NCBI GenBank assembly: GCA_013204385.1
Contig: JABMNY010000026.1
Coordinates: 1 to 48,842, forward strand
From: Candidatus Uhrbacteria bacterium
Lineage (GTDB): Bacteria; Patescibacteriota; Patescibacteriia; UBA9934; GWF2-40-263
Length of the DNA: 48,842 nt
Reading direction: 5' to 3'
In this document: in pieces, positions 1 to 48,842 of the stretch
Layout of the letters: each line of letters opens with the position of its first letter
Position numbering within the stretch: position 1 is the first letter of the stretch
The notes under the pieces: model-generated
Database searches by the model: none
Seen by the model: only the letters and a program-made list of their open reading frames with translations
Told to the model about the DNA's origin: nothing
Made by a program: the position numbers and the translations under genes

Positions 1-4
1 GTAT

Positions 5-31
5 AAAAAAACCCGATCAGATTGACCGGGT
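5..31 (-). terminator. Intrinsic terminator of the 49..513 minus-strand gene
   Basis: Minus strand reads ACCCGGTCA-atc-TGATCGGGT followed by TTTTTTATAC. Confidence 0.75.
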
Positions 32-48
32 GTGTAGAGGGACGCGTC

Positions 49-513
49 TCAGGCAGCGAGCACTTCGACTGCGCGTTGAGCGCCGAGCTCCTGGAGTCGC
101 GACACGAGGACAGCTCGCAGTTCCGAGCAGGTTGTTGGGTTCCCATCAAAAGGACTCTCGATAGAGCTCTGGTCGGACGGAACCCGTTCCGCCACCGCTT
201 GGCAGATCCAGACGACACTCTCATCGAACTCGATGGAGGGCATCTTCCCTTCCCCGTCCCAGTTGATGTCGAGTTTGGAAAGATCGATCTGACCACTGAC
301 CAAGAACGCACAAATCTCGAGCAAGAGTGCCCGTTTGAGCTTGTAGCCTTGGTTGATGACCTGAACCGTCTTTCTTGCGAGGAACAAGACGACGTCGAGA
401 TCGTCGAAGGTGACGTCTTCGGATGCCTTCTTGACCCCCTCACGGGCGCGATCGAGCTGGTCTTTGAGACCCTGGAAGATCTGCTGACGGGGTATCATTC
501 GCTTTTTGGACAC
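49..513 (-). CDS. Hypothetical protein, GC-rich relative to neighbours; probable GTG start (VSKKRMIPRQQ...)
   Basis: ORF 49..633; promoter at 562-590 lies inside the ORF, so start must be downstream; GGAG 8 nt before GTG at 513. Confidence 0.65.
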   Translation of the reverse strand: MSKKRMIPRQQIFQGLKDQLDRAREGVKKASEDVTFDDLDVVLFLARKTVQVINQGYKLKRALLLEICAFLVSGQIDLSKLDINWDGEGKMPSIEFDESVVWICQAVAERVPSDQSSIESPFDGNPTTCSELRAVLVSRLQELGAQRAVEVLAA

Positions 514-561
514 GGACGCTTCTCCAGATTTTGAAACCGCAAAACACGATTCCGAGACAGA

Positions 562-590
562 AGAGTAGTGAAGATATAAGTCATTGTCAA
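562..590 (-). promoter_or_regulatory. sigma70-type promoter TTGACA-N17-TACTCT
   Basis: Minus strand TTGACA (585-590), 17-nt spacer, TACTCT (562-567). Confidence 0.6.
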
Positions 591-1111
591 GGCATGATAG
601 CCGTTTCCTCAGGTTGTGCCTCAGAGGTCGCAATAAAATTCATCAAGATCACAGAGTCTTCAAAATCTGTCGCTTGAGCATCATCCTCTTCCCGAAATCG
701 TCCATCCCCATTGTCGTGATAAATAAGGGCGTAGTACACCTCGTCTTCCTCTAGCCCTTTATCCACAGAAACAAAGAAATGTTCTCCTCCTGATTGAAGT
801 AGATCTGAGCTTCCAATAATTTTACCCGGCAGACCATCGTTATCATCAAAAATAACAACATACCCAGGCGCTGAAAGGATCACAAATCCAACCTGGACCA
901 AGCTCTGTCCACTCGTTTGATTTTCAAGGTAAATGGCATTTCCCCCTTTTTCTAACATCTGACCATAGGTTGTCGCCCGCGTAGGCTCTAAAAGAACTTC
1001 TTCTTGAGAAGGATTTTGAGGGGTTTTTGGACCCGTCACGAGAATCGCAATAATAATGGCTCCAACAGCCAAAAAGACAAAAAACCAAAGTTTTGGAATA
1101 GCTTGTTTCAT
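587..1111 (-). CDS. Membrane-anchored protein with DUF7282-like domain
   Basis: N-terminal TM segment; PGYVVIFDDNDGLPGKIIGSSDLL...YYALIYHDNGDGRF resembles DUF7282 family. Confidence 0.55.
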   Translation of the reverse strand: MKQAIPKLWFFVFLAVGAIIIAILVTGPKTPQNPSQEEVLLEPTRATTYGQMLEKGGNAIYLENQTSGQSLVQVGFVILSAPGYVVIFDDNDGLPGKIIGSSDLLQSGGEHFFVSVDKGLEEDEVYYALIYHDNGDGRFREEDDAQATDFEDSVILMNFIATSEAQPEETAIMP

Positions 1112-1191
1112 ATCTACCTAGTTTAGCACAATCAGTCTGGACAATTTTTCCACATTCGGCTACACTCCTCTCGTTATTAATAGATAAAGAT

Positions 1192-1437
1192 ATGTCTCAC
1201 ACCTGTCTCGTTACGGGCAAAAAGACGACCGTTGGGAATAACGTTTCTCACTCAAACGTAAAAACAAAGCGCAAACTGTTTCCAAACATGCAGAAAAAGC
1301 GCCTTGTAAACCCAGCTACTGGACGTACCGTTACCGTCATGATTACCACCCGAGGTCTTCGAACCCTCAAGAAGTGGGACCGTGAAGGAAAGCCTTACGA
1401 CCTCGTCGAGCTCAAAAAAGCCGCAAAACTCGCGTAG
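1192..1437 (+). CDS. rpmB: 50S ribosomal protein L28
   Basis: CLVTGKKTTVGNNVSHSNVKTKRKLFPNMQKKRL; TGGACA-N17-TACACT promoter upstream. Confidence 0.92.
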   Translation: MSHTCLVTGKKTTVGNNVSHSNVKTKRKLFPNMQKKRLVNPATGRTVTVMITTRGLRTLKKWDREGKPYDLVELKKAAKLA

Positions 1438-1439
1438 TA

Positions 1440-1466
1440 AAAAACAGCCCTTACAGGCTGTTTTCT
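1440..1466. terminator. Bidirectional terminator between convergent rpmB and hflX
   Basis: AACAGCC-cttaca-GGCTGTT flanked by A and T runs. Confidence 0.8.
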
Positions 1467-2554
1467 ATTTTCTCAACGAGTTCTTTCAATCCTGTTTTAT
1501 TCACAGCAGAGATCCAGATCGGTGCTTCACCTTCGCAAAACTGAGCGATTCGTTCCTTGAGACGATCCGTTGTTTGATCTTCTTTGTTGAACACAACAAT
1601 CCGTGGAGTCTCACTCACTCCCAATCTTTCTAGAATATCATCGACAACTTTTATGTGCTTTACCCAGTTTGGATCGCTCCCATCCACCACATGAATGAGT
1701 AAACTTGCGTCCACTGCCTCAGATAGTGTCGAGGAAAAGGCGTTCAAGAGTTCTGGAGGAAGGTCGTTAATAAACCCGATTGTATCTGACAAAAGAGCGG
1801 TTGATCTACTCCCTGGAAGAAAGAGTTGACCCACACGGGTGTCTAAGGTCGCAAACAACTCGTTCGCAGTATACTCTTTTCGCCCTGTGAGAGCGTTCAG
1901 GAGGGTTGTTTTCCCTGCATTCGTATATCCAACGACAGAAACGGTCTTGAGCCCTTTACGCGCTCTTCCGCTACGCGCCAAATCTCTGCCTTTTTGATAG
2001 GTCTTCAACTTGTCCTTAATTTTCCGTTCTTTCTCTTTCAAGTGACGCTTCATGCGCTCACTGTTGGTTTCTCCAATTCCCACTGACCCAATTCCTCCCC
2101 CCTGCCGAGAAAGCTCCATTCCCATCCCGAAGATCCGTGGTCCCATGTGACGGATACTCGCAAGTTCAATCTCAAGCTTCGCCTCAGCGGTTCGCGCGTG
2201 CTTGGAAAAAATTTTCAAAATCAAATCAACTCTGTCCCATACCTGCATTCCGTACGGTCGCAGAAGTTCAGAGAGTTCATAAATCTGGCGAGGTTTGAGC
2301 TGGGCATTCAAAATAAGAATATTCGCTCCAAGCTCACGTGCCTCTTCTCCCACAAGCGTCACCTTCCCGGTTCCAATAAACGTTTTTGGGTGTGGATGAA
2401 ATCGCTTCTGCCAAGTTTTCACCACAACGATTCCCCCAAAGGTATTCACAAGTTCTTCAAGCTCAACCAAGCGATCCATTGCTTGGTGCTTATTCATGGT
2501 TGGCGCAATCAGATCGATCAACATCGCCTTCTGTGTTTTTTTCTTTTCAGACAT
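1451..2554 (-). CDS. hflX: GTPase HflX
   Basis: GYTNAGKTTLLNALTG, NKEDQ, N-terminal HflX domain. Confidence 0.92.
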   Translation of the reverse strand: MSEKKKTQKAMLIDLIAPTMNKHQAMDRLVELEELVNTFGGIVVVKTWQKRFHPHPKTFIGTGKVTLVGEEARELGANILILNAQLKPRQIYELSELLRPYGMQVWDRVDLILKIFSKHARTAEAKLEIELASIRHMGPRIFGMGMELSRQGGGIGSVGIGETNSERMKRHLKEKERKIKDKLKTYQKGRDLARSGRARKGLKTVSVVGYTNAGKTTLLNALTGRKEYTANELFATLDTRVGQLFLPGSRSTALLSDTIGFINDLPPELLNAFSSTLSEAVDASLLIHVVDGSDPNWVKHIKVVDDILERLGVSETPRIVVFNKEDQTTDRLKERIAQFCEGEAPIWISAVNKTGLKELVEKIENSL

Positions 2555-2577
2555 AGGACTATCCTAGCACACCAAAC

Positions 2578-2602
2578 AAAAAACCGCCCTTTCGAGCGGT
2601 TT
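2578..2602 (-). terminator. Intrinsic terminator after HU gene
   Basis: AAACCGC...GCGGTTT hairpin with T-run on minus strand. Confidence 0.75.
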
Positions 2603-2615
2603 CTTATTGGTTTGT

Positions 2616-2897
2616 TTAAAGTACTGCGTCTTTTGCTGCCTTTGCAACACGGAACTTTACAACAGTCTTTGCAGGAATCTGGATAGATTCACCAGTCAAA
2701 GGATTGCGTCCCATGCGTGCTGCACGGTCCTTCTTTACGAGCTTTCCGAGTCCTGGGAGTGGAAACTCTCCGCCGCTTCGAACCTCTTTCAAGGCCATTG
2801 CAACAAATGCATCCCACTTCTCTCCTGCTTCCTTCTTAGAAATACTGAACATCTCTCCGAAAGCTGTCATGAACTGACTCTTAGTCATTTTTGCCAT
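2616..2897 (-). CDS. HU family DNA-binding protein
   Basis: VRSGGEFPLPGLGKLVKKDRAARMGRNPLTGESIQIPAKTVVKFRVAKAAKDAV. Confidence 0.9.
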   Translation of the reverse strand: MAKMTKSQFMTAFGEMFSISKKEAGEKWDAFVAMALKEVRSGGEFPLPGLGKLVKKDRAARMGRNPLTGESIQIPAKTVVKFRVAKAAKDAVL

Positions 2898-2965
2898 ATG
2901 TAGAAAACTTAAGTTTTACGGGGATTATATTAGCACGGTGTCAAAATTTTGAAAATAGCTAGGGT

Positions 2966-3529
2966 TTAGAGCATGTTCATAACTCCCTCTAAGGCTTCTG
3001 GGAGCGTCGTGCAAGATTCCTCTTTATCGACTGGCCCAGAAAAGTGTTTCTTTCCTTGAAGCACAATTTTTTGCGCTTCAAATTCACTTACAAAAACGTC
3101 CGCATAGGAAAGATCCACATAGGGATCATCATCAGAATGGATCACAAGAAGTTGTGGAAGATGGCTTTGTATTTCATGAAAATCAAGAGGAGTTTCAAAA
3201 AAATTATGGATTTCTTTGAACCCAAGATCCGTTGTAAACCCTGCAACAAACACAGCCCCTCCAATCTGCTCCCCTTCCCCAAGTGTTTCAAGATATCTCA
3301 TAATGGTGGCACATCCAATTGAATGTCCCACAAGAATTGTTTCCAGGTCTGGTTTTCCAATAATCTCTGCAAGAAGTGGGACCCACGAAGATTGTTTTGG
3401 AAATGCCGTTTCTGGCATGGAAGGCACAACTGTTTCTATTCCACAACTGGCGAGCTCACGCACGAGCCATGGATACCAACAATATTCTGGGTACCCATCC
3501 CAACAATGTACAACAATGACTCGTTTCAT
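2966..3529 (-). CDS. Alpha/beta hydrolase, RBBP9/YdeN-like
   Basis: VIVVHCWDG...ILVGHSIGCATIMRYLE nucleophile elbow; start chosen at MKRVIVVHC. Confidence 0.7.
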   Translation of the reverse strand: MKRVIVVHCWDGYPEYCWYPWLVRELASCGIETVVPSMPETAFPKQSSWVPLLAEIIGKPDLETILVGHSIGCATIMRYLETLGEGEQIGGAVFVAGFTTDLGFKEIHNFFETPLDFHEIQSHLPQLLVIHSDDDPYVDLSYADVFVSEFEAQKIVLQGKKHFSGPVDKEESCTTLPEALEGVMNML

Positions 3530-3539
3530 AGACTCGTGA

Positions 3540-3908
3540 TTATCGCCCCTGTGCCCAAAGTCTTGCTTGCTCCATATCCTCTGCAATCATAACAGCCATC
3601 TCTTCATCTCCAGGGAATGGAATAATGTCTCGTAATTTATCGTAAAGGACAACATCAATTCTTTTATCTATAAGATCTTGTTTTACCCCAAGTAAATGTA
3701 CTTCCATCTTCAAATTATATCCCGTTCGACCATCACTAATACAAATAAGCGCGTTATGACGCGCTCCTTCGATTTCTGCCTCACCCACATAGACTCCAAG
3801 GGCAGGAATTAAGACTCCTTGTTCAATCGCAATATTGGCCGTTGGGCACCCTAAGCGCGTAGCCATCCCCTCTCCTTTTTCAACACGTCCACTTAATGTG
3901 AGTTTCAT
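3540..3908 (-). CDS. Stand-alone riboflavin kinase domain protein
   Basis: GRVEKGEGMATRLGCPTANI...GVYVGEAEI matches RibF C-terminal kinase domain; no nucleotidyltransferase domain present. Confidence 0.75.
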   Translation of the reverse strand: MKLTLSGRVEKGEGMATRLGCPTANIAIEQGVLIPALGVYVGEAEIEGARHNALICISDGRTGYNLKMEVHLLGVKQDLIDKRIDVVLYDKLRDIIPFPGDEEMAVMIAEDMEQARLWAQGR

Positions 3909-3922
3909 ATACCTGAATAGAA

Positions 3923-4462
3923 CTACTTTCTGAGCTCTTTCACAAGCTCAAGGGCCTTTTTTACGATCGGAACCATGTCTGGATAGCTCGAAACTCTCTC
4001 GACTTTGCTCAGGGGCACCCATTTTGCCTCATAGACATGCTCCTCCGGATCAGGGTGCAAGACACTCCCCATAGGAGACTGAAACAAGTAGTAATGAATA
4101 TCTTTATGGATCAACTGACCCTTTTTATGAAACTTATCACGAAACCAGATATCAATTTTTCCAATATAATCTAATAAGCGAACCTGCTCCAACCCTAATT
4201 CCTCAAGCGTCTCTCGAGCAGCCGCTTCTTCAATATCTTCCCCTGCTTCTACATGCCCCTTTGGAAACGTCCACTTCCCATAGGAATCTTTCATCACCGC
4301 AAACACTAAACTGTTTCCTGATTTTTGAAACACAATCCCCCCAGCAGAGATCTCCCTCTGGACAGGTTCCTTTTTAGGATCACGAACCCCCGGAGCTTTT
4401 CCTGGAGTTTCTTTTCTTATGTTAGTTTGTCGTCGGTGTGGTAACGACTTCTTGGTAGTCAT
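3923..4462 (-). CDS. NUDIX hydrolase
   Basis: GHVEAGEDIEEAAARETLEELGL Nudix box. Confidence 0.85.
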   Translation of the reverse strand: MTTKKSLPHRRQTNIRKETPGKAPGVRDPKKEPVQREISAGGIVFQKSGNSLVFAVMKDSYGKWTFPKGHVEAGEDIEEAAARETLEELGLEQVRLLDYIGKIDIWFRDKFHKKGQLIHKDIHYYLFQSPMGSVLHPDPEEHVYEAKWVPLSKVERVSSYPDMVPIVKKALELVKELRK

Positions 4463-5690
4463 AAATTCCTAAGATAATTTGAAGGGCAACATCATACTGT
4501 GGATCGATTCCAGCCTGATAATCCTCAAGGGTGTAATCGATAACAACGTCAGGGGCAATTCCCTCTTCATTGATTGATCGACCATCAGGTGTATACCATG
4601 AGGCTGTTGTAATTTTGAATGCAGAACCATCTGAAAGCTCTCGATAATCTTGAACGGATCCTTTCCCATACGTCTGTGTTCCCACAAGCGTCGCGTATCC
4701 GTAATCCTGAAGGGCCCCTGCGACAATCTCTGAAGCAGAAGCACTCCCTCCATTGACCAAAATAACCGTTTGGATCCCTTGAAGTCGGGGAGCAGTCACT
4801 CCTTTAAATGTTTGTGTATCCACTGGATTTCGTTCAATAAGAATTGGATCATACCCCACCCATGCAGACCCAATATCAATAGCTGTTGTGAGTAACCCCC
4901 CTGGATTACTTCTTAGATCCAAAATGATTCCTTTCACATCCGCAGACAGCGCTTCTTGAATTGCTTCAGAAAACAAATCCATGGTGTCATGATTAAATGT
5001 AGAAATAGAGATCTTCATGATATTTTGATCATCGATACTCCATTTCACACTGTCGACAACAATCTTGTCACGCACAATAGAAACATCCACCAACTCATCC
5101 ACCCCCTCACGACTGATGGTCAAAACAACTTCTGTTCCTTTTTCTCCACGAATAAGCATCACGGCTGCCTCTACACTCATCCCCGTCGTGTCTGTCCCAT
5201 CAATTAACACAATCCAATCTCCAGGCAAGAGTCCAGCAAGATCTGCAGGCATTCCAGCAAGTGGAGCGACAATCTGCAAACGATCCTCTTTGATCCCAAT
5301 CTCTGCTCCAATCCCCTCAAATGATCCTTCTAAACTTGAAGCAAAGGCTTTTGCCTCTTCTGGATCAAAATACACTGAATAAGGATCATCTAGCCCTGCC
5401 AACATGCCTTTCAACGCTCCGTAAAACAACTCAACATCTGAAACAGGTTGACGATAATGCTCCTCTTTGACAAAGTTCCAGATATCCCAAAACTGTCTGA
5501 AATCTACGTCCTTTGATAAATAGGACGGAATCTCTCCTTGACCACTTACTTGTCCTTCTCCTGTTGGAACAACAGAACGAACTCCTCGTGACTCTCCGAT
5601 AAAATATCCGAGACTAAACGTCATGATCCCAACAAGAATGACTGAAAGGATAAGCGTTGAGCGCGGAAATGAGCGTGTATGTATCGCCAT
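4422..5690 (-). CDS. S41 family C-terminal processing peptidase
   Basis: PDZ domain plus GGSASASEIVAGALQDYGYATLVGTQTYGKGSVQ. Confidence 0.9.
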   Translation of the reverse strand: MAIHTRSFPRSTLILSVILVGIMTFSLGYFIGESRGVRSVVPTGEGQVSGQGEIPSYLSKDVDFRQFWDIWNFVKEEHYRQPVSDVELFYGALKGMLAGLDDPYSVYFDPEEAKAFASSLEGSFEGIGAEIGIKEDRLQIVAPLAGMPADLAGLLPGDWIVLIDGTDTTGMSVEAAVMLIRGEKGTEVVLTISREGVDELVDVSIVRDKIVVDSVKWSIDDQNIMKISISTFNHDTMDLFSEAIQEALSADVKGIILDLRSNPGGLLTTAIDIGSAWVGYDPILIERNPVDTQTFKGVTAPRLQGIQTVILVNGGSASASEIVAGALQDYGYATLVGTQTYGKGSVQDYRELSDGSAFKITTASWYTPDGRSINEEGIAPDVVIDYTLEDYQAGIDPQYDVALQIILGIYDYQEVVTTPTTN

Positions 5691-5710
5691 AGATTCTTAC
5701 AGGATATACA

Positions 5711-7060
5711 ATGGGAGGTGATATGTCCAAATCATTTAGATTCATCCTTTTTCTCCTCTTTGTTTTTGCGTTTTTAATCTCTGCGCCACTATTGGTGTTG
5801 TACACGGCTGGGTATCGTTTTGATCTCGCTCATGGCCGCATCGTGCACACAGCCGTGCTGAGTGTTACAAGCACTCCAAGAAACGCAACTGTCCTGATTG
5901 ATGCATCCACAAACTCTGACAGAACTCCTGCCGTTATTGAAACGATTCTCCCAGGAGAACATTTAGTGTCACTTGAAAAAACAGGCTATCTCCCGTGGGA
6001 AACACACTTAGAATTTAAAAGTCGTGAAGCAAGAGTCATCGGTCCAATCACGCTCTTTTTAGATACACAACCTGAACTTCAAGAGGTCCTTCCTGGATCA
6101 ATTCTTACTCCACATCCCCCTACGAATCGATTTGCCTATGTCACTCAAGAGAGTTCCTGGCTTGAAGTATGGCTTGTTGATATCACCAAAGAAGAAAAGC
6201 GACTTCTTATGCGTCTCCCCTACGATGCACGTAATCAACATAACCTTACATGGTCAAAAGATGGCGGCTATCTTCTCTTGTCTGAAACACATGGGACTCA
6301 AAGTGACTTACACGTTACGCGTGTTTCAGACGGATTTGCTCTCGAGCTTCCTGAGGAAGCAGAGCAAGTTCAATCCTATTGGTGGGATCTTGAGAATGAG
6401 GAAATTCTCTATACAGATTCTCTCCGTGGAATCACTCGCATTGCTGTTCATAGCGGAACAGTAGAGTTAATTCCTGTTGAGGCAAAACTGGTTACCACCT
6501 ATAAAGATCAACGCATCATCCTTTCTGAAAGTAATAACCGATCTGTTGTTTCATCTTACATTGGAGGAACCGCCTCAATTATCACCTACCTTCCTTTAGG
6601 AGCCTATCAACTCGTAGAAGCTCCTTCTGGGATTCTTGGACTTCAAGATGTGCAACATAGTCGACTGATCCTCATCGATCTTTCCAACCAAGATCAGCCG
6701 ATCCTCCTAAACGAAGAAGCTCGTCTTTGGAAATGGAACTCGGATAACAATACACTTCTGTATTCGACCGGATATGACCTCAAACGCTATATCCGATCCA
6801 TCCATGAAAACCAAACGATTACACGTCTTTCTAAATCCATTACGGCTCTTGATTGGTACCCAGCGTCATCCACGATTCTCTATCAATCAGACGGAATCAT
6901 TGAAAGTTTAAACATCGACAACACAACCATCCTCTCGCAAACAACTTTAAGCCAAGGGATTACGGGTTTCTTCTGGATCGATCAAAATGGGCAGAACCTC
7001 CACCTTCTTGAAAAAAACGGGGAGACATGGAATTGGTGGACACGAGAACTTCAAAAATAA
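5711..7060 (+). CDS. PEGA domain protein with N-terminal TM and propeller-like C-terminus
   Basis: SVTSTPRNATVLIDAS...ILPGEHLVSLEKTGYLPWETHLEFKS. Confidence 0.75.
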   Translation: MGGDMSKSFRFILFLLFVFAFLISAPLLVLYTAGYRFDLAHGRIVHTAVLSVTSTPRNATVLIDASTNSDRTPAVIETILPGEHLVSLEKTGYLPWETHLEFKSREARVIGPITLFLDTQPELQEVLPGSILTPHPPTNRFAYVTQESSWLEVWLVDITKEEKRLLMRLPYDARNQHNLTWSKDGGYLLLSETHGTQSDLHVTRVSDGFALELPEEAEQVQSYWWDLENEEILYTDSLRGITRIAVHSGTVELIPVEAKLVTTYKDQRIILSESNNRSVVSSYIGGTASIITYLPLGAYQLVEAPSGILGLQDVQHSRLILIDLSNQDQPILLNEEARLWKWNSDNNTLLYSTGYDLKRYIRSIHENQTITRLSKSITALDWYPASSTILYQSDGIIESLNIDNTTILSQTTLSQGITGFFWIDQNGQNLHLLEKNGETWNWWTRELQK

Positions 7061-7088
7061 AAGAGAGCCTGCTGGCTCTCTTTTATTT
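7061..7088. terminator. Bidirectional terminator
   Basis: AAAGAGAGCC-tgct-GGCTCTCTTT. Confidence 0.8.
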
Positions 7089-7090
7089 TA

Positions 7091-8173
7091 TTAAAGCTCT
7101 ACAAAACTATTATCTCCAACAATCAACCGATGACCTGTTTTTGGATGTGTTCGCTTGTAGTCAACAAGCTGTGCGTTCACTCCGATAAGACTGTTTACAA
7201 TGCGTCGTGTCGTGTCGATGGATGCTCCTTCAAAAATAATGGAGTGTTCAACTTCTGTTTCATGAATCACAACCCCATCTCCAATAGCGGTATACGGTCC
7301 AATATAGCTTGAAGTAATTTTACAATTCTTTCCAATCACCACTGGCCCACGAATCATACAATCTGCGGTAATGACCGTTCCTTCCCCAATCGCTACAGGA
7401 CCTTGAATCTGAGCGTCTTCATGAGGCTGACAATCAACACAATATTCTTCACGAGGCGTATCATCCATGATAAGCGCATTCCCCTCAATAAGGGCGTCCG
7501 GGGTTCCTGTATCCTTCCACCAGCCAGTAATCTCTTCATGACCGACAGTTCCATTGTTAATGTACCACGTGATCACGTCCGTAATTTCGTATTCACCTCG
7601 TGATGAAGGTTGAATCGTTTTGTACGCGTCAAAAAACTTTTCATCAAAGAGATAGATTCCTGTCACCGCAAATGGTGATGGAGGATTTTCTGGTTTTTCA
7701 ATCGTTGATTTTAGTTTTCCGTCCGGATGAAATTCTGCGACACCAAAACGTTGTGGATCCTTTACATGAGAAAGCGCGATCATACAATCAAGCCCTTCGT
7801 TCTGAAATCGATCAACAAACTGATTGATGGAACCGAGAATAATATTATCTCCAAGAAAGAACAGGAACCGTTCTCCTTTGAGATGCTCTTCTGCGTTGGC
7901 TACCACATGCGCAAGCCCCTTCGCTCCTCCACGCTGTTCCAAATATGTGATCTTCGCTCCAAACTCAGACCCATCGCCCAAATTCTCGCTCATGTACTTC
8001 ACCTCACCAGGATTCACATTAATAATGATATCCATGATACCGGCATCTGTAATCTTTTTGAGAACATACCAAAGCATAGGCTTATTCGCGAGCGGAATAA
8101 GATGTTTGTTCCGTGTCCAGGTAATTGGGCGAAGCCGTGTCGCATGACCACCAGCTGCAATAAGTGCTTTCAT
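7091..8173 (-). CDS. rfbA: Glucose-1-phosphate thymidylyltransferase, long form with left-handed beta-helix
   Basis: MKALIAAGGHATRLRPITWTRNKHLIPLANKPM; C-terminal hexapeptide-like repeats. Confidence 0.85.
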   Translation of the reverse strand: MKALIAAGGHATRLRPITWTRNKHLIPLANKPMLWYVLKKITDAGIMDIIINVNPGEVKYMSENLGDGSEFGAKITYLEQRGGAKGLAHVVANAEEHLKGERFLFFLGDNIILGSINQFVDRFQNEGLDCMIALSHVKDPQRFGVAEFHPDGKLKSTIEKPENPPSPFAVTGIYLFDEKFFDAYKTIQPSSRGEYEITDVITWYINNGTVGHEEITGWWKDTGTPDALIEGNALIMDDTPREEYCVDCQPHEDAQIQGPVAIGEGTVITADCMIRGPVVIGKNCKITSSYIGPYTAIGDGVVIHETEVEHSIIFEGASIDTTRRIVNSLIGVNAQLVDYKRTHPKTGHRLIVGDNSFVEL

Positions 8174-8221
8174 AGTTTTAGGACTTTACTCCTTTTTAAA
8201 GAAAAAGGTCAATCTATAAAG

Positions 8222-8247
8222 AAAAAGCAACCATATTTCAGGTTGCA
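8222..8247 (-). terminator. Hairpin terminator of 8319..9014 gene
   Basis: GCAACC...GGTTGC followed on minus strand by TTTTTC. Confidence 0.6.
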
Positions 8248-8318
8248 AGCGTACCCAGGTGTTTTCCTTTACAAGCCCTTTTGAAGCTTGTAGAGGGAAG
8301 AACCTAGATGTCGTTTGT

Positions 8319-9014
8319 TCAGGCGAGCAGCGACATGGCACTGCGCAGATGTCCGTTGAGGAGCTTCCTGCGTCGGGCTTCACGAAGAGTCTCACGAGAC
8401 ACCCATATGAAGTCATCTGGATTCGACGATCGAGCGGTCGCGTGGTCGATCAGCTCACGATCCGTCACCATGAGTCCATACTGGTTCTCCTTCTCGAAAA
8501 ACCTTCCGCCGTCCTCCGAAGCCAGTTCCCATTCCTTGAATCCACGGACGATCACGATCAATGGAACGCGCGAACCATGTGCATTCATATTGGCCATACT
8601 TGCCTGGAAGGGCGGACTCAGAAGCACACGACTCTGAGAACCGTCTTTGAGGACGACTCCCATGTTGCCGGGCTCCGCCTTGGCACGCACGAGTACGTCC
8701 CCGGACTCGTTGTCGACAATGAGCAGGATGTACCCACCCTCGTCAACCACCATCGGAGACTCCCAAGCCGTGACCTCACGACCGGACCCCACCTTCGTCA
8801 CCACGTTCACCACGCGGTAGAAACGACCGTCCGGACGCCCGATTGCGTCGGTACCCACGACCCACCTGGACGGGGGATCCTCGGAATCCTCGACGAGCTG
8901 ACCCGTCTGAGGGAATTCCTCGAACTCCCCAATCTCCGCCTGCATCGCCAACCGCGGGGCATTGCGGAGCAGCCAGTCATATGCTCCTGCATACGTATCG
9001 TGTACTTCAGACAT
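8319..9014 (-). CDS. Half-length NDP-hexose 2,3-dehydratase-like protein
   Basis: DGRFYRVVNV, VLVRAKAEPGN...LLSPPFQASMANMN, FIWVSRETLREARRRKLLNGHLRSAMSLL resemble motifs of EvaA/TylX3-type dehydratases; start MSEVHDTY preceded by GAAGAGG. Confidence 0.7.
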   Translation of the reverse strand: MSEVHDTYAGAYDWLLRNAPRLAMQAEIGEFEEFPQTGQLVEDSEDPPSRWVVGTDAIGRPDGRFYRVVNVVTKVGSGREVTAWESPMVVDEGGYILLIVDNESGDVLVRAKAEPGNMGVVLKDGSQSRVLLSPPFQASMANMNAHGSRVPLIVIVRGFKEWELASEDGGRFFEKENQYGLMVTDRELIDHATARSSNPDDFIWVSRETLREARRRKLLNGHLRSAMSLLA

Positions 9015-9094
9015 CATCAACCTCTTCAATCCGTGTCAGGCACGGTAATATGTGCACCTCTGAAGGCGCGTTGGTCTGGCTTATGCCAGGCATA

Positions 9095-9123
9095 AACATA
9101 GTCGAGCGGATCGATTTTGTCAA
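9095..9123 (-). promoter_or_regulatory. sigma70-type promoter TTGACA-N17-TATGTT
   Basis: TTGACA (9118-9123), TATGTT (9095-9100) on minus strand. Confidence 0.6.
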
Positions 9124-9127
9124 TCAT

Positions 9128-9152
9128 AAAACCGAGCGTTTGCTCGGTTTTT
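9128..9152. terminator. Bidirectional terminator
   Basis: AACCGAGC-gttt-GCTCGGTT with flanking A and T runs. Confidence 0.75.
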
Positions 9153-9166
9153 GTTGGTTTGTTTGA

Positions 9167-10045
9167 TTAACAGCTACATGTTCCACTTGGAGTACAGCAC
9201 CCTCCTTCTTTCTTTGCTGCCGCATACTTCTCGAGCGTCTCACGTAAAGCTTCCTGAACAGGACGCATGACTATATCGAACTTGGCAAGGTTCTCAGATG
9301 CCAAGAAGTTATTTGATCGTCCTTTTGTTGCAAGACCTTGAGCAACAAGCTCCTCGTTCGCAATCCATTCATTTGTATGCGTTGGATCAACAAGTTCTTC
9401 GTAGAGCCCGATAAGATCACGGTGCTTCATCGTTCCGGGATTTGTCACATGAAAAATTCCTTCTGCGTTCTTTTCAAGCAACTGATGAAACACATCTACC
9501 ATATCGTCGACAATCGTCACAGAATTTTCCACATCAATCACCTTTGAAAACGCCGCAAGTTTATCAATGAGGTTCCCTGGAGCTGGCATCCAATCGATTG
9601 GCATGCGGATTCGACCGATCCCAACGTTTGGAAGGGATGAGAGCGCAAGGTCTGCCGCCCACTTACTACGAGAGTACACGGGGCTTGGATTGCCAAAATC
9701 GTCCTCACGCCAGGCATTATCCGGATGCGGAGCGTCTCCATAAAAAATGCATCCTGACCCCATGTGAAGCATGTACACTCCCGCTTGCGCACACGCGTCT
9801 GCAAGCAACAGTGGCATGGTTGTGTTTCCGCGCACCGTTTCGATCTGATGGTCTTCACACCAATCCACGTTTGGTCTTCCTTTTATTCCAGCGGCATTGA
9901 ATACGGCGTCCGGCTTCACCCGATTGATTTCATTCAAGGCATCTTCTACTGAATTGACATGGACGTCAGACAAGACGGCTTCTTCTCCCCAAGCTTGAGC
10001 ACATCGCTCCCCCATGTATCCTTTTCCAAAAATGAGAATTTTCAT
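9167..10045 (-). CDS. NRS/ER-type NDP-4-keto-6-deoxyglucose 3,5-epimerase/4-reductase with Cys-rich tail
   Basis: GKGYMGERCAQ; NAAGIKGRPNVDWCEDHQIETVRGN; GCIFYGDAPHP; YSRSKW; RIRMPI; FHVTNPGTMKHRDLIGLYEE; ends GGCCTPSGTCSC. Confidence 0.75.
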   Translation of the reverse strand: MKILIFGKGYMGERCAQAWGEEAVLSDVHVNSVEDALNEINRVKPDAVFNAAGIKGRPNVDWCEDHQIETVRGNTTMPLLLADACAQAGVYMLHMGSGCIFYGDAPHPDNAWREDDFGNPSPVYSRSKWAADLALSSLPNVGIGRIRMPIDWMPAPGNLIDKLAAFSKVIDVENSVTIVDDMVDVFHQLLEKNAEGIFHVTNPGTMKHRDLIGLYEELVDPTHTNEWIANEELVAQGLATKGRSNNFLASENLAKFDIVMRPVQEALRETLEKYAAAKKEGGCCTPSGTCSC

Positions 10046-10046
10046 A

Positions 10047-11048
10047 TTATCGTTTTCCATATTGTTTTTCGTAATACTCCTTATATGCCCCTGTTCGGCA
10101 TCGGTCCACCCATTCTTGGTTTGCACGATACCATTCAACTGTTTTGGCGAGCCCTTCTTCAAAGCTTACTTGCGGAGCCCACCCAAGTTCCGTACGGAGT
10201 TTGTTTGAATTGATCGCATACCGTCGATCATGGCCGGGACGATCTTCCACATATTCGATCGCGTCTTGTCCACGATCTGTAAGCTCTAATAATTTCTGCG
10301 TGATATCAAGATTCGGTTCACGGAACCCCGTTCCAATATTGTAGACTTCGCCCATTTTTCCTTTTCGCGCGATCACATCAATCGCTCGACAATGATCCTC
10401 TGTATAAATCCATTCACGAATCTGCATTCCATCTCCATAGACAGGAACAGTTTTTCCCTCAAGAAGATTCATGGTGAACAGCGGAATGAGTTTTTCAGGG
10501 AACTGATACGGTCCATAGAAGTTGCAAGAGTGTGTGACGATGACCGGCGTTCCATACGTTGTCGCATATGCCTGACATAAGTGATCTCCCGCAGCCTTTG
10601 AAGCTGAGTAGGGTGATCGTGGCTCAAACTTGGAACCCTCGTCACTCTCCCCTTCCATCACTGCCCCAAACACTTCGTCCGTTGAGATCTGTACATAGCG
10701 TGGAATGTTGTGTTTTCGCACGGCCTCCAAAATGTTGTACACCCCGTAAATATTTGTATCGATGAATGCTTTTGGCTCTAAAATAGACCGATCTACATGC
10801 GTCTCAGCGGCGTAATTTAAGATAAGATCGACCCCTTCGACAACACGCTCAACCGCTTCTGCATCACTAATACTCCCTTTCACAAATGTGTACCGAGGAT
10901 CATCCGCAATGTCCGCTAAACTCTCAAGATTTCCTGCATAGGTCAGATCATCAAAATTGACGATCTCCACATCAGGATATGTTCGTAACAAGTAATGAAT
11001 CATGTTAGAGCCCATGAACCCAGCTCCACCGGTTAAAAGTATTTTCAT
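10047..11048 (-). CDS. rfbB: dTDP-glucose 4,6-dehydratase
   Basis: GGAGFMGSNMIHYLL...HVDRSI...YVQISTDEVFG...SPYSASKAAGDHL. Confidence 0.92.
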   Translation of the reverse strand: MKILLTGGAGFMGSNMIHYLLRTYPDVEIVNFDDLTYAGNLESLADIADDPRYTFVKGSISDAEAVERVVEGVDLILNYAAETHVDRSILEPKAFIDTNIYGVYNILEAVRKHNIPRYVQISTDEVFGAVMEGESDEGSKFEPRSPYSASKAAGDHLCQAYATTYGTPVIVTHSCNFYGPYQFPEKLIPLFTMNLLEGKTVPVYGDGMQIREWIYTEDHCRAIDVIARKGKMGEVYNIGTGFREPNLDITQKLLELTDRGQDAIEYVEDRPGHDRRYAINSNKLRTELGWAPQVSFEEGLAKTVEWYRANQEWVDRCRTGAYKEYYEKQYGKR

Positions 11049-11602
11049 AGTGTATTTCGATAATTCACAACACGCTCACGCATCAACTGCCAGGCACAGA
11101 CCGTAAACCCGTCCCAAACTTCACCAGAGCTAATGGCCTCATCTACTTCCTCAATAGTCATAAGCACCTGTTCAAATTCTTCTGCTTCCTCGGGCTGAGT
11201 TTCTCCTGCTTCTAAATCCGTTGCAAAGAAATACGTTGTGTATTCCTGCAAAATTCCCGTTGATGGAGCGAGCTTTGCAACCATCTCGATAGATTTTGCA
11301 GAATATCCAGACTCTTCTTTCAACTCTACGACAACGGCTTCCAAAGCAGACTGACCAACTTCTATTCCTCCAGAAGGAAAGGCGAGACTGATGCGATTAA
11401 AAATATACCGGTACTCTCGATGCAATACTAAACGCCCATCACTCAAAACAGGAACGACCATCACAGAACCAACAGGGGTCTTCATGTAATAGTAGTCTCC
11501 TGTGTGACCATCGGGAGTCTCAAATGTATTATGGATATATGAGCTCCAATGGTTTTCGTTAATCACTTCTGAGGAGAGTGTTTTCCAGGGTTTTAAATCC
11601 AT
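11045..11602 (-). CDS. NUDIX hydrolase (ADP-sugar pyrophosphatase-like)
   Basis: FPSGGIEVGQSALEAVVVELKEESGY; overlaps rfbB start by 4 nt. Confidence 0.8.
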   Translation of the reverse strand: MDLKPWKTLSSEVINENHWSSYIHNTFETPDGHTGDYYYMKTPVGSVMVVPVLSDGRLVLHREYRYIFNRISLAFPSGGIEVGQSALEAVVVELKEESGYSAKSIEMVAKLAPSTGILQEYTTYFFATDLEAGETQPEEAEEFEQVLMTIEEVDEAISSGEVWDGFTVCAWQLMRERVVNYRNTL

Positions 11603-11603
11603 A

Positions 11604-11966
11604 TCATGACTTGATAAATAGATACACGAGAGAAGGAGAGAGAAACAATAGAAGTCCTAAAATTAAGCGATAGATCCCCACATCTTCGATTAGTCCCCAG
11701 GTTAACATAGCTAGGACGAGACCGAAAGTAAGAGCTATTAAGATATGAACCCCTCTTCGCTCAACGTAATCTTCCATCACCCACACCCAGAGCGACCCGG
11801 ATAGAATTGCGGCAAATAAAAAGATATGGACAGAAAAATAGCGTGACACGAATCCTGGTTGAATGATGTCTGCCAACCAAAAAAGAAGATAGGAGAGTAA
11901 GGAAACCAAAAAACTTGTACGGGAAATGACGACCAACGGCTCCATTTTTTTCTGCTTCCAGACCAT
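11604..11966 (-). CDS. Small multi-pass membrane protein
   Basis: Several hydrophobic segments. Confidence 0.6.
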   Translation of the reverse strand: MVWKQKKMEPLVVISRTSFLVSLLSYLLFWLADIIQPGFVSRYFSVHIFLFAAILSGSLWVWVMEDYVERRGVHILIALTFGLVLAMLTWGLIEDVGIYRLILGLLLFLSPSLVYLFIKS

Positions 11967-11968
11967 AA

Positions 11969-13387
11969 CTAGTACTGATTAAACAAGATATCAATCTGAT
12001 GAATCAACAAGCTCGCGTCGAGCTCCTTGATGAGAGGGGTTGAGAAACTAAATTTCCATGTTTGCGATTCTTGGTACAAATCCCAGGCAATAAATCGAAC
12101 GCGTGCCACAAGCCAATTTCCTTCCTTGCGAGGAGATTCATATTTAGCAAGAACATAGGAAACACCTAATTGTTCGATGGTGGTATAGGAGTTCAGAGAA
12201 ACAGGATCAGGATTAAAGTACTGTGACGGTGAAAAAGAATAGGTCCCTTCGGTTACAATTTCAACATCTCCTTTTGGAAGTGTGACCTTCTCTAACCCCT
12301 CTCCCGCAAAAGAGAGAACGTACCATACATAGGGCTCTTGAATTTCAAGTGTTTGAGATCCTGCGACCAGCGTTTGCACACCTTCTGCATGCCTGGTTTG
12401 AAGACGAAGCCGTTTTGACTGCGTGTAAAATGTCCCCCCTGTCCCTGAATCTTTAAAGCCAACTTCATCTCCAATAAATACCGTATTCAAAAAAACAATT
12501 TTTTGTTGAGGAGTTACGATTTTTCGAAAGAATATATCCCGCGGAACATTCATCACAACTTTATAGACCCCCTCAGGTAACCCATAGGCCGTCAGGTGCA
12601 ACTCCTTCAATCCCTGATCTACAGAGGAATCGTCCTGGATATTTCCATCGTCTGCCGCGCGAGCTTCAGCCACAGGCTGACCCGCCTCATTAAACACCGT
12701 GATCTGGACCACATCAGCCCCTTCATCACGATTCATATCCATGTAATAGAATGTAAAATCAAGCACCTCGTTCTTGATATAGGTTTTAAATTCATGGTGC
12801 CCACGTAGAGAGACATCGATTTGCTGAAGCTCTTGTGTTGGCACATATCCCTCAAGCCGATACGAAACATCAAGCTCTGTGCGATATACCGCTACCGCAT
12901 CTTGTGCAGGTGGATCAGCCAAAAATGAAGAGATTGAATCGTATGTTTTCTCTTTTTGTAACAGCACAAGCCCCCCTTCATCCATACGGCTCCATGTCGA
13001 TTCATCAATCAGACGATTATGTAGAGGAAACAGAGAGTACACATCTGGATTTGTTCTCACGAGCCCACCAAGTTCAACAATGGGGACTGTCTCATTTTGA
13101 AACCAAACATCAATCACAACCTCATCAAAAAAGTCCCGATGCGGGTGAACAAAGAAAAAAACGGGATCCTCGAGAATCGCCTGAACCGATTCCCCTGCGT
13201 TCGATTTCTCAACATCAGCTACTCTTATTTCTGGTTGTAAGGCATCCACAAACGGAGAATCCTCTCCTACAACATGAGAAACAAAAAATCCACCAGAGGG
13301 CACAATCCACTGACTGAGTAACCAACACATAATCCCTATGGGAATGGCAACGATAAAGAGCTGAATGATTCGAGTTAAAAATTTCAT
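11969..13387 (-). CDS. Membrane-anchored extracytoplasmic hypothetical protein
   Basis: N-terminal TM (IIQLFIVAIPIGIMCWLLSQWIV) then long non-TM region. Confidence 0.65.
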   Translation of the reverse strand: MKFLTRIIQLFIVAIPIGIMCWLLSQWIVPSGGFFVSHVVGEDSPFVDALQPEIRVADVEKSNAGESVQAILEDPVFFFVHPHRDFFDEVVIDVWFQNETVPIVELGGLVRTNPDVYSLFPLHNRLIDESTWSRMDEGGLVLLQKEKTYDSISSFLADPPAQDAVAVYRTELDVSYRLEGYVPTQELQQIDVSLRGHHEFKTYIKNEVLDFTFYYMDMNRDEGADVVQITVFNEAGQPVAEARAADDGNIQDDSSVDQGLKELHLTAYGLPEGVYKVVMNVPRDIFFRKIVTPQQKIVFLNTVFIGDEVGFKDSGTGGTFYTQSKRLRLQTRHAEGVQTLVAGSQTLEIQEPYVWYVLSFAGEGLEKVTLPKGDVEIVTEGTYSFSPSQYFNPDPVSLNSYTTIEQLGVSYVLAKYESPRKEGNWLVARVRFIAWDLYQESQTWKFSFSTPLIKELDASLLIHQIDILFNQY

Positions 13388-15075
13388 GGAGTTATACTAA
13401 TGCGATAAAGAGATTCTTCATCGTATGTTTCAATCCGTTCGATCCCAAGATTCATCCGCTTCAAACGCGACTCATTGAGATATGTAAGATCCTCTTCTGG
13501 AAACGTAATTCCATAATAATACAGACCGGATTCTTCAACGAGTGCAGGCATGGCCTCATAGGTTGCCTCGTCTCGCAAAGGATACCAAACGGATCGATGC
13601 GGGAAAAATAATTTATCTGCGCGATCGACAATAATCACAGATGTCACTTCTGTATAGCGCAATACAGATTCTTGTATTTCAGCTCCACGAAGAACTTCTG
13701 CACGCATCTTGAGAAGTCCGTCTTGTCCTTGAAGGAATGTCGCGTTTACATTGAGCCCTATCACTGCAAGCAAGAACGTCGCAATGATCAATCCTCGTGT
13801 GAGTGTACTTCGCCCTCTAGAAGACACCCACCGGATCGTCATGGCCACCATGGGTGTCGCACACACATACATCGGCAACCAATAACGCACATAGGAGTTT
13901 GCCATCGTAATTTGAGTTGGATCTGGATTGTCATGAATCTCCCAACTTCCGTACATAAACACAAGCCAGATACTGATCCCTGTTGCAAGAGCTACCACAA
14001 AACGCAACGTGCGACGATGTGCCTTTTGTGCGAGGAGCAAAAAGAATCCTGGGAGTGCGAGTAACGAGATCCACCAAAACATCGTAACACCGTACGCTAA
14101 AAAATGTCTCCAGGCATTCATTGGATGAAATCCAAATGGAAGAAGGGCAACGGAATCAATTGAGTCCGTGATTGGAATATCGATCACGGGAGTAGATCCA
14201 ATCGTATAGCCTGTCGTAAACGCAGAACCATACGTCAGGGTATTCATCAACAACAGTAATGCGATCCCGACCGTTAATCCAAACATTCCTGCACGCAAAC
14301 GCCCCCAAGAAATAGTTCTCCACCAAATAAGTCCCGCCAGTAGAAGTGCTCCTGTCATCCACAATGCCTCGGAAGTTCGGACAAAAAATGTAAGCCCAAT
14401 CAATAGCCCTGCAAAGAGTTCATTCCAGATGCTAGGAGTTTTACCTCTTCCTATCGGTCTATTCACCCACAACCATGCTCCCAATACAAGCAGATCAAGA
14501 AAGAGCACGTTATGCATGAGGCCACGCGCGGTGTAATACCAAATTGCAGGATGAAGGAGAAACAGAGCGAACGCCAGTGCACCAACAAGATCAGAGGTAA
14601 ATCGTGCAATGAGCTTCTTCCAGGCAAACGCCGCAATAATAGTGAGGAGAGGCGTGAGAAACCAAAGAACTTTTGACCCGAGAATCATCACAAAAAAACC
14701 ATAAAGAACAGGGAGTCCAAGAAAGCTTCCTGGAACCACCCTCCCCTCAAGCACAAGCGTACTACGTGGATGAAGACGATCAAAGCTTTGCAAAAGATCA
14801 TTCTGCTCTCCTTGAGGAATCAATGTTTGTGCAACTCGTTCGGCAAAAAAACCGTTTGCGGTCTCGTCAGGTGAAACAAACACGTATGCAGGATTCATCA
14901 AAACCAAGCTCCCCACCAAAAAGAGGAGGGCAATCAACCCCATCCACACATGTTGAAACGGGAATCGATCTTTAGAGGCCATACGTAAAAAGACTAATAA
15001 CAGCAAACACAATCGCGAGAGATAGCGTTCCAACAGAGATCGGAATAAAGAGATCAAATCCAGCCCAAAGCGCAA
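13384..15075 (-). CDS. Multi-pass membrane glycosyltransferase-like protein (ArnT/PMT-like)
   Basis: Many TM segments, SPDETANGFFAERVAQ near N-terminus, C-terminal soluble tail. Confidence 0.55.
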   Translation of the reverse strand: MRFGLDLISLFRSLLERYLSRLCLLLLVFLRMASKDRFPFQHVWMGLIALLFLVGSLVLMNPAYVFVSPDETANGFFAERVAQTLIPQGEQNDLLQSFDRLHPRSTLVLEGRVVPGSFLGLPVLYGFFVMILGSKVLWFLTPLLTIIAAFAWKKLIARFTSDLVGALAFALFLLHPAIWYYTARGLMHNVLFLDLLVLGAWLWVNRPIGRGKTPSIWNELFAGLLIGLTFFVRTSEALWMTGALLLAGLIWWRTISWGRLRAGMFGLTVGIALLLLMNTLTYGSAFTTGYTIGSTPVIDIPITDSIDSVALLPFGFHPMNAWRHFLAYGVTMFWWISLLALPGFFLLLAQKAHRRTLRFVVALATGISIWLVFMYGSWEIHDNPDPTQITMANSYVRYWLPMYVCATPMVAMTIRWVSSRGRSTLTRGLIIATFLLAVIGLNVNATFLQGQDGLLKMRAEVLRGAEIQESVLRYTEVTSVIIVDRADKLFFPHRSVWYPLRDEATYEAMPALVEESGLYYYGITFPEEDLTYLNESRLKRMNLGIERIETYDEESLYRISITP

Positions 15076-15550
15076 TGAGAAGGAGAAGGACTCCTATCAC
15101 CTGCAAGAACATCTTTGTTTTTCCAAAAATATTCGAACCGATCGTCTTCCCACTTCTTTTTCGTGCATACCCACCCACAAGAAGCAATGCTTCAATTCCC
15201 ACAATTAGCAATGCAAAGAGAATGTTGACATGCTGTACAACCACGAGAAGAATCACAGACCCAATCAGAATCTTATCTGCAAGTGGATCGTAGAACGTTC
15301 CCCAGTCAGTTACTTGTTCTCTCAGACGGGCAAGCGAGCCATCTATCGCATCAGTAAATGCCACAAAGAGAAATAAAGGAACTCCTATTTGAAAATTCCC
15401 AAGATATAAAAACCAAAGAACGATGGGTGTCATCACAATTCGAAACATCGTTACCATGTTCGGCGTAACAAAATGTGGAATGAGTGGAATGAACGTATAT
15501 CGCATGACATGGTCATGTGGATACAACTTATGTGGATTCCGTTCAAACAT
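14972..15550 (-). CDS. CDP-alcohol phosphatidyltransferase
   Basis: FTDAIDGSLARLREQVTDWGTFYDPLADKILIGS, i.e. D..DG..AR....G...D..AD. Confidence 0.88.
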   Translation of the reverse strand: MFERNPHKLYPHDHVMRYTFIPLIPHFVTPNMVTMFRIVMTPIVLWFLYLGNFQIGVPLFLFVAFTDAIDGSLARLREQVTDWGTFYDPLADKILIGSVILLVVVQHVNILFALLIVGIEALLLVGGYARKRSGKTIGSNIFGKTKMFLQVIGVLLLLIALWAGFDLFIPISVGTLSLAIVFAVISLFTYGL

Positions 15551-15610
15551 AGAAGAAGAGGTCTCTCATCGAGTTTTGAGAGGATCTCTGGTAAAATAGA
15601 GCTCAATACT

Positions 15611-17752
15611 ATGCTCCAACGAATTCAGCTTATCATTTTTTCAGTGCTCTTTCTAGCGTTGTTTTTCTTAAACAGTGCCTTGATTGAAAGCCAAACCTTC
15701 GGGATTGTCTTATTGTGTTTCTATCTCGGAGTATTTGGCTGGGAACTTGGAGGTGTCTTAGTCAAATCCGAAAAAGCGATTCTTCGTTGGTGGATTGGAA
15801 TTTGGGTACTTTTGTCAGTCATTTTGATTGTCCTCACTGGCAGTTATTACGTCTGGCAAATCACTCAAACACTGGTTCTCACCCTCATTTTCCTAACTCC
15901 ACCACTGATTCTTTGGGTAACGAAACGTTTTCCTTCCCGTTCACTTTTTGCGCATGCACATGATCTTTGGCATACGCGTCGACATCGCATTCCAGGCATT
16001 GTTTGGGTTGTGATGACGGCTCTTGTTTTTACCTTTACGCTCTTTTTTCTTACGCTTCTCAATCACCCGGTCACAGAAGGGATTCGCTCTGTGTGGGAAC
16101 GACTGCCAGGAAGTCTATTCGTCCTCTTTCTTCTTGCGACGTCACTTGTGTTTGCTCTTTTATGGCGAGGAAAAGAGCGTGCCCTCAGTCTAGTTGGAAT
16201 CAGCCTCCTGTTATTTGCCACCCTCTCTGTTGTTGCCTTTGTCTTTCCGCTCGGATTTGGATTTGATTCATTTATTCATAAAGCAACCGAGATGCATCTT
16301 GCAGAGTTCGGTACAATCAGTCCAAAACCGTTTTATTATATTGGTCAGTATGCCCTTGTGCTCTTTGCCCATCATGGGTTTAACATCTCCATTGACCTCG
16401 CAGACACATTTCTCGTCCCCTTTCTTGCCTCACTCTTGCTCCCGATGGCGTGGTATTTTGCAGCAGTCCACATCACTCGCAAGCGCTCCATCTCCATGCT
16501 CACCCTCACAGGAATTTTCCTTCTTCCGCTTTCGCAATTTATCGTGACCACCCCACAAGCACTCGCTAATCTCTGGACACTTCTCCTGATCCTTGCCTCC
16601 GTTCCTTATTTGCTCGATCAAGAACATCCTCGCCTTCGTATTCTAGCTCTCGGGGCCGGTGCAACAGCGCTCATCCACCCCATCGCAGGAATTCCAGCCC
16701 TCCTGTACTTTATGTTTCTCACAACAGACCCAAGTCGCACAAACCCTCGAACTCCAAAAACAAATAGAATTGTGCGAATGATTCTTGGGGTGTTTGCCTG
16801 TATTGTCCTTCCACTCTCCTTCGTGATGAATAGCCTTGTGAGCAATCAAGCACTTTCCTTAAATTGGGAATCGCTCAATCCGCTTAGATGGCTTACCGCT
16901 TTTAATTTCAACGTCTTTTTTGAAAATCGATTCTCTCCACTTTTGGATCTTGTGTATTTGTATGGATTGAACACCCTGTTGATTTTGGTTCTGATCGCAG
17001 GGTTTGCCTGGATGGAATATCGAAAAGATCTCTCAAAACGTTTTCGCGCACTTCTCTTGATGGTTCTGGCTCTGACGGTCAATTATTTAATCATGTCCAC
17101 GTTTTTAGAATTCACCTTTTTAATTGATTACGAGCGTGGAAACTACGCTGGACGTCTTCTCCCACTTATTCATTTCTTCCTGACTCCACTACTCATTTTG
17201 GGACTAGGGCACCTCTTTGTGAACACGAAGTCTCACCCAATTGTTCTCCGTGCGTCCGTACTCGCCATCCTGATCACCTTTGCGGGAAGTAGTTTTTATC
17301 TGAGCTACCCACGTCGCGATGCCTATGAAACAAACCGTGGGTTCAATGTCAGTCAGTCGGATATCGATGCGGTGTATCTTGTCGAGTCCTTGGCGGCAGG
17401 AGCCCCCTATCTTGCCTTGGCAAACCAATCTGTTTCAGCGGGAGCCATCGGAGAGATCGGCTTTCGCTACTATGGCGATCTCTTCTTCTATCCAATTCCA
17501 ACAGGCGGTCCACTCTACGAATTTTTCCTCGCCATGAATGCGTCCCCAACACGCGCAACAGCTCTTAAAGCGCTCGAACTTGCTCCTGAGCACGGAGATA
17601 TAAACACACTCTTCTTCCTCGTAAACAATTACTGGTGGGATGCCCCAAGAATCATTGAAACGGCAAAAGCGACTGCGGATGACTGGCGTAGTCTTGGAGA
17701 CGGAGAAATTTATCTCTTTCGCTATAACTTTGGGGTTGACCAGACCCCCTAA
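15611..17752 (+). CDS. Large multi-pass membrane protein, GT-C-like
   Basis: ORF 15473..17752; start at MLQRIQLIIFSVLF begins first TM helix; over ten TM segments. Confidence 0.6.
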   Translation: MLQRIQLIIFSVLFLALFFLNSALIESQTFGIVLLCFYLGVFGWELGGVLVKSEKAILRWWIGIWVLLSVILIVLTGSYYVWQITQTLVLTLIFLTPPLILWVTKRFPSRSLFAHAHDLWHTRRHRIPGIVWVVMTALVFTFTLFFLTLLNHPVTEGIRSVWERLPGSLFVLFLLATSLVFALLWRGKERALSLVGISLLLFATLSVVAFVFPLGFGFDSFIHKATEMHLAEFGTISPKPFYYIGQYALVLFAHHGFNISIDLADTFLVPFLASLLLPMAWYFAAVHITRKRSISMLTLTGIFLLPLSQFIVTTPQALANLWTLLLILASVPYLLDQEHPRLRILALGAGATALIHPIAGIPALLYFMFLTTDPSRTNPRTPKTNRIVRMILGVFACIVLPLSFVMNSLVSNQALSLNWESLNPLRWLTAFNFNVFFENRFSPLLDLVYLYGLNTLLILVLIAGFAWMEYRKDLSKRFRALLLMVLALTVNYLIMSTFLEFTFLIDYERGNYAGRLLPLIHFFLTPLLILGLGHLFVNTKSHPIVLRASVLAILITFAGSSFYLSYPRRDAYETNRGFNVSQSDIDAVYLVESLAAGAPYLALANQSVSAGAIGEIGFRYYGDLFFYPIPTGGPLYEFFLAMNASPTRATALKALELAPEHGDINTLFFLVNNYWWDAPRIIETAKATADDWRSLGDGEIYLFRYNFGVDQTP

Positions 17753-17764
17753 CCCTGATAGTCT
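17736..17764 (+). promoter_or_regulatory. sigma70-type promoter TTGACC-N17-TAGTCT overlapping upstream stop codon
   Basis: Hexamers at 17736-17741 and 17759-17764. Confidence 0.45.
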
Positions 17765-17798
17765 CTTTTCTCCCCCCCCACTCTAGGATGGAGATGAA

Positions 17799-18179
17799 AT
17801 GAAGTACCTCTTCTTGATCGAGATACATCAAAAAGGACAAAAGACTGCAGAGTTTGAAGTGCTCGCCACGTTCAGAAGTGAACTGGATGCTCTGAATTCT
17901 CTGTCGGAGCTCACTATCGTCAACTCACCACTTGGTGCCACCCCTGAGAGGCACGTCTGGAGAAGCGCTCTTCCTGAGGGCTCGCTCGCACGTATGAGCG
18001 AACGCTACGGAGAGGACGCAGTTGTCATTGTGAGAGAGGTACGTGAATACACGCGCAAGATGCCCAAAGAACTTCGAAACTCGCCTAATTTCCTTCATCT
18101 TGTCATGGCGACCACGACAACCCCACCACCTCCCCCACAGGGAACCTTCACATCTCACGAAGATCTCTCCGTACACTAG
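17799..18179 (+). CDS. Hypothetical protein, GC-rich relative to neighbours
   Basis: GGATGGAGATGAA upstream of ATG; followed by terminator. Confidence 0.6.
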   Translation: MKYLFLIEIHQKGQKTAEFEVLATFRSELDALNSLSELTIVNSPLGATPERHVWRSALPEGSLARMSERYGEDAVVIVREVREYTRKMPKELRNSPNFLHLVMATTTTPPPPPQGTFTSHEDLSVH

Positions 18180-18206
18180 CGCTTTGAATAAAAGAGCGCT
18201 TTTTTC
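18178..18206 (+). terminator. Intrinsic terminator
   Basis: AGCGCT...AGCGCTTTTTT. Confidence 0.75.
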
Positions 18207-18236
18207 TTTGTACGAAAAAAGAGGCATCACACCTCT

Positions 18237-19439
18237 TTAGACGAGTTCTTGAATGAACTGCTCTAATCGGTCAACATAATTTGAAATGGAATACTGTTCA
18301 GCCTGCTTGCGAATAGCTTTTCCTTTTCCCCACCACTTATCTCGATCTTGATGAACCTCTTTCATCGCGCGGGCAAGATCATCAATATCCCCTGGTGTGA
18401 CAAGAACCCCCGTCTCCCCTTCTTGGATCAATTCTGGAATCCCTCCAATCCGTGTAGCAATGACAGGAACTCCTACTAAGAAACTTTCATAAATGACCGT
18501 TGGAGAGTTTTCATAACACGTAGATGGAACAATCACGGCATCTGTTGTTTTCAATAATCGAATGAGATGATTGAGTGAAACAAACCCATGAAAACTGACG
18601 TTCGTATTGAGCTCACTTCGGGCGGAAACGACATCAGCCAAACTTCCTTCACCTGCAATATGTAGTTCCATTCCCTCTCCAACTTGATCAAATGCATCTA
18701 ATAGCTCACGGATTCCCTTATGTTCTTCGAGCTGACCGACATAGAGAAATTGGGTACGCGACGTAAAGCGCTCTGTTCGCAACATCACTGTATCAGGGGG
18801 TAATGGATTTGGAAGCACTTCAGAGCGCGTCTCTACAAACAACCCTCGTGCATGATAAAACTCTAAAAGAAAAGAGGATGGAGAAAGAACTAAATCTGGT
18901 GAACCTATCTCTCGATGCACACCTCGTTCGTACCATGTACGCAGAAATGATCTATTCAACCAAGAATCCTCCTGTCCATACAACAGAAGTCCACTTGGAA
19001 TTGAAAGTTGAACATCATGAAGAACATGTATATGTGGCACATGTTGCTTTTGAATCTCATGACCAATCGATACTCCAATGCCTTTTAGATTATGCGTAAT
19101 AATGATTTCAGGATTCTCATCACGAATCACAGATCGAATTGCGCGTGCTCCTCCGATACTGAATAAATCGATCACATGCCAAAGCAGGCGCACTGGAAAT
19201 GGAATAGAGCGATCATCACGCAAGTAGTAGAGATTCAGTGGAAAAAAACGATATACCGCTTCAAGTGTTCTTTCACGAATTCGTGGAAAAAGACTTCGTA
19301 AGCCATCGTACGGCTGAGTACTCAACACAAACACCTCGTGCCCGCGCTCATACAACGCGTCTGCCACACGCTGAGCCACAAGCTCAGCTCCCCCTCTTGC
19401 ATCAGGCGGATACAAATTTGTTACAATTCCAATTTTCAT
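18237..19439 (-). CDS. Glycosyltransferase family 4
   Basis: MKIGIVTNLYPPDARGGAELVAQRV; VPSTCYENSPTVIYESFLVGVPVIATRIGGIPELI. Confidence 0.87.
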   Translation of the reverse strand: MKIGIVTNLYPPDARGGAELVAQRVADALYERGHEVFVLSTQPYDGLRSLFPRIRERTLEAVYRFFPLNLYYLRDDRSIPFPVRLLWHVIDLFSIGGARAIRSVIRDENPEIIITHNLKGIGVSIGHEIQKQHVPHIHVLHDVQLSIPSGLLLYGQEDSWLNRSFLRTWYERGVHREIGSPDLVLSPSSFLLEFYHARGLFVETRSEVLPNPLPPDTVMLRTERFTSRTQFLYVGQLEEHKGIRELLDAFDQVGEGMELHIAGEGSLADVVSARSELNTNVSFHGFVSLNHLIRLLKTTDAVIVPSTCYENSPTVIYESFLVGVPVIATRIGGIPELIQEGETGVLVTPGDIDDLARAMKEVHQDRDKWWGKGKAIRKQAEQYSISNYVDRLEQFIQELV

Positions 19440-19447
19440 ATCAAGAC

Positions 19448-20611
19448 CTAATAATGCCGTTTTGACTCTTGATGAAGCACGGAGTCATATGTTTCTAAAA
19501 GTCGCTCCATCAAGGGATCCCAACCATACTTTCTTTGTGCATTTCCACGAGCAGACATTCCTAGTCGTTCTCGCAAATCGACCTGTTCCAACAAGAGTAA
19601 AATCGCGTTTCGCAATTCAACCACATCCCCAGGGGGCACAAGGAGTCCTGTATCTCCATCTAAGACCACTGTCCGCACACCTGGAAGGTTTGAGGCAATT
19701 GTTGGAATCCCACTAGCAGCTGCCTCAAGAGCAACAAGACCAAAGGCCTCCGCGCGTTTTGTTGAGGGAAACACATGGAAGTCCGCAAGTCGATAATATC
19801 GAGGAAGATCCTCAGAAGAAACACTCCCCGCAAAGATGACACGTTCCTTGAGACCAAGTGTCGCTGCGTGTGCTTGGTACGTTTCTTTCAGATCTCCAGA
19901 TCCAACGATCACTAATTTCCATTCATATTCAACCAATCCACTGAGCGATTCCAACAACTGTGGAACGCCCTTAAATGCATGTGCCGAATCCAAGCCTCCA
20001 ACAAAAAGAATAATCGGGGTGTTATGAGTGAGGCTGTACTGTTCTCGCAATGCCTCCTCTTCTCCAGGATGGAAACGCTCAAGATCAATACCAAACGCGT
20101 GTTCTTCAACACGATCCATCACATTCAGTTCTGCCAGAGCAGAATGTTTTGCGTAATCAAGGGAGCTCACTAAAATTCGATCAACTCTATTTATGAGCCA
20201 GGGAAATAAAATTCGACGATGCGCACTAAAAATTGCTCCTTTCATTCCGTCTGCGACCGCGTCCATATGATACGTCATGACGAGTCCCTGATCAGGACGC
20301 ATCGCCTTTCGGACAATCACAGGCTCTGCCCCTCCAAAAAATGGATAGTGCAGATGCACAAGATCGAATCCTGCAAGCCGGTGAAAGAGCGATGGGAGCA
20401 TGCCTGCATTCCCAATATGCACAATTGAAGGAATACGATGAACATGCCGAGGGTCATCCGCCACTTCCTGATCACGAATGGTAAACACATGCACATTGTA
20501 TCCAAGGGCCCGCAACCGCTCCACATATTCAAACGCAACTCCCCCCATCCCTCCACGATACGGAGGATAGGTGCAGACAACATGTGCAATCGTGACTGGT
20601 TTCTTTTTCAT
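19448..20611 (-). CDS. Glycosyltransferase family 4
   Basis: FPSTKRAEAFGLVALEAAASGIPTIASNLPGVRTVV. Confidence 0.87.
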   Translation of the reverse strand: MKKKPVTIAHVVCTYPPYRGGMGGVAFEYVERLRALGYNVHVFTIRDQEVADDPRHVHRIPSIVHIGNAGMLPSLFHRLAGFDLVHLHYPFFGGAEPVIVRKAMRPDQGLVMTYHMDAVADGMKGAIFSAHRRILFPWLINRVDRILVSSLDYAKHSALAELNVMDRVEEHAFGIDLERFHPGEEEALREQYSLTHNTPIILFVGGLDSAHAFKGVPQLLESLSGLVEYEWKLVIVGSGDLKETYQAHAATLGLKERVIFAGSVSSEDLPRYYRLADFHVFPSTKRAEAFGLVALEAAASGIPTIASNLPGVRTVVLDGDTGLLVPPGDVVELRNAILLLLEQVDLRERLGMSARGNAQRKYGWDPLMERLLETYDSVLHQESKRHY

Positions 20612-20615
20612 ACCT

Positions 20616-21671
20616 TTAACGAATCAACCCCTTCAAAACCATCCACATGCCTGATAAAAGTGGGTTGATCACATATCGCACGGCAAGACTATCTGTTTCT
20701 TGATGTTCGATCGCACCAGTCCAGCGCTTCACAATATCTCGATCCTCCACTCGACGAAGGGCACGACTCTCGCGACGTTTACGCATGACGTACATCCACG
20801 TACGCGGACTCAATAGATCGCGATACACGAGTAGCTTCTCTTTGATCCATCCACCTTTCACCGCAAAAACTAAAAGTCCAATTTCTGTACAAAGCAAAAA
20901 CGGTGAAAGGAGTGCAAGTGACCACCAACGTAAGTGAGACACATGGACAAGAATCCGATTACGTTCCATCCAATAAAATTTCTTGATTGAACGCTTAAAT
21001 TCGTAATCGTGATAGGCAATTGATTTGAGGGACAACACGTTTTTGAAACCTGAAAGCCAAATGCGCCACCCGAGTTCAAGGTCCTCATGATAAAGAAAAA
21101 GGAATGGATCAAGTAATCCAACGTGTTTCAATACACTGGATCGAAACAACACCGCCGCGCCGCTACTGTACGTAATTTCCTCTCCGTCGACGTATTGATC
21201 TTTGATCCTGTTCCAGGTTTTTCCATTATCTCGTGCGAACCCGAAACCAAGAAAATGAACCATGCCCCCAGTGACATTCACTATTTCTGGAAACTTCCAC
21301 AACATGATACGCGACTGCACAGACCCGATCGTTCTGTCTTGCTCTGCAATCTTCACGGCTTCCATAAGGGCATCAGGGTGAAGCTTTGCATCCCCATTGA
21401 GAAGGTAGACATACTCTGCTCCCCCCAATAACGCATGTTTTATTCCAAGATTATTTCCTTCTGCAAACCCTAAGTTTTCTCCACTTGGAAAAAATGTGAT
21501 TCCTTGTTTTTGATGCAACCACTCCACACTTTCGTCCTTAGAGTCATTATCAACAACAACAATCTCACATTTCTCTTTGGGGTAGTTGAGTTTCTCAAGC
21601 GAATCAAAAACGTCCGGGAGATATTTCCGGGTGTTATAAGAGAGATAGATAATAGCAACGTTTGGAAGCAT
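20616..21671 (-). CDS. Glycosyltransferase family 2 (rhamnosyltransferase-like)
   Basis: VAIIYLSYNTRKYLPDVFDSL...VVDNDSKDESVEWL; start at MLPNVAII. Confidence 0.85.
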   Translation of the reverse strand: MLPNVAIIYLSYNTRKYLPDVFDSLEKLNYPKEKCEIVVVDNDSKDESVEWLHQKQGITFFPSGENLGFAEGNNLGIKHALLGGAEYVYLLNGDAKLHPDALMEAVKIAEQDRTIGSVQSRIMLWKFPEIVNVTGGMVHFLGFGFARDNGKTWNRIKDQYVDGEEITYSSGAAVLFRSSVLKHVGLLDPFLFLYHEDLELGWRIWLSGFKNVLSLKSIAYHDYEFKRSIKKFYWMERNRILVHVSHLRWWSLALLSPFLLCTEIGLLVFAVKGGWIKEKLLVYRDLLSPRTWMYVMRKRRESRALRRVEDRDIVKRWTGAIEHQETDSLAVRYVINPLLSGMWMVLKGLIR

Positions 21672-21672
21672 G

Positions 21673-22008
21673 TTATTTTTCCTTTGGAAGATCATCGAGT
21701 GAAAGCTTCCGAACAAGACGCGTAATTTCGCTCTCTACCTGCTCGATTTTTACATACATTCGAAAGACTAGGTAGAATACAGTAATCATGGAGAAATAGA
21801 TCACTACATCTGCCCCTCGACCAACCCCTACAACACGTGCAAGGGCGTCTGCGGTCTGTGGAAGTACAGCAACAAATCCAACCGCAAGCCAAAAGAGCAT
21901 CCAAAGTAAAAGCCAAGCAATGGTCAGTGCGCCCCGCTTGAATTGAAAGATTGTACGAGTGATCGCAAACAAAGAAAAGACAAGGATGACAATTTGGATA
22001 ATAGACAT
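21673..22008 (-). CDS. DUF2304-type membrane protein
   Basis: Length, TM pattern and adjacency to a DPM1-like GT2. Confidence 0.65.
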   Translation of the reverse strand: MSIIQIVILVFSLFAITRTIFQFKRGALTIAWLLLWMLFWLAVGFVAVLPQTADALARVVGVGRGADVVIYFSMITVFYLVFRMYVKIEQVESEITRLVRKLSLDDLPKEK

Positions 22009-22010
22009 AG

Positions 22011-22679
22011 CTACTGACTAATGCGTTTCAAGACAAGCTTTAACAGCGTTTTAATCCCGACAAAAAAACTTTGCCCCTTGGATAATGAATAATCTGTATA
22101 GATCGCTTTGATGGGAACTTCTACCATTGTCAATTTGTGACGTTTTGTTTCTGCAATCAGTTCTGATGAGACTTCCATGCGGTTCGTTTTGATCTCTATT
22201 TTCCCTAATGCGTATTTTGTAAAGGCCCGAAATCCAGACTGACTGTCCGTCACCCAAGCTCCAAAAAGAAAAAACGTCACAAGGTTTCCAAGAATTTGTG
22301 CAATACGCCGATACCACGGCATTCCAACAAATCCTGTTAACATGCGTGAACCAATAACAACATCTGCCCCTTGCTCCATTGCTCGAACAAATTTCTGAAT
22401 CTCTGCAGGGTCATGCTGACCGTCCGCATCAAGCGTAATAACGGCATCGGCACCGAGTTTTTGCGCTGCTGCAAATCCTGTCCCAATCGCTGCTCCAAGC
22501 CCACGATTGATCACATGACTTACCACGAGGACACCAGCTGTTCTCGCAATCTCCGCCGTACGGTCGCTTGAACCATCGTTCACGACGATTATATCATCGA
22601 CAAACGGCTTCGTTTTTTGCAAAACTTCCGCAATCGTCGTTGCTTCATTGTATGCTGGAATGATGGCTAGAATCTTCAT
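22011..22679 (-). CDS. Glycosyltransferase family 2 (dolichyl-phosphate mannosyltransferase-like)
   Basis: IIPAYNEATTIAEVL...VVNDGSSDRTAEIA...DADGQHDP. Confidence 0.88.
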   Translation of the reverse strand: MKILAIIPAYNEATTIAEVLQKTKPFVDDIIVVNDGSSDRTAEIARTAGVLVVSHVINRGLGAAIGTGFAAAQKLGADAVITLDADGQHDPAEIQKFVRAMEQGADVVIGSRMLTGFVGMPWYRRIAQILGNLVTFFLFGAWVTDSQSGFRAFTKYALGKIEIKTNRMEVSSELIAETKRHKLTMVEVPIKAIYTDYSLSKGQSFFVGIKTLLKLVLKRISQ

Positions 22680-23692
22680 ACATTTGAAAGCAAAAGCTTA
22701 TTCGCTTTCATATATTCAATGGTTTGCTTCAACCCGTCTTCTAATCGAACAAGAGGAAACCACCCGAGCTCTTTTGCGCGATCAATACGAGGGAGTGCTA
22801 ATTCAGAAAGAAATTCAAAATTCTCTCCATCCACAATAACAGAACTCGATCCAGTGAGCGCGATAATTTTGTTCGCAACATCTTCAAGCGGCAGATCTAC
22901 ATCACTTCCAAGATTCACAGGACCTGCATATTCCTTTGCTTCCATAATTCTGACAATCCCATCAATCACATCCGTAATGTACGAAAGGGATGTTCGAAAT
23001 TCACGACCGCCATACATGATGAGATCCTTTCCATCGAGTGCATTCAAGATAAAATCAGGAATGAGTTGTCCGTCAAATAGTGGCATTCGTGGTCCGAATG
23101 TACGAAAAATACGTGCAATCCGAATCTCAAGACTGTGTACCTGACGATAGGTTTCAAACATTGTTTCTGAAAATCGCTTTCCTTCGTCATAGCATGCTCG
23201 TGGAGTGAGATGGTCAACAATCCCCTTCTCTTCCTCTCCCACAAGCGGTGTTCCATCTTGACGTTCTCCATACACGACAGAACTTGACCCGAGTAAAATT
23301 CGCGCACGATACTTTTTTGCAAGCTCTAGAATATAGTAGTTCCCAAGCGAGTTTGAAAGAAGTGTTTGAATCTTAAACTGATCAAAATTCTTTATCGATG
23401 TAGGACAGGCGAGATGATAGATTTGCTGAATTCCCTGATAAGGAAGTTTGAACGCTGCGAGCTCAGCAAATGACTCTAGTTCAAAAGGTTGATTTACATC
23501 CAAACGAATGAATCGAAAATTTGCGTTCTGTAAAAGGGTCTCGATATTTTTTGCTTCACCCGTTGAAAAGTTGTCGACACAAATAACTCGGTGTCCATCT
23601 CGTAAAAGACTTTCACATAAATGAGAGCCAATAAATCCAGCCCCACCTGTTACCAAGATATTCTGATGTTCGAAAGAAGATGTTTGAGACAT
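22676..23692 (-). CDS. NAD-dependent epimerase (UDP-glucuronate decarboxylase-like)
   Basis: ILVTGGAGFIGSHLCESLL...HLACPTSIKNF...RACYDEGKRFSETM. Confidence 0.85.
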   Translation of the reverse strand: MSQTSSFEHQNILVTGGAGFIGSHLCESLLRDGHRVICVDNFSTGEAKNIETLLQNANFRFIRLDVNQPFELESFAELAAFKLPYQGIQQIYHLACPTSIKNFDQFKIQTLLSNSLGNYYILELAKKYRARILLGSSSVVYGERQDGTPLVGEEEKGIVDHLTPRACYDEGKRFSETMFETYRQVHSLEIRIARIFRTFGPRMPLFDGQLIPDFILNALDGKDLIMYGGREFRTSLSYITDVIDGIVRIMEAKEYAGPVNLGSDVDLPLEDVANKIIALTGSSSVIVDGENFEFLSELALPRIDRAKELGWFPLVRLEDGLKQTIEYMKANKLLLSNV

Positions 23693-23713
23693 ATAGGAAT
23701 AGTATAGCAGAAT

Positions 23714-25792
23714 TTACAGACCCCATGCGGCTGAGTTAATACCGCCACGATCACTTTCATTGTCACTAAAAAAAGTTCCTATCAGTGTTGCATATCCATT
23801 GTAAACGCGGATATGAGGTCCTCCCCCTGGTCCTGCAGCTGTAATGATAGAAGCCCCACCAGAATCACTCAAGTTTCCGACAGATAACCGAACTCCTCCA
23901 CGAAATCCAGAATCATAGGCAAAAAATGTTCCAAGCCACTCACCCGCTCCATCATAAATTTGAACCTGAGGGCCTCCACCTGTATCTGTTCCTGTCACGA
24001 TTTCATCATCACCATCCCCATCAAGATCTCCGCTAGAAATAAACACCCCCTTGTCATAGGTGCGTGCATACGCAAGAAATTCGCTCACAAACGTGCCATC
24101 TGGCTGAAGAACTCGCACTAATGGTTCATGTCCTCCACCGAGTGTCACGAGAATTTCGTCCGCATTATCTCCATCTATATCCCCAAGTGCGACTCGGACA
24201 CTGCGTTTCCCAGCAATATCAGAAAATGGTGAGAGTGTTGCTTCAATCTGACTCCCTCCTTTATCAAACAATCGTACACGTGCCTGACCTCCCTCATCTG
24301 TGCTCACGGCGATTTCTTCAATTCCGTCCCCGTCAATATCGCCGGACGCGACAAACAGTCCTGATCGAAGTTCTGTTTCAAATGCGTAAAATTGATTCTC
24401 AAGATTTCCTTCAAGATCAAAGATACGAACTTGCGGTCCACCTCCGGGACCTGGCACGACCACGATTTCCTCTGCCCCATCTCCATCCACATCTCCCATT
24501 GTCAAGCGAACGCCCCCTGTAAATGAAGTATCATATGCCTCAAAGGAGGCAACAATCTCGGTTCCACTATTGGTGAATACCTGGACGATCGGAGGACTCC
24601 CGGACTCTGGAGCAACTGCGATTCGATAACTTGATTGCATCTGTACGGATGAGGTACTTGTCCCTCCATCGTCTACGTCGGCAAAAGACGTAGCTAATGT
24701 AAGAGCGCTAGCGAGATTCAATCGTCCTGCCCCCATTTTTCCAACTGCATCCCCCGTCGCAGATACGGGATCTACAGAAAGACGCAGGATCGTCTTGATA
24801 TCGTCTGGAGTCAGGGAATGATAGGCAGACTTGAGAAGGGCTGCAGCTCCAGCCACCATCGGGGAAGCCATCGAGGTTCCTGACCACCCTTCTTCATAAT
24901 AGCCGTCTGCAAACGGGGTCCACTCATCATCTTGATACACGGCACTAAAAATGTTTTCTCCTGGAGCTGAAATGTCTGTGCATTCTGCGCCATAGTTTGA
25001 AAAATCTGCTTTGATATCATTTACATCTGTTGCCGCAACTCCCAATATTAAATCCTCACCTGAACGTTCACCAAAGCACGCTGGGAAAATAGGACGATCA
25101 TCAATATTAATTCCGCCTCCATTTGAATTTCCCATTGCGGCAACAACCACAATTCCAGATTCATAGGCATCTTGAATGACAGCTCGAAGCGCATCATCAA
25201 AATCGAACCCCGTAAAACTTAAGTTAATAACATCTGCCCCCATGGCGGTTGCGTATTCAACTCCTTGTCGAGCAAGGGTGGAATTCCCGATCCCTTCATT
25301 ATCAAGAATCCGAACGCTCATGAGTTGCACGTCCCAATTAATCCCTGCAATTCCCTCTTCGTTATCTCCCACCGCTCCAATAATTCCCGCAATCACCGTT
25401 CCATGAGAGATTGCTCCTTCGTCGAACGCCTCATCCGAATTTGGAATTGGGCTCCCGTCATCATCTACAAAATCCCATCCATGTACATCATCAATATACC
25501 CATTTCCATCATTGTCGATTCCATCATCTGCCACCTCACCGGTATTCACCCATATATTTTCCGCAAGATCTGGATGATCTAAGTCAATACCGGTATCCAA
25601 CACCGCAACCACAATAGATCCGTCACCTGTGTGAATATCCCATGCGGAGTACGCATCGATATTTGTGAGATACCACTGATCCGAAAGATAGGTATCGTTT
25701 GGTGTGAGCGCATGAACTGGAAACGCACTTGCAAAGACAAATAAAAAAAGAACTCCTTTGCGCATCCAAGAAACAGCCGTGTGTGTTTTCAT
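23714..25792 (-). CDS. Secreted S8 subtilisin-like protease with FG-GAP repeats
   Basis: VAVLDTGIDLDHPDL, SHGTVIAGIIGA, GTSMASPMVAGAAALL; GDVDGDGAEEIVVVPGPGGGPQVRIFD. Confidence 0.9.
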   Translation of the reverse strand: MKTHTAVSWMRKGVLFLFVFASAFPVHALTPNDTYLSDQWYLTNIDAYSAWDIHTGDGSIVVAVLDTGIDLDHPDLAENIWVNTGEVADDGIDNDGNGYIDDVHGWDFVDDDGSPIPNSDEAFDEGAISHGTVIAGIIGAVGDNEEGIAGINWDVQLMSVRILDNEGIGNSTLARQGVEYATAMGADVINLSFTGFDFDDALRAVIQDAYESGIVVVAAMGNSNGGGINIDDRPIFPACFGERSGEDLILGVAATDVNDIKADFSNYGAECTDISAPGENIFSAVYQDDEWTPFADGYYEEGWSGTSMASPMVAGAAALLKSAYHSLTPDDIKTILRLSVDPVSATGDAVGKMGAGRLNLASALTLATSFADVDDGGTSTSSVQMQSSYRIAVAPESGSPPIVQVFTNSGTEIVASFEAYDTSFTGGVRLTMGDVDGDGAEEIVVVPGPGGGPQVRIFDLEGNLENQFYAFETELRSGLFVASGDIDGDGIEEIAVSTDEGGQARVRLFDKGGSQIEATLSPFSDIAGKRSVRVALGDIDGDNADEILVTLGGGHEPLVRVLQPDGTFVSEFLAYARTYDKGVFISSGDLDGDGDDEIVTGTDTGGGPQVQIYDGAGEWLGTFFAYDSGFRGGVRLSVGNLSDSGGASIITAAGPGGGPHIRVYNGYATLIGTFFSDNESDRGGINSAAWGL

Positions 25793-25799
25793 AAAATGA

Positions 25800-27845
25800 C
25801 TAAATACCAACAACCGCACCAAATCGATTCAATGAATTAAATGCGAAGAATCCACCGATAAGTTCTGTACTCCCATTAAAGATTCGGATTTGTGGTCCTC
25901 CATTTTTTTCTGGACTAATGTAAAGCTCTTCGATTCCATTAAGATCAACATCCCCAGCGCTCACTTGAACCCCTCCTCGATACTCATGAGGAAATACGAA
26001 AAAGGAACGGATCTGAACTCCGGATGCATCATAAAAACCGACCTCAGGATTAAATCCTTTTCCTTTCGAAACAACAATCTCATCCACGCCATCTGAATCC
26101 AAATCCGCGGTCGCCACATGCAAAGCATTTACTTCCTTATTAAACACCACGAACGACCCAACATACTTTCCAGATCCACTATGGATCATCACCGTTCCAT
26201 CACTTTGTGTTTGAAGAACAGAAATAATCTCACGATCCATATCTGAGTTGATATCACCGACGGAAATTTCAATAGCGGACTCCGTTCTTCCAAACGGGAA
26301 AAATGCCCCCTTCAAATATCCATGATGATTAAACATACGCACTTGTCCTGTTCCTCCTTCATCAGATGTCACGAGTATCTCATCAATTCCGTCATTATTT
26401 ATATCTCCCACAGCAACTTGAATCCCCAAACGTCCTCCCTCATCAAATGCAAAAAACTGACCTTCAACAACACCATTTAAATTAAAAATCCGAACTTGTG
26501 GTCCTCCACCTGGACCTGCTCCGGTGATAATCTCATCCTCCCCATCTCCATCAACATCCCCCATCGCAATCCGGACGCCTCCGGTAAACTCAGGGTGATA
26601 TGCATCAAACTGTGCAAGCACCTCTCCTTTTCCATTCACGCGCCGAACAAGAGGCTCAGATCCTTTTCCTTGTGCCACCACAAATGAATCCGATGAGATG
26701 TGATTTGAAGGGGAAGTTGATAAGACCTGTCCAGCAAAAATTTGTGCATATTCAAGTGCACGAGCCAGATTCAGGCGTCCAGCCCCAAGCCTTAATCGAT
26801 CTGCAAGTGACCGTTCTGCAACAGGATCAACAGCAAGCTTTAGTGCATTTCTAATTTGATCTGGTGTAAGACTTGGATACGCAGAACGCATCAGAGCAGC
26901 GGCTCCAGAAACCATCGGGGCTGCCAATGACGTTCCTTCCCAAGGAGAAGCATAGGCGGTGATAAATGCAAGCTCTTCGGCGTCATGATACACGCTCGCA
27001 AAAATATCGATTCCTGGAGCAGCGATGTCTGTACATCGTGATCCAAAATTAGAGAATGATGCTTTTTGATCCTGCACATCTGTTGCTGTTACACCAATCA
27101 CAATATTTCTTCCAATCTCATGATCAAAACAGGCTGGATAAATCATTTCCGTATTCAGATCCTTATTTCCATTTCCAACAGCCGCCACAATAACCACCCC
27201 TTGATCATGGGCCCACTCAATCGTGTCGCGCAAACGCACATCCGTTTGCGAAAAGGTAAAACTCAAGTTAATAACGTCCGCTCCATTTTCGACAGCGTAT
27301 ACAATGGCGCGACGAACATCTGCCGTAGACCCTGCCCCAAACTCATTCAGTACTCGCAAAGGCATGATACGCACATCCCAATTGATTCCCGCAATTCCTA
27401 ATCCATTATTTGCTGTTGCTCCAATAATTCCAGCGATCACTGTTCCATGAGAGGCAACAGAATCTCGTACCCCCTCATAAATAACAGACGAAGGATCTGT
27501 GTCTCCATCGACAAAATCCCACCCAATAAGATCATCTTCGAACCCATTCTGATCATCATCAACAGAATCATTTCCTATTTCATCCTCATTCCTCCAATAC
27601 TGTCCGATTAAGTCTTCGTGATCTAAATCAAATCCCGCGTCGAGTATAGCCACAATCGTTTTTTCTGAACCTGTTTCTATGTCCCATGCCACCGGAGCAG
27701 AAATTTGATCGAGATACCAAAGCTCTTCACGAAAACGATCCGTCACGTCACGTGCATGGACAGGAAAACTGAATAACAGAAGAGATGCGATCATCACTCC
27801 GCTACACACAATTTTTCCCAACTGTTCCAAACAAAAATACCGCAT
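25800..27845 (-). CDS. Secreted S8 subtilisin-like protease with FG-GAP repeats (paralogue)
   Basis: VAILDAGFDLDHEDL, SHGTVIAGIIGA, GTSLAAPMVSGAAALM; FG-GAP repeats; start MRYFCLEQ assumed. Confidence 0.88.
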   Translation of the reverse strand: MRYFCLEQLGKIVCSGVMIASLLLFSFPVHARDVTDRFREELWYLDQISAPVAWDIETGSEKTIVAILDAGFDLDHEDLIGQYWRNEDEIGNDSVDDDQNGFEDDLIGWDFVDGDTDPSSVIYEGVRDSVASHGTVIAGIIGATANNGLGIAGINWDVRIMPLRVLNEFGAGSTADVRRAIVYAVENGADVINLSFTFSQTDVRLRDTIEWAHDQGVVIVAAVGNGNKDLNTEMIYPACFDHEIGRNIVIGVTATDVQDQKASFSNFGSRCTDIAAPGIDIFASVYHDAEELAFITAYASPWEGTSLAAPMVSGAAALMRSAYPSLTPDQIRNALKLAVDPVAERSLADRLRLGAGRLNLARALEYAQIFAGQVLSTSPSNHISSDSFVVAQGKGSEPLVRRVNGKGEVLAQFDAYHPEFTGGVRIAMGDVDGDGEDEIITGAGPGGGPQVRIFNLNGVVEGQFFAFDEGGRLGIQVAVGDINNDGIDEILVTSDEGGTGQVRMFNHHGYLKGAFFPFGRTESAIEISVGDINSDMDREIISVLQTQSDGTVMIHSGSGKYVGSFVVFNKEVNALHVATADLDSDGVDEIVVSKGKGFNPEVGFYDASGVQIRSFFVFPHEYRGGVQVSAGDVDLNGIEELYISPEKNGGPQIRIFNGSTELIGGFFAFNSLNRFGAVVGI

Positions 27846-27861
27846 ATTTCTATGCGGTATT
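27836..27861 (-). terminator. Hairpin AATACCGCATA-gaaa-TATGCGGTATT + TTTTTG overlapping the S8 start codon
   Basis: 11-bp perfect stem; T-tract on minus strand. Confidence 0.75.
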
Positions 27862-27873
27862 GTAACGATTTCC

Positions 27874-29343
27874 CTAGAAATTGTCATCTAGTGAAGTGAT
27901 GCTCGCTGTTTCCTCATCCACATCATAGTCGATGATAGAAGTAACATCCTCTCCAAACGAGTAATTCCCCAAAAAAGCATCGGAAATGTCATCAATTTGT
28001 TGATTCCAAGTATCTCCATATAAATCCACTGCAACACTCTCACTTTCAATTGCTCGTAGAATTCCTCCCTCAGAAACAGCATATACCGTTGGGACACTCA
28101 AAAATTTCACCATGCGTGTTCCTGGGTGATAAGTCACATTTGATCCAAGAGTCAAGGAAGATAGGAAGTCAGAACTCACTTCAACAACATCGTCAAAATT
28201 TTCAAACCAGGTTAAAAAAACGTTCTCGTTGGTGAAGGCATGACGTTTCCCATCTGTGGCGTAATAGTAAACGGCACGGCATGGATCATTTACCTCTGAA
28301 GCTATTTCTGTCGAACAAGCAAGCTTAATCAAATGACTCGGTTCCGCCTCAGATGCTTCTTCTTCTACAACAGGTTCCTCTTCAACCACCTCTTCCTCAA
28401 CGATTACTTCATCCTCTTCAAAGTACAGAACAATGCTCTGTACGTCATCTTGTGTTCCCACGACCCAAATGCCTGTATCGGAAATAACGGCACCGCGGAA
28501 TGTATAGTCCTCAACTGCATAGGGATATGACGTCCAGGTCACTCCGGCATCATCAGATTTAAGAATGATCTGATCACCCACAACCACCATCTGATCTCCA
28601 TTTACTTGAATATCATATAAATTCTGATAGGAAAGTCCGTCAACCGCAATTGTGCTCCAAGAATAATTTCCATCTGTGGTGTGGATAAACGTTCCATTGC
28701 GCCCAACGGCATACCCTTCTGTTGCGGATCTAAACCATACTCCATACAAATCATCTTGCGTGATCTGTCCGATGGTTCTCCATTGTGACCCACCTTCATG
28801 TCCATAATAAAGATACCCACTTGCTCCCACAATCCAAGCGGTTCCATCCCCCATATCTTGAACACGATTCAACTCTAAGGTTGTGAGCGTTGTTGAAATT
28901 GAAACCCACTGACTCGACGCATGATTATACGTCATGAGTCGTCCACTCGCTCCCACTAAATACCCATAAGATTCAGAGATATCCATGTCATTGATATGTT
29001 CTGTAATTCCAAGCGTCACGTTTGACCAGGTACTTCCCCCATCCAGTGACTCACGCATCGCAGACCCTTCACCTGCAACCCACACGTGATCTCCAAGCGT
29101 CTCAATATCACGCCAATACACACTGGTATTTTGATCGATGACTGACCAGGTGCCCCCCGAATCAGATGAGGAAATAATATTCCCTGCATTTCCAACAGCC
29201 ATGACCCGATCTCCCAAGACTGCGACAGAACGAAGTCCTTGAATCATTCCTAAATCTTTCAACGTCCAACTACCAGAGGCATCAGCCTGAATGGCAAAGA
29301 AAGAGGAGAGAATAAGGAAGAGTGAAATGATTTTGAATTTCAT
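27874..29343 (-). CDS. Secreted YCF48/BNR-type beta-propeller with C-terminal domain shared with the S-layer protein
   Basis: Repeated GNAGNIISSSDSGGTWSVI, GRNGTFIHTTDGNYSWSTI motifs; signal peptide; C-terminal homology to 29468..33214 N-terminus. Confidence 0.78.
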   Translation of the reverse strand: MKFKIISLFLILSSFFAIQADASGSWTLKDLGMIQGLRSVAVLGDRVMAVGNAGNIISSSDSGGTWSVIDQNTSVYWRDIETLGDHVWVAGEGSAMRESLDGGSTWSNVTLGITEHINDMDISESYGYLVGASGRLMTYNHASSQWVSISTTLTTLELNRVQDMGDGTAWIVGASGYLYYGHEGGSQWRTIGQITQDDLYGVWFRSATEGYAVGRNGTFIHTTDGNYSWSTIAVDGLSYQNLYDIQVNGDQMVVVGDQIILKSDDAGVTWTSYPYAVEDYTFRGAVISDTGIWVVGTQDDVQSIVLYFEEDEVIVEEEVVEEEPVVEEEASEAEPSHLIKLACSTEIASEVNDPCRAVYYYATDGKRHAFTNENVFLTWFENFDDVVEVSSDFLSSLTLGSNVTYHPGTRMVKFLSVPTVYAVSEGGILRAIESESVAVDLYGDTWNQQIDDISDAFLGNYSFGEDVTSIIDYDVDEETASITSLDDNF

Positions 29344-29395
29344 ATACAGAGAGTATAGCAAATTTCGTTTTACTCGCCGAGAGGACACAAACCAA

Positions 29396-29419
29396 AACTC
29401 GCGTCCGAAGACGCGAGTT
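29396..29419 (-). terminator. Terminator of S-layer gene, UUCG-capped
   Basis: Minus: AACTCGCGTC-TTCG-GACGCGAGTT then TTTGGTTTGTG. Confidence 0.8.
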
Positions 29420-29467
29420 GTTGGTCATGATAGTTTCTCTTTACAGAGAAGTTATATCAATTGGGTG

Positions 29468-32400
29468 TTACTTGGTCCAAGTCTCAGATCCGAGATCGAG
29501 ATCATCTTGCAAGTAACCATTGTGCCAATCACCTGTTGATGTGGCATTGGTTGTCGTCACGTGAGCAGATGCACTGAGATCTGACCAAATGAGTGTTTGA
29601 CTCACTCCGGCAGAATCTCCAGCAGCAGCTGAAGTGTGAGTCTTGACGATGGTAGCTGTAGTAGTTCCATCATTCAAGTATGAACCAGCGTTGATAGCTG
29701 TATCAGCAGCGAGGTAGAAGCTTACAGAATCTCCTGAAGTATCAGCACCAACGGTTCTGAATCCAACTGGAGTTCCACGAACAACATACGTTACTGTTTC
29801 TCCAGCGGAGATCACATCTTCAGTAGCCCAAGTAACAATAAGGTTTGAATCAGCCTCTAAGAAAGCACCTGTGCCCTCAACAGAGTTTCCATCTTCATCT
29901 TGGATGAGAACAGAAGTAGTGATATCAGAACCATTCTTGTAGAACTTGAAGGTGTCTACACCCATGGTATCAGCTGTACCACCGTCGCTCCATGTTGATG
30001 TCAACTTGAATTGCTTCAAAGAAACATCTCCATTTGAGTCAGCAGTTACAGTGAACTTGTAGAGATCAGTTGCTTGGCTGTTTACAACAGTTGAGTTTGT
30101 AAGATCAACCTGAGCAAATGTTGGGATTGAGTTGAATACGTACACCTCATTTCCATCACGGTCAGTTGCATCAGTTGTAACTGTTCCGGTTGAATCTGAG
30201 TATCGTGCAGAGTCAAGTGAAGTTGCAGTGTTCTTCTGTGAAGCTCCAGCCCCTACACCAATATCGTTCAATACGAGTTTGGCTGTAATGGTCTTGGAAG
30301 TTCCAGCAGGAACACTGATGCTCAATCCTGTGATAAGTGCAGCTCCATTTTTTACAGCGTCACCTGACAACTGAGCAAATACAGCTGAACCGAGTAAGGT
30401 TGTTCCATCGTACAATGATGCAGATGAAGCAACTCCAACGGCTGCAGCAGGAATTGAGACTTGAATCTGATCGATTGTGTATGACTCTCGAACAGCAGTG
30501 AACTTGTACTTAGCTGTTTCAACAGTCTGTCCACCAGCAACAGCCATGTTGACAGGTGTTCCACCGTCGAGAGCTGTTGTGAATGAACCACTTACGTACC
30601 AAGTAATACTTTGTCCACCAATTACAGATCCATCGATTGATGTACCTGAGTCAGAAGCTGTTCCGTCTACGTCAAGTGTTGGTGTAATGACGTCATCACC
30701 GTCTGTATCATCTGAAACAGATGTTGCAACGGTAGCGTATGCATTGATGTAAATCGTTTCACCTGGCTCGAGTGTGTAGTTTACAGACCAAGCGTTTGCT
30801 GTAAGAGACACGGTGCTCTTAGCGCTTGATGTGTTTTCATCACCCTCTGGACCATACATAACGTAAAGGTTTGTGTAGTCAGCAGCAGCGCTCGCTTCAG
30901 ATACAGCAGAAGAGAATGCAAGGTCAAACTGTGTAAGATTGACTGATTCTGTTGTTGCAGCTGTTACGGTCCATGAACCAACTTTGTAGCCAGTCTTTGG
31001 AGCAACCGCTGTCTGATCAGCGTAACTTGTGTTCTCAGAAACGGTCAGAGAACCAGTTCGAACAGTGAGTGTGTTTCCATTAGTATCAGCTCCTGGAAGT
31101 GATGTGTATGAACCTGAAGTCATTCGAAGCACGTTGCTTGATAATGCTGTTGCATCGATCACAAGTTGAATTGTATCGTTTGCAGCAACACCGTCTGTTC
31201 CTTCAGAATCGTAGACGTCAGCACGGACTTCCATGGTGATAGGTGATCCAGGGTACACAACGAATTGTGAACCAAATGTGTAAGCAGAGTATGAAGCTGC
31301 AGAACCAGCAACACCAGTACATGAACTAGCTGTTGTGTTGTCGTTTCCACAGATCACAGAAGTGCTTCCAACCTGAGTTCCATCAACATAGATGGCACCA
31401 TTTCGGAGTTTGAATGCTGTGTCTGAATCATCTTCAATTACATTGAAGTTGAGGGATTCAATCTTCATGGCTTCACCTGTTGCTTTTACTTCAAATGAAG
31501 CAAGAGAAGCATTAGATGCACCAATGATCAAATCACCAGAAGCTGAGTCAATTTCTTTTGTGAATGTAAGGTTACCTGAAGCGATGGTTTGAGCACCAGC
31601 ATCTCGTGTTGAGAATGTTGTGCTATTAGCCTGTACCAAAATTGGTTGATCGTAATCTTCTTCAATGAAGATTGCGTCAGCTGCATTTCGCATACCAACA
31701 GTAACGGTACGAGTTGAACCACCCCAGATATCAGCCATCACTTTAATAGCGTGAGTTCCTGTAGTCATTCGAATTGGGTCTGCTGAGAGGTCGAATGTGA
31801 TGTAACCATCAGCATCCTCTTCTGCAACAGTGTCTCCGTAGTTTACTCCAGCAACGTAAAGATCCCAGTTTCCAAGATCCTCTTCATTGATAGAACCAAT
31901 GTTTCGGAATCGGATTGCTGTGAGCAAAGACTCGTTACTTCCAATAGTCACAGTATTGTTCCAGAGAGTGTAATCATCCTGTGGATCAAGTGAGCCATTA
32001 GCTGAAGGAGTTGTTGATGTAGCAAAACTTACAGTTCCAAATCCTGTAACAGTCGCAATGGTGTGCGTTGCAGAAGCAATCGCAGATCCTGTTGACTCAT
32101 AAGCGCCGCTGTAAACAACGTCGTCTGGGTCAAGAGTAACACCAACAGTCTGTCCAGATGTTCCTGTAAGAATGTCTGATCGAACATCAACGGTGTATGT
32201 TCCACCTGCTGGAATCGTGAAGAGACCAGTTGAATCGTTCCAAGAGATTTGTCCACTTGAAACAGATGCGGAATCAGATGTACGAACCCAACCATCAAAC
32301 AAGTAAGTGTTTGTAAGAGTTGTGTCAGCTGAAACACCTGTTCGTTCCAATACAACTTTTGTCACAACAACATCTGAAGATGAAGAGTTTGAAAAGTCAT

Positions 32401-33214
32401 ATGAACCGAGGTGTCCGAGCGCCTGTGCAGCAACAAGTGTGCTTGAAGCTGGAGATGATGATGAGAGAGAAACAGAAACTTCTTGTGTTTCTGCATACTC
32501 ATCTGTTTCAACCATCTGACCTGCGTCTGTCAAGTAAGCAAGCTCACCTGTGACATCAGAACCCATGGTGAAACTATCCATGTCAAAACCAGTTCCTGAA
32601 AGAACGAATCCGTCCTGGAACATGTTTCCTGACATTCCTGCTGCTGAGACCATGAGAAGTTCACCACCCCATACGAGGTAGGTGTCAGATCCATCGGTCC
32701 AGAGCATACCTTCGTATCCCATTGATGCGTCAGTAAGAGAGTCGCCTACAGAGTAGTCAACAAAGAATACGTCTGGAACATCATCGATGTACGTGTTCCA
32801 ATCGCTTCCTGCAAGACCTTCAGCTACTTCTTCTGATTCAATCCAGTGGATTGTACCGTCTTGAGCAACAGCGTAGGTCTTTTCATCACTCTCAATCTTG
32901 ATCCATCGTGAACCTGGTCGGGCTACGATATTTCCAGCAAGAGTAATGTCGGCAAGAGCCTCGTCAGTGATTTCAACAACTCCGTCGAAATCTTCAAACC
33001 ATGAAAAGTAAGTCTTTTCATTTGGGAAAGAGTAGCGCTGTCCGTCTGAACCGTAGTAATAAACAGTTGAGAGAGTTTCACCCTTAATCAAGTCGCCGTA
33101 AGAAGCAGCAGAAGCTTGAGAAGGTACAAACGCAGTCAAACCAGCTGTAGCAACAATTGTTGCAGCTGCGACCACGAATGTGAACGCTTTCTGTATTCGG
33201 AGAGAATTAGTCAT
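29468..33214 (-). CDS. Large S-layer-like secreted protein (1248 aa)
   Basis: Signal peptide ending SQASAA; Ser/Thr/Ala-rich repetitive beta-strand sequence. Confidence 0.7.
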   Translation of the reverse strand: MTNSLRIQKAFTFVVAAATIVATAGLTAFVPSQASAASYGDLIKGETLSTVYYYGSDGQRYSFPNEKTYFSWFEDFDGVVEITDEALADITLAGNIVARPGSRWIKIESDEKTYAVAQDGTIHWIESEEVAEGLAGSDWNTYIDDVPDVFFVDYSVGDSLTDASMGYEGMLWTDGSDTYLVWGGELLMVSAAGMSGNMFQDGFVLSGTGFDMDSFTMGSDVTGELAYLTDAGQMVETDEYAETQEVSVSLSSSSPASSTLVAAQALGHLGSYDFSNSSSSDVVVTKVVLERTGVSADTTLTNTYLFDGWVRTSDSASVSSGQISWNDSTGLFTIPAGGTYTVDVRSDILTGTSGQTVGVTLDPDDVVYSGAYESTGSAIASATHTIATVTGFGTVSFATSTTPSANGSLDPQDDYTLWNNTVTIGSNESLLTAIRFRNIGSINEEDLGNWDLYVAGVNYGDTVAEEDADGYITFDLSADPIRMTTGTHAIKVMADIWGGSTRTVTVGMRNAADAIFIEEDYDQPILVQANSTTFSTRDAGAQTIASGNLTFTKEIDSASGDLIIGASNASLASFEVKATGEAMKIESLNFNVIEDDSDTAFKLRNGAIYVDGTQVGSTSVICGNDNTTASSCTGVAGSAASYSAYTFGSQFVVYPGSPITMEVRADVYDSEGTDGVAANDTIQLVIDATALSSNVLRMTSGSYTSLPGADTNGNTLTVRTGSLTVSENTSYADQTAVAPKTGYKVGSWTVTAATTESVNLTQFDLAFSSAVSEASAAADYTNLYVMYGPEGDENTSSAKSTVSLTANAWSVNYTLEPGETIYINAYATVATSVSDDTDGDDVITPTLDVDGTASDSGTSIDGSVIGGQSITWYVSGSFTTALDGGTPVNMAVAGGQTVETAKYKFTAVRESYTIDQIQVSIPAAAVGVASSASLYDGTTLLGSAVFAQLSGDAVKNGAALITGLSISVPAGTSKTITAKLVLNDIGVGAGASQKNTATSLDSARYSDSTGTVTTDATDRDGNEVYVFNSIPTFAQVDLTNSTVVNSQATDLYKFTVTADSNGDVSLKQFKLTSTWSDGGTADTMGVDTFKFYKNGSDITTSVLIQDEDGNSVEGTGAFLEADSNLIVTWATEDVISAGETVTYVVRGTPVGFRTVGADTSGDSVSFYLAADTAINAGSYLNDGTTTATIVKTHTSAAAGDSAGVSQTLIWSDLSASAHVTTTNATSTGDWHNGYLQDDLDLGSETWTK

Positions 33215-33458
33215 AGTATAGAATTTGTGCCCAGTTTTTACTGGGTATCTTTTATCCAGGCGTAATAATAAATGGTGCCCAGATGAACCTTTTAGCCTAG
33301 GTTATAGGCTTTTGTTTAATTACGAGTGAACGACCTTTCGGCCTCGACCTTTTATAGCTTCCCGTGAATTAATGAATTCATTCACTTCTCCATCTTAACG
33401 AATGAAGAAGTGAGCAAGGACTCCTTCTGTTATGAAGGGGTCCCAGGCTCAATGATGA
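33215..33458 (-). promoter_or_regulatory. Long upstream region of the S-layer gene with several inverted repeats
   Basis: CCCAG-tttta-CTGGG, AGCCTA-ggt-TATAGGCT, GTGAATTAATGAATTCATTCAC, GGACTCCTTC-tgttat-GAAGGGGTCC. Confidence 0.55.
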
Positions 33459-34403
33459 TTATTCTTGTGGTGAAATTTCTACAGGGACTTCCGTGATCTC
33501 TGCTGACACTTCAATTGGCACGGCGATCTGTTGTTCGAACTCAAAGTCTTTTAAGACTTGAAAGGCTCGTCGATACAACCCCTCTGAACGAAGCGCTTCT
33601 ACGACATCTAATGTCTCAGATGCTACTTCACCAAACTGTGCTTCAATGGAAGTAATCTTTTGTGCTAAAGAGGTATCAAGCTCATGTGCGCTCTCTTCAT
33701 CTTGTTCAACTTCATGCGCTGTGATGATGACCTCGACAACCTGATCCTTTGTTTCTTCTAAAAGGTCTTCTACGTCTCCACGAACATCGTCTGGAAGCGC
33801 TGAGCTTGAAGAAGCAACGGTTGATGAATAGGCTTCAACTTTTCGTCCAACTGCTTTTGCAAATTCTTGTTGAGATGCTGTTGAATCTTCTACTTGAAGT
33901 TCATCTTTGATGTTCTCAACCTCTGTCTTGAAACGATTAGCCGCAAGCTGAACTGTTTCCGGATGTGTGTCATTTAATAAGACAGCAAGCTGAACCATTT
34001 CTTCAAGACGTCGTCCCGCAAACTCCACACGAAGATTGGCACGCTGATCATCTCCCACAGCTAATGTGATTTGAGCTCTTTCCATTGCAAGTTTCACTGG
34101 ATAGAGTTTCTCACCTGGAATCGCGTTCACAGAAGCATTTGCTACAGACACCCAACCCATAATTGCAAAAACGAAAACAGCCATTGCTGCTGACAATGGT
34201 CGTAAAAGATTGTGGGTCAGATCATGAAGATAAAACTCGACATAATCACGCCACACATAAGGGGATGTTTTTTCCGGAATCTCGAATCCATTTCGGAGCA
34301 ACGCTTTTTCATGGATCGAGGATGTATCTAAATCCGCCCCAAAAGAAGACTCATGCTTGAGCTCTTTGAGTGCGTTGATAATTTGTTGATCTAGATGATC
34401 CAT
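33459..34403 (-). CDS. DUF5667-domain putative anti-sigma factor
   Basis: Single TM; PGEKLYPVKLAMERAQITLAVGDDQRANLRVEFAGRRLEEM. Confidence 0.7.
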   Translation of the reverse strand: MDHLDQQIINALKELKHESSFGADLDTSSIHEKALLRNGFEIPEKTSPYVWRDYVEFYLHDLTHNLLRPLSAAMAVFVFAIMGWVSVANASVNAIPGEKLYPVKLAMERAQITLAVGDDQRANLRVEFAGRRLEEMVQLAVLLNDTHPETVQLAANRFKTEVENIKDELQVEDSTASQQEFAKAVGRKVEAYSSTVASSSSALPDDVRGDVEDLLEETKDQVVEVIITAHEVEQDEESAHELDTSLAQKITSIEAQFGEVASETLDVVEALRSEGLYRRAFQVLKDFEFEQQIAVPIEVSAEITEVPVEISPQE

Positions 34404-34411
34404 ATAGCAGA

Positions 34412-34987
34412 TTATGTCTTCTCTATCAGTGCTCGTACTTTTTTTAAGGCTCTGTGGATAAGCACAGATGTTGCGTTCTCTGTCTTGCCAAGATACTTGG
34501 CAATTTCTTTAACAGAATATCCTTCGACGAATCTCAGAAGTAACGCCTCTCGATCATCTTCATTTTCTAGCGCTTTGATTCCTTGTGCCACCAATCCTGC
34601 ATCAATTCCTTTTTCTGTGTGCTCACCAGAGAATTTTGATTCAAGATGGATCCCACCTTCTCCTTCTTCAGAAACAGCCACCTCTTCTTTTCCTTCACGT
34701 TGACGATAGAACTCTGCCACGATCCCACGAGCGATCGTATAAGAGAGACCAGAGAAGTGTTGGACGGGTGTTTGTATCGAGTACTCCCAAAGCCGAAGCA
34801 TCAGGGTGGAATATGCATCCTCCACATCTGCATGCGTCGGAAGCTTCCGATACAGAAACTTCTGCAGACCAGGTGCATAGATCCCTAGGATCGAAGCAAA
34901 CGCATGCTCGTCCTTAAAGACCCGTATTCTGAACAGAAGGAATTTTTCTTTGCTGTCTGTCACATGAGTAGTCATTAAAAAAGCCAT
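34412..34987 (-). CDS. ECF-type RNA polymerase sigma factor
   Basis: DVEDAYSTLMLRLWEY; LLLRFVEGYSVKEIAKYLGKTENATSVLIHRALKKVR. Confidence 0.85.
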   Translation of the reverse strand: MAFLMTTHVTDSKEKFLLFRIRVFKDEHAFASILGIYAPGLQKFLYRKLPTHADVEDAYSTLMLRLWEYSIQTPVQHFSGLSYTIARGIVAEFYRQREGKEEVAVSEEGEGGIHLESKFSGEHTEKGIDAGLVAQGIKALENEDDREALLLRFVEGYSVKEIAKYLGKTENATSVLIHRALKKVRALIEKT

Positions 34988-35067
34988 TATCTTACAAATT
35001 TCCTCCTCCTGATGTGCCTACAATATGAGAAAAATAGCTTAAATTAGGAAATATATCAAGGTATAGG

Positions 35068-35096
35068 TTGACCCAGTTCTTTTTTTTGGCTACACT
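35068..35096 (+). promoter_or_regulatory. sigma70-type promoter TTGACC-N17-TACACT
   Basis: Hexamers with 17-nt spacer upstream of 35129. Confidence 0.55.
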
Positions 35097-35128
35097 AGTA
35101 TTGACAAACAAGGTTATCAACACCCTAT

Positions 35129-35407
35129 ATGAAACCAGTAATTCGACTTTCTGTCTCAGAAGCTGCCAAAATGTTTGGGATTAGCCAACGCACAGTCAGA
35201 CGCGCAATCCAGAACAATGAAGTAACTTATGTGGTTGTACAAGGTCGGTATAAGCTCAACTTTGAATCTATTTTGAGATGGTCTCAGCGCACAACGACTG
35301 TCAAAAACAAACGGGACAATCAAGGAATAGGTCAGTATGTAGACAAGTGGAAGATCAGCGCCAAACTCTACTCTCCTAATCCAAAGTCGCTCGACAAAGA
35401 AGCCTAA
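35129..35407 (+). CDS. Small helix-turn-helix (excisionase/MerR-like) protein
   Basis: LSVSEAAKMFGISQRTVRRAIQNNEVTYVVVQGRYKLN. Confidence 0.75.
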   Translation: MKPVIRLSVSEAAKMFGISQRTVRRAIQNNEVTYVVVQGRYKLNFESILRWSQRTTTVKNKRDNQGIGQYVDKWKISAKLYSPNPKSLDKEA

Positions 35408-35422
35408 CCTCCTTCCCTGTTT

Positions 35423-36319
35423 ATGTTTGAGAAAAAGATTGTTACCCCCACCTCTCATCACCCTTACTTCTTCCATCTACTAGGAATAGGGATCCTGATG
35501 CTAAACAAGATCCGATACGCTGTTCGTGGCTACCAGGAACCTCGTCCATTTTCTGTAGCTGACGTACAACAAGCTCTCACGTATGATCGAGAGGTTGTTA
35601 GAAACTGGCTCGATGCACTGCATGATTATACTCGTGAAACGGCTCAAGGAAAAGTCGTGCTCGAGCTTGGTCCAGGAGCTGATCTTGGACCAGCATTATT
35701 TCTTCTTGCACAAGGTGCGAAGCAGTACATCACCATCGATGCAAACCGACTCATCGATCAAACTTCCCCAACCTTCTACGAGACACTTTTACACTCTGTA
35801 AAAAATGGCACACAACTCAAAACGGAATTAGAGAAGACGCTCGCAGGAAATGGAGATCGAATCAAATATATTGTTGACCCATCGTTCAATCTTGCATCCA
35901 TCAAAACATCGGGAGTGGATCTTGTTGTGAGTCAAGCAGCATTCGAACATTTCTCTGACATCAAGCAGACTCTCACACAACTTGGTTCCATCGTGAAACC
36001 AGGCGGAGTCCTGATTGCAGAAGTTGATCTCATGACACACACTGGGGCTATTCGTTCTCGAGACCCGCTCAACATCTACCGCTTTTCAAATTTGCTTTAT
36101 CGGTTGATGCATTACTCAGGTATCCCCAATAGACAACGACCTGAAGCCTACAAACAAGTCCTTGAAGCCAATGACTGGTACAATGTAGAAGTTATTCCAT
36201 TGCAAACACTTCCACGCTCATACGTGGACAAGATACAGCCTGGACTCGCGCATGCATTCCAAGGATTAGACGCACAGATGCATATCCTTTCATTCCTTCT
36301 GCGGGCCACCAAGCGGTAA
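35423..36319 (+). CDS. SAM-dependent methyltransferase
   Basis: GKVVLELGPGADLGPALFL...VSQAAFEHFSDIKQTLTQLGSIVKPGGVLIAEVDL. Confidence 0.82.
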   Translation: MFEKKIVTPTSHHPYFFHLLGIGILMLNKIRYAVRGYQEPRPFSVADVQQALTYDREVVRNWLDALHDYTRETAQGKVVLELGPGADLGPALFLLAQGAKQYITIDANRLIDQTSPTFYETLLHSVKNGTQLKTELEKTLAGNGDRIKYIVDPSFNLASIKTSGVDLVVSQAAFEHFSDIKQTLTQLGSIVKPGGVLIAEVDLMTHTGAIRSRDPLNIYRFSNLLYRLMHYSGIPNRQRPEAYKQVLEANDWYNVEVIPLQTLPRSYVDKIQPGLAHAFQGLDAQMHILSFLLRATKR

Positions 36320-38358
36320 TGTCATTTATGGTTCGATACACCCTCTCTGTCTGTTGTCTTTCTTTCCTGATTTTTTTAGGATCTGCTTTTGGAGTTCATG
36401 CGGAATCCTCCTCAAAGAACTACGTGAGAACTGCCAGCATCTACCTACAAGGAGGAGCTACGCTTGATGCACACACACAAGAACTCTCTGCGTTTGATCT
36501 GATTGTCATCCCTGTGGAAGTCCAAGTGTGGAACAAATCTTTTTTCACCACGATTCGCAATCTCAACCCAGACATCATTATTCTTCCCTATGTCGCAACC
36601 GTGAGTTGGAATGATGCATATTGGGTCGATTCCCTTCATCAGTCCATGTACTCCGACATTGAATCTGATTGGTGGCTAAAGGATGGAAATGGAAATCAAG
36701 TATCCGTCTGGACAAACACGCGTGCACTCAATCTCAACTCTGACTGGGTTCCTTATCTCGCCCAACATGTAAAGGATGTTGTCCTTGCTTCTGGGTACTG
36801 GGATGGTGTGTACTTCGACGAGGTTCAGGACTCCATCAGTTGGGTTGGTTCAACCGATGTAAACCAAGATGGTCAGACAGATACAGCATCACAGGCCGAC
36901 ACACTCTGGGCAGAGAACTACAAAGAACTTTTTCAGTCGACCCGAGAACTCATCGGAGACGATTTTATTATCATGACAAACGGAAGTTCAAACTCTGATT
37001 TCTTTCCCTATGTAAACGGACGCATGTTTGAAACCTTCCCTTCCTCTCACAACACTCTTTCTGAATGGGAGAATATGACAGGTGAATATGAGACCGTTGA
37101 ACAAGGAGTCGCGTACGAGCCCTACAACATGATTAACGTCAACACAGATAACACTGGTGGAATAGGAACAGAAAAGGATTACCAGGCGGTGCGTTTTGGC
37201 CTTACAACAACGTTACTTGGAGATGGATACTTTTCTTATGATGAAAGTACCTATAACCATTCTGTTTTATGGACATACGATGAATTTGGAGTCTATTTGG
37301 GTGCGCCAAAAACAACACGTCAAAATGTCTTCAACCCACAACAGACCTCTCTTGATCAAGGAGTGTGGTTGAGAGAATTCGAAGAAGGAAAAGTGATTGT
37401 GAATGCAACCACCACCACACAAACCATTCGTCTCGATGGAGAATTTGAAAAACTCCATGGCATTCAAGATGTATCTGTGAATAATGGTCGAATCGTGACT
37501 GAAGTCACGATTGCCCCACAAGATGGTGTGATTTTGCTACGTCCCATAGAAGAAATACTGGGAGCTACCTATATCAATGGAGCATTTGCCCGCATTTACG
37601 ACTTTGACGGAAACACAAAACGCACAGGGTTCTTTGCGTACGACAATTCTCAACGTGGTGGCTCGCAAGTCATCCATTTTGATACCAATGGTGATGGAGC
37701 ATATGAAACTATCAGTGCAGACGATACGTATGTCACGATTTATAACAGTGATAGCTCACTTCACGTGAAGTTTGCTCCGTATACAGAAACCTATTCAAGA
37801 GGAATCAACATCTCTGTGGGCGACATTGAAGATGATGGTTCTATCGAGATCGTAACTGGAACTGAAAACGGAGGAGGTCCGCAAGTACGCGTTTTTAACG
37901 CGGACGGGGTTTTGATCAACCCTGGATTCTTCGCCTATGCCGATTCGTTTCGTGGAGGGGTCAATGTTGCGATCGGGGACCTAAATGGAGACAATGTCAA
38001 AGAAATTATCTGCGGAGCGGGATATAACGGAGGACCACATGTGAGGGTCTTCAAAAAAGACGGAACACTCATCAATCCCGGATTCTTTGCCTATGACACC
38101 GCGTTCCGTGGTGGAGTAAACGTGGCAGTTGGCGATGTGGACGGAGATGGCATCGACGATATCGTCACAGGTCCAGGTCTCGGAGGCTCCCCTCTTGCGC
38201 GTGTGTATGATCGTGATGGAATCCTCAAAAATGAATTCTATCTTTTTGAAGCGTCCTTACATGATGGACTCGAGGTTGTGGCCTCTGATATTGACGGAGA
38301 TGGGATTGCGGAGATCATTGGTCTTACGGCTGACGTATTTACCTTAAGTTCAAATTAA
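36319..38358 (+). CDS. Secreted putative glycoside hydrolase (GHL15-like TIM barrel) with FG-GAP repeats
   Basis: GYWDGVYFDEVQDSISW; GDIEDDGSIEIVTGTENGGGPQVRVFNADG repeats. Confidence 0.72.
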   Translation: MSFMVRYTLSVCCLSFLIFLGSAFGVHAESSSKNYVRTASIYLQGGATLDAHTQELSAFDLIVIPVEVQVWNKSFFTTIRNLNPDIIILPYVATVSWNDAYWVDSLHQSMYSDIESDWWLKDGNGNQVSVWTNTRALNLNSDWVPYLAQHVKDVVLASGYWDGVYFDEVQDSISWVGSTDVNQDGQTDTASQADTLWAENYKELFQSTRELIGDDFIIMTNGSSNSDFFPYVNGRMFETFPSSHNTLSEWENMTGEYETVEQGVAYEPYNMINVNTDNTGGIGTEKDYQAVRFGLTTTLLGDGYFSYDESTYNHSVLWTYDEFGVYLGAPKTTRQNVFNPQQTSLDQGVWLREFEEGKVIVNATTTTQTIRLDGEFEKLHGIQDVSVNNGRIVTEVTIAPQDGVILLRPIEEILGATYINGAFARIYDFDGNTKRTGFFAYDNSQRGGSQVIHFDTNGDGAYETISADDTYVTIYNSDSSLHVKFAPYTETYSRGINISVGDIEDDGSIEIVTGTENGGGPQVRVFNADGVLINPGFFAYADSFRGGVNVAIGDLNGDNVKEIICGAGYNGGPHVRVFKKDGTLINPGFFAYDTAFRGGVNVAVGDVDGDGIDDIVTGPGLGGSPLARVYDRDGILKNEFYLFEASLHDGLEVVASDIDGDGIAEIIGLTADVFTLSSN

Positions 38359-38478
38359 GGATACGATAATGTTATGGAACTCAAAAACGAATTTCAAAAA
38401 GCCATCGCCTGTGACAGTGTTGGAAAACCACACTCAATTCTTGGGAGAGCGGTTTGTTTAACAGCCCATCCGGGAAAG

Positions 38479-40206
38479 ATGGCAATTTTGCCGTTTAGAA
38501 AATGGTTTAATAAACGCTATAAGGGGACGTATAAATTCGCTCGATTGATCTTCTCGTTTGACCTTCTCTTGATTGGAGCCGTTATCGGACTGGGCATAAC
38601 AGCCCTCCTTCTTGGATTCACTCAGATCGTCTCTTTTGAAGATCGTATTACGTTTGAAGCAACGGTCGCTCCTCGTGAAATCGTAAGCGGAGCTCCTTCT
38701 ACACTCATCATTCGCTATACGAATGAAACAGATGAGGAGCTTCGGAACACACAACTCACCCTCAGCTATCCAGACGATTTTCTTCTTCAAGAACTTTCCT
38801 TTGAGCACATTGAAGCAGAAAACGGCACGATTAATCTTGGAACCCTTCCTGTGGGGGGATCTGGGACTGTGCACGTACGAGGAGTCATGTTTGGGGATGT
38901 CGGTGGTGAACAGACCTTCACAAGCACTATGACATTTGTTCATGGGGAGGATCGTGATATTGCAGGAAAGAAAACAAGTCTACACGTATTTTCACCAAGC
39001 TCTTCCACACTCTCGCTCACACTCACTCTCCCAGAACGGCTTATTGCGTTTCAAGAAGTTGAGGGAACAATCACGTACAAGAACATAGGAGAGATCGACT
39101 TCCCTACTATTAGCATCGAACCAGAGTGGCCAGAGGGGTTCACGTATATATCATCTCCTTCCGCATTCACAGATGGTGTTTTCGAACTACCCGCAATTGA
39201 AGGAGGATCCTCTGGCGAGTTTTCATTCATTGGATATCTTGGTGATGTGGGGGAAGAAGTTACATTTATCTTCCATCCATCATTCACCTTTGGGGCAAAT
39301 CGCTATCGTCAAGAAACACTCACCCATGACGCCACGGTTATTCCTCCACAAATACAGGTAAATCATAGTGTTGATAAATCCACACTCCGAGCAGGATCGA
39401 CTGCTCTCTACACCCTTCATTATGAAAATGTGGGAGAATTTGCCGTCACGAATCTTGTTCTTGGCATTGAATCTGAAAGTCCATTTTTCTTAAAAGATGT
39501 ATATACATCAGAATCAATTCCATCTATCGCTCCAGGAGCCTCAGCAGACGTTCAGATTCGCGTACCACTTCGTGCATCTATCTTGCAAAGCGAAACATCT
39601 GTCTGGGAAGGACTTGATGTTTCAACAAGAGTCATCGCAACCTACACACTCGGAGATGGTTCGGGGCAACGTGTAATCTCAAAAGGCACATCAATCAGCT
39701 CTCCCATCACCACTCCTGTTGTCTTTGAATCCTTTGGACGCTATGCCACAGCAAGTGGAGATCAATTAGGAAGAGGTCCTCTTCCTCCACGTGTCGGCAT
39801 GGAAACAAAGTACTGGATTTTTTGGCATATGGACGGAACAATCAACACCCTCCAAAATGTTCGCATTGAAGGAACGCTTGGTTCAGGAGTTGAATTCACT
39901 GGCAATCAGTCTTCCTCACAAAATGGAGGAGTAAGCTATGACGCAGCCTCACGCACAATCATTTGGACATCAGACTCCATCGAACCAAGCCTTTCTCCAA
40001 CCAGTAAAATTATTGGTATTGGTTTTGAGCTTGGACTCACACCAACTGATTCAATGATCGATACTATTCCTTTGCTTTTATACGATATCCGCCTCACAGC
40101 AACCGATGCACACACAGGAATGTATATCAGTCGATCAGGACTTACGGTCACAACAAACCTTCCTCAAGATCTCATGGCTTCTGAGAAGGCACTGGTTGAG
40201 AACTAG
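38479..40206 (+). CDS. Membrane-anchored DUF11-like surface protein
   Basis: N-terminal TM; repeated Ig-like TLIIRYTNETDEELRNTQLTLSYP, ALYTLHYENVGEFAVTNLVLGIE. Confidence 0.6.
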   Translation: MAILPFRKWFNKRYKGTYKFARLIFSFDLLLIGAVIGLGITALLLGFTQIVSFEDRITFEATVAPREIVSGAPSTLIIRYTNETDEELRNTQLTLSYPDDFLLQELSFEHIEAENGTINLGTLPVGGSGTVHVRGVMFGDVGGEQTFTSTMTFVHGEDRDIAGKKTSLHVFSPSSSTLSLTLTLPERLIAFQEVEGTITYKNIGEIDFPTISIEPEWPEGFTYISSPSAFTDGVFELPAIEGGSSGEFSFIGYLGDVGEEVTFIFHPSFTFGANRYRQETLTHDATVIPPQIQVNHSVDKSTLRAGSTALYTLHYENVGEFAVTNLVLGIESESPFFLKDVYTSESIPSIAPGASADVQIRVPLRASILQSETSVWEGLDVSTRVIATYTLGDGSGQRVISKGTSISSPITTPVVFESFGRYATASGDQLGRGPLPPRVGMETKYWIFWHMDGTINTLQNVRIEGTLGSGVEFTGNQSSSQNGGVSYDAASRTIIWTSDSIEPSLSPTSKIIGIGFELGLTPTDSMIDTIPLLLYDIRLTATDAHTGMYISRSGLTVTTNLPQDLMASEKALVEN

Positions 40207-40242
40207 CTGTTTATAAGGGAAAAGGCGACAATCCACAGGGGT

Positions 40243-40268
40243 GGGCATTGACAAAATGCCCATTTTTT
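40243..40268 (+). terminator. Terminator of 38479..40206 gene, overlapping next promoter
   Basis: GGGCATT-gacaa-AATGCCC-ATTTTTT. Confidence 0.75.
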
Positions 40269-40276
40269 GATATCCT
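40248..40276 (+). promoter_or_regulatory. sigma70-type promoter TTGACA-N17-TATCCT
   Basis: TTGACA 40248-40253, TATCCT 40271-40276; ATG at 40288. Confidence 0.65.
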
Positions 40277-40287
40277 TCTGCGTCAAT

Positions 40288-41442
40288 ATGAAAATAGCAA
40301 TGATCGGACAGAAAGGAATTCCTGCTCGCTCTGGGGGCATTGAACGGCACGTAGAAGAGCTCTCAGCCGAACTCGCATCACGTGGACATGAAGTCCTCGT
40401 ATTTTGTCGTTCTTGGTATACCTGGCCCATTCGACCCCATCGTGGAGTGACCTGTATCAAAACAAGGTCCATTCACTCAAAGCATCTGGATGCTATTACA
40501 CATACCCTCACAGCAACCATTCGAGCTGCACGTGAGAAAGTGGACGTATTTCATTTTCATGGGGTCGGGCCAGCACTTCTTTCCTGGCTCCCAAAACTCC
40601 TTCGCCCATCTGCCAAAGTCGTTGTGACGTTTCACTGTATCGATCGTCATCACAAAAAATGGAACCTCCTTGCTCGAACCATGCTCTATATTGGGGAGCG
40701 ACTTGCTTGTTCTATTCCTGACGCGACGATTACTGTTTCAAAAACATTGGAAACCTACTGTCGTCTCTCCTACGGAGTCACCACAAAATATATTCCAAAT
40801 GGAACTCAGATCCCTCTCGAAGATTCAGACAAAGGACTCTTAGAACCATTTGAACTGCATTCTGGAAAATATCTCCTCATGTGCGCACGACTTGTCCGCC
40901 ATAAAGGAGCTCATACGCTTATTCAAGCGTGGAGAAAATTAAAAACAACGCATCCTGAAGTTGTTGGGGATATGAAACTTGCAATCGTAGGTGGAAGTGC
41001 ATTTACCGATGCGTATGTAAGCGAACTTCATCGTCTCGCAAAAAATGAGCCCTCTATTGTTTTGACAGGAAATCAATCGGGCGAAACACTTCATAGCCTA
41101 TTCTCAAACGCTTACGCTGCTGTGCATCCCTCTGAATCAGAAGGATTGCCAATCGCCGTTCTGGAAGAAATGGGATATGGAAAATGTGTACTCTCATCAG
41201 ATATTCCAGAAAACCTGGAACTCACTCAGGATCACGGTCTTACATTTACAACAGGATCTGTCACAGACCTTGCAGACAAAATCAAAATGATGATTGAAAG
41301 CCCAGACCTCGTAAAAGCTGTTGGAGCAGAGGCACGAACACATATCGCCAAATACTATGATTGGAAAGATATTGCCGAGACAACTGACTACCTCTACGAA
41401 CTTCTCTGGCTAGAACCCGAACTCACAAAACAAATTACCTAA
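40288..41442 (+). CDS. Glycosyltransferase family 4
   Basis: MKIAMIGQKGIPARSGGIERHVEELSAEL; HPSESEGLPIAVLEEMGYGKCVLSSDIPE. Confidence 0.88.
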   Translation: MKIAMIGQKGIPARSGGIERHVEELSAELASRGHEVLVFCRSWYTWPIRPHRGVTCIKTRSIHSKHLDAITHTLTATIRAAREKVDVFHFHGVGPALLSWLPKLLRPSAKVVVTFHCIDRHHKKWNLLARTMLYIGERLACSIPDATITVSKTLETYCRLSYGVTTKYIPNGTQIPLEDSDKGLLEPFELHSGKYLLMCARLVRHKGAHTLIQAWRKLKTTHPEVVGDMKLAIVGGSAFTDAYVSELHRLAKNEPSIVLTGNQSGETLHSLFSNAYAAVHPSESEGLPIAVLEEMGYGKCVLSSDIPENLELTQDHGLTFTTGSVTDLADKIKMMIESPDLVKAVGAEARTHIAKYYDWKDIAETTDYLYELLWLEPELTKQIT

Positions 41443-41504
41443 CCAGGTCGGCGGCTCAGCCCCCGACCTGGTTACAAAAAACCGACCTTAGGGTCGGTTT
41501 TTTG
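41441..41504. terminator. Two tandem hairpin terminators between convergent glycosyltransferases
   Basis: AACCAGGTCGG...CCGACCTGGTT and AACCGACC-ttag-GGTCGGTTTTTT. Confidence 0.8.
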
Positions 41505-42729
41505 TTTTGGAAATATGGGTTGGGGTGACTTCTTCGTAGATGGCCATCAGGCGTCGATAATGGTCATCAATATTGAACTGCTTCTCAATCGTTGATCTGG
41601 CTGCATGCGCAAGTACGACGCGCAAATCTTCATCGTATGCCAAGCGCGTGATCGCCTCGACCCATCCAGGAAGATCGGTGGGGCCCACAAGTAATCCATT
41701 TACACGATCTTCTATTATCTCTGATACACCTCCGACATCAGAAGCGATCACCGGCTTGCCGGCAGTCATTGCCTCAAGCACGGTCAAAGGAAAATTCTCG
41801 TGCACACGAGACGGCAACAAGACCGCACGCGCTCCTTGGTACATCTGTGCAAGTTCTTCCCCCATTCTAAATCCAACGAATTCAATATTTTTCAATCCGT
41901 CTGCCAGATGATGTAAGCGCTCCATCTCAGGACCTCTTCCAACAATCTTGAACTCAAGATCTGGAATGAGTCTTGCGGCACGCACAATCGTCTCTATCCC
42001 CTTCTCTTCGCTGAGTCGTCCAACAAACAAGAAATACCCATCGTGATCATATCGAGACTCCACCACATGCGGATCGATTCCATAATGATTCACACGAATC
42101 TTTTCAGCAGGAAACCCTCCTGACAGAAGCTGACGTTTCATGTAGTGCGAGGGACAGATAAAGAGATCCACATTCCGTTCATAGATTTTCAACCATCGAT
42201 GAAATTTATGAACGACTACTTGGACAAAACTCGCAATGAACGAATGTTTGTGAAACCGAGAAAAGGCTCCTCGGATGATTCCAACATGACGATAATCTTC
42301 TCCGCATCCAGATGCCCAAATATTATATTGTGGGGAAATAAGATGATGGTCATGCACCGTCATTACTACAGGAACATGCTCATCTTTACAGGTATCTAAA
42401 ATGGAAGGTGAGATTTGTGTGTAAATATTGTGAAGATGCACAAGTGCCGGACTCTCTTGTGTAATGAGTGTCGCAAGCTTTCTTCGCGCTTCAAGTGAGT
42501 AGAACATTCGTCCCACCGTACGTAAACCCTGCCAATTCAGCTTCACTTTTTCTGTCTGTACAAACGAAACAAACAGGTTGCTATATGGGGTTTCTTGATT
42601 ATCTAACTGTTTCATTGCAAACGGAATGACGGTATTCCCCTGTGTTTCAAGCCACGCAGAAAGCTCGAGCATATAACGCTCCGCTCCCCCTTTCAACGCA
42701 TAGAATTTATTGACTTGAATGATCTTCAT
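41488..42729 (-). CDS. Glycosyltransferase family 4
   Basis: MKIIQVNKFYALKGGAERYMLEL; LPSRVHENFPLTVLEAMTAGKPVIASDVGGVSEII. Confidence 0.88.
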   Translation of the reverse strand: MKIIQVNKFYALKGGAERYMLELSAWLETQGNTVIPFAMKQLDNQETPYSNLFVSFVQTEKVKLNWQGLRTVGRMFYSLEARRKLATLITQESPALVHLHNIYTQISPSILDTCKDEHVPVVMTVHDHHLISPQYNIWASGCGEDYRHVGIIRGAFSRFHKHSFIASFVQVVVHKFHRWLKIYERNVDLFICPSHYMKRQLLSGGFPAEKIRVNHYGIDPHVVESRYDHDGYFLFVGRLSEEKGIETIVRAARLIPDLEFKIVGRGPEMERLHHLADGLKNIEFVGFRMGEELAQMYQGARAVLLPSRVHENFPLTVLEAMTAGKPVIASDVGGVSEIIEDRVNGLLVGPTDLPGWVEAITRLAYDEDLRVVLAHAARSTIEKQFNIDDHYRRLMAIYEEVTPTHISKTKNRP

Positions 42730-44252
42730 ACCTTCTTTTCTTTTTCCGCAAGCACATACAAGAATCCCGCATACATCCAAAGGTAGTAGGCACTGGTTCG
42801 AATTTCAAGCAGTGTTGAGGTGAATGCATTAAATCCGACTCCAATCAACATGGCACACACTCCCATCGCAAGCGCCTGAACAAATGGATCCTTATGTGTT
42901 TTTGCCACGTTCAGGGCATAGAAAAACAATCCCAAATAAAACCAAAGATAAAAAACCATCCCCAATGTTCCAGATTCTCCCCAAAGGGAAAACCAATTGT
43001 TGTCGATCGCGCCATCGGTACCAAACACCCCAAATGGAAGACCTAAGTTCTCATAGACCGCTGTGTTATGTAGTGCTGCCACCGCCCCTCCTCCATATTG
43101 TCCCGGACCAAATCCCAGAATTGGAGAAGCAGAAACAACATTGAGTGGGGTGTGAATAAACCAAAATACGCGACCAAGACCGTAATACTCCCCTCGCCAA
43201 CGCGCAAGACTAAAGCTCTCAAAGAATCGTTCAGAGAGCGACTGACCAGGAGATTCTGTAATCAGACTTACATTCAGTCCTGACCCCGCGAGAACGATTG
43301 AAAGAAACAAGACAAACATTGCAAATCCAGCAAGTACACGACGATCATGCTTCAAGAGAAGACCAATAAACAGGAATCCTAGGAGAAATGCGAACCAAGA
43401 GGCTCGAGAATAGGTTAAGACAAGCGCAGGAATTCCAATAACAAAAAGCCAAATGATCCATGGATGTTTTGCGTAAAATTTCTTGGTGAATAACATCGCT
43501 GTCCCAAGAAGCAAAAAGAGATAGAGAAAGTTCCCAAGACGGTCGTAGCGACCAAGCGTGGCAAAAATTCTCGATCCTGGATCCCAAAACTGCTCGACTC
43601 CCCCCGTAAGCGTTATGGTCCCAAGCGTACGTGCTTCTGAGGGAAGCAGAAACTGATCAAGAGGCTCGCCAATAATTCCTTGGAGAATTCCAAGGAGGCA
43701 TTGAAACGCCACAATTCCAAACATCGCCCAGGTAAGATTTTGGATGAATGTTTTAGAGGGAGCAATCTGTACAACCAGAAAAAACACCAACATGAATCGT
43801 AATATCTGACGCAGTCCTAGCAGTGCAACCGTTGGTGAGACAAGGTTCACGAGCGCCGACGCCAATAAGACAAGCACAAACAACATAAACGGCAGATCAA
43901 ACGGTGTTTGGCGGTAGACCTTTTTCCCAGACAAAATACGCGTTAACACAACAAACGCGACAAGATAGATAAGAAACTCAGATCCATACCGTGCAAACAC
44001 ATACACGTCATCTGGAATGAATTTCAAAATAATAGATTCAAACGGAAGATAGAGAGCAAGAAATCCAAGCGCATATTGTGGACGCACAAACGTCACAATT
44101 ACAAGACACCCTCCTAACACCGATGCGAGAACAAGCGTAGGTGAAAAGATGGATTGTAGGACGATCAGAAAAGCAAGGAGCAGGAAGAGAAATGCTGTTG
44201 CAAGCGCTGTATGCTCTTCTGCACGTTTGTACACCGTGCGCAGGTTGATCAT
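42726..44252 (-). CDS. O-antigen ligase/polymerase family membrane protein
   Basis: Polytopic; SPILGFGPGQYGGGAV, NNWFSLWGESGTLGMVFYLWF near C-terminus. Confidence 0.8.
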   Translation of the reverse strand: MINLRTVYKRAEEHTALATAFLFLLLAFLIVLQSIFSPTLVLASVLGGCLVIVTFVRPQYALGFLALYLPFESIILKFIPDDVYVFARYGSEFLIYLVAFVVLTRILSGKKVYRQTPFDLPFMLFVLVLLASALVNLVSPTVALLGLRQILRFMLVFFLVVQIAPSKTFIQNLTWAMFGIVAFQCLLGILQGIIGEPLDQFLLPSEARTLGTITLTGGVEQFWDPGSRIFATLGRYDRLGNFLYLFLLLGTAMLFTKKFYAKHPWIIWLFVIGIPALVLTYSRASWFAFLLGFLFIGLLLKHDRRVLAGFAMFVLFLSIVLAGSGLNVSLITESPGQSLSERFFESFSLARWRGEYYGLGRVFWFIHTPLNVVSASPILGFGPGQYGGGAVAALHNTAVYENLGLPFGVFGTDGAIDNNWFSLWGESGTLGMVFYLWFYLGLFFYALNVAKTHKDPFVQALAMGVCAMLIGVGFNAFTSTLLEIRTSAYYLWMYAGFLYVLAEKEKKV

Positions 44253-44298
44253 GTACACAAATTGTATCACAAAATGTGTGATACGAGATCTTGGAAAA

Positions 44299-44329
44299 AG
44301 AAAAAGCGGACATCGTGAGAGATGTCCGC
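44299..44329 (-). terminator. Terminator of MopE lipoprotein 1
   Basis: Minus: GCGGACATC-tctcac-GATGTCCGC then TTTTTCTTTTTCC. Confidence 0.85.
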
Positions 44330-44345
44330 GCGTGAGACTCAGAGA

Positions 44346-46559
44346 CTACGGGGTGTAGTCGCTGGTGAAGACACCTTCGTAGTCGAAGGTGAGGATCGAG
44401 TAGGAATCGCTCCCCTCGAAGTTGCCGTCGACGGTGGTGTCGTCCGAGCCGTTGTCGTCCCAGTCGAAGCTCCATCCGAAGGTGGAGATCTCGACGGAGC
44501 CCGAGGGCATCAGATCGCTGTCGAAGTTGCCCTCGACATCCCCGGTATAGGTCCCGGAGAGGTAGGTGGCGAAGTCGCCGGAGAAGACACACTCGATCGA
44601 GCCACTGATCATGGGATCCACGGTCGTGTCGACGGTCAAGTTGACCGTTCCCTCACAGGAGTCCGATCCCAAACCGAAGGTGGTCTCGGTGAGGGTGATG
44701 GTGAAGTCGCCCTCGTAGTCACCTTCGGTGACGCAGGGCGAGGAGTCCATGTCCTCGTCGCAGTCGTTGTCCACGGAATCTCCGCAGACCTCGAGCGCGT
44801 CCGGGTTCACGTACTCGTCCGTGTCGTCACAGTCACCCATGACGCTGACGTACCCGGAGGTGACGTCACAGGCATCGGCACTGGTGGCGGGGTCGCCGTA
44901 GCCGTCGCCGTCCACATCGGCGTAGAAGGTCTCACCGACATCCTCGTCGACATCGCCGTCGCAGTCGTTGTCCTGCTCATCGCAGTACTCGGTGGCGCCG
45001 GGGTAGACCGTTCGGTCGTCGTCGTCACAGTCGGTGCCGTCTGCCACCGTCCCCGAGGGGGCGGAACAGGAGACCGTGCTGATCGAAGCGTCGCCGTAGC
45101 CGTCGTTGTCGTCGTCGGTGTACCAGGTGGTCGCGTCCGAGGAGCTGTCCGGATCCGTGGATCCGTCGCAGTCGTTGTCCGCGCCGTCGCAGTACTCGGT
45201 GGCGCCGGGGTAGCTGGTGGCATCCCCGTCGTCGCAGTCGGTGTCGTCGGCGACGTAGCCCCACGGCTGGTCACACTGGGTGACCGTGACACCTCCGGCA
45301 TCGCCGTAGGTGTCGCCGTCGGCGTCGGGGTAGTAGGTTCCGGCGTCCGTGGCGCCCACATCGGTGGTGCCGTCACAGTCGTCATCGAGGTCGTCGCAGA
45401 CCTCGACAGCACCGGGGTTCACATCGGCGTCGATGTCGTCGCAGTCGGTCGCGTCTGCCACCGTCCCCGAGGGGGCGGAGCAGGACATGGTCGAGCTGGT
45501 GGCGTCGCCGTAGCCGTCGGAGTCCGAATCGGTGTACCAGGTGCTGGCGTCGGCGCTGGTGTCCGGATCCGTGGATCCGTCGCAGTCGTTGTCCGCGCCG
45601 TCGCAGTACTCGGTCGCGCCGGGGTAGCTGGTGGCATCCGTGTCGTCGCAGTCATCCGCGCTGTCGACGTAGCCCGAGGGCTGGTCGCAGGCCTCCGTGG
45701 TGGAAGCGGGATCACCCGACCCATCGCCGTCGGCATCCTCGAAGTAAGTCACCATGACCTCTTCGTCGATGTCGTCGTCGCAGTCGTTGTCGATCAGATC
45801 GCAGACTTCCTCGTTGCCGGGGCTGACCTCGGGGTCGTGGTCGTTGCAGTCGGTGTCGTCCGCAACCGAGCCCGAGGGCTGGTCGCAGGCGTCCTGGCTG
45901 ACCGTGGAGTCACCGTAGCCATCGTTGTCCGCGTCGGTGTACCAGGTCGAGGCATCCACCGCGTTCTCGTCGACGGTGCCGTCGCAGTCGTTGTCGATCT
46001 CGTTGCAGACCTCGGTGGCACCGGGATTCACGTCAGCGTTGTCATCGTCACAGTCGGTGCCGTCGGTGACCCAACGCCCGTCTCCGCCGGACAGCTCACA
46101 GCCGTTCTCGAGTTCCCATGCGGGATCCCCGTAGGAGTCACCATCGGAATCGGCATACCAGAGGTTGCCCTCCGAATTGTCGACGACGCCGTCACAGTCC
46201 TGATCCACGTTGTCGCAGACCTCGGTTGCACCCGGGTGGATGCTGGCGTGATTGTCGTCGCAGTCCTCGCCCTGGGCCACGTAGCCGTCGGGCTGGTCGC
46301 AGGACCAGGTGACGTTGCCCGTCTGGCCGTAGCCATCCGAGTCGCCATCGAGGTACCAGAGGGTCTCGAGACCGACCGTGGGGTCGTTGTCGTCGCAGTC
46401 CTCATCAGCACCGATGCCGTCGCCATCATCGTCCGTGAGGGACGTGGTGCCGGTGTCGTCGATGTTGGGATCGAGGTTGCGATCATCGCGCTGAACGGTC
46501 AGAGGACTACAGGCGGACAGGATGGCCAACAAGGCCAGGGGCAGGATGGAACGCGTCAT
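44346..46559 (-). CDS. Lipoprotein with about 8 MopE-type putative metal-binding repeats
   Basis: MTRSILPLALLAILSACSPLTVQRDD lipobox; repeats like DCDDxDxxxYPGATEYCDGADNDCDG; strongly GC-rich. Confidence 0.85.
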   Translation of the reverse strand: MTRSILPLALLAILSACSPLTVQRDDRNLDPNIDDTGTTSLTDDDGDGIGADEDCDDNDPTVGLETLWYLDGDSDGYGQTGNVTWSCDQPDGYVAQGEDCDDNHASIHPGATEVCDNVDQDCDGVVDNSEGNLWYADSDGDSYGDPAWELENGCELSGGDGRWVTDGTDCDDDNADVNPGATEVCNEIDNDCDGTVDENAVDASTWYTDADNDGYGDSTVSQDACDQPSGSVADDTDCNDHDPEVSPGNEEVCDLIDNDCDDDIDEEVMVTYFEDADGDGSGDPASTTEACDQPSGYVDSADDCDDTDATSYPGATEYCDGADNDCDGSTDPDTSADASTWYTDSDSDGYGDATSSTMSCSAPSGTVADATDCDDIDADVNPGAVEVCDDLDDDCDGTTDVGATDAGTYYPDADGDTYGDAGGVTVTQCDQPWGYVADDTDCDDGDATSYPGATEYCDGADNDCDGSTDPDSSSDATTWYTDDDNDGYGDASISTVSCSAPSGTVADGTDCDDDDRTVYPGATEYCDEQDNDCDGDVDEDVGETFYADVDGDGYGDPATSADACDVTSGYVSVMGDCDDTDEYVNPDALEVCGDSVDNDCDEDMDSSPCVTEGDYEGDFTITLTETTFGLGSDSCEGTVNLTVDTTVDPMISGSIECVFSGDFATYLSGTYTGDVEGNFDSDLMPSGSVEISTFGWSFDWDDNGSDDTTVDGNFEGSDSYSILTFDYEGVFTSDYTP
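45041..45225. repeat. Copy A of near-identical internal repeat, period 414 bp
   Basis: 80-bp stretch 45146-45225 matches 45560-45639 with one mismatch. Confidence 0.8.
45455..45639. repeat. Copy B of near-identical internal repeat
   Basis: See copy A; flanking CTGCCACCGTCCCCGAGGGGGCGGA also repeated at the same offset. Confidence 0.8.
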
Positions 46560-46633
46560 GTGACACTCCGGGGGTTGAACATTCTCCCTCCCCACCAAAG
46601 GGGTAGGTGCCAGGCCGATGGCAGGGAGAGATT

Positions 46634-46673
46634 GTTTGGTTGAAGGGATCTTGGCCTGGTTTCAGGACCAAAC
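46634..46673 (-). promoter_or_regulatory. Leader inverted repeat upstream of MopE lipoprotein 1
   Basis: GTTTGGT (46634-46640) / ACCAAAC (46667-46673), 26-nt spacer. Confidence 0.5.
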
Positions 46674-46726
46674 GGCACTAAAATCAGTTCACGATCTGCA
46701 CAAAAAACCAGTCATTTTGACGTATT

Positions 46727-46755
46727 CTTATACCACTATACCCGCTTCTTGTCAA
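46727..46755 (-). promoter_or_regulatory. sigma70 promoter of MopE lipoprotein 1: TTGACA-N17-TATAAG
   Basis: -35 at 46750-46755, -10 at 46727-46732. Confidence 0.7.
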
Positions 46756-46828
46756 TGCGTTTCGTATGGAAAAGGCGGGAAAATGAATGAGGTGGGAAAG
46801 GTGGAATGGTGAGAAGGTGAAAGCAGGC

Positions 46829-46953
46829 AAAAACGTCTGAAATTGAGCTGAGAACGCCGGTCTGGAGGGAGAAAAGCTCGTGAGACGACCCAAAAGGTCG
46901 TCGAGCGAGTTTTCGACTGAAGACCAAGTTATCAGCCAATTTCAGACGTTTTT
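46829..46953. repeat. Long imperfect palindrome, copy 1 (about 125 bp)
   Basis: 17-bp perfect outer arms AAAAACGTCTGAAATTG/CAATTTCAGACGTTTTT; core GACGACC-caaaa-GGTCGTC. Confidence 0.85.
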
Positions 46954-46958
46954 GAAAA

Positions 46959-47010
46959 AGAAAAGCCCCCGAGTGAAGTCGAGCTAGAAAGCTCTTCTCC
47001 ACGCGAGGGC
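46959..47010 (-). terminator. Terminator of MopE lipoprotein 2
   Basis: GCCCCCGAGTGAAG-tc-GAGCT-agaa-AGCTC-tt-CTCCACGCGAGGGC; minus-strand tail TTTTCTTTTTC. Confidence 0.7.
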
Positions 47011-47083
47011 GCGTGCTTGATCTCTGCCCTACTCCGGATGAACTTCATCGGGTAGAGATCTCGTTGTTGTGGCCGGAAGTGGC

Positions 47084-48427
47084 CTAGACCTGACAGTCGG
47101 AGTCGGAGCTCACGACGAGGACGGCGGAGCAGGAGCCTCCGTCGTTCCAGACCTCGAGGTCGGACTCATCGTACCAGTCGCCATCGAACCAGATGTCGAT
47201 GCCGACGCTGGAGTCGATGACACCGCCGGCGCAGAGCCAGTCGCTCGCGGGGTTGCCCTCGCTCACGTTCAGGCGCAGTCCGCAGCTCGACGAGAGATCA
47301 TACTCGGAGGTCAGGAACTCCACGTCGACGCTGGTCCCGGAGGACTGCGTGTCGGTCTCGTCCCAGACGTCGCCGAGGTCGTCGGCGTCCGTGTAGGTCT
47401 GGACGTTGAGCTGGTAGTAGCCCGACGACCCGTAGGTCGCCAGGACGTACGCCTGCCAGTCCTCGTCGATGTCACCATCGCAGTCGTTGTCGATCTCGTC
47501 GATGCCGGTGATCGGCAGTCCGTCGTCGTCGAGCTCGCGCTCTTCGACGCCGGGGTTGATGGTGGCGTCCGAGTCGTCGCAGTCGACATCTTCGGAGTAT
47601 CCGTCCCCATCGCTGTCGACGGAGGGCTCGGTGCAGACGGAATCGGACCCGTCGCAGTCGTTGTCGATGCCGTCGCCACACACTTCGGTGGCGTCGGGGT
47701 TGATGGTCGAGTCTGCGTCATTGCAGTCCTCGAACTGGTACCACCCGTCGCCATCGACGTCGGTGGTGTCGGTGACGACGTCGCCGTCTTCGTCGATGAA
47801 GCCGTCGCAGTCGTTGTCGATGCCATCGCTGACATCGCTGGCGCCGGGGTGGATGGTGGAGTCCGCGTCGTCGCAATCGACGTCCGCGGTGTAGCCATCG
47901 CCGTCGCTGTCGACGGCGGGCTCTTCTTCGGTGCCGGTGTCGGCGTCCTCATCGGTCTCGTCGTCGCAGTCGCTGTCGATGCCGTCGCCGGGCTCGTCTT
48001 CCGCACCCGGGTGGATGTCGGCGTTCGAGTCGTCGCAGTCACCGCCGGCGGGGGTGTAGCCGTCGCCGTCGTTGTCGACGGTCGAGCAGACATCCTCCTC
48101 GTCCACCTCGCCGTCGCAGTCATCGTCCTGCCCGTTGCAGGTCTCGACGGCGCCGGGGTAGATGGCGGGGTCGGTGTCGTCACAGTCGATGAGACCGGTC
48201 CGTCCGTCCCCGTCGAGGTCTTCGTAGACCGTGTCGGTGCCGATTCCGGTGTCGGTGTCTTCGTCAGTGCCGGTGTCTTCGTCGGTGTCCTCACCGGTGT
48301 TGGTGATGTTGGCGCCGGTGTCCTCGTAGCAGTCTTCACTGCACGAGTTGTCGTCACGCTGGACCTTCATCTCTCCGCAGGCGGAGAGGAAGAGGGTGAC
48401 GGACAGAGGAAGGAGGAATCGGGTCAT
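47084..48427 (-). CDS. Lipoprotein with about 5 MopE-type putative metal-binding repeats
   Basis: MTRFLLPLSVTLFLSACGEMKVQRDD lipobox; DCDDADSTIHPGASDVSDGIDNDCDG repeats; strongly GC-rich. Confidence 0.85.
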   Translation of the reverse strand: MTRFLLPLSVTLFLSACGEMKVQRDDNSCSEDCYEDTGANITNTGEDTDEDTGTDEDTDTGIGTDTVYEDLDGDGRTGLIDCDDTDPAIYPGAVETCNGQDDDCDGEVDEEDVCSTVDNDGDGYTPAGGDCDDSNADIHPGAEDEPGDGIDSDCDDETDEDADTGTEEEPAVDSDGDGYTADVDCDDADSTIHPGASDVSDGIDNDCDGFIDEDGDVVTDTTDVDGDGWYQFEDCNDADSTINPDATEVCGDGIDNDCDGSDSVCTEPSVDSDGDGYSEDVDCDDSDATINPGVEERELDDDGLPITGIDEIDNDCDGDIDEDWQAYVLATYGSSGYYQLNVQTYTDADDLGDVWDETDTQSSGTSVDVEFLTSEYDLSSSCGLRLNVSEGNPASDWLCAGGVIDSSVGIDIWFDGDWYDESDLEVWNDGGSCSAVLVVSSDSDCQV

Positions 48428-48530
48428 GGGAACTCCAGGGGGTTGGTTCGGGGCACAAACAATGATCTTTATCCGATGGGCAAACTCCCACCGCAATCTT
48501 CACATTGTTTAGACTCCCCGATTCTGTCAG

Positions 48531-48579
48531 GGGTTGTCCGTTCAAGGACGAGTTTTGTCGTCACTAAACGGACAAACCC
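48531..48579 (-). promoter_or_regulatory. Leader inverted repeat upstream of MopE lipoprotein 2
   Basis: GGGTTGTCCGTT/AACGGACAAACCC with nested GACGA-gttttg-TCGTC. Confidence 0.6.
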
Positions 48580-48655
48580 TGTTTATTCTATTATTCAGCT
48601 ATTAATGATCTTTTCCCTTGAAAGTAAGACGATTCATCTCACTCTCGAGGCTCTA

Positions 48656-48684
48656 AGAATACCACATTTTCCCCATTTTGTCAA
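48656..48684 (-). promoter_or_regulatory. sigma70 promoter of MopE lipoprotein 2: TTGACA-N17-TATTCT
   Basis: -35 at 48679-48684, -10 at 48656-48661. Confidence 0.7.
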
Positions 48685-48722
48685 CCTATCTGGACAAAAT
48701 TGGAGGAAGGTAGAAAGCAAGT

Positions 48723-48842
48723 AAAAACGTTTGAAATTGAGACAAGAACGCCGGCTTGGAGGTGAAAAATCCCTGAAATGTAGGTAAATCCTACTTTGAA
48801 GGGATTTTTCACCGAAAGCCAAGTTATTGGCCAATTTCAGAC
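48723..48842. repeat. Long imperfect palindrome, copy 2 (truncated by window end)
   Basis: GTTTGAAATTG/CAATTTCAGAC arms; 13-bp GTGAAAAATCCCT/AGGGATTTTTCAC; TAGG-taaat-CCTA tip. Confidence 0.85.

Follow-up and report, generated by a model that had tools for sequence, protein, structure and literature searches.

Gene Organization and Genomic Context

The window, a DNA stretch of 48,842 nucleotides, came from the genome (1.05 Mb, 97% complete) of a groundwater-type Candidatus Uhrbacteria relative. The features of the locus are given in Table 1. All genes of the cluster, which encoded a Nudix hydrolase, RmlB, NRS/ER, a PF03559 protein and RmlA-long, were located on the minus strand. The PF03559 gene began with an ATG at 9014, its stop codon ended at 8319, and a TTG at 9029 was an alternative start. 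The motifs quoted in an earlier note on this DNA (VLVRAKAEPGN, LSPPFQA, RFFEKENQ and FIWVSRETLREARRRKLLNG) were all present in this minus-strand frame. The neighbours named there (rfbA, rfbB and an epimerase/reductase) were confirmed by profiles and PDB matches as RmlA-long, RmlB and an epimerase/reductase, the last of which matched 4qqr (3,5-epimerase/4-reductase) at 3.5e-48 and 7jid (UDP-L-rhamnose synthase) at 2.9e-28. A plus-strand reading frame at 8259-9095 was dismissed as an antisense shadow, the homology being on the minus strand. A broken two-domain gene was also dismissed: the domain was complete from start to end, the length was similar in five relatives, and the second half was absent. 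The same applied to a phage or viral origin, for which no match was obtained in phages or IMG/VR.

Table 1. Features of the dTDP-sugar locus in the window.
Feature	Position	Strand	Basis
RmlA-long, glucose-1-phosphate thymidylyltransferase	7091..8173	-	TIGR01208, 387.6 bits (cut-off 320)
Terminator-like hairpin (8246-8227) and promoter-like site (8212-8183) between PF03559 gene and rmlA	8183..8246	-	Pattern scan only
Single-domain NDP-hexose 2,3-dehydratase-like gene (PF03559), 231 aa	8319..9014	-	Pfam, EvaA match, AlphaFold, Foldseek
Codon of E167 in SEDGGRFFEK, aligned to catalytic EvaA E190 (pocket A)	8514..8516	-	Alignment; PMC8987622
Codon of E114 in KAEPGN, aligned to catalytic EvaA E139 (pocket A)	8673..8675	-	Alignment; PMC8987622
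Insertion at approximately residues 38-50 (GQLVEDSEDPPSR), immediately preceding conserved W51	8865..8903	-	Column analysis
Promoter-like TTGACA-17-TATGTT upstream of PF03559 gene	9095..9123	-	Pattern scan only
Terminator-like hairpin, 10 pairs, between NRS/ER gene and PF03559 gene	9128..9151		Pattern scan only
Plant-type NRS/ER, bifunctional dTDP-4-keto-6-deoxyglucose 3,5-epimerase/4-reductase	9167..10045	-	PDB matches; ATG 10060 also possible
RmlB, dTDP-glucose 4,6-dehydratase	10047..11048	-	TIGR01181, 449.8 bits (cut-off 365)
Nudix hydrolase, overlaps rmlB start	11045..11602	-	PF00293, 6.6e-13

The plant NRS/ER is described as bifunctional (PMC6556577). No RmlC was present in the window genome, which would be expected if the NRS/ER performs both last steps. 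RmlA, RmlB and NRS/ER thus suffice for the formation of dTDP-L-rhamnose, and the PF03559 gene is not needed. In these CPR genomes (window 9167-10045 and relatives L037-L084), an NRS/ER of the plant/mimivirus type replaced RmlC plus RmlD beside RmlB and RmlA, an arrangement found in 33 of the 59 related genomes searched. As a terminator-like hairpin and a promoter-like site, both consensus matches only, flanked the PF03559 gene on each side, this gene may form its own transcription unit. Its GC3 was 0.68 versus 0.37-0.45 in the other dTDP-sugar genes of the window, and in all five relatives it was also above that of its neighbours, although only slightly in one (G388). Next to the cluster, the region 11604-17752 encoded a small membrane-like protein, a 472-aa protein and membrane proteins of 563, 192 and 759 aa in an order kept in relatives; these conserved genes are probably involved in surface glycan synthesis.

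Five more genomes in the family showed the order RmlB-NRS/ER-[PF03559 gene]-RmlA; four of them bore the title Candidatus Uhrbacteria and the fifth "bacterium isolate DeMMO2_27". The gene occupied this slot across four genera of the family. The window copy was 35-40% identical to its nearest kin. None of the five other members of its genus that were searched had the gene. Most relatives contained RmlA, RmlB and NRS/ER without the PF03559 gene; in many of the sampled family and order genomes the three genes stood in a row, with the slot empty or filled by other genes. Moreover, the NRS/ER tree placed the window among genomes lacking the PF03559 gene. Because the gene is patchy and GC-rich and the NRS/ER of the window falls among those of gene-less genomes, the data fit either an exchangeable accessory slot or a PF03559 gene that has been lost repeatedly.

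The other occupants of the slot were also compared. The slot gene of L023 (4080-4787) was Nudix-related (1.3e-6), and a slot family found in L070, L072 and L076 was linked by BLAST to this Nudix protein at values up to 7e-10. A weak Nudix match was also obtained for L070 5518-6369. Most of the alternative slot genes were GC-rich relative to their neighbours, like the PF03559 gene. Accessory genes of the Nudix fold seem to accumulate in this slot, as in a hotspot. The slot family members (L070:4483-5340(-), L072:4850-5581(+) and L076:3876-4604(+)) had no Pfam match, shared 49-61% mutual identity in BLAST and were GC-rich. When the profile of the PF03559 family was compared with that of this slot family (A4), no significant homology was obtained (hhalign probability 6.5%).

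Domain Assignment and Catalytic Residues

The earlier note had proposed a 2,3-dehydratase of half length, to be given up if no such profile matched. The 231-aa protein contained one PF03559 domain (E 3.9e-19, 69.3 bits, curated cut-off 25 bits), in which residues 49-230 covered positions 28-203 of 203, i.e., most of the domain, and membership of the sequence family was thereby established. EvaA was its only convincing PDB sequence match (2e-8), and a profile of the six Uhrbacteria-type copies matched EvaA at 1.3e-20 and nothing else in the PDB up to E 1. The AlphaFold model, based on 33 sequences, had a mean pLDDT of 91 and a pTM of 0.86. The top Foldseek match of this predicted model was again EvaA (9.2e-9, TMq 0.55), followed by single-domain NDP-sugar Nudix hydrolases at about 2e-5, which indicated an EvaA-like Nudix-type fold. 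The comparison of a monomer model with 2,3-dehydratase structures that the note had suggested thus agreed with the profile and PDB sequence matches, and all three pointed to the EvaA type. No match to the NUDIX profile (PF00293) was obtained, Pfam up to E 1 gave only PF03559, and no Nudix box was seen in the sequence. The two tandem homologous domains that characterize an EvaA/TylX3 chain were absent, and no second PF03559 match was found in the 1.05-Mb, 97%-complete genome. Because of the one domain and the lack of a second PF03559 match, the protein was classed as a single-domain relative rather than as an EvaA-type enzyme.

EvaA depends on E139 and E190 of pocket A but stays active when pocket B is changed, and pocket B has been termed an inactive leftover of duplication (PMC8987622). 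The active-site check proposed in the note had a clear outcome: both glutamates were kept, as E114 and E167. They were found in all six Uhrbacteria copies and also in the thaumarchaeal and actinobacterial single-domain proteins (singles). Pocket B is given as E352 and D353 in the same review, and the PDB chain as aligned has V at 352 and D at 353; the numbering of E352 in the review, or of the PDB chain as counted, may be off.

A column analysis was performed for 84 domains (22 singles, 31 N-halves and 31 C-halves). The E139 position was E in every single and N-half and in 27/31 C-halves. Glutamate occupied the E190 position in all 31 N-halves, in 18/31 C-halves and in 13/22 singles; these 13 included all the Uhrbacteria, thaumarchaeal, aenigmarchaeal and actinobacterial ones. 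A second single-domain set (L028, L029, L030, L089, L092, L122 and L123) kept E139 and had K, Q or A in place of E190; such proteins perhaps catalyse a different reaction.

The conserved columns of the twelve singles keeping both glutamates (G183 left out) were compared with those of the halves. Four were common to N-halves only (F65, N117, N142 and K175), four to C-halves only (R79, E80, G170 and R171), and eight, including D168 and H222, were peculiar to the singles; only one column was common to both halves but not the singles. N117, N142 and K175, which are typical of active N-halves but not of C-halves, were kept in the window protein. One idea, offered as such, is that R79, E80, G170 and R171 might be residues given in trans to the pocket of the partner subunit. 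The insertion listed in Table 1 was hardly seen in other domains, and its pLDDT was about 60 in the AlphaFold model.

Single-Domain Homologues and Phylogeny

Single-domain homologues were found to be widespread in a scan of GTDB representative genomes, a point that the earlier note did not mention. They occurred in Thaumarchaeota (Nitrosopumilus and another Marine Group I thaumarchaeote), Aenigmatarchaeota, Actinomycetota MAGs, other CPR bacteria (Peregrinibacteria and Magasanikbacteria) and one proteobacterium (Candidatus Thiobius). The single was the sole PF03559 match in most of these genomes. Two Actinomycetota also carried a two-domain copy on another contig, one Magasanikbacterium had three matches, and each of the other five Uhrbacteria-type genomes had exactly one. 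In the Thaumarchaeota, the Aenigmatarchaeota and an Acidimicrobiia MAG, the single-domain protein was the only PF03559 found; it therefore probably acts without a second half. No description of such single-domain enzymes was found in the open-access papers searched.

The gene neighbourhoods of these homologues were informative. In L093 and L094, the single-domain gene was directly followed by a Gfo/Idh/MocA oxidoreductase gene (with an overlap of 4 bases in L093), and a DegT aminotransferase gene adjoined. Gfo/Idh/MocA, DegT, RmlB and RmlA all occurred within about 8 kb of the single-domain gene in L097 and L099, the Gfo/Idh/MocA gene being adjoining in L097 and within 6 kb in L099; in L100 it came directly after the single-domain gene. 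The thaumarchaeal Gfo/Idh/MocA protein was closest to 3rbv, named sugar 3-ketoreductase (8.7e-48), which we take to be KijD10. Classically, 2,6-dideoxy sugars are made by a TylX3-type dehydratase and, after it, a KijD10-type 3-ketoreductase. Because the thaumarchaeal single abuts a KijD10-like 3-ketoreductase, the classical next step, the single-domain members are probably real 2,3-dehydratases, a reading to which the archaeal and actinobacterial gene pairs lend good support. The thaumarchaeal pair beside the DegT gene (L093:6405-9328 and L094:7797-10750) likely represents archaeal 2-deoxysugar synthesis. A natural unfused pair was seen in G183 (L031:7139-9619, +), where two separate half-length PF03559 genes flank a Gfo/Idh/MocA gene.

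In the domain tree (unrooted, no outgroup), separate branches were obtained for N-halves (99/88), 20 singles (100/97) and C-halves (79/64). The window protein grouped with the five other Uhrbacteria-type copies (99/95) on a long branch. Because the branches were separate, the singles did not branch off from a modern N- or C-half. An origin from either half of a modern two-domain protein was thus unsupported, the singles being nested in neither branch. The own branch and the mixed column pattern favour a single domain older than the duplication as plausible in this unrooted tree. The "ancestral single-domain" suggestion of the earlier note was therefore sustained in part: the branch and the column patterns are compatible with it, but a tree of similar appearance would result if one half had been lost early, before diversification of the two-domain proteins.

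Proposed Function and Alternative Explanations

The reading that we prefer, to which a probability of roughly 0.5 is assigned, is that the Uhrbacteria protein would be a homodimeric single-domain 2,3-dehydratase that uses an E114/E167 pocket to dehydrate dTDP-4-keto-6-deoxyglucose at C2-C3 and diverts part of the rhamnose precursor towards 2,6-dideoxy sugar formation. It is supported by the family, the predicted fold, the catalytic residues, the conserved position in a dTDP-sugar locus and the pairing of other singles with a 3-ketoreductase. For this organism, we infer the dimer, the substrate, the reaction and the next step as follows. RmlB would supply dTDP-4-keto-6-deoxyglucose. Two Nudix-fold subunits would associate by analogy with EvaA, each with a site of the EvaA pocket-A type in which E114 and E167 take the place of E139 and E190. 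Water would be removed across C2-C3, and part of the rhamnose precursor would be diverted. The NRS/ER, the reductase found beside the PF03559 gene in every Uhrbacteria-type locus, or another SDR is guessed to reduce the diketo product because no KijD10-type 3-ketoreductase was found in the window genome; a route combining such a dehydratase with NRS/ER, without any known example, is likewise a guess.

The sole Gfo/Idh/MocA protein of the window genome (C42) was 23% identical to the thaumarchaeal one, and its closest dehydrogenases were 3q2i/3q2k. Gfo/Idh/MocA proteins were absent in four of the six genomes with the PF03559 gene, as were DegT aminotransferases, and G408, G416 and G390 lacked both. 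For DegT, the window genome yielded a single weak fragment at the end of a contig, and neither a Gfo/Idh/MocA 3-ketoreductase nor a DegT aminotransferase was found there as a C3 partner. Co-occurrence with Gfo/Idh/MocA was discarded as support for an Uhrbacteria dideoxysugar pathway; its presence does not track the gene. 2,3-dehydratase function is less sure in Uhrbacteria than for the archaeal and actinobacterial singles: the window genome has no KijD10-type partner, rhamnose synthesis does not require the gene, and the gene has a patchy distribution and a high GC content.

The missing reductase partner would also suit a Nudix-fold protein that has passed beyond the dehydratase reaction, still binds dTDP-sugars and handles the RmlB product or dTDP-L-rhamnose otherwise (housecleaning, feedback on the rhamnose pathway or isomerisation). 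What the NRS/ER-RmlA slot favours may then be a Nudix-type helper and not a dideoxysugar branch, as suggested by the mostly GC-rich slot genes of L070, L072, L076 and L023, which were Nudix-related or BLAST-linked to a Nudix protein, and by the second Nudix gene in the same cluster (11045-11602). However, the Uhrbacteria copies retain the two dehydratase glutamates together with the signature residues of N-halves, none of which simple binding would require, and the hhalign comparison with the other slot family was not significant; this explanation, the main rival, is considered less likely than the dehydratase. An accessory gene that was acquired recently or is decaying, and that has no settled role in the window genome, would account for the high GC3, the absence from the other five genus members, the place of the window in the NRS/ER tree, the long branch and the insertion. 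Such a gene is unlikely given an open frame with all motifs, a high-confidence predicted fold and the same slot in four genera. The separate half-length proteins around the Gfo/Idh/MocA gene of G183 bring to mind a heterodimer with its second half encoded at another locus, but with one PF03559 match in each of the six Uhrbacteria-type genomes, the window genome included, this arrangement is very improbable.

For the homodimeric dehydratase, a wider view is possible though doubtful: the singles would be the living pre-duplication state, homodimers with two equal sites that were later fused to leave one working and one relict pocket, and the Uhrbacteria singles together with plant-type NRS/ER would constitute an undescribed minimal dideoxy-sugar route in genomes of about 1 Mb. 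The ancestral single-domain homodimer as such is plausible on our analysis. A widespread single-domain branch with the catalytic set offers a direct way to test the origin of the two-domain enzyme and lets one ask whether one domain suffices. It also bears on the question of 2-deoxy sugar synthesis in archaea and reduced CPR bacteria. Its value lies more in the whole branch and the archaeal members than in the Uhrbacteria gene alone.

Comparison with Known Systems

Single-domain NDP-sugar Nudix hydrolases (E. coli YffH GDP-mannose hydrolase and ADP-ribose pyrophosphatase) resembled the 231-aa protein in fold and single-domain size; their identity to it was about 10%, and it matches no NUDIX profile. 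The thaumarchaeal, aenigmarchaeal and actinobacterial singles share with the 231-aa protein the single domain, both glutamates, the EDGGR motif and H222, and they fall on one tree branch with it (20 rows, 100/97). Those of Thaumarchaeota and Actinomycetota adjoin or lie near Gfo/Idh/MocA and DegT genes, whereas the Uhrbacteria ones are found in an RmlA-RmlB-NRS/ER locus without them.

EvaA-type 2,3-dehydratases are enzymes of antibiotic-sugar pathways, and to our knowledge, EvaA (the Amycolatopsis orientalis dTDP-sugar 2,3-dehydratase; PDB 4j7g/4j7h) is the one well-characterised sugar 2,3-dehydratase. EvaA has two domains per chain (471 residues in 4j7g), whereas the Uhrbacteria protein has one in 231 aa and, unlike the EvaA type, also carries R79, E80, G170 and R171, typical of C-halves. 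Its gene has no neighbouring 3-ketoreductase or C3-aminotransferase and is found in a rhamnose locus, not an antibiotic cluster. The PF03559 domain, the Nudix-type fold, the two pocket-A glutamates, the N117/N142/K175 signature and the dTDP-sugar gene context are common to the Uhrbacteria protein and EvaA, TylX3, Gra27 and SpnO.

Follow-up and report, generated by a model that had tools for sequence, protein, structure and literature searches.

To which of the described repeats of bacterial genomes do the two long palindromes of this contig come closest? Single REPs are 20-40 bp in length and carry a GTAG-type foot. REPINs show compensatory changes in their hairpin (PMC3116915), and ERIC/IRU/RU-1 of Enterobacteria, Correia/NEMIS, RUP and RPE are gene-free imperfect palindromes of 100-200 bp which lie between genes, form a long stem-loop and are mobile (PMC2229807). 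The two palindromes studied here belong to an undescribed hairpin family whose members measure about 125 nt and lie dispersed in the small genomes of Patescibacteria. In our judgement the family is likely to be a non-autonomous mobile element, carrying no gene and spreading in trans, of the same kind as ERIC, Correia, RUP, REPIN or MITE elements; we rank it with these small mobile repeats because of its dispersed copies, its filled and empty sites, the orientation of its right end, the double changes in its stems and its unpaired loops. An earlier description of mobile repeats of such kind in Patescibacteria was not found in the literature searched, and they appear to be undescribed so far.

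Two hairpins at a contig end and their family

The window, that is the whole stretch of 48,842 nucleotides analysed, is the entire contig C17 from a draft genome of 1.05 Mb. Both palindromes reported in its last part by a first-pass annotation are present (Table 1), the second having a right arm that is about 6 bases short owing to the end of the contig. On the + strand, copy 1 reaches a minimum free energy (MFE) of -73.3 kcal/mol, as compared with -32.7 ± 3.5 for shuffled sequences (z = -11.7), and copy 2 likewise departs from its shuffles (z = -10.3); the + strand of the window copies folds better than the - strand. The replaced, yet self-complementary cores that had been noticed are real, as 11 pairs are altered on both sides between the two copies with their pairing kept. 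Draft contigs end inside copies or 300-700 bases from them in the window (at 48842) and at L003, L080 and L082; the hairpin repeat probably breaks the assembly of Patescibacteria draft genomes, with contig C17 stopping within a copy.

Table 1. Hairpin copies, their parts and neighbouring MopE-repeat genes in the window
Feature	Position	Strand	Remarks
Copy 1, complete hairpin	46828..46954	+ (folded strand)	135 bits, E 1.7e-31; copy 1 included in model building
Copy 1, outer left arm CAAAAACGTCTGAAATTG	46828..46845	+	18/18 complementary to 46937-46954
Copy 1, outer right arm = right end of element	46937..46954	+	
Copy 1, conserved loop GCC	46856..46858	+	faces AA at 46926-46927
Copy 1, conserved GGA of UGGA loop	46864..46866	+	faces GA(A) at 46919-46921
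Copy 1, tandem GA of inner loop	46882..46883	+	faces GA at 46903-46904
Copy 2, orientation as copy 1	48722..48842	+	108 bits, E 2e-24; contig end cuts right arm
MopE-repeat gene, 470 aa, between copies 1 and 2	47084..48496	-, antisense to copies	PF11617, E 4.5e-44
MopE-repeat gene, 750 aa, beyond copy 1	44346..46598	-, antisense to copy 1	PF11617, E 4.6e-78

A blastn search with copy 1 located a further two copies in this genome, one at C8 and one at C22. Their outer arms are unrelated in sequence to those of the window copies, yet pair with themselves, so that the conservation of the outer arms described in the first-pass annotation holds between the window copies but fails family-wide. A covariance model built from these four copies (R1) gave 16 matches in the 1.05-Mb genome, one of them being the reverse strand of copy 2, which leaves about 15 places, nine of them strong. 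Matches of R1 occur in 22 of 34 relatives (E ≤ 0.01), and G055 and G051 have at least 44 blastn matches each. With a model built from 49 members (R2), E ≤ 1e-6 and stricter filters, matches were obtained in 13 of 380 genomes across the phylum, which is a lower bound. The covariance search that had been proposed for the genome and its relatives thus brought up further copies, with the complementarity of their cores retained. Named public contigs carrying both the family motif and a model match come from Candidatus Uhrbacteria, other Patescibacteria and one unclassified bacterial MAG; four DNA-pattern matches, in Thalassolituus, a gammaproteobacterium, Chloroflexi and Phycisphaerales, have no model match and were taken as chance. 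No curated covariance model of Rfam 15 matches the elements, only tRNA genes scoring above the gathering score, and hairpin matches were absent from plasmids searched by blastn and from viral contigs searched with exact motif patterns.

One genome, G043, holds 16 copies, mostly near-identical, with an extra 26-bp inverted repeat; these near-identical copies (L098-L100, L107-L117) lie within the terminal inverted repeat TATAGTCATCRCACTATGAAACAGGA. Similar ends, of the TATAGTCAT type, are seen in G017 and G018 (L059, L062).

Anatomy and paired changes of the hairpin

Along the folded strand from 5' to 3', the consensus begins with a variable outer stem of about 17 bp, a bulged base and a short stem interrupted by a mismatch of the GA/GA or G/A type. 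Next inward come a 3-bp stem (UGC/GCA, AAC/GUU or UAC/GUA), a GCC loop facing AA and a 5-bp stem, followed by a UGGA loop facing GAA, an AAA/TTT-rich stem, a tandem GA/GA loop and the apical stem-loop. The best conserved parts of the family are the unpaired inner loops (GA/GA, UGGA/GAA and GCC/AA), not the arms. As G-U (G-T) cells outnumber A-C cells in the paired columns of the whole family (147 versus 65), the + strand is taken to be the one that folds.

The selection on folding that had been suggested from the window copies is borne out by an alignment of 49 copies, in which 42 of the 48 modelled pairs show double changes, double-change cells number 636 versus 179 ± 12 after shuffling, and 92% of the cells are paired versus 35-45% for slid partners; this alignment was fitted to the structure and is therefore biased toward pairing, but the effect far exceeds such bias. 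Two copies by the 3' end of 23S rRNA, apparently at the same site in two species (L080 and L104), show 38 differing columns; 10 of their pairs are double-changed and kept, and 3 are broken. Our data thus support that the shape of the fold is preserved by paired mutations, under selection on folding.

Filled and empty sites at gene borders

Has the hairpin moved? At six sites in the genus g25 it is present in some species and missing in others. The spacer between tRNA-Tyr and tRNA-Thr is empty in G040 and G056 (CAACCCATGGAGCC), contains the hairpin plus 20-25 nt with ATGG on either side in G051 and G055, and is filled with diverged repeats in G046. At two further sites, near a lexA-like gene and metK, G046 alone carries the hairpin, and four sisters are empty. 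The gap between EF-G and S7 is filled in G051 and G056 and empty in G040, the hairpin sitting in the S7 stop codon such that its first base converts TAA to TAG; the site upstream of S7 is filled in G046 and G056 and empty in G040 and G051, and the 3' side of recA is filled in G046 and empty in G056. These filled and empty sites, which are from g25 and not those of the window copies, show movement of the hairpin, although some single cases could be deletions. Collapsed hairpins, with their arms retained and their core lost, are seen between tRNA-Thr and tRNA-Tyr (L229, L228 and L230 in G040, G051 and G056).

Short direct repeats flank several copies in G009 (4-5 bp) and one g25 site (ATGG), and TA is enriched about threefold at the element ends without being constant; a pooled scan of the flanks revealed no constant target-site duplication, and nothing beyond the symmetry of the arms themselves. 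With more than 12 copies per genome, sites that differ between sister species and short terminal direct repeats in some copies, the MITE-like element offered among the initial readings is supported.

When positions relative to genes were inspected, as had been advised, right ends were found at tRNA ends, stop codons and 23S 3' ends. Among 139 places, defined with simple ORF calls and including orthologues, so that not all are independent, a tRNA gene is found at most 10 nt from the right end in 29 cases, as against a single left-end case (p = 6e-8); for stop codons the same distance gives 28 right-end and 11 left-end cases (p = 0.009). The tRNA cases at the right end divide into 21 at the tRNA 5' end, mostly 2-6 nt away, and 8 at the 3' end; some tRNAs have the right ends of opposite copies on both sides (L036, L048, L095). 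Gene edges abutted by the right end include convergent stop codons, and three copies are located at the 3' end of 23S rRNA (L080, L104, L180; 23S judged from sequence). Most copies are solitary beside tRNA, rRNA or housekeeping genes. In L131 (G046), the stretch after the right end of one copy, from 1681 onwards, looks like the beginning of a tmRNA gene (GGGCTTGACGGGTTTCGATAC).

Could the fold be kept for reasons other than mobility? A functional structured RNA, or a processing or termination hairpin as might serve tRNA/rRNA end maturation, could have multiplied and been kept by host selection. Strong covariation together with conserved non-canonical loops agrees with such a function, as does the retention of pairing via double changes in same-site copies; strict loop conservation would suit a functional RNA, and the copies lie directly at tRNA 5' and 3' ends, 23S 3' ends and stop codons. 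However, a given tRNA or gene pair may have the hairpin in one sister species and lack it in another, and the copies at the 5' ends of tRNAs lie on the opposite strand from those at the 3' ends, which would give the two RNAs different loops. Neither a match in Rfam nor an enrichment of -10 motifs in the left flank (88 forward versus 80 reverse matches) was found; with no such promoter signal, an independent RNA gene, one form of the structured RNA initially considered, is not supported. We hold a host-selected RNA to be improbable. An explanation that dispenses with selection on folding altogether, by which template switching during replication (palindrome correction) keeps the arms alike, strikes us as scarcely credible. 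Such correction is established for quasi-palindromes and would yield double changes, but it would erase mismatched loops too, and these are the best conserved parts; as the asymmetric inner loops remain unpaired, we infer that arm-to-arm correction alone is insufficient. Collapsed, core-deleted hairpins do occur in sister species, but as an exception.

What moves the hairpin, and its place among known systems

While most copies stand alone, those of the window accompany MopE-repeat genes (Table 1). G019 carries a row of four genes of the secreted or lipoprotein-like type: MopE repeats are clear in three, the fourth falls short of the PF11617 cut-off, and every one of the three gaps contains a hairpin of the same relative orientation; in G002, one hairpin is located behind a MopE gene. 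In the window, G019 and G002, the folded hairpin strand is always antisense to the MopE gene. The stretches of hairpins and MopE-repeat genes, which are of the lipoprotein type, cover 44346-48842 of the window, 846-9684 of L091 and 533-1627 of L071. The alternation in the window and G019 possibly resembles a cassette array; it may also reflect only the long spacers of surface-protein loci.

An integron-like cassette system, in which hairpins lying behind the genes serve as recombination sites and assemble arrays of genes, would account for this alternation with uniformly antisense folding, to which G002 adds one instance. We nevertheless consider it very unlikely, since most copies lie outside arrays, alone beside tRNA, rRNA or housekeeping genes, and attC boxes are absent. 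The first-pass annotation had already rejected attC, as GTTATCA and GTTATTG of the window do not match the R box (GTTRRRY / RYYYAAC), and this rejection is now strengthened by the AAC/GTT triplet itself being variable, with TGC/GCA or TAC/GTA in most other members. Better placed, though still unlikely, is a REPIN-RAYT system proper, with REP-type hairpins moved as single-stranded DNA by the Y1 (IS200-like) transposases of about 285-300 aa that many such genomes encode. PF01797 proteins are found in 36 of 59 relatives, and they occur in 11 of the 13 genomes that have five or more copies versus 5 of 12 with none; in G009, 93 nt separate a RAYT-type gene from a copy, and REPIN hairpins, too, show compensatory changes (PMC3116915). 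Yet PF01797 finds nothing at 1e-5 in the copy-rich G019, G018 and G055, a clear nearby copy was seen only in G009 and G027 among the PF01797 loci scanned, the hairpin of about 125 nt is far longer than single REPs, and its flanks lack a constant GTAG-type foot. The association with RAYT as the mover is thus weak, with few linked loci. A scan of upstream sense genes for a transposase yielded no recurrent family besides one Y1 gene in G009, and a search of G043 for an autonomous partner via its inverted repeat, with up to three mismatches, yielded none.

Returning to the non-autonomous mobile element, a transposase that reads the folded strand probably moves the hairpins in trans, RAYT of the REPIN type being a weak candidate. 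Such a transposase would recognise the folded single strand, which is the + strand in the window, would cut it out or copy it, and would join its right end preferentially at gene borders. Recognition of this sort would preserve both the loops and the fold, and effects on host genes, with hairpins in a tRNA leader or directly after a stop codon, would be by-products. We give only a small chance to a more particular system restricted to Patescibacteria, in which an enzyme acting in trans reads the tandem-GA loop architecture of the folded strand, directs the right end to borders like stop codons and tRNA termini, and has here and there given rise to integron-like MopE arrays.

Patescibacteria genomes are small and tightly packed, and the family gains more than 40 copies there beside tRNA, rRNA and housekeeping genes. 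With its strong structural covariation, it would be one of the clearer examples in which a folded nucleic acid is itself the unit of mobility. It also offers a direct test of which enzyme moves hairpins, and of the cost incurred where a hairpin of 125 nt lies in a tRNA leader or at a stop codon.

How, then, does the family compare with the known systems? It is like the ERIC-type repeats in size (127 bp for ERIC, about 125 nt here), palindrome shape, absence of genes, intergenic dispersal and mobility, with no sequence relation found (no Rfam, plasmid or viral match). It differs from them in that its ends vary freely while its inner loops are fixed, and its right end abuts gene borders; the TA at its ends is not constant. 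In contrast to a normal terminal inverted repeat, its outer arms differ in sequence between copies. With REPINs and their RAYTs it shares mobile hairpins, here probably moved in trans, and compensatory stem changes, and RAYT-type Y1 genes are present in many of the genomes; however, the invariant part of REPINs is their ends and that of our family the inner loops, and most RAYT loci scanned here have no adjacent copy. Like integron attC sites, it has hairpins of a single strand whose unpaired features are conserved and whose stems vary, and in the MopE arrays the hairpin lies behind the gene with the antisense strand folded, but it has neither a conserved AAC/GTT core nor a GTTRRRY box, and no cassettes outside these arrays. 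By the features tested, the family belongs to the ERIC/Correia/RUP/RPE kind, except that it lacks a partner element and any clear target duplication; what is new with respect to the known families are its conserved GA-type loops, its freely varying ends and its one-sided abutment on gene borders.
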